Shown in pieces: positions 1-41,456 of a stretch of 41,456 nucleotides of DNA. The notes under the pieces were generated by a model. It made no database searches. It saw only the letters and a program-made list of their open reading frames with translations, and had not been told where the DNA came from. This DNA comes from Clostridia bacterium (GTDB lineage Bacteria; Bacillota; Clostridia; Oscillospirales; CAG-272). Where the stretch lies: NCBI GenBank assembly GCA_017631855.1, contig JAGBSP010000048.1:1-41456 (forward strand), written 5' to 3'. Position 1 is the stretch's first letter. The number at the start of each line of letters is the position of its first letter. A program made the translations under genes and the position numbers.

Positions 1-4
1 ATAT

Positions 5-80
5 TCCTCCTTAGCTCAGTCGGTAGAGCGCATGACTGTTAATCATGATGTCGCTGGTTCAAGCCCAGCAGGGGGAGCCA
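5..80 (+). tRNA. tRNA-Asn (anticodon GTT)
   Basis: A full cloverleaf can be read. The acceptor arm at 5-11 pairs with 70-76 (one G-T pair), the D arm starts GCTC at 14, the anticodon loop holds GTT at 38-40, the T arm contains GGTTCAAGCCC, and the 3' CCA is encoded at 78-80. The length of 76 nt is normal. The GTT anticodon assigns it to asparagine. Confidence 0.96.
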
Positions 81-123
81 ACAAAAGAAGCAGGTACGCA
101 ATCGCGTGCCTGCTTCTTTTGTT
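81..123 (+). terminator. Intrinsic terminator after tRNA-Asn
   Basis: An almost perfect inverted repeat starts directly after the CCA end. The arm at 81-99 pairs with 105-123 around a short AATC-type loop, and the 3' arm is T-rich (CTTCTTTTGTT). It probably ends the tRNA transcript. Confidence 0.75.
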
Positions 124-194
124 CACTTGTCTTTGTTTGACTTCAATCAATAAGATCGTGCAGTAAACACGAACCGAGCGTAGCGAGGTGACTG

Positions 195-219
195 GCAACG
201 TTTGCGTAAGCAAACTTGC
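195..219 (+). repeat. Hairpin with GTAA tetraloop in gene-free DNA
   Basis: GTTTGC (200-205), GTAA loop and GCAAAC (210-215) form a stem that extends to 195-219 with one bulged C. It is flanked by related words (GAGCGTAGCGAG at 177-187 and GAGCGCAGCGAAA at 224-236). No reading frame with a ribosome binding site is seen here. It may be a relic of a repeat element. Confidence 0.45.
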
Positions 220-269
220 GGTTGAGCGCAGCGAAACCTTTAATCCTATGATGTCGCTGATGTCCATTG

Positions 270-298
270 TTGACACCTCCTCGTTTTTGTGCTATAAT
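270..298 (+). promoter_or_regulatory. Orphan consensus promoter
   Basis: A perfect TTGACA (270-275), 17-bp spacer and TATAAT (293-298) with extended -10 TG at 290-291. No ordinary gene follows within 150 bp; the next gene at 499 has its own promoter. The transcript would start near 305 and immediately contain a hairpin at 314-337 and a short possible frame at 323. Confidence 0.7.
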
Positions 299-322
299 AA
301 CCTCCAAAAAGGCGGTGATACT

Positions 323-385
323 TGTTCAAGCATCACCCCGTGATGCGTGTTAATCAGGGTGTCGCTGATTTTATTTCCCATTAAA
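323..385 (+). pseudogene. Possible remnant of a holin-like type I toxin peptide
   Basis: Downstream of the orphan consensus promoter, a GGCGGTG ribosome binding site (311-317) is followed by a TTG start at 323 and a 20-codon frame ending in TAA at 383. The peptide has F2, V7, M8, G13, V14 and F17-I18. That spacing vaguely recalls the small hydrophobic holin-like toxins of Bacillota (recalled as F..LSVML.FG...I), which sit behind just such a promoter and ribosome binding site. The hydrophobic core is broken by charged and polar residues, so if related it is decayed. The resemblance is from memory and weak; a small RNA is an alternative. Confidence 0.25.
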
Positions 386-424
386 ATCCACGAATTTTGC
401 TATCTTCTCTCAACTAACGTGATG

Positions 425-453
425 TTGAATGGATATAGAAAATATGCTACAAT
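425..453 (+). promoter_or_regulatory. Promoter of the first XRE regulator
   Basis: TTGAAT (425-430), 17-bp spacer and TACAAT (448-453) preceded by TG at 445-446. The predicted start near 460 leaves a short leader of about 40 nt before the gene at 499. Confidence 0.7.
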
Positions 454-498
454 ATAAACAGAAGAGCGCACTTCGAATTTTTGAGATAGGTACTTTAT

Positions 499-1629
499 AT
501 GAATTTAAATTTTTTTGAAAATTTCAAGCAATTACGAAAAGAGAAAGGCGATACGCAAGAAAATATCGCAGAGGTTCTCGGAGTAACAGGGCAAACCGTT
601 TCTCGTTGGGAGCTTAATATATGCTATCCCGATATTGAATTGTTGCCGTCTATCGCCAATTATTTTGGTGTTACGGTGGACGCTTTGCTTTCCAACGATA
701 ACAATTCAAAACAAAAGGATCGTGAGATATTTTACGAAAAAATAGGAACGCTTGATTGGAAAAACAGTACGGAGTGTATTGATTTCGTGAAAGGATATTG
801 TCGAAAATATCCCGAAGATGACGAATATGCATATCAGCTTGTTTGCTATATCAGCAACTATGCCGCTGGAAATGAGGAAAGAACTGCAAGATTTATGCCG
901 ATTTTGCTAAAAACGGCAGAAAAATTATTGGAAACTCGTTATCGCTCAAGCGTTATTCAGGAAATGACTGCACTTTGCACGGGAGAAGAGCTTAATAAAT
1001 GGTTAGACATGGCACCTTATTCCGGATTTAGCAGAAGATATTGTTTGATCAATCGTGCTATGGTGCGCGATGAAAATCAAGGTTGGTATATCCAACAGGG
1101 GTTGGAAATGCTCGAAACCTTGGCAGATCAGTTGGATAGGCGTTGTCCAGATACCTTTGGCGCGGAGAAAAAAGCGGAATATCAGCGAGAGATTTTGCAC
1201 GTGATTGAGTCCTTTGGTACAAACAGGGAGATTCCCGACGGATGGAAAATGTTTTATGCTTATAAGCAGTTGGTTCTTTCCGCTTGCCTTTTCGGACAGA
1301 AAAAGATGGATGAGGGATGGAGAGAATTTGATTCCGCCATTGAAAAATGCAAGTACATTTATGCGCTTGATAAAGATTGGCTATCTATCGGCGGTAGCCT
1401 TTTCTCGAATCTGAAGGTTAGCAAGGATTGGAATTACGCGATTGACGAGCAGGGAAATAAGCATAAGCTGTTTGCACTTGTCAGATTATCCTTTTATCAC
1501 ATGTATATCATATGTGATCTTTTAACCAATGCAAGATGGGCGTGGTTTAACTCGGTTAGAAATACCGAAAAATATTGCGAAGCTGTTGCTTGGGTACAAA
1601 GCATAGAAAAAGCTCAAGAGGAAGAATAA
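499..1629 (+). CDS. XRE-family transcriptional regulator with long C-terminal domain
   Basis: The protein has 376 aa. Residues 5-65 form a Cro/C1-type helix-turn-helix: LRKEKGDTQENIAEVLGVTG, then QTVSRWE and the PDIELLPSIANYFGVTVDALL tail typical of clostridial XRE proteins. The remaining 300 residues are soluble, helical and rich in Trp and Tyr (YKQL, WREF, YIYALDKDWL), resembling TPR-like or sensor domains. They contain no motif that names a ligand. The start at 499 has GAGATAGG 8 nt upstream. It lies alone behind its own promoter. The role as a DNA-binding regulator is well supported by the HTH; its target and signal are unknown. Confidence 0.85.
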   Translation: MNLNFFENFKQLRKEKGDTQENIAEVLGVTGQTVSRWELNICYPDIELLPSIANYFGVTVDALLSNDNNSKQKDREIFYEKIGTLDWKNSTECIDFVKGYCRKYPEDDEYAYQLVCYISNYAAGNEERTARFMPILLKTAEKLLETRYRSSVIQEMTALCTGEELNKWLDMAPYSGFSRRYCLINRAMVRDENQGWYIQQGLEMLETLADQLDRRCPDTFGAEKKAEYQREILHVIESFGTNREIPDGWKMFYAYKQLVLSACLFGQKKMDEGWREFDSAIEKCKYIYALDKDWLSIGGSLFSNLKVSKDWNYAIDEQGNKHKLFALVRLSFYHMYIICDLLTNARWAWFNSVRNTEKYCEAVAWVQSIEKAQEEE

Positions 1630-1649
1630 AATTTTATTTTTCAATATTA

Positions 1650-1707
1650 CCTTCCGAGGCAAACGCCTCGGGAGGCTCAAATCAATGCCCCTCGCATCCC
1701 CGAGGGG
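1650..1707. repeat. Two adjacent GC-rich palindromes
   Basis: Stem 1 pairs 1650-1660 with 1665-1675 (GAGGC/GCCTC core, AAAC loop). Stem 2 pairs CCCCTCG (1688-1694) with CGAGGGG (1701-1707). They are GC-rich islands in AT-rich DNA between two XRE genes, with no T-run after them. They could be a dispersed palindromic repeat or a bidirectional transcription barrier. Confidence 0.55.
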
Positions 1708-1768
1708 GAGTATACATCTTCTTCCAACCAAATGGAGATATTTTGCCTTGGAATCTCCAAACAAGTTC

Positions 1769-1797
1769 TTTACTTTTTTACATCTTTGCATTATAAT
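1769..1797 (+). promoter_or_regulatory. Promoter of the second XRE regulator
   Basis: TTTACT (1769-1774), 17-bp spacer and a perfect TATAAT (1792-1797). The gene starts 44 bp downstream at 1841 with AGGAGA at 1830-1835. Confidence 0.6.
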
Positions 1798-1840
1798 GTA
1801 ATTACAAGATCGGTTTTGAATTTTATTTTAGGAGATTATT

Positions 1841-2629
1841 ATGTCTATCGGTGAAAATATTGCTCGTTTAAGAAAAGAAAAAGGTTGGACACAATCCGAA
1901 CTTGGAGAAAAGATTGGTGTTTCCAATCAAGCTGTTTCAAAATGGGAATCAGGAATGACGATGCCTGATATTACGTTGTTGCCGTCTTTGGCGGATACGT
2001 TTGGTATCTATATTGACGAATTATTTTCAAGAGACGTTAAAGCGGAGATACATTATGATCACTGTGCGGAGTTTCCTTGGCCTGACGACGATGTGATCAG
2101 AATTTTGCAAACGAAAGGCAAGAAAATCCTCAAGGTGCAAGAAAACAATTCTTTTATGGAGATTGTTTTTCCGAAAAACTGCAATGAAACAACGAAGCAA
2201 TATTTTAAGATCGAGGTTTTGGGAAATCTTTTGTGTGATAGCAGTATCAACGGTGACGTCGTTTGTCAAGGAAAGCTCGATTGCCATGAAATCAACGGTG
2301 ACGTCGTTTGTCATGGAACGCTCGATTGCCATGAAATCAACGGAAACCTTCGTTCAGACGGTGGAATTTATGTGAAAGTGGTCAACGGTGAAAGAACATC
2401 ATATCGTGTGAAAATCGCAAACCAAGGTCAGGAAATTCCGTCAAATGTCAATTTAAATGATATCCGCGAGGAATTAAAAAAAGTCGTTCCCGACGTCGGT
2501 TCTACCTCTAAATTGCTTCATATGATAGCTGAAGATATCTCTGGAAATTTGGAGATGACCGATGAAAATATTGAGCGATGGTTAGACGCTTACCGGGATC
2601 TGTATAAGGGAATGAAGACAAAGAAATAA
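1841..2629 (+). CDS. XRE regulator fused to a bactofilin-like repeat domain
   Basis: The protein has 262 aa. Residues 1-65 are a canonical XRE helix-turn-helix (LRKEKGWTQSELGEKIGVSN, QAVSKWE). Residues 125-175 carry 15-residue repeats of the type INGDVVCxGxLDCHE, followed by INGNLRSDGGIYVKVVNG. This alternating polar/hydrophobic pattern is that of bactofilin/DUF583-type right-handed beta-helices. In DNA the units are 2246-2290 and 2291-2335, nearly identical at 45 bp each, with a third partial copy from 2336. The C-terminal 70 residues are helical. Cysteines recur at fixed repeat positions, which could allow metal binding or redox sensing (inference). The start is set by AGGAGA at 1830-1835. 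Confidence 0.82.
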   Translation: MSIGENIARLRKEKGWTQSELGEKIGVSNQAVSKWESGMTMPDITLLPSLADTFGIYIDELFSRDVKAEIHYDHCAEFPWPDDDVIRILQTKGKKILKVQENNSFMEIVFPKNCNETTKQYFKIEVLGNLLCDSSINGDVVCQGKLDCHEINGDVVCHGTLDCHEINGNLRSDGGIYVKVVNGERTSYRVKIANQGQEIPSNVNLNDIREELKKVVPDVGSTSKLLHMIAEDISGNLEMTDENIERWLDAYRDLYKGMKTKK

Positions 2630-2643
2630 ATTTGTTCATAAAC

Positions 2644-2675
2644 AAAAGTCCGAGGCTATGACTCGGGCTTTTCTT
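2644..2675 (+). terminator. Intrinsic terminator after the second XRE gene
   Basis: AAAAGTCCGAG (2644-2654) pairs with CTCGGGCTTTT (2662-2672) around a 7-nt loop, with one wobble; the 3' arm ends in TTTT. It isolates the XRE gene from nagB. Confidence 0.75.
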
Positions 2676-2706
2676 GCATCATTTTACTAAAAATGTTTCA
2701 AAAGTC

Positions 2707-2735
2707 TTTACAAATCCGAAAATAAGTGGTATAAT
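2707..2735 (+). promoter_or_regulatory. nagB promoter
   Basis: TTTACA (2707-2712), 17-bp spacer and TATAAT (2730-2735), with TG at 2727-2728 as an extended -10. No obvious operator repeat is seen next to it. Confidence 0.75.
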
Positions 2736-2777
2736 GAAGCTGTCAATTAAAAAATTCCAGACAAGGAGTAAAAAATC

Positions 2778-3563
2778 ATGAAATTAATTATTAAAGACAA
2801 TTATGATGCAATGAGTGCATGGGCTGCAGAACATATTGCCGATGCGATCAACAATCACAAAGAGGACCGTCCGTTCGTTCTTGGATTGCCCACCGGTTCT
2901 TCTCCGATTGGCGTTTATAAAAATCTGATTAAGATGAATAAGGAAGGAAAGGTTTCCTTTAAAAACGTAGTTACCTTTAACATGGACGAGTACGTTGGTC
3001 TTCCCAAGGATCACGACCAGAGCTACTGGTATTTTATGCACGACAACTTCTTCAACCACATCGATATCCCCGCAGAGAATATCAACATTCTGAACGGTAT
3101 GGCAGAGGACCTCGAGGCTGAATGCCAGCGTTATGAGGATAAGATTGCTTCCTACGGCGGAATTGATCTCTTTATGGGCGGTAGCGGCGTTGACGGTCAC
3201 ATTGCGTTCAACGAGCCCTTTACGTCTCTGTCTTCGAGAACGGGTGTTCGTGCTCTGACCGAGGATACGCTCATCGTGAACTCTCGTTTCTTTGATAACG
3301 ATCCCAACAAGGTTCCGAAGACCGCTCTTTCGGTTGGCGTAGGTACTGTTTGCGATTCGAAGCAGGTTCTTTTGGTCATCAGCGGACACAACAAGGCACG
3401 CGCTCTTCGCCAGTGTGTAGAAGGTGGCGTTAGCCATGCTTGCACGATCAGCGCACTGCAGATGCATCCCGATGGAATCATCGCTTGTGACGAGGCTGCT
3501 TGCGGCGAGTTGAAGGTTGACACCTACAAATACTTCAAGGAAATCTACAAAAACGAGAAGTAA
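2778..3563 (+). CDS. nagB: Glucosamine-6-phosphate deaminase
   Basis: Converts glucosamine-6-phosphate to fructose-6-phosphate and ammonia, feeding amino sugars into glycolysis in the cytosol. The 261-aa length is normal. The phosphate-binding GLPTGSSP lies at residues 36-43. Catalytic residues line up with the E. coli enzyme minus two: D70 in NMDEY, D139 and H141 in GVDGH, and E146 in FNEP. AAGGAG at 2763-2768 sets the start. It is transcribed alone between a promoter at 2707 and a terminator at 3582. No nagA or nagE is adjacent, so substrate probably comes from genes elsewhere. Confidence 0.96.
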
Positions 3564-3581
3564 TTTCAAAGTAATATCAAA

Positions 3582-3611
3582 GAAGCAAGTCATTCGACTT
3601 GCTTCTTTTTT
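3582..3611 (+). terminator. nagB terminator
   Basis: A perfect 10-bp stem, GAAGCAAGTC (3582-3591) with GACTTGCTTC (3596-3605), an ATTC loop and six Ts. Confidence 0.93.
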
Positions 3612-3655
3612 GCGCGATTTATAGCGAAGGATTGACGGATAATTACAAAATTCCC

Positions 3656-3684
3656 TTGACAAACATACCAATAAATGATAAAAT
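3656..3684 (+). promoter_or_regulatory. Promoter of the CNNM/CBS gene pair
   Basis: TTGACA (3656-3661), 17-bp spacer and TAAAAT (3679-3684) with TG at 3676-3677. Confidence 0.72.
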
Positions 3685-3728
3685 AAAAGTTAATGAAAAA
3701 AATAAATAGGTAAGGAGTTGGTTTTTTC

Positions 3729-5069
3729 ATGGGTAGTGACAGTATACCTTTATGGATTATCTTTTTTATTTGTGTGATTGGAGGCGCATATTTTGCTGCC
3801 ACCGAAAGCTCTTTTTCGGCGGTGAACAAAATCAAGATCAAGGCGCTTGCTGATGACGGTAATAAAAGAGCCCAAGGTGTGATGTATATTCTCAACAAGT
3901 TTGACAAGGCGCTGACCACCCTTCTTTTGGGAAATAACGTGACCAAGATTGCGGGAGCTGCCGTATTTACGATTCTTGCCACGGATATTTTTCGTGAGAA
4001 GCTTGGCAAATCCGACGATTTTCTGGATTCCTTTGCCTTTTCAATGATCTGCTCTGTGATGAGTACAGTAATCATTTTCCTCTTTAGCGAAATGATTCCC
4101 AAAAGCTTTGCTAATGACCGCAGTGAGTCGGTATCCTTGTTTTTTGAAGGATCTCTTCGATTCCTGATGAAGATCTTAAAGCCATTTTCGGCATTCTTCG
4201 GTCTGATTTCTGATTTTGCATCGAAATTGTTCTCGAAAAAGGAGGCAGAGCCTTCTATTACCGAGGACGAGCTGACCGAGATTATCGAGACGGCAGAGGA
4301 AGAGGGAATCGTGGACGAGGAGCAAAGCGATATGCTTAAATCGGCGTTGGAATTTGCTAAGACTACGGTGGGAGATATTATGACGATGGAGAAGGATATT
4401 GACTTTATCCGTGTCAATGCCACTCCCGCGGAAATTCTGGAGACAATCCGAAATACCAATCACTCGCGTTTGCCTGTCAAGGCGGAGAATTCCGAGCGCG
4501 TCGTGGGTATTTTGCGTACTCGAACTTATTTGATCGAGCATAAACGAAATCCCAACCTTCGGTTGCGGAGTGTGATGAAGCCGCCGTATCTCGTTCGCAA
4601 GGACGCGAAGATTGACGATCTTCTCACTGATATGAGACAGCACAAGCTGCAGGTTGCTATGGTTCTTGACGATCAGAAGAAGGTGATCGGTCTTGTGACC
4701 ATCGAGGACATCCTTGAGGAGCTGGTTGGTGAAATCTTCGACGAGGAAGACGTGGTTGACCAGAATTTCCAGACGCTTGGCGGAAACAAATACATGGTGA
4801 ATACGCATATGCTGGTTGGTACCGCTTACGAGCGGATGGGTCTGGGACCCGCTCCAAGAAAGATTGCAACAAAGCCTTTGCTTTCTTTTATTTTGGAAAC
4901 GTTGGGGCATTTGCCGGAGGAGGAAGAGTCCTTCCTTTACGAAAACATTAGATATACGGCAAAAACTGTGATAAACGGACGGCTGACTGAGGTGACCGTT
5001 CATATCCTTGACGAGGACGATCTTGCTGCGCTGAGGGCGGCAGAGTCCGATGAGGAGGTGACGGCATGA
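3729..5069 (+). CDS. CNNM/CorC-type membrane protein with CBS domains (copy 1)
   Basis: The 446-aa protein has the HlyC/CorC (TlyC) family layout. The N-terminal transmembrane CNNM domain covers about residues 5-150, with the signature AATESSFSAVNKIKIKALA near the start. A CBS pair spans about residues 205-335 (VGDIMTMEKDID, TIEDILEELVGEIFDEED), followed by a CorC_HlyC domain. Family members move or sense Mg2+, Co2+ or Na+; the 'hemolysin' label is historical. AAGGAG at 3712-3717 sets the start. The stop overlaps the next start by 4 bases (ATGA), so the pair is translationally coupled. The exact substrate is unknown. Confidence 0.88.
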   Translation: MGSDSIPLWIIFFICVIGGAYFAATESSFSAVNKIKIKALADDGNKRAQGVMYILNKFDKALTTLLLGNNVTKIAGAAVFTILATDIFREKLGKSDDFLDSFAFSMICSVMSTVIIFLFSEMIPKSFANDRSESVSLFFEGSLRFLMKILKPFSAFFGLISDFASKLFSKKEAEPSITEDELTEIIETAEEEGIVDEEQSDMLKSALEFAKTTVGDIMTMEKDIDFIRVNATPAEILETIRNTNHSRLPVKAENSERVVGILRTRTYLIEHKRNPNLRLRSVMKPPYLVRKDAKIDDLLTDMRQHKLQVAMVLDDQKKVIGLVTIEDILEELVGEIFDEEDVVDQNFQTLGGNKYMVNTHMLVGTAYERMGLGPAPRKIATKPLLSFILETLGHLPEEEESFLYENIRYTAKTVINGRLTEVTVHILDEDDLAALRAAESDEEVTA

Positions 5070-6379
5070 CCTTTGCGGCACACTTTGCAAATATGTGGTG
5101 GGCATACGTGGTTATTTTTGGAATGATCTGTCTGTCCGCATACTTCTCAGCTTCTGAGATTGCCTTTAACACTGCCAACAAGATGCGTTTGCGGAAGGCG
5201 TCCGAAGGCGGATGCTGTACGGCAAGGATTGCTTATCACATTTGCGATAAGTTTACTACCTCGCTGTCCGCAATTCTGATCGGCAACAACCTTGCCAATA
5301 TTGCGGTTTCTACCTGCACGACGTTGATCGTGATGGATCTGTTTCGGAATAACGTTGCCCTCGCTTCCACGATTTCAACGATTCTGATTACGGTTGTAAT
5401 CCTGATTTTTGGAGAAATCGTGCCGAAGGTCCTTTCCAAGCAACACGCCGATACTGTGGTTCGTATTATTGCGATTCCTACCCGTATCCTCACTGTGATT
5501 CTCAGTCCTTTCGTCTTTATTGTTATGGCGATTCTGTTTGTTTTAAGAAAGATCTGGGGAAGTGACCACAAGGACGATGAGCCTACCGTGACCGAAGAAG
5601 AGCTGGTTTCCATCATTGACACCGTCGAGGAAGAGGGTGTTATCAACGAGGGACAGGGTGAACTGCTTCAGTCTACGCTAGAGTTCAGCGATACGACGAT
5701 TGAGAAGATCATGACCCCCCGTATTGACGTGACGGCTATTAACGTGGATGACGAGCCGGAAAAGATTGTGCAGCTCTTGTCCGATACGACTCAGTTTTCC
5801 CGCTTGCCCGTCTACGAGGATAGCATCGATAATGTTGTAGGTATTCTGTCTTTGACGCGATATTATAAGGCAACGCTGGACGAAGTCAATCCTGATATTC
5901 GTTCGATGCTTCTCAAGCCCTGCAAGCTTCATAAGACCATGAAGCTTCCTGCTGCACTCACCAAGCTGAGAGATGGTAAGATGCATCTTGCTATCGTTAT
6001 CGACGAGTACGGCGGAACCCTTGGTATCATTACGATGGAGGATATTCTGGAAGAGCTGGTTGGCGATATCTGGGATGATACCGACGTGATTATTACCGAG
6101 TGCCTTTCCACAGGAGAGAACACCTACGAAGTGTTGGGCGATATGAATATCGATGATTTCTTTGAGGAGATTGATTTTGTGAAGCCGGAAACCTTCTCTT
6201 GCGAGTATTCTACGATGGGAGGATGGGCAATCGAGATGCTTGAGGCTGATCCTCACGTGGGCGATAGCTTCCGATATGAAAATATTTTCGTCATTGTAGC
6301 ACAAATGGACGAAGAGCGAGTGACGAAGCTGACTGTTCTGGTAGAGGAAAAGCAAGACGAAGAAGCGGAAATTGATTAA
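5066..6379 (+). CDS. CNNM/CorC-type membrane protein with CBS domains (copy 2)
   Basis: The 437-aa paralogue of the preceding gene has the same order of domains. The CNNM signature is SASEIAFNTANKMRLRKA; the CBS pair contains IEKIMTPRIDVTAI, RLPVYEDSIDNVVGIL and IDEYGGTLGIITMEDILEELVG; the C-terminus is a CorC_HlyC domain. It starts at the ATGA overlap with copy 1, with GAGGAGGTG at 5053-5060 inside the upstream gene. Its CBS motifs match the family consensus better than copy 1 (EYGG present, where copy 1 has LDDQKK). This may mean that one subunit binds nucleotide and the other does not (inference). A heteromeric partner of copy 1 is likely. Confidence 0.88.
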   Translation: MTFAAHFANMWWAYVVIFGMICLSAYFSASEIAFNTANKMRLRKASEGGCCTARIAYHICDKFTTSLSAILIGNNLANIAVSTCTTLIVMDLFRNNVALASTISTILITVVILIFGEIVPKVLSKQHADTVVRIIAIPTRILTVILSPFVFIVMAILFVLRKIWGSDHKDDEPTVTEEELVSIIDTVEEEGVINEGQGELLQSTLEFSDTTIEKIMTPRIDVTAINVDDEPEKIVQLLSDTTQFSRLPVYEDSIDNVVGILSLTRYYKATLDEVNPDIRSMLLKPCKLHKTMKLPAALTKLRDGKMHLAIVIDEYGGTLGIITMEDILEELVGDIWDDTDVIITECLSTGENTYEVLGDMNIDDFFEEIDFVKPETFSCEYSTMGGWAIEMLEADPHVGDSFRYENIFVIVAQMDEERVTKLTVLVEEKQDEEAEID

Positions 6380-6387
6380 ACGTAAAA

Positions 6388-6421
6388 TGCAAGGGCATAT
6401 CCGAAGGGATATGCCCTTGCA
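6388..6421 (+). terminator. Stem-loop after the CNNM pair
   Basis: A perfect 15-bp stem (6388-6402 with 6407-6421) with a GAAG loop. The run of Ts is delayed and imperfect, so it may work as a terminator or as a 3' stabilising hairpin. Confidence 0.65.
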
Positions 6422-6494
6422 GTCTTTGATTTTAGGTTTTTTTCCCCACTTTGGAGGAAAAAAGGGCGTTTTAAAAAAACTTTTCCCCACCGTA

Positions 6495-6523
6495 TTGACA
6501 AGGATTTTTGGGTGTGTTATACT
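6495..6523 (+). promoter_or_regulatory. Promoter of the YD-repeat lipoprotein
   Basis: TTGACA (6495-6500), 17-bp spacer and TATACT (6518-6523) with TG at 6515-6516. It covers an in-frame upstream ATG at 6508, which excludes that codon as the start. Confidence 0.78.
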
Positions 6524-6555
6524 CAAATTATCATAAGAAAAAAGAGGGAATTACT

Positions 6556-7749
6556 ATGAAAAAAATCACCGCGTTGCTGTTATGTTTACTTCTTTTGTTG
6601 GGTGTCGTTTTGACGTCGTGTGAGGCAGAAGAATCGTCTCCTTCGGAGGAAGAAATCTCTTCTCGGGTAGAAGAAAATGAGAAAGAAAGTGACGAGAACG
6701 AAGCCGAAAACGAGTTGCCTGCCGAGCCGACCGATCCAAAGCTTGAGGCATATAGTGAAGCACTTCAGCATTTGAATGCGGGAGAGATTGAAAAGGCATA
6801 CGATCTCTTTTTGACCATCAAGGATTATCGCGACGTATCGACGTTTTTGGAACGTTTTTCCTTTGGCTATCAGACAAGCTTTTTCTATGAGGATGATTAT
6901 GGGTTCGTTTTCCACTATGAATATGATGAATACGGTCGCCCCATCTTGCAGAGATATTTTTCTACGATGAGCGAACATATGACAGTCATTCGTCAGGAGT
7001 ATGACGAGAAGGGAAATCTGATCAAACACTCCTATCAATATTCTCCTCAAAACATACAAGAAACGACATATGAATATGATGAAGAAGGAAAATTGATTCG
7101 TCAAAACGATCCTTATATGGATGGAGACGGCACCTATAAGCTTGCCGCATACGATGAGAAGGGAAATGTAGTTCGAATCGGCTACTATTTTTCATATGAG
7201 AATGAACCGCATTTTGAAGAGTTTTACGAGTACAATGAAGAGGGAAAGCGAACCAAACTTACACAAAAATCAAATATGTATGAGTATATAGAAACGTATG
7301 AATACGATGTTTGTGGAAATATGGTGAAAGAAAGCCAAACATATAATGGCGTACTTCGATATTTCACTGCATATGAATACGATGAACGCGGTAATAAGAT
7401 CAAAGGGTCTCACTATTCCAACGAGGATTCCTTCGCAGAGCCCCATACGGTATGGTCTTGGGAATATGATGAAAACGGCAAACTGACAGCCCAAACATAT
7501 GAATCGGATAGTTATAGTTCCAAAACAGAATATGAATATGATTCGGACGGAAACTGTATCAAAGAAACTTATTTCAGAGATGGACAAGCACAGACGGTGA
7601 ACAGAATGGAATATGACTGTTACGGCAATCTTTTGAAACGTGAAACGGAGGAGCGACACCATTCGGTTACGGCGTATTCGGGCTACAAGCTTTATTATAA
7701 TCCTTACGGCTATAAAACACTTCCCACGGAATTTGAAGCTAAGGGTTGA
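6556..7749 (+). CDS. Secreted lipoprotein with TPR-like segment and YD-type repeats
   Basis: The 397-aa protein starts at 6556 (GAGGGAA at 6544-6550). Residues 1-22 are a lipoprotein signal peptide ending LTSC, so C22 is the lipidated residue on the outer face of the membrane. An acidic low-complexity linker of Glu, Ser and Asn follows. A TPR-like hairpin (HLNAGEIEKAYDLFLTIKDY) precedes at least nine repeats of about 20-28 residues. These have the form Y-E-Y-D-x-x-G-N/K-x-x-K (e.g. YEYDEEGKLIRQ, YEYDERGNKIKG, YEYDSDGNCIKE), as in RHS/YD proteins and clostridial surface lipoproteins. There is no toxin core or peptidase motif. Binding of carbohydrate or cell wall is possible but unproven. Confidence 0.83.
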   Translation: MKKITALLLCLLLLLGVVLTSCEAEESSPSEEEISSRVEENEKESDENEAENELPAEPTDPKLEAYSEALQHLNAGEIEKAYDLFLTIKDYRDVSTFLERFSFGYQTSFFYEDDYGFVFHYEYDEYGRPILQRYFSTMSEHMTVIRQEYDEKGNLIKHSYQYSPQNIQETTYEYDEEGKLIRQNDPYMDGDGTYKLAAYDEKGNVVRIGYYFSYENEPHFEEFYEYNEEGKRTKLTQKSNMYEYIETYEYDVCGNMVKESQTYNGVLRYFTAYEYDERGNKIKGSHYSNEDSFAEPHTVWSWEYDENGKLTAQTYESDSYSSKTEYEYDSDGNCIKETYFRDGQAQTVNRMEYDCYGNLLKRETEERHHSVTAYSGYKLYYNPYGYKTLPTEFEAKG

Positions 7750-7767
7750 GATCAGATTTTTACATTT

Positions 7768-7810
7768 GTGAAGAACGGATATACTTAAAAGCATATCCGT
7801 CCTTCACTTT
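7768..7810 (+). terminator. Terminator after the YD-repeat lipoprotein
   Basis: GTGAAG (7768-7773) pairs with CTTCAC (7802-7807) and ACGGATAT pairs with ATATCCGT inside it; Ts follow. The next promoter begins four bases later. Confidence 0.75.
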
Positions 7811-7813
7811 CTA

Positions 7814-7842
7814 TTGACAAATAGGAAAAACTGTGCTACAAT
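7814..7842 (+). promoter_or_regulatory. Promoter of the structured leader RNA
   Basis: TTGACA (7814-7819), 17-bp spacer and TACAAT (7837-7842) with TG at 7834-7835. The predicted start at about 7849 coincides with the first base of stem P1 of the leader. Confidence 0.8.
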
Positions 7843-7848
7843 AAATTT

Positions 7849-8014
7849 ACCACACAAATTTTATACAGATCAATTTTATGGGGTCGTGTTTTTATTTTGT
7901 AAAAATGCGGGCTTCTTTTTGGCGTCTCCATGAGATTGATCAAAAGTTTGTGTGGTAGCAAATCGAGCCCTGCGTTTTTGGTGCGTACGGCTTTGGTTGT
8001 ACGCACTTTTTTAT
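7849..8014 (+). ncRNA. Structured leader RNA or sRNA ending in a terminator
   Basis: About 165 nt between a strong promoter and an intrinsic terminator, without a reading frame. P1: ACCACACAAA (7849-7858) pairs fully with 7947-7956. P2: GATCAAT (7868-7874) with ATTGATC (7935-7941). P3: ATGGGG (7878-7883) with 7926-7931. P4: 7885-7894 with 7900-7909 around a 5-nt loop. The strand 7901-7915 can instead pair with 7965-7979, just upstream of the terminator, as a pseudoknot or alternative helix. This is the architecture of a riboswitch or attenuator. It carries none of the conserved words of T-box, M-box, SAM, purine or c-di-GMP leaders that could be checked by eye. It could also be a free sRNA. 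Confidence 0.65.
7981..8012 (+). terminator. Terminator inside the leader, upstream of the small XRE gene
   Basis: A perfect 8-bp stem, GTGCGTAC (7981-7988) with GTACGCAC (7999-8006), a 10-nt loop, then TTTTTTATTTTTT. It lies 30 bp before the start codon at 8043, so transcription of that gene must pass it. Confidence 0.88.
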
Positions 8015-8042
8015 TTTTTGATGGAACACGAGAGGAGCATAG

Positions 8043-8276
8043 ATGAAACAAGTCAATTTGATTTTAGCGAGTAATATTCAATCGTATCGAAAAAAGTTGG
8101 GTTTGACGCAGGTGGAGCTTGGCGATCGACTCGGCGTGACTCCGCAAGCTGTTTCCAAATGGGAAAAAGGAGCCTCGGCTCCCGATATTTCTCTCATTCC
8201 CGTACTTGCATCGCTCTTTGGGTGTCAGATCAACGAGCTTTTTTTGCCCTCTGAAAACAAGGTTTCGAAAAAATAA
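8043..8276 (+). CDS. Small XRE-family transcriptional regulator
   Basis: The 77-aa protein is essentially a single helix-turn-helix domain: YRKKLGLTQVELGDRLGVTP, QAVSKWEKG and ASAPDISLIPVLASLFGCQINELF, with a short basic tail. AGAGGAG at 8031-8037 lies 5 nt before the ATG. Its message passes through a structured leader and terminator, so it is likely controlled by premature termination. The gene for an NhaC antiporter follows 78 bp downstream with its own promoter; the XRE protein could control that promoter (inference). Confidence 0.88.
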   Translation: MKQVNLILASNIQSYRKKLGLTQVELGDRLGVTPQAVSKWEKGASAPDISLIPVLASLFGCQINELFLPSENKVSKK

Positions 8277-8290
8277 AGTGGGCTAAGCTA

Positions 8291-8319
8291 TAGACATTCT
8301 GTTCGAAGTATGTTATAAT
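8291..8319 (+). promoter_or_regulatory. Promoter of the NhaC-type antiporter
   Basis: TAGACA (8291-8296), 17-bp spacer and TATAAT (8314-8319) with TG at 8311-8312. Confidence 0.72.
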
Positions 8320-8354
8320 AAAAGGGTACAGAAATCAACAAATAGGAGTGTTTT

Positions 8355-9677
8355 ATGAAAAAAGGAAACGTTTGGGCGCTGTTGCCCATTGGCGTATTTA
8401 TCGTTTTGTACCTCACCCTCGGAATTGTCTTTGAATACGTGATGAAAATACCGATGGGATTTTACAACGTACCGATCGTGGTCATCTTTTTGGTGGCACT
8501 TCTTGTCGCCTGTCTGCAAAATCGTGGCGTGAAATTTGACCGAAAGCTGGAGCTGATGGGGAAGGGCGTTGGCGATAAAAATATCGTTACGATGCTGCTC
8601 ATCTTCCTTTTGGCGGGTATTTTTGTCGGCGTAGTCGGTCGTAGCAGTGCCGAAAGTGTTGCTTATTTCGTGCTTTCGATCGTTCCTGCAAAGTTTGCTG
8701 TGGTCGTGATCTTTTTGGTCAGCTGTTTTATTTCGACGGCAATGGGTACGTCGGTCGGAACCATTACGCTTCTGACTCCGATTGCGATCGCGATTGCATC
8801 GACCTCGGGCTTCTCCTTGGCGCTTTGCGTCGGCTCTGTCGTTGGCGGTTCAATGTTTGGCGATAACCTTTCTTTTGTTTCGGATACGACGATTGCGGCG
8901 TGTAACGGACAGGGATGCGCGATGAAGGATAAGTTCCGCACGAACTTTGCTGTCGTCCTGCCTGCCGCGATTGTAACAATCGTATTGATTATGGTGCTTT
9001 CCTTGCGTGCGGATATTCAACCGATCGAGGTGGGCGAATATCATTTGCTTCAAATTCTTCCGTATCTGCTCGTGCTTCTCGGCGGTATTTGCGGAATTAA
9101 CGTCTTTTTGACCCTTTTGATCGGTATTGTGACTGGAAGCGTGATTATGCTTGCGTCGGGTGCGATGGACGTTCCTTCCTTGCTTTCGGGTATGGGAGGC
9201 GGAGCTGCGAATATGTTTGAAACGGCGATGGTTGCCATTCTCGTTGCTGCGCTGTGTGCTCTCATTCGTGACGCGGGTGGTTTTGATGCACTACTCAATG
9301 GAATTCGCCGCGTATTCCGCGGAAGAAAAGGCGGACAGCTTGGTATCGGTCTGCTTGTCGGATTTATGGATATTGCGACGGCAAACAATACGGTTGCAAT
9401 CGTGATGGCAAATCCGATCGCATCGGAGATGGCAAAGGAATACGACATTTCGCCCCGCAAGACGGCGTCGATCCTTGATACGTTCTCCTGTATTTTTCAG
9501 GGTATTTTACCGTACGGTGCACAGATGCTGGTTGCTTTGTCGGTTGCGTCGACGATGGGCTTTGAGCTGACGGCATTTGAGGTGATTTCGCATCTCTATT
9601 ATCCGATGATGCTTCTTGTATCTTCTCTGATTTTTATGTTCTTGATTCCGGAGCGCAAAAAGAGAGAAAAGAAGTGA
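8355..9677 (+). CDS. nhaC: NhaC-family Na+/H+ antiporter
   Basis: The 440-aa polytopic membrane protein has about 11-12 hydrophobic segments. It carries the family core: FISTAMGTSVGTITLLTPIA around residues 125-145, GGSMFGDNLSFVSDTT around 165-180, and ATANNTVAIVMANPIA around 340-355. These are the half-helix regions rich in Gly, Ser, Thr, Asn and Asp that line the ion path in NhaC transporters. Related carriers exchange Na+/H+ or malate/lactate, so the substrate is not fixed by sequence alone. AGGAGTG at 8344-8350 sets the start. It is the only gene of its transcript, ending at the terminator at 9688. Confidence 0.85.
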   Translation: MKKGNVWALLPIGVFIVLYLTLGIVFEYVMKIPMGFYNVPIVVIFLVALLVACLQNRGVKFDRKLELMGKGVGDKNIVTMLLIFLLAGIFVGVVGRSSAESVAYFVLSIVPAKFAVVVIFLVSCFISTAMGTSVGTITLLTPIAIAIASTSGFSLALCVGSVVGGSMFGDNLSFVSDTTIAACNGQGCAMKDKFRTNFAVVLPAAIVTIVLIMVLSLRADIQPIEVGEYHLLQILPYLLVLLGGICGINVFLTLLIGIVTGSVIMLASGAMDVPSLLSGMGGGAANMFETAMVAILVAALCALIRDAGGFDALLNGIRRVFRGRKGGQLGIGLLVGFMDIATANNTVAIVMANPIASEMAKEYDISPRKTASILDTFSCIFQGILPYGAQMLVALSVASTMGFELTAFEVISHLYYPMMLLVSSLIFMFLIPERKKREKK

Positions 9678-9687
9678 GTCTATTATA

Positions 9688-9723
9688 CAAAAGAAAGCAG
9701 ATATCCATCTGCTTTCTTTTTTG
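9688..9723 (+). terminator. Terminator after nhaC
   Basis: AAGAAAGCAGAT (9691-9702) pairs perfectly with ATCTGCTTTCTT (9707-9718) with an ATCC loop; the T tract continues to 9722. Confidence 0.9.
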
Positions 9724-9791
9724 TCAAAAAAGTGAAAACACAATAAGATATGGAAATGATTCGACATTCTTCAAAAAAAACGACAAAATGA

Positions 9792-9820
9792 TTGACATTT
9801 TATTAAAGATATGATATACT
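9792..9820 (+). promoter_or_regulatory. Promoter of the nucleotide-sugar dehydratase
   Basis: TTGACA (9792-9797), 17-bp spacer and TATACT (9815-9820) with TG at 9812-9813. Confidence 0.78.
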
Positions 9821-9869
9821 AAAATAGTATTATTAGGTGTTGCTAAAAAACTAAACATTGAGGATTTTT

Positions 9870-11774
9870 ATGAAATTTAATAATAGAAACATTTTGCTTG
9901 TCAGTTTTGATACTGGTTGTTTTGCGTTGATTTCAATTGTATATTATATACTTTCGCGTTTTACCGTTGATGGGGTTGACGTGAGTGATTTTGGGCTTTT
10001 TGCCTTGAATGTAGGAATTTTGCTTCTCTTGATGCTGATGTGTCGCTTTTTCATGGGTATCTATTTTACCGTTTGGAGATATACCCATACGCCTTCCTAC
10101 CTTCGCTTGATTTTAGCTGATATGGTAGCTACTGTACTTTCAATCGGCATTGTGTATCTGGCAAGAATTCAAGTAAGCTTGTGGTTGTTTGCTACGATTG
10201 CGCCGCTTGCCGCGCTGATGGCGATTTCTGCTCGTTATTGTTATCGCTTACGCTATAAGAAACAGCATCAGGCAAAAGCAGAGTCTTATTCGCGTAGTTC
10301 GGTAGCAATTGTTGGGGCAGGACAGATGGGCTCGTATCTTGTGAATGAGCTTCGCAATAATCCAAACTCCAAATATTTACCTGTTTGCTTTATTGATACG
10401 GATCGCGATAAGATTGATAAGCATATTTCTGGTCTTCATGTGTATTCTCCCGAAAGCTTTGCAGAAATTGTAGAACAGTTTGGAATTACCGAGGTCATCG
10501 TTGCGATTGCCTCTGTGAGCGGTGAACAGCTTTCTCACTTTTATGATTTTTACGCAAAGCTTGGCTGTAAAGTGAAGATTTACGATTCTCCAAATTTAGA
10601 GGATCAAGAAGACGGTGAAAAAGGAGAACGCATCATTCGTCAGTTCCAAATCGAGGACCTTTTGTTCCGTAAGCAAATTTCGATTACGGGAAGCAAGACG
10701 GCAGAATATTACCGCGGTAAGGTCATCTTGGTTACGGGGGGCGGCGGTTCGATTGGAAGTGAGCTTTGCCGACAGATCGCAAAGTGTGAGCCGAAGAAGC
10801 TTGTAATCTTTGATATTTACGAAAATAACGCGTATGAAATTCAGCAGGAGCTGATTCGGAAATATGGTTCCGAGTTCCCGCTGGAGGTTATCATCGGCTC
10901 AGTACGCGACAGACAAAGACTCGAATATATTTTCGATCTTTACCGCCCTGAGATTGTCTTCCACGCGGCGGCGCATAAGCATGTTCCTTTGATGGAGCAG
11001 AGCTGTGCAGAAGCGGTGAAAAACAATGTCATTGGTACGTATAATACCGCTGATATGGCAGAGAAGTACGGAGCCAAAAAGTTTATTCTGATATCGACCG
11101 ACAAGGCGGTCAACCCCACCAACGTGATGGGCGCATCCAAGCGCCTTTGTGAAATGGTGGTGCAGTGCCGTACCGACAGTAAAACGTCGTTTGCCGCAGT
11201 TCGTTTCGGAAACGTACTCGGCTCGAACGGATCGGTCATTCCTCTCTTTAAAAAGCAAATTGCCGAAGGTGGTCCCATTACGATCACGGACAAGCGTATC
11301 ATTCGTTATTTTATGCTCATTCCCGAGGCAAGTCAGCTTGTGATGCAGGCGGGGGCAATGGCAAAGAAGGGAGAGCTCTTCGTGCTTGATATGGGCAAGC
11401 CGGTTCGTATTTACGATCTTGCCGAAAATATGATCAAGCTCTCTGGTCTTATTCCTCACGTGGATATTGAGATCAAGGAGATCGGCCTGCGTCCCGGTGA
11501 AAAGCTTTATGAAGAGCTGTTGATGAAGACCGAAGATCTAACCAAGACCGACAATGATATGATCTTTATTGAAAAGGATCATCCGCTAACCCGTGAGGAT
11601 ATGGAAGAAAATCTCGCGCTTCTTCAAAATTCCGTAGCAGACTTTGAGATCAAAGGACAGATTGACGCGGTGAAGAATACGATCAAAGCGATTGTTCCGA
11701 CCTTCCGTGACCCCGAAGAGGTCAATGTAGACGCCGAAAAATCCGAAGAAATGAAGATGACGGTCAGCGTGTAA
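9870..11774 (+). CDS. Membrane-bound nucleotide-sugar 4,6-dehydratase, CapD/WbpM/PglF type
   Basis: The 634-aa protein starts at ATG 9870 (GAGG at 9860-9863; the in-frame TTG at 9858 lacks a ribosome binding site). Four N-terminal transmembrane helices cover about residues 5-125. A first Rossmann-like CoA-binding-type domain follows (VAIVGAGQMGSYLVNEL), then the catalytic SDR domain (VTGGGGSIGSELCRQI, HAAAHKHVPLME, ISTDKAVNPTNVMGASKR). The usual catalytic Tyr is replaced by Met (MGASK), as is normal for the large WbpM/PglF class. Members convert UDP-GlcNAc to a 4-keto-6-deoxy sugar for capsule, glycan or glycoprotein synthesis. It is monocistronic here, so the glycan pathway must lie elsewhere. 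Confidence 0.9.
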   Translation: MKFNNRNILLVSFDTGCFALISIVYYILSRFTVDGVDVSDFGLFALNVGILLLLMLMCRFFMGIYFTVWRYTHTPSYLRLILADMVATVLSIGIVYLARIQVSLWLFATIAPLAALMAISARYCYRLRYKKQHQAKAESYSRSSVAIVGAGQMGSYLVNELRNNPNSKYLPVCFIDTDRDKIDKHISGLHVYSPESFAEIVEQFGITEVIVAIASVSGEQLSHFYDFYAKLGCKVKIYDSPNLEDQEDGEKGERIIRQFQIEDLLFRKQISITGSKTAEYYRGKVILVTGGGGSIGSELCRQIAKCEPKKLVIFDIYENNAYEIQQELIRKYGSEFPLEVIIGSVRDRQRLEYIFDLYRPEIVFHAAAHKHVPLMEQSCAEAVKNNVIGTYNTADMAEKYGAKKFILISTDKAVNPTNVMGASKRLCEMVVQCRTDSKTSFAAVRFGNVLGSNGSVIPLFKKQIAEGGPITITDKRIIRYFMLIPEASQLVMQAGAMAKKGELFVLDMGKPVRIYDLAENMIKLSGLIPHVDIEIKEIGLRPGEKLYEELLMKTEDLTKTDNDMIFIEKDHPLTREDMEENLALLQNSVADFEIKGQIDAVKNTIKAIVPTFRDPEEVNVDAEKSEEMKMTVSV

Positions 11775-11780
11775 TCCAAT

Positions 11781-11826
11781 AAAAAAGCGTGTTTTCCACA
11801 AAATCGAAGGAAAACACGCTTTTTCT
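11781..11826 (+). terminator. Terminator after the dehydratase gene
   Basis: The stem 11782-11797 with 11809-11824 (AGCGTGTTTTCC with GGAAAACACGCT at its core) ends in TTTTTC. Confidence 0.88.
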
Positions 11827-11884
11827 TTTCAAAAAAGAACATTTGGATTCAACAAACAGTTGATCTGTGATTTTCCTTTTTGTA

Positions 11885-11913
11885 TTGACTTTTCGGGGAT
11901 TGGATGCTATAAT
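11885..11913 (+). promoter_or_regulatory. Promoter of the solute-binding lipoprotein
   Basis: TTGACT (11885-11890), 17-bp spacer and TATAAT (11908-11913) with TG at 11905-11906. Confidence 0.78.
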
Positions 11914-11962
11914 GTAATAAAAAAATATGGGATAAAATAAAACAATAAAGGAGCGTAGAATT

Positions 11963-13579
11963 ATGAGAACTAATTGGCTTAAGCGTGCTATTTGCTTTCT
12001 TTTGGTCGCGTTGATGCTTGGAACCTCCCTTATTCTGACGGGTTGCTTTTCGGAAGATACCGCACCGAATGACACAGAGGAAACTACGTTGCTAGAGGAC
12101 GAAAAAGATTCTGGCGGAAAGAAACCAAATAACAAAGAAAATAATGGAGAAAACAACGAAGAAAATAACGAGGACGATAATACGATTCCTGCTCCTGTGG
12201 ATGACGGTGTTGGAACTCAAGACTTTGGTGGCAGAGAGATCCGCTTCCTTGGTTGGACGGCTGCTTCCGCTAATGAATTTGAAGTCGATGAGGGCGATAC
12301 CGGTACGCTGTTGAAGAGTGCGGTATATGCTCGTAACAAGGCGGTCAAGGAACGTTTGAACGTCAACCTGAAATGGCAGTACATCGAAGGTCACGCAGGT
12401 TTTGAGTTTACCTACGCCGCAACGGCAGGAAATATGGCTTCCGTTGGTAATGTTGACATATTTACTCCCTATAGCCGTGTCGGTGCTGTTTTGATGATAA
12501 ATGGCATTACGAGAGATATGAAGAATATTGCATATCTTGATCTTGAAGATCCGTGGTGGAATCCCTCCATCGTCAACGATTGTGCGGTGAACGGCAAGGT
12601 TTACTTTGCAGGAGGAGATACGTCCTGGACGTTAGCGGGAAATGCGATTGCGTTCTTCTATAACAAGGATATCCTGTCGCAGTATTCTTCCTCGCTTGCC
12701 GCGCTTGGCGCCACTTCGATGTACGATCTCGTTCAGCAGAAAAAGTGGACGATCGACAATATGCTGACTCTTTCCAAAGCCGTCAAAGATACGTCGTATG
12801 GGTTGGCTGTGTATCTCGTTTCAATGGATGCCTTCTATAAGGCAAGTGATCTGAAATGGATGGAGGTCAACGATCAGGGGCAGCAGAAAATTTCCGACGA
12901 TGTACATTCGGGCAAGATGGATAGTCTTTTGAGTAAGTTCTTAGCTTACGAAAACGATCCTTCATCGGCGATGCGTCTATATTACAGTATCAATTTGGAG
13001 TATGCTTCGAATAACGGAAACAGGTCGAATCCGATTATGCCCGAATGGAAAAAGGGACAGGCGCTGTTTACCGTACAACCGCTACTGTCGGTGAACGATT
13101 TCAAGTTCCACGAGCTTGGCTTTGACTTCGGTGTACTTCCTATGCCTCTGTACGATTCCGATCAAACCGCATACAAGACCACACCCGATTTTGAATATTC
13201 GGTGGTGGCAATTCCGAGAAATGCCACGGGAATTGATGAGCTTGGTGCTGTGCTTCAAGTGATGGCATCTGAGGGACAATCCAGAATTCTTCCCGCGTAT
13301 TATGAAGCTACGATGAAAATGAAACCTTCTGATGATGCCAAGGAATATGAGATGTGGAAAACGGTATTGAATTCGGTAGAATTGGATCCCGGACGTATGT
13401 TTGATTACGTAGCAGGAGCGGCTCAGTCCGGATTCTCCTTTGCGGGATTTAGAGTTTGTCTTCAGTTGCAAAAAACAACGACAGAGGAATATTGGCTTAC
13501 TAATGGTCAAAATATGCAGAATTACGTGAATGATATGAATGTGACAATGGCTCAGCTTGAAGCAAAATATAATTCATAA
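11963..13579 (+). CDS. Extracellular solute-binding lipoprotein (ABC sugar uptake type)
   Basis: The 538-aa protein has a signal peptide ending LTGC (C28 lipidated) and then an acidic Asn/Glu-rich low-complexity linker to about residue 75. The mature part resembles family 1 solute-binding proteins: VKERLNVNLKW near the start of the domain, IAFFYNKDIL, and a late segment FDFGVLPMPLYDSDQ followed by YSVVAIPRNA. Such proteins deliver oligosaccharides to ABC permeases. No permease genes are adjacent. The ATPase at the right window edge is of the MsmK type that serves several such importers (inference). AAGGAG at 11948-11953 sets the start. Confidence 0.82.
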   Translation: MRTNWLKRAICFLLVALMLGTSLILTGCFSEDTAPNDTEETTLLEDEKDSGGKKPNNKENNGENNEENNEDDNTIPAPVDDGVGTQDFGGREIRFLGWTAASANEFEVDEGDTGTLLKSAVYARNKAVKERLNVNLKWQYIEGHAGFEFTYAATAGNMASVGNVDIFTPYSRVGAVLMINGITRDMKNIAYLDLEDPWWNPSIVNDCAVNGKVYFAGGDTSWTLAGNAIAFFYNKDILSQYSSSLAALGATSMYDLVQQKKWTIDNMLTLSKAVKDTSYGLAVYLVSMDAFYKASDLKWMEVNDQGQQKISDDVHSGKMDSLLSKFLAYENDPSSAMRLYYSINLEYASNNGNRSNPIMPEWKKGQALFTVQPLLSVNDFKFHELGFDFGVLPMPLYDSDQTAYKTTPDFEYSVVAIPRNATGIDELGAVLQVMASEGQSRILPAYYEATMKMKPSDDAKEYEMWKTVLNSVELDPGRMFDYVAGAAQSGFSFAGFRVCLQLQKTTTEEYWLTNGQNMQNYVNDMNVTMAQLEAKYNS

Positions 13580-13593
13580 ATTTCATTTAATGA

Positions 13594-13630
13594 TCAAAAG
13601 GGACAACCACATTGCGGTTGTCCCTTTTGA
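13594..13630. terminator. Bidirectional terminator between the binding protein and trxB
   Basis: A perfect 15-bp stem (13594-13608 with 13616-13630) whose arms end in A-rich and T-rich ends, so it can serve both converging transcripts. Confidence 0.85.
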
Positions 13631-13644
13631 ATTGAAATATAAAA

Positions 13645-14559
13645 TTATGCGTTGAGAGAATCCAAATAGCGGCATGCGGCAAGCGCAGCGACCGCACCGT
13701 CTGCAGTTGCGGTAGTGATCTGGCGTACCTGCTTGGTACGGCAGTCGCCCGCAACGAAGACACCCGAGGTGTTTGTCAGGCAATTTTCACCCGCCGTAAT
13801 ATAGCCGTAGGAGTTGAGTGGAACGAGATTTTCGAAGGGCTTGTTTTCGGGCACCTGACCGATCGCAACGAAGAGTCCGTCTACCGAAAGCTTCGAGATT
13901 TCTCCCGTTTTGTCATTTTTCAAAACCACACCCTCAAGGTTATCTTCACCGAGAAGCTCGGTAACTACGGTATCAAAGATCATCGTTACGTTGGGTTTCT
14001 TTTCGAGGATGGAAACAAGTCTTGCCTCGCCCGTCATCGTGGAAAGATTCTGAACAACAGTAACGTGCGTGCAGTATTCGCTGAGCATTACAGCCTCTTG
14101 GAGTGCGGTATTTCCGCCGCCAACAACGGCAACAGGAGCGCCGCTGAAGAACGCGCCGTCACAAACGGCACAGTAGGAAACTCCTTTTCCCGTCAGATCT
14201 TCCTCTCTCTCAAGTCCGAGGTGGCGGTGCTTTGAGCCCGTAGCGAGAATGACCGAGCGGCCCTCGAATTCGCCGTAATCGGTGACGACCTTCATCGTCG
14301 CGCCGATTTTTTCAATACGCAGAACCTCTGCCATTTCAAGCTCTGCGCCGTGCTCCATAATCTGATCAAGCATCATTTGCGCAAGCTCATTTCCGCTGAT
14401 CTCCTTGATGGTGGGGTAGTTTTCTACCTTCGGGGAAGAGGTGATCTGTCCGCCGAAGTTGGCTTTTTCGATCACAAGCACCGTTTTATCCGCACGGCGG
14501 GCATAGAGTGCGGCGGTCAGTCCCGCAGGGCCTGCGCCGACAATGATAATATCGTACAT
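13645..14559 (-). CDS. trxB: Thioredoxin-disulfide reductase
   Basis: The 304-aa FAD/NADPH enzyme passes electrons from NADPH to a redoxin. FAD-binding GAGPAGLTAA is at residues 8-17. The redox-active CAVC is at 130-133 (the usual motif is CATC, so T is replaced by V). NADPH-binding GGGNTALQEA follows, and the C-terminal GVFVAGDCRTKQVRQI binds FAD. The start at 14559 has AAAGGACG upstream; a longer in-frame start would lie in a hairpin. It is 84 bp downstream of nrdD on the same strand. This supports a role in reducing the redoxin domain fused to NrdD. Confidence 0.94.
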   Translation of the reverse strand: MYDIIIVGAGPAGLTAALYARRADKTVLVIEKANFGGQITSSPKVENYPTIKEISGNELAQMMLDQIMEHGAELEMAEVLRIEKIGATMKVVTDYGEFEGRSVILATGSKHRHLGLEREEDLTGKGVSYCAVCDGAFFSGAPVAVVGGGNTALQEAVMLSEYCTHVTVVQNLSTMTGEARLVSILEKKPNVTMIFDTVVTELLGEDNLEGVVLKNDKTGEISKLSVDGLFVAIGQVPENKPFENLVPLNSYGYITAGENCLTNTSGVFVAGDCRTKQVRQITTATADGAVAALAACRYLDSLNA

Positions 14560-14589
14560 AATTCGTCCTTTCTTAGGTCTAATCGAACG

Positions 14590-14619
14590 ATAAGCCATTG
14601 CAAAGTAGCAATGGCTTAT
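14590..14619 (-). other. Stem-loop between nrdD and trxB
   Basis: A perfect 12-bp stem, ATAAGCCATTGC (14590-14601) with GCAATGGCTTAT (14608-14619), with a 6-nt loop and no T-run on the minus strand. It may mark an RNA-processing site or tune trxB expression. It is not a standard terminator, so nrdD and trxB could be one transcript. Confidence 0.6.
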
Positions 14620-14643
14620 GTTCATTAGCAAGTTTACATTTCC

Positions 14644-17103
14644 TTAGCGCTTTGCGGATTCCGCAAATCTGCGAATGTTAGATACGTTTTCGATCTTCAT
14701 CGACGATCCGTCGGTGATCAGAACGAGTGTGGGTGCCTGCTTGATTCCAAACTTGGTCGTCAGCTCGGGAGCATCCTCTGCGTAAACCTTCTGGAAGTTC
14801 ACGCCTGCATCCAAGAGGAATTTTTCTGCCATTTTACAGTTGGGACAGGTCTTGGTGGCAAAGAGAAGGGTCTGATTTCCTTCGACAACCGTCGTAGTTA
14901 CGGGAGCGGATGCTGCCTCTTTGACGGGCGTCTCGGGAACGAACTCCTCAGCGTGCTGGATCATCTGAGGTGTGCAGCTGCAGCTGTCAATGCCAAAGTT
15001 GTCCTCAAAATTCATACCGCGATTTGCCATCGAGGAAGAAATATCGTAGAGCTTACGGTTCTTGTATTCCTCTGCCTTACCGTCGTTCCAGTTCTGAACA
15101 GGGCGGTAGTAACCCGTGATACGGCTGTAAACCTCGGTCTTTTCACCGCAGTAGGGGCATGTGAACTTTTCACCGTTGAGATAGCCGTGCGTCTTACATA
15201 CCGAGTAGGTGGGAGAAAGCGTGTAGTAGGGAAGCTTATAGTTTTCTGCGATCTTGCGAACGAGCGTTGCGGCAGACTGCCAAGAGGGCATTTTCTCACC
15301 GAGGAATGCGTGGAATACCGTTCCCGAGGTGTAGAGCGTTTGGAGCTCGTCCTGAATGTCAAGCGCCTCGAAGATGTCCGAGGTGTAGCTGACGGGCAGG
15401 TGGGAGGAGTTGGTGTAGTAGGGCGTGTTACCGTTCTCGGAAGCGGTGATGATCGCAGGGAATCTCTTAACGTCGTGCTTTGCCAGACGGTAGGAGGTCG
15501 ACTCTGCGGGTGTTGCTTCGAGGTTGTAAAGGTCGCCGTACTTCTCCTGATAGTCGGAGAGTCTTTCTCTCATATGGTTGAGAACGTTCTTGGTGAATTC
15601 CTGTGCTTCAGGATGCGTCAGATCCTTGCGTACCCAGTTAGCATTCAGACAAGCCTCGTTCATACCGACAAGACCGATGGTCGAGAAGTGGTTGTTGAAG
15701 GTGCCGAGGTATCTCTTGGTGTAAGGATACAGACCTTCGTCAAGGAGCTTCGTGATAACGGTACGCTTTACCTTGAGCGAGCGAGCGGCAACGTCCATCT
15801 TGTGGTCGAGTCTTGCGTAGAAGTCTTCCTCGTTTTCTGCAAGATATGCAATACGGGGGATGTTGATGGTAACGACACCGATTGAACCCGTGCTCTCGCC
15901 GCTTCCGAAGAATCCGCCCGACTTCTTGCGAAGCTCACGGAGGTCAAGACGCAGACGGCAGCACATACTTCTGACGTCGCTGGGTTCCATATCACTGTTG
16001 ATATAGTTGGAGAAATAGGGGGTACCGTACTTCGAGGTCATCTCGAAGAGCAGACGGTTGTTTTCTGTTTCGGACCAGTCAAAGTTTGCGGTAATGGAGT
16101 AGGTGGGAATCGGATACTGGAAGCCGCGTCCGTTGGCGTCACCTTCGATCATCGTCTCGATGAACGCCTTGTTGATCATATCCATTTCCTTCTTACAATC
16201 CTTGTACTTGAAGTCCATCTCCTTACCGCCGACGATGGCGTTCAGCTCTGCAAGGTCTGCGGGAACGGTCCAGTCGAGGGTGATGTTGGAGAAGGGAGCC
16301 TGAGTACCCCAACGGGAAGGCGTATTGACACCGAAGATAAAGGACTCGATGCACTTCTTTACCTGATCGTAGGAGAGGTTGTCCACCTTAACGAAGGGAG
16401 CAAGATAGGTATCAAACGAGGAGAACGCCTGTGCACCTGCCCATTCGTTCTGCATAATACCAAGGAAGTTGACCATCTGGTTACAGAGGGTAGCGAGATG
16501 GCTTGCGGGAGCCGAGGTGATCTTACCCGTAACACCGCCAAGACCTTCCTGAATGAGCTGCTTGAGCGACCAACCTGCGCAGTAACCCGTCAGCATCGAA
16601 AGGTCGTGCAGGTGAATGTCTGCGTTTCTGTGTGCGTTTGCGATCTCGTCGTCGTAGATCTCAGAGAGCCAGTAGTTTGCGGTGATCGCGCCCGAGTTGC
16701 TAAGAATCAGACCACCGACCGAGTAGGTCACGGTGGAGTTTTCCTTGACACGCCAGTCAATGTTCTTGACGTAGCTGTCAACGATATCCTTGTAGTCCAG
16801 AATGGTGGACTTCATATTACGGAGCTTTTCTCTCTGCTTACGGTAGAGAATGTAAGCCTTTGCTACATCAGCGTAGCCTGCTTGAACCAGAACTGCCTCG
16901 ACGCTGTCCTGAATATCCTCTACGGCGATAAGGCCTTCCTTGACCTTGGGTTCAAAATCTGCGGTAACCTTCAGTACGAGAAGGTCGATGACGGTGGGGT
17001 GAAATTGCTTTTCCTGTGCTTCAAAGGCAAGCTTAATGGCGTCGCTGATCTTTTGCAGATCAAACTCGGCAATCTTGCCGTCTCTTTTTAAGACCTGATA
17101 CAT
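14644..17103 (-). CDS. nrdD: Anaerobic ribonucleoside-triphosphate reductase with fused C-terminal redoxin domain
   Basis: The 819-aa class III enzyme makes dNTPs without oxygen. Residues 1-92 are an ATP cone (VLKRDGKIAEFDLQKI). The barrel carries CCRLRLDLRE around residue 381. A zinc site is formed around C636, C649 and C652 (CKTHG, CPYCG), and the glycyl radical lies in RITGYY (G664). After a CSC pair (708-710) and an Ala/Pro/Thr linker, residues 744-819 form a thioredoxin/glutaredoxin-like domain (LLFATKTCPNC, CPNC at 753-756, cis-Pro in QAPTLVLI). Family enzymes usually end soon after the radical Gly. The start has AAGGAG upstream. The promoter and two NrdR boxes lie at 17148-17232, and trxB follows. 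Confidence 0.95.
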   Translation of the reverse strand: MYQVLKRDGKIAEFDLQKISDAIKLAFEAQEKQFHPTVIDLLVLKVTADFEPKVKEGLIAVEDIQDSVEAVLVQAGYADVAKAYILYRKQREKLRNMKSTILDYKDIVDSYVKNIDWRVKENSTVTYSVGGLILSNSGAITANYWLSEIYDDEIANAHRNADIHLHDLSMLTGYCAGWSLKQLIQEGLGGVTGKITSAPASHLATLCNQMVNFLGIMQNEWAGAQAFSSFDTYLAPFVKVDNLSYDQVKKCIESFIFGVNTPSRWGTQAPFSNITLDWTVPADLAELNAIVGGKEMDFKYKDCKKEMDMINKAFIETMIEGDANGRGFQYPIPTYSITANFDWSETENNRLLFEMTSKYGTPYFSNYINSDMEPSDVRSMCCRLRLDLRELRKKSGGFFGSGESTGSIGVVTINIPRIAYLAENEEDFYARLDHKMDVAARSLKVKRTVITKLLDEGLYPYTKRYLGTFNNHFSTIGLVGMNEACLNANWVRKDLTHPEAQEFTKNVLNHMRERLSDYQEKYGDLYNLEATPAESTSYRLAKHDVKRFPAIITASENGNTPYYTNSSHLPVSYTSDIFEALDIQDELQTLYTSGTVFHAFLGEKMPSWQSAATLVRKIAENYKLPYYTLSPTYSVCKTHGYLNGEKFTCPYCGEKTEVYSRITGYYRPVQNWNDGKAEEYKNRKLYDISSSMANRGMNFEDNFGIDSCSCTPQMIQHAEEFVPETPVKEAASAPVTTTVVEGNQTLLFATKTCPNCKMAEKFLLDAGVNFQKVYAEDAPELTTKFGIKQAPTLVLITDGSSMKIENVSNIRRFAESAKR

Positions 17104-17147
17104 GATTTTCTCCTTTTTGACATTGTTTTTTTATTTTAACATATATA

Positions 17148-17176
17148 ATTATAAAGGATGAAGGAGAAAATGTCAA
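17148..17176 (-). promoter_or_regulatory. nrdD promoter
   Basis: On the minus strand, a perfect TTGACA (17171-17176), 17-bp spacer and TATAAT (17148-17153). It gives nrdD its own start separate from nrdG. Confidence 0.85.
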
Positions 17177-17188
17177 TTGTGAGTTTCT

Positions 17189-17200
17189 ACAATATATTGT
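17189..17200 (-). promoter_or_regulatory. NrdR box 1
   Basis: The 12-bp palindrome ACAATATATTGT matches the core of the NrdR operator, 12 bp upstream of the nrdD -35. The second identical box has its centre 32 bp away, about three helical turns, which is the classical NrdR tandem spacing. NrdR is a nucleotide-sensing repressor with an ATP cone. Confidence 0.88.
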
Positions 17201-17220
17201 GCCGGAAATTGGAGATAATC

Positions 17221-17232
17221 ACAATATATTGT
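17221..17232 (-). promoter_or_regulatory. NrdR box 2
   Basis: A second exact ACAATATATTGT, 32 bp centre to centre from box 1. The pair is diagnostic; no nrdR gene is in the window. Confidence 0.88.
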
Positions 17233-17265
17233 ATAAAGTGGCTTTTTAGCACAAGATATAGGGGC

Positions 17266-17964
17266 TTAGATTCCGCGTAATTCCGTCGTGGGAACATAGG
17301 GTTTGACAATGGAAAGCAACTTTTCCATTTCTTCTGCCGAATATGCCGAAAGTCCCCCACCGATCAGGTCTCCTGAGTCGGTAAAGGTTTGTAGGAAGAA
17401 GCGTTCCGCTCCCGCAATTTCTTTTGCGAGCGCTTCCATACGTGCCTCTGAATGGAACTCACGTACTACGGTCGTTCGGAATTCATAAGGGATCCCGACG
17501 CTCATAATCAAGCGAATACTTTCTTCGATCTTTTCAAGCTCTTGTGACATATCTTTCAAGCCACAAGTTTCGGCATACGCTTCCTTACAGTTTTTAATAT
17601 CCATCGCAATATAATCCACAAGCCCTTCGTCGAGAAGCGCACGCAGACGGTCGGGAAAAGAACCGTTGGTGTCGAGCTTGACGAGAAGTCCCATGTCGTG
17701 AACCTTGCGACAAAAATCTGCGATGTCTTTTTGCAACAGCGGTTCGCCGCCCGTAATGCCCACGCCGTCAAGAACTCCTTTGCGTCGAGAAAGATAAGAG
17801 AAGATCTCCTCTTCGGGAATGCTTTTTACCCTTTCGCTATGCGTTACGAGAGAGTCGTTGTGGCAAAAAGGGCAACGGAAATTGCATCCACCCGTAAATA
17901 CGGTGCACGCAACCTTTCCCGGAAAATCCAGAAGTGTGATTTTTTGTAAGCCTTTAATAATCAT
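17266..17964 (-). CDS. nrdG: Anaerobic ribonucleotide reductase activating protein (radical SAM)
   Basis: The 232-aa radical-SAM enzyme places the glycyl radical on NrdD. The CxxxCxxC cluster ligands are C27, C31 and C34 (CNFRCPFC). GGEP for SAM binding is at GITGGEPLL and a LDTNGS motif follows. The TLLDFPGKVACTVFTGGC start is typical of the NrdG2-like group found with redoxin-dependent NrdD enzymes. AAAGGAAC precedes the ATG. It lies upstream of nrdD on the same strand, and the two are separated by the NrdR-controlled promoter. A partial NrdR-like half site (ATATATTGT, 17983-17991) lies before it. Confidence 0.93.
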   Translation of the reverse strand: MIIKGLQKITLLDFPGKVACTVFTGGCNFRCPFCHNDSLVTHSERVKSIPEEEIFSYLSRRKGVLDGVGITGGEPLLQKDIADFCRKVHDMGLLVKLDTNGSFPDRLRALLDEGLVDYIAMDIKNCKEAYAETCGLKDMSQELEKIEESIRLIMSVGIPYEFRTTVVREFHSEARMEALAKEIAGAERFFLQTFTDSGDLIGGGLSAYSAEEMEKLLSIVKPYVPTTELRGI

Positions 17965-18033
17965 AACAGTTCCTTTATATTGATATATTGTGAAGCAAAA
18001 CGTAAATTTTATTTACCTTTTGCAAAAATTCTC

Positions 18034-18062
18034 TTGATTTTTTTGAAAAGATATGGTACAAT
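18034..18062 (+). promoter_or_regulatory. Promoter of the XRE-TPR regulator
   Basis: TTGATT (18034-18039), 17-bp spacer and TACAAT (18057-18062) with TG at 18054-18055. Confidence 0.7.
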
Positions 18063-18098
18063 AAGTCGAAGATTTGAGAAGACAGAGGAGTGACTTTG

Positions 18099-18974
18099 AT
18101 GAAGATTGGAGAAAAAATCAAAAAGCTTCGTACGGCAAAGCTGATGACGCAATCCGAGCTTGTTGGTAACGAAATTACTCGGAATATGCTCAGCCGAATT
18201 GAAAACGGTTCTGCCAATCCTTCGCTCGAAACCGTTTGTTATATTGCGGGACGTCTGAACGTATCGCCCGGCTTCTTGCTGGCAGAGGAGGGAGATGAGC
18301 AGATCTATTTCAAGCATAGTGAGATCGTCGGAATTAAAAAAGCGTTGCTTTCCGAGGATTATCGGATATGCCGTGATATTTGCTTAAATTCGGAGAGCTT
18401 TGAGGATGATGAAATTCAGCTGATTCTTTCTGAATGCAATCTTGCCATTGCCAAAGAAGAGTTCGGACGTGGCAATCTCCGTGTTGCGTGCGAATGTTTT
18501 GACGAAACCATCGAGTCTTGCGAAAAGACGCTTTACCGCACAGATCATCTTGTTTCCGTGGTGGGGGTGTATTTTCGGTATATGCAGCAGATCTCGCCAA
18601 CGCTTTCTTCAAATTTTATCGACGAGGAGGAGGTCAACGTCTATCCTGCCTTGGTCGACGAGTTTTGTCGGTATGCGCTTGCCTTTGAACAATTTACACA
18701 GACGGGCACTTCGGCGGAATGGATGCATATTGAAGAGCGGAAAACGCCGTATACCTTACATCTTGACGCGATGATACAAATGCGTGAGGAAAACTATGAC
18801 GTTGCCTACGAGTTGCTACACGAGATTCTTTTGGGCGAGGTGAGCGTACCAGAGCCGATGCTGTATTTCGTTTTTTGCGATCTTGAGATCTGTTGCCGAG
18901 AGCGACAGGATTTCAAGGGCGCGTATGAATATTCGATGGACAAGATCGAGCTTCTGCAAAAGCTTTTGACCTAA
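18099..18974 (+). CDS. XRE regulator with C-terminal TPR-like domain
   Basis: The 291-aa protein has an N-terminal helix-turn-helix (IKKLRTAKLMTQSELVGNEI, NMLSRIENGSANPSLETV) and a helical C-terminal domain of TPR-like repeats (LSECNLAIAKEEFGRGNLRVACECFDE; REENYDVAYELLHEILLG). This matches the layout of Rgg/PlcR-like or clostridial XRE-TPR regulators, some of which bind peptides. GAGGAG at 18085-18090 favours ATG 18099 over the upstream in-frame GTG. The next gene starts 9 bp after the stop, so they form an operon. No small signalling-peptide gene was found nearby. Confidence 0.84.
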   Translation: MKIGEKIKKLRTAKLMTQSELVGNEITRNMLSRIENGSANPSLETVCYIAGRLNVSPGFLLAEEGDEQIYFKHSEIVGIKKALLSEDYRICRDICLNSESFEDDEIQLILSECNLAIAKEEFGRGNLRVACECFDETIESCEKTLYRTDHLVSVVGVYFRYMQQISPTLSSNFIDEEEVNVYPALVDEFCRYALAFEQFTQTGTSAEWMHIEERKTPYTLHLDAMIQMREENYDVAYELLHEILLGEVSVPEPMLYFVFCDLEICCRERQDFKGAYEYSMDKIELLQKLLT

Positions 18975-18983
18975 GAGGTGGCT

Positions 18984-19523
18984 ATGATTTACGATATTAC
19001 GCAGGAATTGTTTACGTCAACGACCTATCCGTTTGATACGAAGCCGCAATGCATTCCCGTACATCGGATGGAGCAGGGAGCACTCTATAATCTGACCGAT
19101 ATAAAAATGTGCGCCCATAACGGAACGCACGTGGATGCCCCCCGACATTTCGTGCGGGACGGAAAGGGAATTGACGAGCTCGATATCGAGATCTTTATGG
19201 GACGGTGTCGCGTGGTTTCGCACCCCGAAGAGCTTCTTCTTTATGAGAATGATCGGATTTTGCTTCGCGGCGAGGGAGATCTTTCTCCGACGCTTGCCGA
19301 GGCGCTTTGCCAACGGAAGATCAAACTCCTTGGTGTGGAGGGACAGAGTGTCGGTGACGTTCGCGTCCATCAAATCCTCTTGGGAGAGGAGATCGTTTTG
19401 CTAGAGGGAATTCGTTTGGACGAGGTTTCCGACGGAGAATATATGCTGTTTTGCGCACCGCTCAAGCTGGGTGGCTGTGATGGTGCACCTTGCCGCGCGA
19501 TTTTACTCGATGACGTCAATTGA
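18984..19523 (+). CDS. Cyclase-family metal-dependent hydrolase
   Basis: The 179-aa protein starts YDITQELF and carries the metal-binding HNGTHVDAPRHF motif (about residues 44-55) that defines the kynurenine formamidase/isatin hydrolase (cyclase) family. It then has LLGVEGQSVGD, matching the family's GIDxxSxD strand. At 179 aa it is shorter than typical members (200-220). AAGAGGTG precedes ATG 18984. The substrate cannot be deduced, and no tryptophan-degradation genes are nearby. The stop codon lies inside a perfect palindrome shared with the converging gene. Confidence 0.82.
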   Translation: MIYDITQELFTSTTYPFDTKPQCIPVHRMEQGALYNLTDIKMCAHNGTHVDAPRHFVRDGKGIDELDIEIFMGRCRVVSHPEELLLYENDRILLRGEGDLSPTLAEALCQRKIKLLGVEGQSVGDVRVHQILLGEEIVLLEGIRLDEVSDGEYMLFCAPLKLGGCDGAPCRAILLDDVN

Positions 19524-19541
19524 CGTCATCGAGATTTTTTT
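19506..19541 (+). terminator. Perfect 28-bp palindrome over two stop codons, with T tract
   Basis: The palindrome at 19506-19533 (half CTCGATGACGTCAA) contains the stop codons of both converging genes. It is followed on the plus strand by seven Ts (19535-19541), so it should terminate the plus transcript efficiently. The minus side lacks a T-run. Confidence 0.85.
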
Positions 19542-20295
19542 GCTTTTTGAGCTTTGCAAAGATCACGTGGAAAATTAAAATGCAGAAAATATAGAAAACT
19601 GCGCCGAAGATTAGGTCGGAAAGATAATACAGGCACATAATAAGTGCCTCGGTAACATCCTCCGGAGCGCCGTAGCCAAGATCAAAAATTAGGCGGGAAA
19701 GCACCTTCGATACCGAGAAAAGAATAGAAATTTTAAGAAGACAGCGTTGCAAAGGGTTCTTCTTGGTGAAAAATGTTTGAAAAGGATAAAAATCCTCGGT
19801 GGAAAGATCCACCTTCACGTCATTTCCAAACAGCGTTTTTGCTTTGTTTTTTACCGTACACTGACGGTAGTATTTTTTTGCGGTGGAAGAGGCAAGAACC
19901 ATAGAAATTAACAAAAGCAAAAGATCAACGATCCAATAAAAAATATTGAAGAAAAGATCATTGTAAAGAGAGAGGGTTTGATACATAATCAAAATTGCCA
20001 AGAGGTCAAACAAACGCCGCAGAAGCAAAAGACCGCAGAGAAGAAGAATGAGGCGAAAAACTATGTTTTTTGCGGTACGGAAGAAAATCGCGTATGCAAG
20101 GATGGAGAGGGCGATTGCCCACGCAAAAATTTCACTTAGATCACGGAGCACGTCAAGAAGTTCGGGAAGTGCCGATTGGAAGAGAATAATATCATTATTG
20201 CAAGCGAGATAGGCAAGTGTCAGTCCAAAGGATAATAGCACGAAAATTCCGCCGCCCCCGACGAGCATCATAAGGTAAAGCCATTTAGTTTTCAT
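19516..20295 (-). CDS. Multi-pass membrane protein of unknown function
   Basis: The 259-aa protein has about six hydrophobic segments: two near the N-terminus (WLYLMMLVGGGGIFVLLSF; IFAWAIALSILAYAIFF), two to three in the middle and one to two at the end. A soluble basic loop lies around residues 143-185 (KKYYRQCTVKNKAKTLFG). No motif names a family. GGGAG precedes the ATG. The C-terminus overlaps the opposite gene by 8 bp in a palindrome, so both proteins end LDDVN. Confidence 0.78.
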   Translation of the reverse strand: MKTKWLYLMMLVGGGGIFVLLSFGLTLAYLACNNDIILFQSALPELLDVLRDLSEIFAWAIALSILAYAIFFRTAKNIVFRLILLLCGLLLLRRLFDLLAILIMYQTLSLYNDLFFNIFYWIVDLLLLLISMVLASSTAKKYYRQCTVKNKAKTLFGNDVKVDLSTEDFYPFQTFFTKKNPLQRCLLKISILFSVSKVLSRLIFDLGYGAPEDVTEALIMCLYYLSDLIFGAVFYIFCILIFHVIFAKLKKQKNLDDVN

Positions 20296-20333
20296 AGGAT
20301 GATCTCCCGATAATTTTTAGTATATTCTTTTAT

Positions 20334-20339
20334 ATTATA
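20334..20339 (-). promoter_or_regulatory. -10 element of the membrane protein gene
   Basis: On the minus strand, TG-A-TATAAT is an extended -10. The -35 region (CACCAT) is weak. Confidence 0.45.
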
Positions 20340-20401
20340 TCATAGCTTGCAGAAAAATGGTGATTGATTTGTAAATATTTTTATTTTTTTAGCTTTTACA
20401 C

Positions 20402-20435
20402 AAAAAAGGATATGCGAAAATCGCATATCCTTTTT
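20402..20435 (-). terminator. Terminator of CNNM/CBS copy 3
   Basis: AAAAAGGATATGCG pairs with CGCATATCCTTTTT around a 5-nt loop. Its minus-strand T-run follows directly, and it lies 6 bp past the stop codon. Confidence 0.9.
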
Positions 20436-20440
20436 CTCAT

Positions 20441-21775
20441 TTAAGTCTGAATAGGTTCGCTTTTTGCGTTTTTTTCATTCTCCTCTACGCCATCCTCACT
20501 CTCAATTTCCTTGAGCGTAACGATCGCGCACTCTACCTTGTGCTCCTGAACGTCCAGAATTTGAATGTCAAGAAGATCGGTGGAAAGCTCAAAGGTGGAG
20601 CCGTCCTCGGGGATCGATCCGTAAAGACCCATTACAAATCCGCTAAAGGTATCCGAGTCGGCGTCGGCAAGCTCAATGCCGAGTGCATCCTCGACGTCGG
20701 CAATCGAAACAGAGCCGTTGATTTGCCAACGATGGTCTTCGAGTGTGACGATCGGTTCTACCGTGTCCTCTTCTTCCTCATCGATTTCGGAAAATTCACC
20801 AACCAGACATTCTACAAGGTCAGTAAAGGTAATAATGCCGTGTACTCCGCCATATTCATCCAGAACGATTGCGATCGATTCTTTCTTTTGCTTCATATTA
20901 CGGAAGAGAACATCTGCCTTGACGTTTTCAGGAACGAAATAGGTAGGTTTGACTGCGAGTTCAAAAATTGCTTCCTTGGTTTTTTCTTCCAAACGGAAAT
21001 ACTCACGCGCGTCGAGAATGCCGATGATATCGTCGACGTCTTCGCCGTAAATGGGATAGCGCGAAAATCGGCTGTTATTGATGATTGCCTCCCATTCTTC
21101 AATCGAAGCATCTTTTGCGAGCATCGTCATTTCGGTACGGTGTGTTGCGATAGCAGCTGCGGAGATATCGTCAAAGTCGAAAATGTTTTCGATCAGCTCC
21201 TTGTTGTATTCATCGATGCTTCCGTCCTCATGTGCTTCATCTACCAGAGTGAGAAGCTCACCCTCGGTGACGGCTTCTTCCTCCGCGGGCTTGAAGATCT
21301 TCGTCAGCAACTTCTTCCAAAGCATAAAGAACCAGTTGATCGGTGTCAGAATTCCCGTGATAAAGCGAAGAACGGGAGCAACAGCCATCGAAAAACGTTC
21401 CGGCTTTTCCTTGGCAAGGCTCTTGGGCGAGATCTCACCGAAGATCAGAACAACGACCGTCGTGACGGCAGTAGCAATGGCAGAGGCATATCCTGCAATC
21501 GACGCTTCGCGCAGTAGGTCAATACACCAGATCGTTGCAATCGAAGACAGCGAAATGTTTACGATATTGTTTCCTACCAGAATGGTAGAAAGCAATTTGT
21601 TGTAATTTTCCGACATTTTCAAGACCAGCGCGGCGCGCTTGTTTCCCTCAGAAGCAAGATTTTTCATCTTAGTGTGATTAAACGAGGTGAAGGCGGTTTC
21701 GCTGGCAGAAAAGAAAGCGGAAAACACAAGGCATACGAGCATTAAAACAAGTTTGAGTAGACTCCCGTCAGGCAT
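20441..21775 (-). CDS. CNNM/CorC-type membrane protein with CBS domains (copy 3)
   Basis: The 444-aa protein starts at 21775 (AAAGGAG 6 nt upstream; a longer in-frame extension runs into a terminator hairpin). The CNNM domain signature is FSASETAFTSFNHTKMKNLA, and the CBS pair contains SRYPIYGEDVDDIIGIL and LDEYGGVHGIITFTDLVECLVG. A CorC_HlyC domain ends at about residue 410, followed by an acidic tail. It is a third paralogue of the genes at 3729 and 5066. Unlike them it is transcribed alone from a 300-nt leader containing a leader peptide and two terminator-like hairpins, which suggests regulation by premature termination. Confidence 0.88.
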   Translation of the reverse strand: MPDGSLLKLVLMLVCLVFSAFFSASETAFTSFNHTKMKNLASEGNKRAALVLKMSENYNKLLSTILVGNNIVNISLSSIATIWCIDLLREASIAGYASAIATAVTTVVVLIFGEISPKSLAKEKPERFSMAVAPVLRFITGILTPINWFFMLWKKLLTKIFKPAEEEAVTEGELLTLVDEAHEDGSIDEYNKELIENIFDFDDISAAAIATHRTEMTMLAKDASIEEWEAIINNSRFSRYPIYGEDVDDIIGILDAREYFRLEEKTKEAIFELAVKPTYFVPENVKADVLFRNMKQKKESIAIVLDEYGGVHGIITFTDLVECLVGEFSEIDEEEEDTVEPIVTLEDHRWQINGSVSIADVEDALGIELADADSDTFSGFVMGLYGSIPEDGSTFELSTDLLDIQILDVQEHKVECAIVTLKEIESEDGVEENEKNAKSEPIQT

Positions 21776-21787
21776 ATAATCTCCTTT

Positions 21788-21820
21788 AAAAAAATCTGTC
21801 CGAGGACTTTGTCGGTACAG
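21788..21820 (-). terminator. Second terminator-like hairpin just upstream of CNNM copy 3
   Basis: On the minus strand, the arms 21812-21820 and 21796-21803 (CTGT-a-CCGA with TCGGACAG) are followed by a seven-T run at 21788-21794, which abuts the ribosome binding site. It could attenuate transcription or hide the ribosome binding site. Confidence 0.65.
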
Positions 21821-21859
21821 GGAATGAGTGTGGAAAAAATCAGAAATCAAAATAAACGC

Positions 21860-21902
21860 AAAAAAGCATAGCCTGAGCCCATTTCAGGGACGCAGGTTAT
21901 GC
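21860..21902 (-). terminator. First attenuator hairpin in the leader of CNNM copy 3
   Basis: Minus-strand stem with three blocks, GCATA/TATGC, CCTG/CAGG and CCC/GGG, followed by six Ts (21865-21860). The stop codon of the leader peptide (21884-21886) lies in its loop region, so a ribosome finishing the peptide would open the 5' arm. Confidence 0.75.
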
Positions 21903-21973
21903 GTATTCAGAAACATATTTACATTGAAAAAATATGTACTTCGACAGTTACCGTCGGTATTGCCGTTGTCCAC
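21884..21973 (-). CDS. Leader peptide, 29 aa, Asn-rich
   Basis: Read from GTG 21973 with AAGGAG at 21989-21984 (spacing 10 nt). The peptide begins MDNGNTDGNC, continues RSTYFFNVNM and ends FLNTHNLRP. It contains eight Asn, no Trp and only two Leu. Its last codons and stop lie in the terminator hairpin at 21866-21902. No other start codon lies in frame between the promoter and this GTG. It looks like a sensor leader peptide that couples translation to termination, but no conserved stalling motif was recognised. Confidence 0.5.
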   Translation of the reverse strand: MDNGNTDGNCRSTYFFNVNMFLNTHNLRP

Positions 21974-22085
21974 TTCTGATTTTCTCCTTACGAATTCAGG
22001 ACGTGTTCGTCCGTTTTGATTTTGCTGTAGAGAAGACAGGTGCTTTTCTTGTACTCTGTGTTCTTTTTTACAACATAGTATCAAT

Positions 22086-22113
22086 ATTATAGCATAAAAA
22101 ATTTTTTTGTCAA
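22086..22113 (-). promoter_or_regulatory. Promoter of the CNNM copy 3 leader
   Basis: Minus strand: TTGACA (22113-22108), 16-bp spacer and TATAAT (22091-22086) with an extended TG-C. The predicted start near 22079 gives a 300-nt untranslated leader. Confidence 0.78.
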
Positions 22114-22149
22114 TAGATTTTTGGAAATATTTTATAAGGAAGAACAATG

Positions 22150-22187
22150 AAAACCGGAGAATTGCTAAAGGGCAATTCTCCGGTTTT
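22150..22187. terminator. Bidirectional terminator near the TSCPD gene
   Basis: AAAACCGGAGAATTGC pairs with GCAATTCTCCGGTTTT around a short loop. On the minus strand it ends the nadE-to-TSCPD operon, directly after the stop codon. Confidence 0.85.
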
Positions 22188-22442
22188 TTATGCGTTTTTT
22201 TTGAGTTCGGTTAATGCTTTTGCCAACTGATCTGGGCAAGAGGTCGCTTTAAATCCGCAACGGATGCCCGAAAGACGTTCGATGGCTTCGTCGACCGTCA
22301 TTCCAACGATCAACGCCGAAACACCCTGCGTGTTTCCTGCGCAACCGCCGATGAATTTGACGGATACGATGCGATCACCGTCGGTTTCAATGTCGATCTG
22401 ACGGGAGCATACGCCCTTGGTGCGGTAAGAAATTTGTTTCAT
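22188..22442 (-). CDS. TSCPD-domain protein
   Basis: The 84-aa protein matches the small TSCPD family (TIGR03905 type). The name-giving TSCPDQLAKAL is at residues 68-78, and an upstream conserved GGCAGNTQGVSALIVGM is followed by RCGFKATSCPD. The same domain occurs at the C-terminus of class II ribonucleotide reductases. The free-standing form has no defined reaction. TAGGAG precedes the ATG. It is the last gene of an operon with nadE and a PheA-like gene. Confidence 0.9.
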   Translation of the reverse strand: MKQISYRTKGVCSRQIDIETDGDRIVSVKFIGGCAGNTQGVSALIVGMTVDEAIERLSGIRCGFKATSCPDQLAKALTELKKNA

Positions 22443-22463
22443 AAGTTCTCCTAGGTGATTTTG

Positions 22464-23342
22464 TTAATGATTCAAAATGGGGTAAAGACCGATCGCGGTA
22501 TAGCGAGGATGCTCCGAAGACAAATAGAGATCGAAGGCATACGCCATTGCGCGGGGAAGTCGAAAGGTGAAATAAATGCGATGCGCTCCGTCGTCGTAAA
22601 GGATCGGAAGAGAGTCGATTTTGATCGGGGTTGCTTCAAAGATCGGAGCAACTCGGAAAATATCGTAGGGGAACTCTGCGGATTCTGCGGAAACACAATA
22701 TTCCAAATTCCATTCGGTGTTTTTTGGGATTCGATGTGGAAGACGCTTGCCTACCAAGGCGTAACGAACGGTATCGGGAGAATCGTCGTGCTCGACGGTA
22801 CAGGTGGCACAGATTTTTAATTCGTAGCGGTCGAGCATCGAGTAAAAACCAAAAAGTCTTCCGCTTTCCGTGTTTTCAATTGGAAGAATACAAAATTCGC
22901 AAAGATTGTCAAAGACCTCCTCGCAAGCATCGGAAAAGGAGGAAAGGAATTCGGCTTTCGCTCCCTGAACAAAGGGATCAAAGATAGCAAATGCTTCTTC
23001 ATTGTAGCGATTTCGTACCAAAGCGATCCTTCCGTGCGCACCCGATTGCGTGCTTTCGTCATCGCGGAAGCTTGTTTGTGTGATCATCGTTTTTTGATGT
23101 GGAGCAGATTTTGCCAGACGTGCGAAGAATTTTGCCCGATCCTCGGAGGTGAATGTGCTGTTTGACGGGAAGTTCGAAGAAAAACGGGCATAAAGCTCAA
23201 GGGGATCGGATTCTTTTTCGGCGAGCAGTGCGTTGATGCAAAGATCCAGAGAAAGCTCTCTCTGTCGCTCGGAAATTGCGCTCCGTTCGGAAAAAATGCG
23301 AATGTTTTCCTTGAAAATCTGTTGTTCCTTTGTCAGATCCAT
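22464..23342 (-). CDS. Divergent prephenate dehydratase/ACT-like protein
   Basis: The 292-aa protein starts 2 bp after the nadE stop (ATG 23342; a longer start at 23375 would overlap nadE). The middle carries a recognisable prephenate dehydratase core: CILPIENTESGRLFGFYSML (151-170), then TVRYALVGK (191-199). This aligns with the catalytic TRFxxI strand, but the Thr-Arg pair is disrupted. Residues 225-290 match an ACT regulatory domain (IKIDSLPI for the usual KIESRP, and AIGLYPI for VLGSYP). The N-terminal helical part could be a worn chorismate-mutase-like segment. The family assignment is from motifs only, and activity is doubtful. Confidence 0.62.
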   Translation of the reverse strand: MDLTKEQQIFKENIRIFSERSAISERQRELSLDLCINALLAEKESDPLELYARFSSNFPSNSTFTSEDRAKFFARLAKSAPHQKTMITQTSFRDDESTQSGAHGRIALVRNRYNEEAFAIFDPFVQGAKAEFLSSFSDACEEVFDNLCEFCILPIENTESGRLFGFYSMLDRYELKICATCTVEHDDSPDTVRYALVGKRLPHRIPKNTEWNLEYCVSAESAEFPYDIFRVAPIFEATPIKIDSLPILYDDGAHRIYFTFRLPRAMAYAFDLYLSSEHPRYTAIGLYPILNH

Positions 23343-23344
23343 AG

Positions 23345-25276
23345 TTATCTCAAGTCTTCCGTGATTTTTATCCAAGCGGTTGCCATCGCATCACTCGGCA
23401 TCTGCCAATCTCCGCGCGGAGAAAATCCGACCGAGCCGATCTTCGGCGCATCGGGCAGACAAGAACGCTTGAACTGTTGTGCAAAGAAACGGCGGACGAA
23501 GTTTTTGAGCCATTTGAGAAGTACCTCGTCGCTGTATTTTCCGTCAAACGCGATCTTCGCCAAGCGGTAAAGCTTATCGGGAGAATCGCCAAAGCGGAGC
23601 ATATGATAAAGATAAAAGTCGTGAATTTCGTAAGGACCGACGAGATCCTCGGTTTTTTGCGCAATGTTGCCGTGCTCGTCCGAGGGAAGAAGCTCGGGGC
23701 TGACGGGTGTGTCGAGAATATCGCGAAGGACCTCGGCAAGACGGGAAGCACCGTTTTTGTCTGCGTTGTCGGCGCAGTAGGCGATTACGTGGCGAATGAG
23801 TGTCTTCGGTACGTCGGCGTTGACACCGTACATCGACATATGGTCGCCGTTATACGTTGCCCAACCGAGTGCCAGTTCGGAAAGGTCGCCCGTACCTACC
23901 ACCAAGCCGTTTTCACGGTTGGCAATATCCATCAGGAGCTGAGTACGCTCTCTTGCTTGTGCATTTTCATAAACGACACTATGATCGGCTTCATTGTGTC
24001 CAAGATCGGCAAAGTGCTGACGGACAGACGCGCTAATGTCGATACATTCCAGCCCCGTACCGAGTTCTACGCAGAGAATTTCCGCATTCGATCTGGTTCT
24101 TTTCGTTGTACCGAAGCAGGGCATCGTAATACCAAGTACGTCGGAGTGAGGTCGTCCGAGCAGATCCATTGCTTTCGTGGCAACGAGGATGGCAAGCGTG
24201 GAATCAAGACCACCCGAAATTCCAATGACGCATTTCTTTGCGTAAGAGCGGACAACGCGTTGAGCTAAGCCTTTGGCTTGAATTGTCAGAATGGTTTCGG
24301 CACGGCGGGCAAGCTCCTCCTTGTTACTCGGAATAAAGGGAGCAGAATCGATCTTGCGGGTCAATTCTGTTTCCGTGTACTCGACCGAGAAACGATTGTT
24401 TTTGATATTCGCTGAGAGAACAGAGGTAAAGGTGTTGATGCGCTTGCGTTCTCCCTCGATATGAGCAAGGTCAAGTTCGGTCACAAGAAGTGCTTCGCCA
24501 TCCGCAAATGCGGTGCGTTCCGCAACAATTTTGCCAAGCTGAGCGATCATGGAATGTCCGCCGAACACCAGATCGGTCGTCGATTCTCCGTCACCGCAAT
24601 CTGCATAGAGGTAACCGCAAAGTGTGCGTGCCGATTGAGACTCAACCAGCATACGGCGGCGGGCATCCTTTCCAATAATTTCGGGAGAGGCGGAAAGGTT
24701 GGCAATGATCAGCGCGCCAGCCTCGGCAAGTGTGGTCGAGGGCGGCGTTGCCGTCCAAAGATCCTCGCAGATTTCAACACCAAAGCGAAATGGTGTAAAG
24801 TTGCTACAGGAAAAGATTTGCTTGGTGCCGAAAGGCACCGATTGACCAAATAACTCGATCTCTACCGTGTCACCTTCGTATACCGAAAAATATCTACCTT
24901 CAGAAAATTCGCTGTAATTCGGCAGATGTGTTTTGGGAACAATTCCCAAAATTTGTCCATTTTGACAAATTGCGGCAGAATTATAAAGTTTATCATTGAC
25001 AACGAGGGGAAAACCGATTATACTTATAGTAGAAGAATTCTTGGTTTTTGCCAAAAAGTTTTCCAAGGCAAATTTTGCCGCATCAAGAAGTACACTCGAA
25101 AAGAAAAGATCCGAGCATGTATAGCCTGTCAGGCAGAGTTCGGGGAAAACGAGAAGCTTTACGCCAAGTGCATCTGCATCTTTGTGCAGACGCAAAATTT
25201 CTTCGAGATTGGCGGACGGATCGGCAAGCGTAACCTTGGGAGTTGCTGTACCGACCTTAATAAAACCATGTTTCAT
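23345..25276 (-). CDS. nadE: Glutamine-dependent NAD+ synthetase
   Basis: The 643-aa protein makes NAD+ from deamido-NAD+, ATP and glutamine in the cytosol. Residues 1-290 are a nitrilase-type glutaminase with the catalytic triad E46 (FPELCLTGY), K115 (KTHLPNYSEF) and C170 (EICEDLW). Residues 320-643 are the synthetase with the PP-loop SGGLDS at 354-359 and GTGDLSELALGWATYNGDHM later. The start at 25276 has AAAGGAA upstream, rather than the earlier in-frame ATG at 25327. It is divergent from pncB, which supplies the precursor pathway, and leads an operon with the PheA-like and TSCPD genes. Confidence 0.95.
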   Translation of the reverse strand: MKHGFIKVGTATPKVTLADPSANLEEILRLHKDADALGVKLLVFPELCLTGYTCSDLFFSSVLLDAAKFALENFLAKTKNSSTISIIGFPLVVNDKLYNSAAICQNGQILGIVPKTHLPNYSEFSEGRYFSVYEGDTVEIELFGQSVPFGTKQIFSCSNFTPFRFGVEICEDLWTATPPSTTLAEAGALIIANLSASPEIIGKDARRRMLVESQSARTLCGYLYADCGDGESTTDLVFGGHSMIAQLGKIVAERTAFADGEALLVTELDLAHIEGERKRINTFTSVLSANIKNNRFSVEYTETELTRKIDSAPFIPSNKEELARRAETILTIQAKGLAQRVVRSYAKKCVIGISGGLDSTLAILVATKAMDLLGRPHSDVLGITMPCFGTTKRTRSNAEILCVELGTGLECIDISASVRQHFADLGHNEADHSVVYENAQARERTQLLMDIANRENGLVVGTGDLSELALGWATYNGDHMSMYGVNADVPKTLIRHVIAYCADNADKNGASRLAEVLRDILDTPVSPELLPSDEHGNIAQKTEDLVGPYEIHDFYLYHMLRFGDSPDKLYRLAKIAFDGKYSDEVLLKWLKNFVRRFFAQQFKRSCLPDAPKIGSVGFSPRGDWQMPSDAMATAWIKITEDLR

Positions 25277-25329
25277 GAGGGAAATTCCTTTCTGAAAAAA
25301 TGTCACCGAAATGGTAATTTCTATCATTT

Positions 25330-25358
25330 ATTATACAGTTTTCTTCAAAAAAATACAA
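25330..25358 (-). promoter_or_regulatory. Probable nadE promoter
   Basis: Minus strand TTGTAT (25358-25353), 17-bp spacer and TATAAT (25335-25330). The -10 is perfect and the -35 is weak. The overlapping plus-strand TACAAT (25354-25359) could serve pncB, but its -35 is poor. Confidence 0.5.
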
Positions 25359-25413
25359 TACTAAATCAAAAACTTTTTCAAAAAAAGCAAAAAAAGCATA
25401 GGAGAAATCAAAA

Positions 25414-26868
25414 ATGAACAAATTGAACCGCAATTTAACGATGCTGTGTGACTTTTATGAGCTGACGATGTCCAACGGATATCTCTCTAGCGGGATGAAG
25501 GATAAGGTCGTTTACTTTGACGTCTTTTTCCGTAACAATCCCGACGGAGGTGGGTATGCGATCGCCGCAGGTTTGGAACAGATCGTGGAATATATTAAGG
25601 AGCTGCATTTTGATGAAGAGGATATTGCCTTCCTTCGTACCAAGGGCTGCTTCTCGGAAGAATTTTTGGAGCTGCTCCGCACCTTCCGCTTTACGGGTGA
25701 TATTTGGGCAATTCCCGAGGGAACGGTTGTTTTTCCCGGTGAGCCTTTGATGACGGTTCGCGCGAAGGTCATTGAGGCACAGTTTATCGAAACCTACGTT
25801 TTGATGATGATCAACCATCAATCGCTGATCGCGACGAAGGCATCAAGAATTACCCGTTCCGCCAAGGGACGCGCCGTGAGCGAGTTTGGTTCTCGCCGTG
25901 CGCAGGGAGCAGACGCCGCCATTCTCGGAGCGAGAGCCGCTTATATCGGCGGATGTAATTCCACCGCTTGTACGATCGCAGAGGAAGCCTACGGTGTTCC
26001 CGCAGGTGGAACGATGGCACATTCTTGGGTACAGATGTTTGATACCGAATACGAGGCGTTCCGCACCTATTGCGAAGTGTATCCCAATAACGCGACGCTT
26101 TTGATCGATACCTACAACGTTTTGGAAAGCGGTCTTCCCAACGCCATTCGTGCCTTCAAGGAGGTGCTTTTCCCCAAGGGAATCACCAAGTGCGCTGTCA
26201 GAATTGACTCGGGCGACGTGACCTACCTGACCAAAAAGATCCGCAAGAAGTTGGATGAGGAGGGACTTACCGACTGCAAGATCGTTGTTTCTAACTCGCT
26301 TGACGAGTATATTATCCGAGAGCTCATTCGTCAGGGCGCGGAGATCGATGCGTTTGGTGTAGGTGAGCGACTGATCACGGCGAAGAGCGACCCCGTCTTC
26401 GGCGGCGTATACAAGCTTTGCGCGATCGAAAGGGAAGACGGAACGATTCAGCCGAAGATCAAGATCAGCGAAAACGTCGGAAAGATCACGACCCCGCACT
26501 TTAAGAAAATTTACCGCTTGCGCGGCAAAGAAACGGGAAAGGCAGAGGCAGATTTGATCTGCGTGCACGACGAGGTTTTGGACGATACCAAGCCGATTGA
26601 GCTCTTTGATCCCGAGCATACATGGAAGAGAAAAGTGCTCGAAGACTACACCGCAACCGAGCTGCAAAAGCCGATCTTCCTGCAAGGTGAGTTGGTGTAC
26701 GAGCTTCCCGCACTGGCACAGATTCGTCAGCATTGCGCAGAGGAGATCGAAGGAATGTGGGATGAGGTACGCCGTTTTACAAACCCGCACAATTACTACG
26801 TCGACCTTTCCGAAAAGCTCTGGCAGATCAAGCACGATATGATCGCGGAGCATCGCAAGGCAAAGTGA
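25414..26868 (+). CDS. pncB: Nicotinate phosphoribosyltransferase
   Basis: The 484-aa protein joins nicotinate and PRPP to make nicotinate mononucleotide, the first step of NAD+ salvage. It has the characteristic N-terminus DFYELTMSNGYLSSGM, the VSEFGSRRAQGADAAILGAR motif, GGTMAHSWVQMF with the His that is phosphorylated during ATP use, and DSGDVTYLTKKIRKKLDEEG. The length is normal. TAGGAGA precedes the ATG. A 136-aa unknown and a secreted nuclease follow within 6 bp and a 4-bp overlap respectively. It lies head to head with nadE. Confidence 0.95.
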   Translation: MNKLNRNLTMLCDFYELTMSNGYLSSGMKDKVVYFDVFFRNNPDGGGYAIAAGLEQIVEYIKELHFDEEDIAFLRTKGCFSEEFLELLRTFRFTGDIWAIPEGTVVFPGEPLMTVRAKVIEAQFIETYVLMMINHQSLIATKASRITRSAKGRAVSEFGSRRAQGADAAILGARAAYIGGCNSTACTIAEEAYGVPAGGTMAHSWVQMFDTEYEAFRTYCEVYPNNATLLIDTYNVLESGLPNAIRAFKEVLFPKGITKCAVRIDSGDVTYLTKKIRKKLDEEGLTDCKIVVSNSLDEYIIRELIRQGAEIDAFGVGERLITAKSDPVFGGVYKLCAIEREDGTIQPKIKISENVGKITTPHFKKIYRLRGKETGKAEADLICVHDEVLDDTKPIELFDPEHTWKRKVLEDYTATELQKPIFLQGELVYELPALAQIRQHCAEEIEGMWDEVRRFTNPHNYYVDLSEKLWQIKHDMIAEHRKAK

Positions 26869-26874
26869 TCTGCG

Positions 26875-27285
26875 ATGAAGCTGATCGTTTGTCTGGATGA
26901 GCGCCGCGGAATGACCTTCAACCGCCGAAGACAGAGCAGAGATCGCCTTTTGATCGAGAATCTTCTTGGAATGGTTGGAGAGGACCGTCTTTGGATCGCG
27001 CCCTATTCCGCCCCCTTGTTTGATGGCAAGGAAAAGGAGATTTCGGTTTCCGAGGATTTCTTGCGGGAAGCAGGGGAGGGCGAGTGGTGCTTTGTCGAAA
27101 ACCAACTTTGTGCTCCGTTTCTTTCCAAAGTCGAAGAGATCACGGTATATTGGTGGAACCGCCACTATCCGTCGGATGTTTGCTTTGATATTGACCTTCC
27201 TAAGGAAGGCTTTTCCTCGCAGATGCGCGAGGAGTTTGTGGGATCTTCTCACGAGATGATTACCAAGGAGGTTTTTAGACGATGA
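26875..27285 (+). CDS. Uncharacterised 136-aa protein linked to pncB
   Basis: A soluble protein with an N-terminal LIVCLDERRGMTFNRRRQSR and RDRLLIENLL. Later it has LWIAPYSAPLF, a mid-section FVENQLC and VYWWNRHYPSDVCFDI. There is no signal peptide, membrane segment or recognised catalytic motif. Short clostridial proteins of this type are sometimes labelled ribonuclease Z in databases without a visible metallo-hydrolase motif; that label is not supported here. It starts 6 bp after pncB and ends in a 4-bp ATGA overlap with the next gene. Confidence 0.72.
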   Translation: MKLIVCLDERRGMTFNRRRQSRDRLLIENLLGMVGEDRLWIAPYSAPLFDGKEKEISVSEDFLREAGEGEWCFVENQLCAPFLSKVEEITVYWWNRHYPSDVCFDIDLPKEGFSSQMREEFVGSSHEMITKEVFRR

Positions 27286-28253
27286 AACAAAGAATTTTAT
27301 CCTTCTTGTTGCTACTGTCCATCCTTTGCTTGTTATTTACGAGCTGTAACCTAACCGACAGCGGCTTTGATAATGAGGACGATCCAAAATCAAGTCAGGA
27401 GTCGGTGGATGACTCTCAGGGTGAGGGTGTCATAGGATATGCCTCGGTAGAGGGAATTCCCGACTATTCGGGCACTCCATACGTTGAGCTGAACGGAAAT
27501 ATCCCCGAATTTACCGACGAGGAAAAGGCGACCACCACATCCTATGAAACCTACAGTCCTCTGGACACGCTCGGTCGTTGCGGCGTTACGCACGCCTGCA
27601 TCGGAAAAGATCTGATGCCGACCGAAGACAGAGAGAGTATCAGCAGTGTCAAGCCTTCAGGCTGGCTCAATAAAAAATACGACACCTCGCTTGTGGACGG
27701 CGGGTATCTCTACAATAGAGCTCACCTGATCGGATTTCAGCTGACGGGAGAGAATGCCAACGATAGAAACCTGATTACGGGAACGCGCTATATGAATGTC
27801 GAGGGAATGTTACCCTTTGAAAATATGGTAGCCGACTATATTAAGGAAACGGGAAACCACGTGATGTATCGCATCACACCGATCTTTGTCGACCGCAATT
27901 TGGTTGCCAGCGGAGTTCAAATGGAAGCGTATTCGGTAGAGGACAACGGTGACGGCATTTGCTTTAACGTGTTCGTCTATAACGTACAGCCGGGAATTCA
28001 GATCAATTATTTAACGGGTGACAGTTGGCTCAATGGAGAGGGCGTCACACCGGAGGAAAATGAACCCTCGGAAACTCCCTCGGATCCCAACGAAGAAAAT
28101 ACCTATATTTTGAATACGAATAGCAAGAGATACCACTTGCCGACCTGTTCCTCAGTTTCTAAAATCAGTAACGCAAACAAGGGCGTCTTTACGGGCACCG
28201 AGAAATCCTTGAGCGATCAAGGGTATCAGCCTTGCGGAAGCTGTAAGCCGTAA
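27282..28253 (+). CDS. Secreted DNA/RNA non-specific endonuclease lipoprotein
   Basis: The 323-aa protein has a lipoprotein signal ending FTSC (C22). The nuclease domain is of the NucA/EndA (DNA-entry nuclease) type: GGYLYNRAHLIGFQLTGENA with catalytic His in NRAHLIG, then NDRNLITGTRYMNVEGM with the metal-binding Asn. An acidic Pro/Glu linker leads to a C-terminal Cys-rich module (YILNTNSKRYHLPTCSSV; GYQPCGSCKP). This module resembles the Ada-type or nuclease-associated zinc domain. AAGGAGG lies at 27264-27270. It probably degrades external DNA for nutrient use or competence. Its 4-bp overlap with the preceding gene couples its translation. Confidence 0.88.
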   Translation: MKQRILSFLLLLSILCLLFTSCNLTDSGFDNEDDPKSSQESVDDSQGEGVIGYASVEGIPDYSGTPYVELNGNIPEFTDEEKATTTSYETYSPLDTLGRCGVTHACIGKDLMPTEDRESISSVKPSGWLNKKYDTSLVDGGYLYNRAHLIGFQLTGENANDRNLITGTRYMNVEGMLPFENMVADYIKETGNHVMYRITPIFVDRNLVASGVQMEAYSVEDNGDGICFNVFVYNVQPGIQINYLTGDSWLNGEGVTPEENEPSETPSDPNEENTYILNTNSKRYHLPTCSSVSKISNANKGVFTGTEKSLSDQGYQPCGSCKP

Positions 28254-28276
28254 AAGATTTTCAATATAATAAAAAC

Positions 28277-28306
28277 GCCCTCGGATTTGCTCCGAGGGCA
28301 TTTTTT
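28277..28306 (+). terminator. Terminator after the pncB operon
   Basis: GCCCTCGGA (28277-28285) pairs perfectly with TCCGAGGGC (28291-28299), followed by A and six Ts. Confidence 0.92.
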
Positions 28307-28316
28307 ATATAAAAAG

Positions 28317-29372
28317 TTATTTTGTAAAAGATTCATCACTGCAATGAATAATGTAGTAACCGGTATTTTTATCCCAGTTTTTTTCTTTCGTGATGCTTTC
28401 CCATTCTTCGGTTGTACCCAAAAAATAAATATCGAGCAGCTTACCGCAATTATTGAATGCGTCTTCCTCAATGTAACGAATCGTGGCAGGAAGAGTAATT
28501 CTTTGCAGGTTGTCGCAATCGTAGAAGGCTTTTTCACCAATGGTTGTAATTTCATCGGTGATTTTTACCGCCGTTAATGTATCACAATCATAAAATTCAC
28601 GTGAGGAAATCGTTTTGATTTTTTTGAGCTCAACCTCGGTCAATTCAAAATGAGAGGAAAGAACAGAAAGATCTCCGTCGTTTACTTTTTTGTAGTAGAC
28701 GCTGTCAGGCATATTTAAATTCTCTGCCCAAAATTCGGCGTTGCTAAAGTCTCCGCTTGCTAACATTTTCAAAAGAGTTTCTTTGATTTGATCCTGACTG
28801 TCTTTATAGGTGCCCAAGGTTTTGAAAATTTCGATTGCTTCTTCATATTTTTTTTGCTCGGCAAGATCTGTTGCCCGTGCATAGCGATCTGCCGGGTTGT
28901 TTAATGCTACAATGAGAATTGCAACAACCGTAGTAATGCAAACAACCGAGGTGAAAATCGTGGTAAATATCTTTTTTCTTTTTGTATATTTCGGGAGATC
29001 GGCTTCACTATATTCTTCTCTCAACAATCTATTGCGACGGTTGTGAATCGTCATTTCATTGTTTTGGAGCGGAATGAAGTCTGTATTGTCGGTGTGTTCG
29101 ATGTTGGAATTATTGATGATGATGTCGGAATTGTCTACGAGGGCATCACTGTTTTGGATCAGTCTGCCGAAGCCAAAGATCAGGATGCTATTGATCCAAG
29201 AAACGAACATGCCGACCGCGAGTACGATAAAGGCGAATATAACTAACATGATGTTGCTTTCAGCGATTGCTTGGATCAAAAAGCACATCCATAGGAGGGT
29301 AGAAAGAACAATAGAGACCCAAAGGAGAACCTTGGCTAAGGTTTGGATTTTTTTACCAACGTTGTGAAACAT
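28317..29372 (-). CDS. Membrane protein with TPR-like and leucine-rich-repeat segments
   Basis: The 351-aa protein has two N-terminal membrane helices (LLWVSIVLSTLLWMCFLI; LVIFAFIVLAVGMFVSW) ending GFGRLIQNSDALVDNSD. It has one further helix around residues 135-157. A TPR-like hairpin (LAEQKKYEEAIEIFKTLGTY) follows, then three BspA-like LRR_5 repeats (LTAVKITDEITTIGEKAFYD, LQRITLPATIRYIEEDAFNN, LLDIYFLGTTEEW). The N-terminal part recurs in gut Clostridia in front of varied modules. AGAGGT precedes the ATG. It is last in a minus-strand cluster with a MocR-like and a GT87-like gene. Confidence 0.82.
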   Translation of the reverse strand: MFHNVGKKIQTLAKVLLWVSIVLSTLLWMCFLIQAIAESNIMLVIFAFIVLAVGMFVSWINSILIFGFGRLIQNSDALVDNSDIIINNSNIEHTDNTDFIPLQNNEMTIHNRRNRLLREEYSEADLPKYTKRKKIFTTIFTSVVCITTVVAILIVALNNPADRYARATDLAEQKKYEEAIEIFKTLGTYKDSQDQIKETLLKMLASGDFSNAEFWAENLNMPDSVYYKKVNDGDLSVLSSHFELTEVELKKIKTISSREFYDCDTLTAVKITDEITTIGEKAFYDCDNLQRITLPATIRYIEEDAFNNCGKLLDIYFLGTTEEWESITKEKNWDKNTGYYIIHCSDESFTK

Positions 29373-29416
29373 AGTTTGTACCTCTTTTGAATTTTGTTAT
29401 CGTGTTGTAACTTTTG

Positions 29417-30508
29417 TTATTGTATTAAATTCCGTCTTGCGCGGCGCAGACGGTTGATGTGTCGTTCAAAGTCGCCGCTTTCGATTAGCTCGGTCAGCAC
29501 GTATTGATCAAAGACGGGGACGGTGCAGGAATAAAAGCCGAGTGTTTCTTCAAATCTGGGCAACAGATGTTCGGGCAAGACCATATAACCGATTCTGATT
29601 GAGGGCGCGACGGTTTTGGAAAAGGTGTTCAGATAAATCACTGAGTCGTTTTTGGACATCGAAAAGACGGTATCCTCGTTCTTTCGGGAAACGGTCAATT
29701 CGGAGTCGAAATTGTCTTCGATCAGATATCCGCCACACCTTTGTGCCCAACGAAGATATTCGTTTCTCTTTGAAACGTCTGCGGTAATTCCCGTAGGGTA
29801 GCTATGGAAGGGAGTAACGTGAAGAACTGTTGCTCTCGTTCGGTCAAGCTCCGAGGATTGGATGCCGTCCTCTCCCATTTGCAAAAGATCGCAAACGACG
29901 CCGTTGCTCTCATAGACCTTTCGAATCTTATCATAAGAGGGGGATTCCAGTGCGAAGATCCGATCCTTTCCTAAGAGTTGGGCGATCATACTGTAAAGAT
30001 ATTCCGCACCCGACCCAATGATAATCTGCTCCGCGCGGACCGTCATTCTGGTGCTTCTGGCAAGATATTCGGCAATCGTTTGGCGCAGTTCGGGACAGCC
30101 GTGATTGGGGGATTTGATGAGAATTCGTTCTTCATATTTGACAAGCACGCGGCGCATCGTTTTGGAGAGTAAAGAAAAGGGAAAATCCGCATTTGCCGTG
30201 ATATGCGTGTGCGAAGAAATCCTTTTTGTGCTTTTTGGTTGTTCGATCTGCGCGGAAAGAAAATCGCTTGACTGGTAGATAACGAAATATCCGCTACGCT
30301 GACGGGATTCGATGTAACCCTCGTCGCACAAAATCGAATAGGCGTGTTCTACGGTAATGACACTGCACCCCGCCTCTTCCGACAACAGCCGCTTGGAAGG
30401 AAGCTTTGTTCCCACAGGATAGACCTGCGAGATGATATCCTTGCGCAATTGGTAATAAAGTTGAAGATAGGCGGGGGCAGTATCCTCTTTTTGAATTCGG
30501 TATTTCAT
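29417..30508 (-). CDS. MocR/PdxR-type regulator, C-terminally truncated
   Basis: The 363-aa protein has a GntR winged helix (residues 10-75; YYQLRKDIISQVYPVGTKLP, CSVITVEHAYSILCDEGY) and a fold-I aminotransferase-like domain. In that domain K298 of FSKTVAPSIRIGYM is the PLP-binding lysine and DNF (265-267) is the cofactor-binding Asp region. It stops at RHINRLRRARRNLIQ, about 80-100 residues earlier than typical MocR proteins, so the small C-terminal subdomain is missing. A repeated TTTTGTTAT at 29392-29400 and 29412-29420 flanks the end. The gene starts 3 bp after the upstream gene's stop. It may be a decayed or altered regulator. Confidence 0.83.
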   Translation of the reverse strand: MKYRIQKEDTAPAYLQLYYQLRKDIISQVYPVGTKLPSKRLLSEEAGCSVITVEHAYSILCDEGYIESRQRSGYFVIYQSSDFLSAQIEQPKSTKRISSHTHITANADFPFSLLSKTMRRVLVKYEERILIKSPNHGCPELRQTIAEYLARSTRMTVRAEQIIIGSGAEYLYSMIAQLLGKDRIFALESPSYDKIRKVYESNGVVCDLLQMGEDGIQSSELDRTRATVLHVTPFHSYPTGITADVSKRNEYLRWAQRCGGYLIEDNFDSELTVSRKNEDTVFSMSKNDSVIYLNTFSKTVAPSIRIGYMVLPEHLLPRFEETLGFYSCTVPVFDQYVLTELIESGDFERHINRLRRARRNLIQ

Positions 30509-30511
30509 AGT

Positions 30512-31843
30512 TTATACGTGACGCTCTTTCCTGTTTTTTAAACGAGGAAGGAGCTCTTTGCGAATGACCGAGGCTTCTTCGATGACGAGCATCGCAATGA
30601 CAATGATTGCGTGAGGAACGAAACACTGGGTCAAAAGGAAACAACAGGAATAAAGGAAGAGGAAAAGCACGGTATAGAGTGTTTTTCTTCGTTCCGAAAT
30701 CTCATCCACGCTCTTGATAAATTCCATCAAGGGAAGGAAGGTGAATACCAAAACGTAGAAATAGGAAACGGTGGGGATCAGAATAATGATTCCTGCTGCG
30801 ATCATCGAACGGGAGAGGGTGGATTTCGTAAAGATTGCCGTGACCACTGCCATAGCAAACGTGAACAGAAGCAGACAAAGAGAGAACACCGCAAAGAAGG
30901 TGCTGTTTGCTAATGTGGGGGAGATCAGATAAAAAGTTTTATAGATCAAAGAAGAAAGCGAAAGGTTGCGTAGAGAGAGCAGACGTTCACCGTTGAACAT
31001 AAATCCGCCGAGGTTGTCAAGGAAAGGATTCATTCCGTCAATTCCAGTACGGAAGAGCTGGAAGGAAAGAAAGAAGAGGACGAAGAAATAAACGGCAACT
31101 CTCGTCGCGGCGAAAAATTTCTTCTGCTTGAGCAAGAAGACACCCAAGAAGAGAGGATAAAGCTTAATGCATCCCGCGAGCACAAGACAGAGGTAGCCGA
31201 TCTCGCGTACCCAGGCTTTCGGATGATCGTAAAGCAATAAGAAGAGCAGGGAGAAGATTAGGGCAAAATAGATGGTGTTTCCTCGCATAATGGCGTAAAC
31301 GCAAGGTGCGGAAAACATCAAAAGCGCTCCGGCTTTGAGAGAAGAAATCGCATCCAAGTGATATTTTTTTGTAATGATCAACCAAAGAGCAGCGATCGAA
31401 AGGACGAAAAACAAAACGATAGCAATCCAGAATTCGGGGTGCAGAATGACGCGCGCGGTGAGCTCGTCCAGAGTCAGCTGCATGCCGGAATATGCAGAAA
31501 ATACACCTCGGCAGATCCACGCAAACGGATAGAGAACAACCACGGCAATCGGTGGGTAGGAAGTACCGTTCGTCAGGTAAGGGCTTTGTTTGAGAGAGGC
31601 ATTCATAATTTCCACAAAATCTGAGAAAATGCTGAGCAGCCAATCAAAGCGGTCGCTACCCATCGAGAGGGCGGCAAAGGCATAGATATAATATAAAATG
31701 ATGCCAAGCATCGAGGCGACGGTAATCGCCGCCACGGTATAGCAGAGAAGATTTAATAATTTATTTTGTTTCGAGGACAGAGGCATGGCGCTAGCAAAAA
31801 GAAAATTCTTCTTTTTAGGCTTGCCGTTTACATCCAAGGTCAT
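30512..31843 (-). CDS. GT87/DUF2029-like membrane glycosyltransferase
   Basis: The 443-aa integral membrane protein has about ten hydrophobic segments. It shows the DUF2029 pattern: an acidic loop after the first helix (LSMGSDRFDWLLSIFSDFVE), YPPIAVVVLYPFAW, MRGNTIYFALIFSLLFLLLYD, LVLAGCIKLYPLFLGVFLLKQKKF, and LLSLRNLSLSSLIYK late. Family members are polyprenyl-phosphate-mannose-dependent transferases; the sugar and acceptor are unknown here. AAAGGAC precedes the ATG. It leads the cluster from a perfect promoter at 31906-31934. Confidence 0.8.
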   Translation of the reverse strand: MTLDVNGKPKKKNFLFASAMPLSSKQNKLLNLLCYTVAAITVASMLGIILYYIYAFAALSMGSDRFDWLLSIFSDFVEIMNASLKQSPYLTNGTSYPPIAVVVLYPFAWICRGVFSAYSGMQLTLDELTARVILHPEFWIAIVLFFVLSIAALWLIITKKYHLDAISSLKAGALLMFSAPCVYAIMRGNTIYFALIFSLLFLLLYDHPKAWVREIGYLCLVLAGCIKLYPLFLGVFLLKQKKFFAATRVAVYFFVLFFLSFQLFRTGIDGMNPFLDNLGGFMFNGERLLSLRNLSLSSLIYKTFYLISPTLANSTFFAVFSLCLLLFTFAMAVVTAIFTKSTLSRSMIAAGIIILIPTVSYFYVLVFTFLPLMEFIKSVDEISERRKTLYTVLFLFLYSCCFLLTQCFVPHAIIVIAMLVIEEASVIRKELLPRLKNRKERHV

Positions 31844-31905
31844 GATGAAGTCCTTTCTAGCGTTTTATTTTAATCGAAATTATAATATAAAATATAATTA
31901 TAATA

Positions 31906-31934
31906 ATTATATCATAAGTGGAGTTTTTTGTCAA
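31906..31934 (-). promoter_or_regulatory. Promoter of the GT87-MocR-LRR cluster
   Basis: Minus strand TTGACA (31934-31929), 17-bp spacer and TATAAT (31911-31906) with TG-A before the -10, all perfect. Confidence 0.85.
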
Positions 31935-31966
31935 CTATTCAAAAAATAAAAAAGAGGAAAAAGGAC

Positions 31967-31995
31967 TTGCATTATGCGACAAAAAATGATATAAT
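31967..31995 (+). promoter_or_regulatory. rsmE promoter
   Basis: TTGCAT (31967-31972), 17-bp spacer and TATAAT (31990-31995) with TG at 31987-31988. It is divergent from the promoter at 31906-31934, in a 90-bp bidirectional region. Confidence 0.68.
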
Positions 31996-32038
31996 AAGTT
32001 CGTAAATTTTGAGAAAAAACATCATTCGGGAGCACACT

Positions 32039-32797
32039 ATGCCAAGATTTTTTGTACAGCGTGAGCAGGTAATCGAGAACACCGTCCATCTTTATGGAGA
32101 GGATGCGCACCATATTGCAAGATCCTTGAGAATGGCAGTCGGGGATGAGTTGATCGTTTGCGATATGCAGGGAATGGAATATGAGGGACGTATCGAAGCC
32201 TTTGTGGAGGACCGAGAGGTGGTCGTTCGTGTGGAGCGGATACAACAATCGGAACGAGAGCCGAGCTGTCGGATTACTGTCTTTCAAGCACTTCCCAAGG
32301 GGGATAAGCTCGATACCGTCATTCAAAAGGCGGTGGAGTGTGGCGCTAGCGAGATCGTTCCGTTTGAGAGCGAACGATGTGTTGTGCGGATGAAGCAGGA
32401 GGCTGAAGCAAGAAAGACCGAACGCAGACAACGGATTGCGGCGGAGGCGGCAAAGCAGAGCGGACGAAGTGTGATCCCGCAGGTATTGCCGACTATGTCG
32501 TTTGATGAAATGCTGTCGTGTGCGGCGGAGTGTGACCTGAAGCTCTTTTGCTATGAAGGGGACGGCACTGAGCTGCTTGGAAGAGTGTTGCGTGAGGAGC
32601 GGGAAACGCTCCTGAAGACCTCGGCAACGGTGGCGGTCGTGATTGGCAGTGAGGGCGGCTTTTCCTTGGATGAGGTGGCAAAAGCCAAAGAGCACGGATT
32701 GCGGGCAATTGGGCTTGGAAAGCGTATTTTGAGGACTGAAACGGCGTCTGGATTCGTGCTTTCCTGCCTAGTGTACGTGACCGAACTTGACGGTTGA
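32039..32797 (+). CDS. rsmE: 16S rRNA (uracil-1498-N3)-methyltransferase
   Basis: The 252-aa SPOUT-class enzyme methylates U1498 near the decoding centre. It has the N-terminal PUA-like part (MPRFFVQREQ, EDAHHIARSLRMAVGD), the QALPKGDKLDTVIQKAVECG core and the SAM-binding knot VVIGSEGGFSLDEV, GLGKRILRTETA. The usual GPEGG is GSEGG here. GGGAG precedes ATG 32039; an in-frame TTG further up has no ribosome binding site. Confidence 0.93.
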   Translation: MPRFFVQREQVIENTVHLYGEDAHHIARSLRMAVGDELIVCDMQGMEYEGRIEAFVEDREVVVRVERIQQSEREPSCRITVFQALPKGDKLDTVIQKAVECGASEIVPFESERCVVRMKQEAEARKTERRQRIAAEAAKQSGRSVIPQVLPTMSFDEMLSCAAECDLKLFCYEGDGTELLGRVLREERETLLKTSATVAVVIGSEGGFSLDEVAKAKEHGLRAIGLGKRILRTETASGFVLSCLVYVTELDG

Positions 32798-32884
32798 GTA
32801 AAATAACGAAAAGATTTTTTTGACTTCTTGGATAATTTCAATACAAAAAAATGTAAAAAATTATTAAAAATTATTAAAAACCTA

Positions 32885-32913
32885 TTGAAAAATCACAAAA
32901 AATAGTGTAGAAT
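32885..32913 (+). promoter_or_regulatory. Promoter of the PucR/CdaR-type regulator
   Basis: TTGAAA (32885-32890), 17-bp spacer and TAGAAT (32908-32913), in AT-rich DNA. Confidence 0.6.
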
Positions 32914-32968
32914 ATAGGGTAGTATATACAATTTCTTTGAAAAAAGTTTTTTGCGAGGTTTGTGAACT

Positions 32969-34054
32969 ATGTCTAACAGATTGTTTCAAGGCGTAATTTA
33001 TCAGATGAAGGATGCGTTTGACCGCGTCATCGGTGTGATCGACGAAAACGGCGTCGTGATCTCCTGTTCGGATTTGGGAAAGATGGGCGACGTTCGTCAG
33101 GGTGTTCGTGAGGAGCTTTCTTTTTCGACCGAATTTATGTCGGTAGACGGATATACCTACCGCTATATGGGTGTCGGTCAAAAGAGTGAATACATCGTTT
33201 TCGTAGAAGGCGAAGATAAGATGGCAGAGAAGATGTCCAAGCTCCTGGCGATTTCTCTTGGCAACATCAAGAGCCTTTACGATGAAAAATATGACAAGGG
33301 TTCGTTTATTAAGAATATCATCCTTGATAATATTCTGCCCAGTGATATTTACATTAAATCGAAAGAATTGCATTTCAATACCGAGGAACTTCGCGTTGTC
33401 TTCCTGATCAAATTCTTCGGTAAGACCGACATGATGCCTTTTGAAATGCTTCAGAATATGTTCCCCGATAAGTCGAAGGACTATGTTATCAGTGTCGGCG
33501 AACACGATATCGTTCTTGTCAAGGAGCTTAAGCCGGGTACCGAGATGAGGGAGATCGAAAAACTCGCAATCAATATTGCGGACACACTTTCGACCGAATT
33601 CTACACGAAGGTTGTGATTGGCATTTCTACGATCGTCGACAATATCAAGGATCTTGCGAAGGCATATCAGGAAGCACAGGTCGCTCTTGAAGTCGGCAAG
33701 GTATTTGAAACCGAAAAAAATATCATCAGTTACGAAAATCTCGGTATTGGCAGACTGATTTATCAGCTTCCCACGACGCTTTGCGAGATGTTCTTGCAGG
33801 AGGTCTTTAAGAAGGGAAGTCTGGAAACGCTTGACAGAGAAACCTTGATGACCATTCAGTGCTTCTTTGAAAACAACCTCAACGTTTCCGAAACCTCGAG
33901 AAAGCTGTTTGTACATAGAAACACTTTGGTTTACCGCTTGGAGAAAATCCGCAAGCTGACGGGTTTGGATCTGCGTGAATTTGAGCACGCGATTACCTTC
34001 AAAGTTGCGCTCATGGTTAGAAAATATCTTGACTCCAAGCCTGTTAAGTTTTAA
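32969..34054 (+). CDS. PucR/CdaR-type helix-turn-helix regulator
   Basis: The 361-aa protein has an N-terminal sensor-like part (VIGVIDENGVVISCSDLGKM), a GGDEF-like middle (VVIGISTIVDNIKDLAKAYQ) and the C-terminal PucR-type HTH (NLNVSETSRKLFVHRNTLVY, YRLEKIRKLTGLDLREFEHA). This layout is shared with CdaR-like regulators of sugar-acid or purine catabolism, but no target genes lie beside it. The start is taken at ATG 32969, with GCGAGGTTTG as a weak ribosome binding site. A terminator follows at 34064. Confidence 0.87.
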   Translation: MSNRLFQGVIYQMKDAFDRVIGVIDENGVVISCSDLGKMGDVRQGVREELSFSTEFMSVDGYTYRYMGVGQKSEYIVFVEGEDKMAEKMSKLLAISLGNIKSLYDEKYDKGSFIKNIILDNILPSDIYIKSKELHFNTEELRVVFLIKFFGKTDMMPFEMLQNMFPDKSKDYVISVGEHDIVLVKELKPGTEMREIEKLAINIADTLSTEFYTKVVIGISTIVDNIKDLAKAYQEAQVALEVGKVFETEKNIISYENLGIGRLIYQLPTTLCEMFLQEVFKKGSLETLDRETLMTIQCFFENNLNVSETSRKLFVHRNTLVYRLEKIRKLTGLDLREFEHAITFKVALMVRKYLDSKPVKF

Positions 34055-34063
34055 TGAATGATT

Positions 34064-34099
34064 GCGGAATACTCCGCCACAGCGGAGTATTTCGCTTTT
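34064..34099 (+). terminator. Terminator after the PucR/CdaR-type gene
   Basis: A 14-bp stem (34064-34077 with 34082-34095, one wobble), CACA loop and four Ts. Confidence 0.82.
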
Positions 34100-34206
34100 C
34101 GATGTCCAAAAGGGATTATAAGGGCATAAGAAGAAAACGGCGGGCATAAGCTCGTATGACTTTGGATTTTTTTGAAAAGCAGAAAAAACAAAGGGGAAAT
34201 TTTTTA

Positions 34207-35637
34207 GTGTCAGAAGAATTGAAAAACGAAAATGAAGAGTTGACAGAAGCTTCTTCGCAAAAGAATGACGAAGAAACAATCAGCGCGCTCTTTGAAAATC
34301 AAGAAACCGAGGTTCCCAAAAAGGAACGGAAAATTTCGCTTCATACGGCGATTTTTGCGGGAATTGCCGTCGTTTTGGCGGCGGTGATGCTGACGTACAC
34401 TTGCCTTAGTGGGATTTATTATCAGCGCTTGGCGAAAATACAGACTTCTCAGTCCGTAACGGGCGATGACAAATATTATCCGTTTGAACTCTTTGATCAG
34501 ATCTTTTCTCAGCTGAGCTTTGCTGAGCTTGATGAACAAGAAATGATGGAGGCGGCGCTCAAGGCATACGTTGCGGCGACGGGAGATGTCTACGCTGCAT
34601 ATTACACCGCAGAGGAGTATGCTGCGATGATGGCGAGCTCTGAGGGAAAGACGCAGGGCATAGGAATCAATATTGCTTATAATACGATTGAATATGACGG
34701 AAAAGTGCAGGACGTGGTGCAGATTATTCACGTAACGCAAGGTTCACCTGCCGCAGAAGCAGGACTTTTGGCGGGCGACGTAATCTATGCGATCGGTGAA
34801 AACGGAGCTGACGGCACGGTGGATGCGTTGGGATACAGTACTGCCATTCAAAAGCTTCAGGGAGAAGCGGGAACGAAAGCTTCCTTTACAATTCTTCGTA
34901 AAGAGAACGGTTTGTGGAGTGAGCCGATTTCTAAAAGTGTTCTTCGCAGAGAATTCACTTCGGATTCGGTTTACGGAACAATCTCGTCTTCGGGAAAGGT
35001 TGGTATCGTTCGAATCGTTGGATTTGACCTGACCACGCCCAAGCAATTTTCCAATGAAATTGACCGTTTGAAAGCAGCGGGATGCGAGAGCTTTGTTTTT
35101 GATCTTCGCGAAAATCCCGGGGGAAACTTGCAATCCATTGAGGCGATTTTGAGCTATTTCCTTTCCGAAGGGGACACATTGATTCGCACGGTGGATAAGG
35201 CAGGAAATGAGGAAGTGTCCACGGTTAAAGTGGTGAACTATTCCGGAAATATGAAGGATTGCAGTGTTTCTGAGTCGGATATCGGAAAGTACAAGGATTT
35301 GAAATCGGTTGTGCTTTGTAATGGCGCTACTGCCAGTGCGGCAGAGCTCTTTACGGCGACCTTCCGTGATTATGAGCTTGGCGAGATCGTTGGAACAAAG
35401 ACCTTTGGCAAGGGCAGTATGCAGAATATTCTTTCGCTGTCGGGATACGGTTATTCCGGGGCGTTAAAGCTGACGGTAGCGATGTATTTTTCTGCCAAGG
35501 ATACCGAAGGATACAACGGCGTTGGAATTTCTCCCGATCACACCGTAGAACTCGAGGGAGAGAAAAGTTTTTATGTCCGTGAGGAAGCAGAGGATGATCA
35601 GTTGGTCTTTGCGCTCGGACTTCTTGAAAATGATTAA
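34207..35637 (+). CDS. S41-family C-terminal processing peptidase with PDZ domain
   Basis: A membrane-anchored serine protease of the CtpA type. The GTG at 34207 has AAGGGG 10 nt upstream; ATG 34156 in the same frame is the alternative. From the GTG, an acidic cytosolic tail is followed by one membrane helix (about 45-67). A PDZ domain holds IIHVTQGSPAAEAGLLAGDV, and the S41 domain holds FVFDLRENPGGNLQSIE. The catalytic Ser is in GATASAAEL (S377) and the Lys in TKTFGKGSMQ (K402). Acting outside the membrane, it trims or degrades substrate proteins. Confidence 0.9.
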   Translation: MSEELKNENEELTEASSQKNDEETISALFENQETEVPKKERKISLHTAIFAGIAVVLAAVMLTYTCLSGIYYQRLAKIQTSQSVTGDDKYYPFELFDQIFSQLSFAELDEQEMMEAALKAYVAATGDVYAAYYTAEEYAAMMASSEGKTQGIGINIAYNTIEYDGKVQDVVQIIHVTQGSPAAEAGLLAGDVIYAIGENGADGTVDALGYSTAIQKLQGEAGTKASFTILRKENGLWSEPISKSVLRREFTSDSVYGTISSSGKVGIVRIVGFDLTTPKQFSNEIDRLKAAGCESFVFDLRENPGGNLQSIEAILSYFLSEGDTLIRTVDKAGNEEVSTVKVVNYSGNMKDCSVSESDIGKYKDLKSVVLCNGATASAAELFTATFRDYELGEIVGTKTFGKGSMQNILSLSGYGYSGALKLTVAMYFSAKDTEGYNGVGISPDHTVELEGEKSFYVREEAEDDQLVFALGLLEND

Positions 35638-35669
35638 AATTTAATTTTATAATATGAAGGAGAAACACT

Positions 35670-36140
35670 ATGGCTACAATTTTGAAATATACGCAGGAAG
35701 GTTTTGAGAAGCTGAAGGCAGAGTACGAGTTCAGAACCAAGGAAGAAAGAGAACGCATTAAGGTGGCGATTGCCGAGGCGAGATCTTTTGGTGACCTTTC
35801 CGAGAACGCGGAATATGACGAGGCAAGAAACGAGCAGGCGAAGAATGAGGCGAGAATTAAGGAGCTGGACGATATGATTCAGCACGCCGTTGTTATTGAC
35901 GATTCGCAAATGGATGCAGAGATCGTCGGTCTCGGCTCGAGCGTTAAGGTAGAGCGCAACGGTGTCACGGTAGAATACAAGATCGTCGGTTCGAACGAGG
36001 CAGATCCGTTTGATAACAAGATCTCGGATATGTCACCCGTTGGCAGAGCTCTGATTGGTGCGAAAAAGGGAGATGTTGTTTCTCTTGATGTTCCTTCGGG
36101 AAGCGTCAATCTGAAAGTATTGGACGTTTATAAGGCGTAA
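35670..36140 (+). CDS. greA: Transcription elongation factor GreA
   Basis: The 156-aa protein rescues backtracked RNA polymerase by stimulating transcript cleavage. The N-terminal coiled coil (KLKAEYEFRTKEERERIKVA) has the tip motif GDLSENAEYDEARNEQ with the acidic residues that hold Mg2+ in the polymerase channel. The C-terminal domain (SPVGRALIGAKKGDVVSLDV) is FKBP-like. AAGGAGA at 35657-35663 sets the start. Confidence 0.97.
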   Translation: MATILKYTQEGFEKLKAEYEFRTKEERERIKVAIAEARSFGDLSENAEYDEARNEQAKNEARIKELDDMIQHAVVIDDSQMDAEIVGLGSSVKVERNGVTVEYKIVGSNEADPFDNKISDMSPVGRALIGAKKGDVVSLDVPSGSVNLKVLDVYKA

Positions 36141-36161
36141 GACCTACTGAAACAGTATTTT

Positions 36162-36192
36162 GGGATTGTCGCAGAATCTTTGCGGCAATCCC
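36162..36192 (+). other. Stem-loop after greA
   Basis: GGGATTGTCGCA pairs with TGCGGCAATCCC (one wobble) around a 7-nt loop. Only CATCTTTG follows, so termination is partial at best. Confidence 0.6.
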
Positions 36193-36220
36193 CATCTTTG
36201 AATAAAGGAGTTTTCCATCC

Positions 36221-36949
36221 GTGAATGAAGAAAAAAGAACCGAGTGCGACATTGTCGTACAGGGTAAATTTGCAAAATGGTTTGATAATTTTTGGTATCA
36301 TTATAAATGGGTAACCATCGGTATTGTGGCGGCAGTAATCATTCTTTTGGTCTGCATCGTGCAATCCTGTTCCAAGGAAGATCGGGATATTATGATCGTT
36401 TATGCAGGACCAAACACGCTTTCTGTTTCCGAGCAGGAACAGTTAGGACGACTGATGAGTGTTCTTTTGCCCAGTGATTTGGACGGCAATGGCGAAAGCG
36501 TAGCACATCTGAATACATATCAAATTTATTCCGAGGAGCAGATTCGTGCGATTGAAGCGCAAACCGATTCGGACGGAAAGCCGCTGACGATAGACAGAAG
36601 TCGCAATACGAGTAATTATAAGGCGTACACCGATTATTTTCAGCTGGGAGAAAGTTCGGTTTGCTTGTTAGATCCGTGGCTGTACGAAAAAATGCTAGAG
36701 GAAGAGATGTTGCGCCCGCTTTCGGACGTTCTTTCGGAAACACCGCAAGGTGCGTTGGATGAATGTGGCGTTCGCTTGGGCGATACCGAGCTTTATGAAG
36801 AGTATGATTTGTTGAAGGTATTGCCCGAAGATACGGTTATTTGCTTGCTTCGTCCGTATTTTCTCGGTCGAAGCAGCGACGAGAAATTATATCAGTTTGA
36901 GGTAGATACGTTTTGTTCGATCGTAACGTATACGAAAGAGGGCGAATGA
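36221..36949 (+). CDS. Membrane-anchored protein of unknown function
   Basis: The 242-aa protein is read from GTG 36221 with AAAGGAG at 36204-36210. A short cytosolic part (FAKWFDNFWYHYKWVTIG) is followed by one membrane helix at about residues 30-50, ending LLVCIVQSC. The extracytoplasmic domain of about 190 residues contains HLNTYQIYSEEQ, SSVCLLDPWLYEKMLEEEML and a mixed acidic surface. No enzyme motif was recognised. It overlaps the EamA gene by 4 bp (ATGA). Confidence 0.78.
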   Translation: MNEEKRTECDIVVQGKFAKWFDNFWYHYKWVTIGIVAAVIILLVCIVQSCSKEDRDIMIVYAGPNTLSVSEQEQLGRLMSVLLPSDLDGNGESVAHLNTYQIYSEEQIRAIEAQTDSDGKPLTIDRSRNTSNYKAYTDYFQLGESSVCLLDPWLYEKMLEEEMLRPLSDVLSETPQGALDECGVRLGDTELYEEYDLLKVLPEDTVICLLRPYFLGRSSDEKLYQFEVDTFCSIVTYTKEGE

Positions 36950-37845
36950 AAAAGACAAATATCTGGACCAACGGGCTCTTGCTTTTGACCGCAATGATTT
37001 GGGGCTTTGCCTTTGTGGCACAGGTCGACGGCATCAATTACGTGGGACCCTTGACCTTAAACGGCGTTCGCTTTTCTGTGGGTGTGCTTTCCTTGCTTCC
37101 CGTCGTTTTGATTTTTGAAAAAGGACGTGTTGGAAGTGCGGAGCGCAAAAAAACGGTGCTGGCATCGCTGTTGGCGGGAACGGTACTGTTTTGTGCCTCC
37201 AGCTTGCAACAGATCGGTATCGTTTATACGAGAAGCGCAGGCGTTGCCGGTTTTATTACTGGGCTTTATATCGTACTGATTCCAATCGCTTGCTTTCTTT
37301 TGTTTCGCCATAAAACGGGAGTGCAGATCTGGATAGGAGCAGTGTTGGCTTTAATCGGTTTGTTTTTACTGTGCTATAAAGTTGGCGAGGGCTTCCGCTT
37401 TGGCTTGGGAGAGCTGCTTTTGTTGCTTGGTTCCTTCTTTTGGACGGCTCATATGATCTTGGTGGATCGACTTGGAAAAACGCTTCGCTCTTTGCATTTT
37501 GCTTGGGGACAGTTTTTGGTGTGCGCGCTGTTGGGACTTTTGGCAATGTTTCTCTTTGAAGAGCCGACAGTATCGGGAATTTTGAACGCAAAGTGGCCCA
37601 TTCTGTATTGCGGTGTTCTTTCGGTGGGCGTTGCATATACGCTTCAAGTGATTGCGCAGAAAAGAGCAGATCCTACCTTTGCCGCCATTCTTCTTTCGAT
37701 GGAATCGGTATTCAGTGCAATTGGTGGTGCTGTTGTAGGGACCGACAATATTTCGAGCTTGGGATACGTCGGTTGCGGTTTGATTTTTGCAGGTGTTTTG
37801 ATCTCTCAGCTGCCTGAGCGAACCAAAAGACACACGAAGGAATGA
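36946..37845 (+). CDS. EamA/DMT-family transporter
   Basis: The 299-aa protein has ten predicted membrane helices in two EamA repeats. It starts LLLLTAMIWGFAFVAQ and has RFSVGVLSLLPVVL, SVGVAYTLQVIAQKRADPTF and AAILLSMESVFSAIGGAVVG in the second half. Family members export metabolites or amino acids; the substrate is unknown. The start at 36946 is the ATGA overlap with the preceding gene, rather than the more upstream in-frame start. Confidence 0.87.
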   Translation: MKKTNIWTNGLLLLTAMIWGFAFVAQVDGINYVGPLTLNGVRFSVGVLSLLPVVLIFEKGRVGSAERKKTVLASLLAGTVLFCASSLQQIGIVYTRSAGVAGFITGLYIVLIPIACFLLFRHKTGVQIWIGAVLALIGLFLLCYKVGEGFRFGLGELLLLLGSFFWTAHMILVDRLGKTLRSLHFAWGQFLVCALLGLLAMFLFEEPTVSGILNAKWPILYCGVLSVGVAYTLQVIAQKRADPTFAAILLSMESVFSAIGGAVVGTDNISSLGYVGCGLIFAGVLISQLPERTKRHTKE

Positions 37846-37886
37846 AGCCTGTTTGTTTGGCAAACAATAACATGGGAGGTGTGATT

Positions 37887-38003
37887 GTGCGCTGGACAGA
37901 ACGGAAAGAAAAAAGTAACGAAGCGTTTGCAGAGGGCTTTTTGGCAGGTCTTACCGTGATTGGTGGAATTGCAAGTATATTGCTTTTGATTTTTTGGCTA
38001 TAA
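37887..38003 (+). CDS. Small membrane protein, 38 aa
   Basis: A short gene between the EamA and rsuA genes. GGGAGG at 37874-37879 lies 7 nt before GTG 37887. The basic/acidic N-terminus (MRWTERKEKSNEAFAEGF) is followed by one helix of about 20 residues (LAGLTVIGGIASILLLIFWL). ATG 37842, overlapping the EamA stop, is an in-frame alternative with a poorly placed ribosome binding site. Its role is unknown; it may be an accessory peptide of the transporter or a small membrane regulator. Confidence 0.62.
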   Translation: MRWTERKEKSNEAFAEGFLAGLTVIGGIASILLLIFWL

Positions 38004-38024
38004 AGAGTGCGAAAGGAGAAGACG

Positions 38025-38750
38025 ATGAAAACGATGAGATTGGATAAATTTCTTGGCATCACGGGAATGTCTTCTCGTTCGGAAGCCAAAAAATTGATTC
38101 GTGCAGGCAGTGTTACGGTCAACGGATGCGTGGCATCGTCTGCGGAAGAGAAGATCGATCCCGAACAGGATGAGATCCTATTTTGCGGTAAAAAAGTGAT
38201 TTACCGCAAATATACTTATATTTTAATGAACAAACCCGAGGGGATCGTAAGTGCGACAGAGGACGGTCGGGATCGTACGGTGTTGGACCTTCTTCCTTCC
38301 GATATGCGAAAGACCGATCTTTTTCCGTGCGGACGCTTGGATAAAAACACCCTTGGACTGATGCTGATTACCGATAACGGGGAACTGGCGCATCGGTTGC
38401 TTGCGCCCAAAACTCACGTGGAAAAGGTGTATTATTTCCGAGCAAAGTTTCCGATTTCCGAGGAGGATGCCAAACGGTTTGAAAATGGCTTGATCTTGGA
38501 AGACGGATATGAAACAAAGCCCGCCAAAATTTTCTTGGAGCCATCGGGTGATGCGGGAACAATTACTTTGATTGAAGGAAAATATCATCAAATCAAGAGA
38601 ATGTTAGAAGCGATCGACAATAAGATCACATATCTCGAGCGAATTCGTTTTGGAAACTTGACGCTAGATACAACGCTTTCTCGCGGAGAGTGGAGATATT
38701 TGACACAAGAAGAGATTTCCGTGTTAGAGCAACACGGAAAAGAAAAATAA
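38025..38750 (+). CDS. rsuA: 16S rRNA pseudouridine synthase, RsuA/RluB type
   Basis: The 241-aa protein has an N-terminal S4 RNA-binding domain (MRLDKFLGITGMSSRSEAKK) and the catalytic motif GRLDKNTLGLMLITDNG with nucleophile D106. KYHQIKRMLEAI near the C-terminus is the family motif III. AAAGGAG at 38012-38018 sets ATG 38025. Its target is probably U516 of 16S rRNA, but the sequence cannot separate RsuA from RluB/RluE with certainty. Confidence 0.9.
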   Translation: MKTMRLDKFLGITGMSSRSEAKKLIRAGSVTVNGCVASSAEEKIDPEQDEILFCGKKVIYRKYTYILMNKPEGIVSATEDGRDRTVLDLLPSDMRKTDLFPCGRLDKNTLGLMLITDNGELAHRLLAPKTHVEKVYYFRAKFPISEEDAKRFENGLILEDGYETKPAKIFLEPSGDAGTITLIEGKYHQIKRMLEAIDNKITYLERIRFGNLTLDTTLSRGEWRYLTQEEISVLEQHGKEK

Positions 38751-38769
38751 ATTGATTTATGGAGAACTT

Positions 38770-40929
38770 ATGGACATCATTCAAAAACTGACTGAGGAAT
38801 TTCATTTAAAAAGAGAGCAGGTTGAGAAGACCGTAGCGCTGATCGACGAGGGGAATACCATTCCTTTCATTGCGCGTTACCGTAAGGAGGAAACGGGAAG
38901 TCTTGACGATACGGTGCTTCGTGATCTGGATGACCGTCTTACTTATTTGAGAAATATCGAGAAGCGCAAGGAAGAGGTCCGTGCGCTGATTACCGAGATG
39001 GGAAAGATGACCGACGAGATCGACGCCGCTATTGAAAATGCAGTGACGATCACCGAGGTGGACGATATTTACCGTCCGTTCCGTCCGCACCGCAAAACAC
39101 GTGCATCGGTCGCAAAGGAAAAGGGACTTGAGCCCTTGGCGGAGCTGATTTTGGCACAGGAAAGCCGTTATGAGCCTTCGCTGGAAGAGCAGGCGGAAGC
39201 ATACGTGGATGAGGAAAAGCAGGTGGCGAGTGCGCAGGAAGCACTTGCTGGTGCATGTGATATTATCGCTGAGGGAGTGTCCGATAATGCGGATTATCGA
39301 AAGACTGTGCGTCGTGCCACCTTTGAAACGGGAATTCTGAGCACCAAGAATACCAAGGACGAGGATTCGGTCTACTCGCAGTATTACGAATATTCCGAGA
39401 ACATTAAAAAGATCCCGTCGCACCGTATTCTCGCGATCAACCGCGGAGAAAAAGAGGAGTTTTTGCGCGTGAGTTTGAGCGTGGAAAAGGGAATGATCCT
39501 GAACTATCTTTGCTCGGAGATGATTACAAATCCCAAGAGCCCTGCTGTGAAGTACATCGAGGCGGCAATTGTGGACGGCTATGATCGTCTGATCGCGCCT
39601 TCGATCGAACGCGAAATCCGAAACGATCTGTTTGATACGGCAAGTGAGGGAGCAATCAAGCTCTTTGCGGACAACCTGAAGCATCTTCTGATGCAAGCGC
39701 CGCTCAAGGGAAAGACGGTTCTCGGTTTTGATCCCGGTTACATTAACGGATGTAAAACGGCTGTGGTGGATAAGACGGGCAAGGTGCTTGATACGGCAGT
39801 CGTTTATCCCACCACCAAATCGAAATTTAAAACCGAGGAAGCCGCAAAAATTATTAAGAGAATGGTCGAAAAGCATCGCGTAGACGTCATTGCGATCGGC
39901 AACGGTACGGCGTCGAAGGAAAGTGAAATCTTTATTGCCGACGTACTGAAAACCACCTCGTATCCTTGTAAATATATTATCGTCAATGAGGCGGGAGCAT
40001 CGGTTTATTCGGCATCCAAGCTTGCGGCAGAGGAATTTCCTGATTTTGACGTGATGCAGCGTTCTGCGGTTTCAATTGCGCGCCGTTTGCAGGATCCGCT
40101 TGCGGAGCTTGTTAAGATCGATCCCAAGTCGATCGGTGTCGGTCAGTATCAGCACGATATGAAGCCTGCAAGACTGGACGGCGCTTTGCAGGGCGTTGTC
40201 GAGGATTGTGTTAATGCGGTTGGCGTGGATATCAACACGGCGTCGCATTCGCTGCTCTCCTATATTTCGGGCATCAATGCAACGAGTGCAAAGAATATTG
40301 TAAAATATCGTGAGGAGAACGGAGAATTTACCTCGCGCGCTTCGATTATGAAGGTGCCGCGCGTCGGTGCGAAAGCGTTTGAACAGTGCGCTGGATTCTT
40401 GCGCGTTCCTCAATCAAAGGAAATTCTAGACCACACGGGCGTTCACCCCGAGTCCTACCGTGCGGCGCACGCACTTCTCGATCTCTTTGGATATACCGAG
40501 GAGGACGTGGCAAAGGGAAGACTTTCCGAGCTTGACCGTCAGGTCAGAGAAAAGGGAGTTGCTAAGGTATGTGAGGCGTGCGGTGTAGGAGAGCCTACAC
40601 TGATGGATATTGTTGCCGAGCTGATGAAGCCCGGACGTGACGTTCGTGATAGTTTGCCGTTGCCCGAGCTTCGCGAGGATGTCCTCAGCATGGAGGATTT
40701 GAAGCCTGATATGATTTTGAACGGTGTGGTTCGCAACGTAATCGACTTTGGCGCGTTTGTGGATATTGGCGTGCATCAGGATGGCCTTGTGCATATCTCG
40801 GAGCTTTCCGACCGATTTGTCAAGCATCCCTCTGAGGTCGTTTCGCTTGGTGATGCCGTCAAGGTTCGCGTTCTTGCGGTCGATCTCAAGAAAAAGAGAA
40901 TCTCTCTTTCGATGAAAAACATAAAGTGA
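38770..40929 (+). CDS. tex: Tex-family S1 RNA-binding protein
   Basis: The 719-aa protein starts at ATG 38770 (GGAG 5 nt upstream; an in-frame TTG at 38752 is less likely). It has the Tex N-terminal domain (VALIDEGNTIPFIARYRKEE, GSLDDTVLRDLDDRL) and the YqgF-like core (LGFDPGYINGCKTAVVDKTG, AIGNGTASKESE). It continues with helix-hairpin-helix segments (GVDINTASHSLLSYISGINA) and a C-terminal S1 domain (MILNGVVRNVIDFGAFVDIG, HQDGLVHISELSD). Tex homologues act in transcription and RNA or DNA metabolism. All motifs appear intact. It lies 19 bp after rsuA. Confidence 0.95.
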   Translation: MDIIQKLTEEFHLKREQVEKTVALIDEGNTIPFIARYRKEETGSLDDTVLRDLDDRLTYLRNIEKRKEEVRALITEMGKMTDEIDAAIENAVTITEVDDIYRPFRPHRKTRASVAKEKGLEPLAELILAQESRYEPSLEEQAEAYVDEEKQVASAQEALAGACDIIAEGVSDNADYRKTVRRATFETGILSTKNTKDEDSVYSQYYEYSENIKKIPSHRILAINRGEKEEFLRVSLSVEKGMILNYLCSEMITNPKSPAVKYIEAAIVDGYDRLIAPSIEREIRNDLFDTASEGAIKLFADNLKHLLMQAPLKGKTVLGFDPGYINGCKTAVVDKTGKVLDTAVVYPTTKSKFKTEEAAKIIKRMVEKHRVDVIAIGNGTASKESEIFIADVLKTTSYPCKYIIVNEAGASVYSASKLAAEEFPDFDVMQRSAVSIARRLQDPLAELVKIDPKSIGVGQYQHDMKPARLDGALQGVVEDCVNAVGVDINTASHSLLSYISGINATSAKNIVKYREENGEFTSRASIMKVPRVGAKAFEQCAGFLRVPQSKEILDHTGVHPESYRAAHALLDLFGYTEEDVAKGRLSELDRQVREKGVAKVCEACGVGEPTLMDIVAELMKPGRDVRDSLPLPELREDVLSMEDLKPDMILNGVVRNVIDFGAFVDIGVHQDGLVHISELSDRFVKHPSEVVSLGDAVKVRVLAVDLKKKRISLSMKNIK

Positions 40930-41133
40930 TCTTAATTTATTAAGAACAAGAAGTGTCGTTTTTTGCTGAATGACATGTAAAAAAACAAGTTTTGTGCAAA
41001 ATAAACAAATAAAACGATAAAATTTTGGGAATTTCCCCTCTTCCATTTTTCTTGTTTTTTTGGTACAATATTAGAGTACAGAACTGTGTATAATTTTAAT
41101 TTCTGATATAATTTATAGGAGGATTATTCCAAG
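40930..41133. other. Intergenic DNA between tex and the ABC ATPase
   Basis: A 204-bp AT-rich stretch without a gene. A weak hairpin lies at about 40932-40946. Several -10-like words are seen, including TG-G-TACAAT at 41061-41069, TATAAT at 41089-41094 and TATAAT at 41107-41112, but none has a clear -35. The promoter of the ATPase gene must lie here, but its exact site cannot be decided. Confidence 0.4.
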
Positions 41134-41456
41134 ATGGCAAGCTTATCTCTCAGACACATCTACAAGAAGTATCCCGGCGGCGTTACTGCTGTATCGGACT
41201 TTAACCTTGAGGTCAAGGACAAAGAGTTCCTCGTTCTCGTTGGACCTTCCGGATGTGCAAAAACCACCACGCTCCGTATGATTGCAGGACTCGAGGAGAT
41301 TTCCGAGGGTGAACTCTTTATCGGAGACCGTCTCGTTAACGACGTAGCACCGAAGGACAGAAAGATCGCGATGGTGTTCCAGAACTACGCTCTGTATCCT
41401 CATATGTCCGTATTTGAAAATATGGCATTCGGTCTGAAGCTGAATAAGACTCCGAA
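41134..41456 (+). CDS. ABC transporter ATP-binding protein, MsmK/UgpC type (partial, cut by window edge)
   Basis: The first 107 codons are visible. [20 protein letters not shown] leads into the Walker A region at residues 38-45, which reads GPSGCAKT, with Ala where the consensus has Gly before Lys. [20 protein letters not shown] and the Q loop [20 protein letters not shown] match sugar-importer ATPases that serve several carbohydrate ABC systems. GGAGGA at 41118-41123 precedes the ATG. The signature motif, Walker B and C-terminal regulatory domain lie outside the window. Confidence 0.92.

Follow-up and report, generated by a model that had tools for sequence, protein, structure and literature searches.

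An acidic leader ORF and an intrinsic terminator upstream of cation-exporter genes in Clostridia: a candidate translation-gated attenuator

Upstream of a putative cation-exporter gene of a Clostridia bacterium, we found a leader belonging to a family which, judged from sequence comparison, appears to be conserved across many Clostridia and many clostridial families. Its members have an acidic coding segment, an intrinsic terminator at a regular distance from it and an exporter gene downstream, and no conserved aptamer was found in them. We lean towards reading the leader as a translation-gated transcription attenuator, in which ribosomes short of Mg2+ would drop off while translating the acidic segment and the exporter would be ON at high Mg2+. 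The leader had been noticed in an initial annotation of this DNA; that observation proved to be real and wider than first seen.

The window, meaning the whole stretch of DNA that was analysed, comprises 41,456 nt (contig JAGBSP010000048.1). The features of the leader and its surroundings are as follows.

22149..22188, no strand: bidirectional terminator of 16-18 pairs, between the leader promoter and the upstream TSCPD-domain gene
22086..22113, minus strand: sigma-70-type leader promoter, TTGACA-16-TATAAT with TG before the -10, 12/12 matches
21984..21989, minus strand: leader ribosome binding site (RBS) AAGGAG, read from the sequence
21884..21973, minus strand: leader ORF of 29 aa with a GTG start; residues 2-12 (acidic in relatives) are the conserved part
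21860..21902, minus strand: intrinsic terminator, hairpin 1 plus T6 tract, with the leader stop codon within the loop
21788..21820, minus strand: hairpin 2 with T7, adjoining the gene's RBS; lineage-specific, in the window and genome G020 only
20441..21775, minus strand: regulated gene, a CNNM + CBS + CorC_HlyC protein (CorC/PaeA-like cation exporter family)

The initial annotation had described a promoter, an RBS, a GTG-started ORF of 29 codons and two T-tailed hairpins, all of which are present on the minus strand at the positions listed. The promoter (22113-22086) ranks first among 10 promoter-like sites in 20000-24000, a region in which 4.6 are expected from shuffles. The ORF runs from the GTG at 21973 to a TGA at 21884 and encodes VDNGNTDGNCRSTYFFNVNMFLNTHNLRP. 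Hairpin 1 (21902-21866, with T6 at 21865-21860) has a folding energy of -18.5 kcal/mol and a z-score of -3.99, equalled by 0/200 shuffles, and sequence and fold together bear out the proposal of a six-T terminator that carries the leader stop codon in its loop. For hairpin 2 (21820-21796, followed by one A and T7 to 21788), the values are -9.3 kcal/mol and -2.74, with 1/200 shuffles as low. The product of 20441-21775 exceeds the Pfam cut-offs for CNNM (172.6 bits), CBS (41.8) and CorC_HlyC (55.5); PaeA, GldE and CorC models are among its NCBIfam matches, every one of them below cut-off. On its upstream side, the leader adjoins a gene for a TSCPD-domain protein. The window holds two more CNNM genes, in tandem at 3729-5069 and 5066-6379 on the plus strand, neither of which has an acidic leader.

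Two side observations concern the RNA around hairpin 1. A stretch past the hairpin (21847-21832, minus strand) is complementary over 16 bp to the leader RBS and start codon (21987-21972), and this pairing could mask the leader RBS in read-through transcripts. In addition, most family members have a G just after hairpin 1's T-tract, as TTTTTTGCG or TTTTTGTG (21865-21857, minus strand, in the window; alignment A4), which exceeds the needs of a plain terminator and is perhaps a pause signal.

Within the genus, the leader accompanies its gene consistently. A protein search of 59 related genomes found this leader type at 19/19 same-genus CNNM orthologues (at least 62% identity, the window's own included). 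When the leader alone was used as a DNA query, 25/98 genomes matched at E <= 0.001, 24 of them within the genus (own included); the 25th match (G055) covers just 25 bases at the leader end. The combination of an acidic mini-ORF and then a terminator was found in 32/69 CNNM upstream regions, of which 29 are real by inspection and three spurious by eye (L167, L172, L193), and in 2/69 reverse-strand controls. These 69 regions come from 73 CNNM places, leaving out three contig-end fragments and G024:C265, which has the leader. At L025, L027 and L030, each from a different genome, the leader lies one gene upstream of CNNM, and an AI-2E-family permease gene stands between the two; the L025 copy matches Pfam AI-2E_transport with 172.7 bits.

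The two-terminator design proposed in the initial annotation did not hold up in this comparison. Hairpin 2 is recognisable by eye in 2/19 orthologues (the window and G020), and we dropped it as a conserved part; a script allowing no bulge found it in 0/19, the window included. By eye, L006, L010-L014 and L018 share another small hairpin, with CGGAAAUA at its end, which stands ahead of the gene's RBS where the window has hairpin 2.

Beyond the genus, we searched with a hairpin pattern and with two covariance models, R1 and R2, built from leaders. R1 matched 55/394 genomes of the order at E <= 0.01, in 39/168 genera. R2 matched 37/391 genomes of the class and 10/398 of the phylum, with one convincing genome outside the class (L226). 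The pattern scan gave 37 loci: 21 known genus members, five new true or likely members (L073, L084, which is cut off, L085, L095 and L102) and 11 apparent chance matches. The collection started from 59 detector matches, of which two were dropped as spurious by eye (L011 on the minus strand and the second match of L062). Four filter-missed leaders were added by hand (L008, L010, L018, L144), with later additions of twenty by position and four by sequence (L208, L222, L130, L131), and removing duplicates left 82 distinct leaders.

Downstream of these 82 leaders lie CNNM genes (62), P-type cation ATPase genes (12), AI-2E-family permease genes (3) or too little DNA to tell (5, four of which had been fetched for a CNNM gene there). 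Thus all 77 leaders with readable downstream DNA precede a gene of one of these three kinds, some having been fetched through CNNM similarity. For the L102 ATPase, the highest-ranking NCBIfam models are of Ca2+ type, with scores under their cut-offs, and the ATPase match at L142 begins at an odd offset, perhaps from a frameshift. Of 67 RNA-model loci inspected (65 distinct places, since L129/L198 and L132/L200 are each counted twice), 53 combine an acidic ORF with a downstream exporter gene, 7 have neither, and 7 are discordant. The association has a Fisher p of 1.4e-5, though the models contain the ORF and the table is therefore not fully blind. The discordant loci are L144, with one acidic residue and CNNM present; L197, at a contig end; and L223, L227, L229, L230 and L232, which are weak matches with a chance acidic ORF and no exporter. 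We regard the leader-gene linkage as strong but not blind, as the set was gathered partly via CNNM similarity and partly via ORF-containing models.

A promoter is a regular part of these leaders as well. Among the 78 with 170 nt of upstream DNA, 69 score at least 10/12, against 9/78 shuffled. The distance from promoter to start codon has a median of 39 nt and ranges from 28 to 115 nt; at about 112 nt, the window comes close to the upper limit.

The terminator shows the clearest conservation at the level of base pairing. An alignment was made of 53 of the first 61 leaders, picked mostly with a terminator filter. In it, 10/10 pairs had changed on both sides and 95.1% of 530 cells were paired, a level that 0/500 shuffles reached; sliding the alignment destroys the signal. 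Compared across relatives, as the initial annotation had proposed, the leader keeps its reading frame at the N-terminus, and hairpin 1 keeps its stem through compensatory changes.

The position of the ORF relative to the hairpin is equally regular. We measured it in 80/82 leaders, L208 and L222 giving no terminator in the script. The T-tract lies 101.7 +/- 8.8 nt from the start codon and the 5' end of the hairpin 63 +/- 8.7 nt from it. In 80/80 leaders, the ORF stays open to within 15 nt of the hairpin, although composition predicts 19.5 premature stops, so that a ribosome finishing the peptide reaches the 5' arm of the terminator. The other frames reach the hairpin without a stop in 45/80 (frame +1) and 3/80 (frame +2), and the openness of frame +1 counts against the attenuator reading. 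The ORF ends at or in the terminator in all 80, the position occupied in pyrBI/ampC-like attenuators, and a ribosome there is predicted to block the hairpin.

The encoded peptides begin with small, polar, acidic segments, for example MDDADSSDADR, MDSDDSEC and MEGDSCEDDNC; further leader peptides are VDNGDSDGNCRST, MDDADSSDADRS, MDSDSSDDYDNC, MDSDDSECNAEF, MEGDSCEDDNCN and MDADDDDANGNN. Residue 2 is Asp in 72/82 and Glu in 3/82. Residues 2-12 contain 3.5 acidic residues on average over the 82 leaders, most of which were chosen by an acidity filter, and have no proline in 71/82. Across 57 leaders their acidic fraction is 0.32, a figure owed partly to selection because the filter required two acidic residues; it falls to 0.05 from residue 14 onward, and the other two frames give 0.08 and 0.02. 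Acidity is judged more fairly from the 19 orthologues, which a protein-homology search supplied, and from the 67-locus table of ORFs and exporters. Acidity has also been retained through exchange of Asp and Glu (L160-L162, L204, L209, L214, L217, L220).

Few members are less acidic than the window peptide, in which only two of residues 2-12 are acidic. A close acidic pair, with the two residues 0-1 apart, occurs in 66/82 leaders (32.8 expected from shuffled peptides), and the window is one of the 16/82 without it. According to the available part of the published account, EttA-dependence in E. coli correlated with acidic residues 0-1 apart, and di-acidic residues alone were insufficient. The window leader may be a weakened member of the family. 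Its peptide had been described as Asn-rich, a trait that lost its meaning on comparison: relatives are Asp/Glu-rich at residues 2-12, and codons 14-18 have no codon-position signal.

That contrast between the two parts of the peptide was found in 31 disjoint pairs of leaders, chosen by nucleotide distance (at most 12 differences over codons 2-12) with no regard to codon position. Counted by codon position (1/2/3), the differences numbered 48/41/83 over codons 2-12 and 88/84/93 over codons 14-18, and cut-offs of 6, 9 and 14 differences gave the same picture. Pairs chosen by peptide identity did so too, with a bias toward third-position changes. In 71 gap-free pairs of genus leaders, the counts were 95/62/167, up to just past a CGA codon. 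Because the third-position excess is present in codons 2-12 and absent from codons 14-18, protein-level selection appears to be confined to the N-terminus. In the MAFFT alignments A2-A4, the VDNCDST subgroup has codons out of place, and the ORF counts were taken from the ORFs themselves.

Protein-level selection on the N-terminal peptide would also be expected if the acidic micropeptide were the product itself, for instance one that binds a metal or a transporter, with the terminator only setting the ratio of peptide to exporter. We consider this quite improbable, in view of peptide lengths from 14 to more than 50 aa with a C-terminal half free to vary, the lack of protein-level signal in codons 14-18 and the tight ORF-hairpin geometry. 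A fixed point of ribosome arrest near the stop codon was rejected on the same unconstrained codons 14-18.

Codon choice is conserved as well. A CGA codon follows after 7-11 codons and is in frame in 25/25 genus leaders. Arg is encoded by CGA in 42/46 cases, compared with 9% in reference genes, and Ser by AGY in 114/120, compared with 30%. This exceeds what selection on the peptide requires and counts against a peptide-only explanation. The rare codons may slow the ribosome on the acidic segment, and common descent could explain part of the bias. As a further observation by eye, ATPase-type leaders of several families (L102, L136-L139, L141, L143, L151, L152) are near-identical over the first ~30 nt of the ORF, synonymous sites included, which suggests a codon- or RNA-level constraint.

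Codon choice kept beyond the amino acids could also point to a metal-binding RNA aptamer as the sensor, with the ORF incidental, and the whole window leader RNA does fold with a z-score of -5.64. Several lines of evidence make such a riboswitch very improbable. At gathering thresholds, Rfam gave one tRNA in the whole window and no M-box (RF00380), yybP-ykoY, T-box or other cis-regulator, and nothing in 21700-22220; at E up to 10, every match was below cut-off and none was a cation riboswitch, the lowest E-values belonging to miRNA models that score the 22149-22188 hairpin. M-box matches were found in 0/30 genomes of the genus. RNAalifold consensus folding of 29 leaders yielded the terminator hairpin and no conserved structure upstream of it. 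The ORF region has a mean z of +0.26 against single-base shuffles (n=80, 3 below -2), and the third-position excess is limited to codons 2-12. The long helix of the window RNA is present only in the window (16 bp) and its nearest relative, G020 (13 bp); in the other 17 orthologues, the longest helices of 7-12 bp are within the shuffle range, and we rejected the helix as a family element.

The frequency of Asp at position 2 (72/82) recalls classical amino-acid attenuation, with Asp codons sensing charged Asp-tRNA. This is the least probable of the explanations we weighed. Glu substitutes for Asp in some members, the downstream genes encode transporters and are not Asp-related, and a ribosome stalled at Asp codons would free the terminator, the opposite of the usual starvation logic. 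A conserved antiterminator, a feature of classical amino-acid attenuators, was not found in the 29-leader consensus. Upstream sequence was also inspected by eye for complementarity to the 5' arm of hairpin 1; a GACGC/GCGUC match in ATPase-type leaders was dropped as a candidate antiterminator, as it is not kept in L102, L143 and L152.

The translation-gated attenuator that we favour would work as follows. RNA polymerase would transcribe a short ORF whose first 12 codons specify the small, polar, acidic segment, followed by the intrinsic terminator about 100 nt past the start codon. A ribosome that gets through the segment would reach or enter the hairpin's 5' arm and keep the hairpin from folding, and the cation-exporter gene would be transcribed. 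At low Mg2+, ribosomes would abort on the segment, the hairpin would fold and transcription would stop. Sensing would reside in the stability of the ribosome itself: the exporter would be ON when Mg2+ is high, or divalent cations are in excess, and OFF when it is low, a direction that suits exporters. Abortion at low Mg2+ is a known effect of acidic N-termini, termed intrinsic ribosome destabilisation (IRD) and exemplified by MgtL. For Bacillus subtilis, transcription is reported not to be coupled to translation, which would weaken a translation-gated switch if the same were true of Clostridia. The initial annotation's suggestion that translation decides passage of hairpin 1 is kept in its leader-peptide attenuator anatomy, while the second terminator and the Asn-richness have fallen away.

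That ribosomes abort on this segment, that Mg2+ is what they respond to and that high levels turn the exporter ON are inferences. Of the signals that the initial annotation had named (Mg2+, an amino acid or ribosome state), Mg2+ or another divalent cation would seem to fit best, judging from the downstream genes and from published acidic leader peptides. The same anatomy might instead report on Ca2+, Mn2+ or pH, or on the general state of the ribosomes as set by antibiotics or ribosome supply, with exporters tuned accordingly. We regard this as possible though doubtful. A leader of this kind would react to whatever stress makes ribosomes unstable, and 12/82 leaders precede P-type ATPases, that of L102 resembling Ca2+-type models below cut-offs. 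However, 62/82 precede CNNM genes, and of the bacterial relatives studied so far CorC handles Mg2+ and PaeA polyamines (PMC12421838), and the published precedent for an acidic leader, as far as the accessible text goes, is for Mg2+.

The odds seem to us about even that these leaders are widespread clostridial cis-regulators in which the ribosome serves as a Mg2+ sensor that switches cation exporters ON. They would then mirror MgtL, in a genus that yielded no M-box. Destabilisation of ribosomes by acidic nascent chains as a Mg2+ signal is established in a few enterobacterial cases, where it raises importer expression. If our reading is true, the same weakness of the ribosome has been recruited with opposite sign as a metal sensor, gating exporters through intrinsic terminators. 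The family's natural variants, dozens in number, could be used to find out which arrangements of acidic residues destabilise ribosomes, and a testable mode of regulation would be at hand for cation-exporter genes in uncultured gut Clostridia. It also advises caution, as strong leader hairpins before metal-transport genes need not mean riboswitches. In mainly open-access literature, supplements aside, we found no description of an acidic leader before CNNM or P-type ATPase genes in Clostridia, PMC8632094 included.

Several known systems share parts of this design. M-box (RF00380) and yybP-ykoY riboswitches are 5' leaders controlling Mg2+ and Mn2+ transport genes, but they are RNA aptamers, and the window has no match to them. 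The pyrBI and ampC attenuators follow the same terminator-blocking logic, in that the arriving ribosome itself obstructs the intrinsic terminator and no antiterminator hairpin is involved; their signal is UTP or growth rate, not an effect of the nascent peptide on the ribosome. With an acidic mini-ORF (first ~20 codons) before a cation transporter gene, the clostridial leaders have the arrangement of IRD-type regulators, the window peptide being a weak case.

Among these, mgtL of mgtA in E. coli and Salmonella, in the available parts of its published descriptions, is likewise a short ORF with acidic residues just after the start, before a Mg2+ transporter gene, and the outcome of its translation decides transcription elongation, as is proposed here. 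It differs in combining Pro with acidic residues (EPDP) and in its Rho-dependent terminator, where the clostridial leaders have few prolines and an intrinsic terminator with a U-tract, and in turning an importer ON at low Mg2+, where the genes here encode exporters and the predicted direction is opposite. For mgtQ, the ORF between mgtC and mgtB of Salmonella, the accessible text reports that Asp2 and Glu5 codons destabilise ribosomes and control a Mg2+ transporter; it acts on translation through RBS release, unlike the transcriptional control via an intrinsic terminator proposed here. A further case is that of corC (ybeX) and yoaL-mgpA of Salmonella and E. coli, CorC-domain genes with higher expression at high Mg2+, in the case of mgpA when pH is neutral or alkaline (PMC12421838, available part). 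In the same text, the IRD of corC lies inside the gene's own N-terminal region, yoaL is a leader ORF overlapping the upstream region of its gene, and none of these is described with a terminator. Taken together, the clostridial leader departs from MgtL in two features, the Rho-dependent terminator and the Pro-acidic motif, and probably resembles MgtL and MgtQ in its working, through a putative abortion of ribosomes on the acidic segment.
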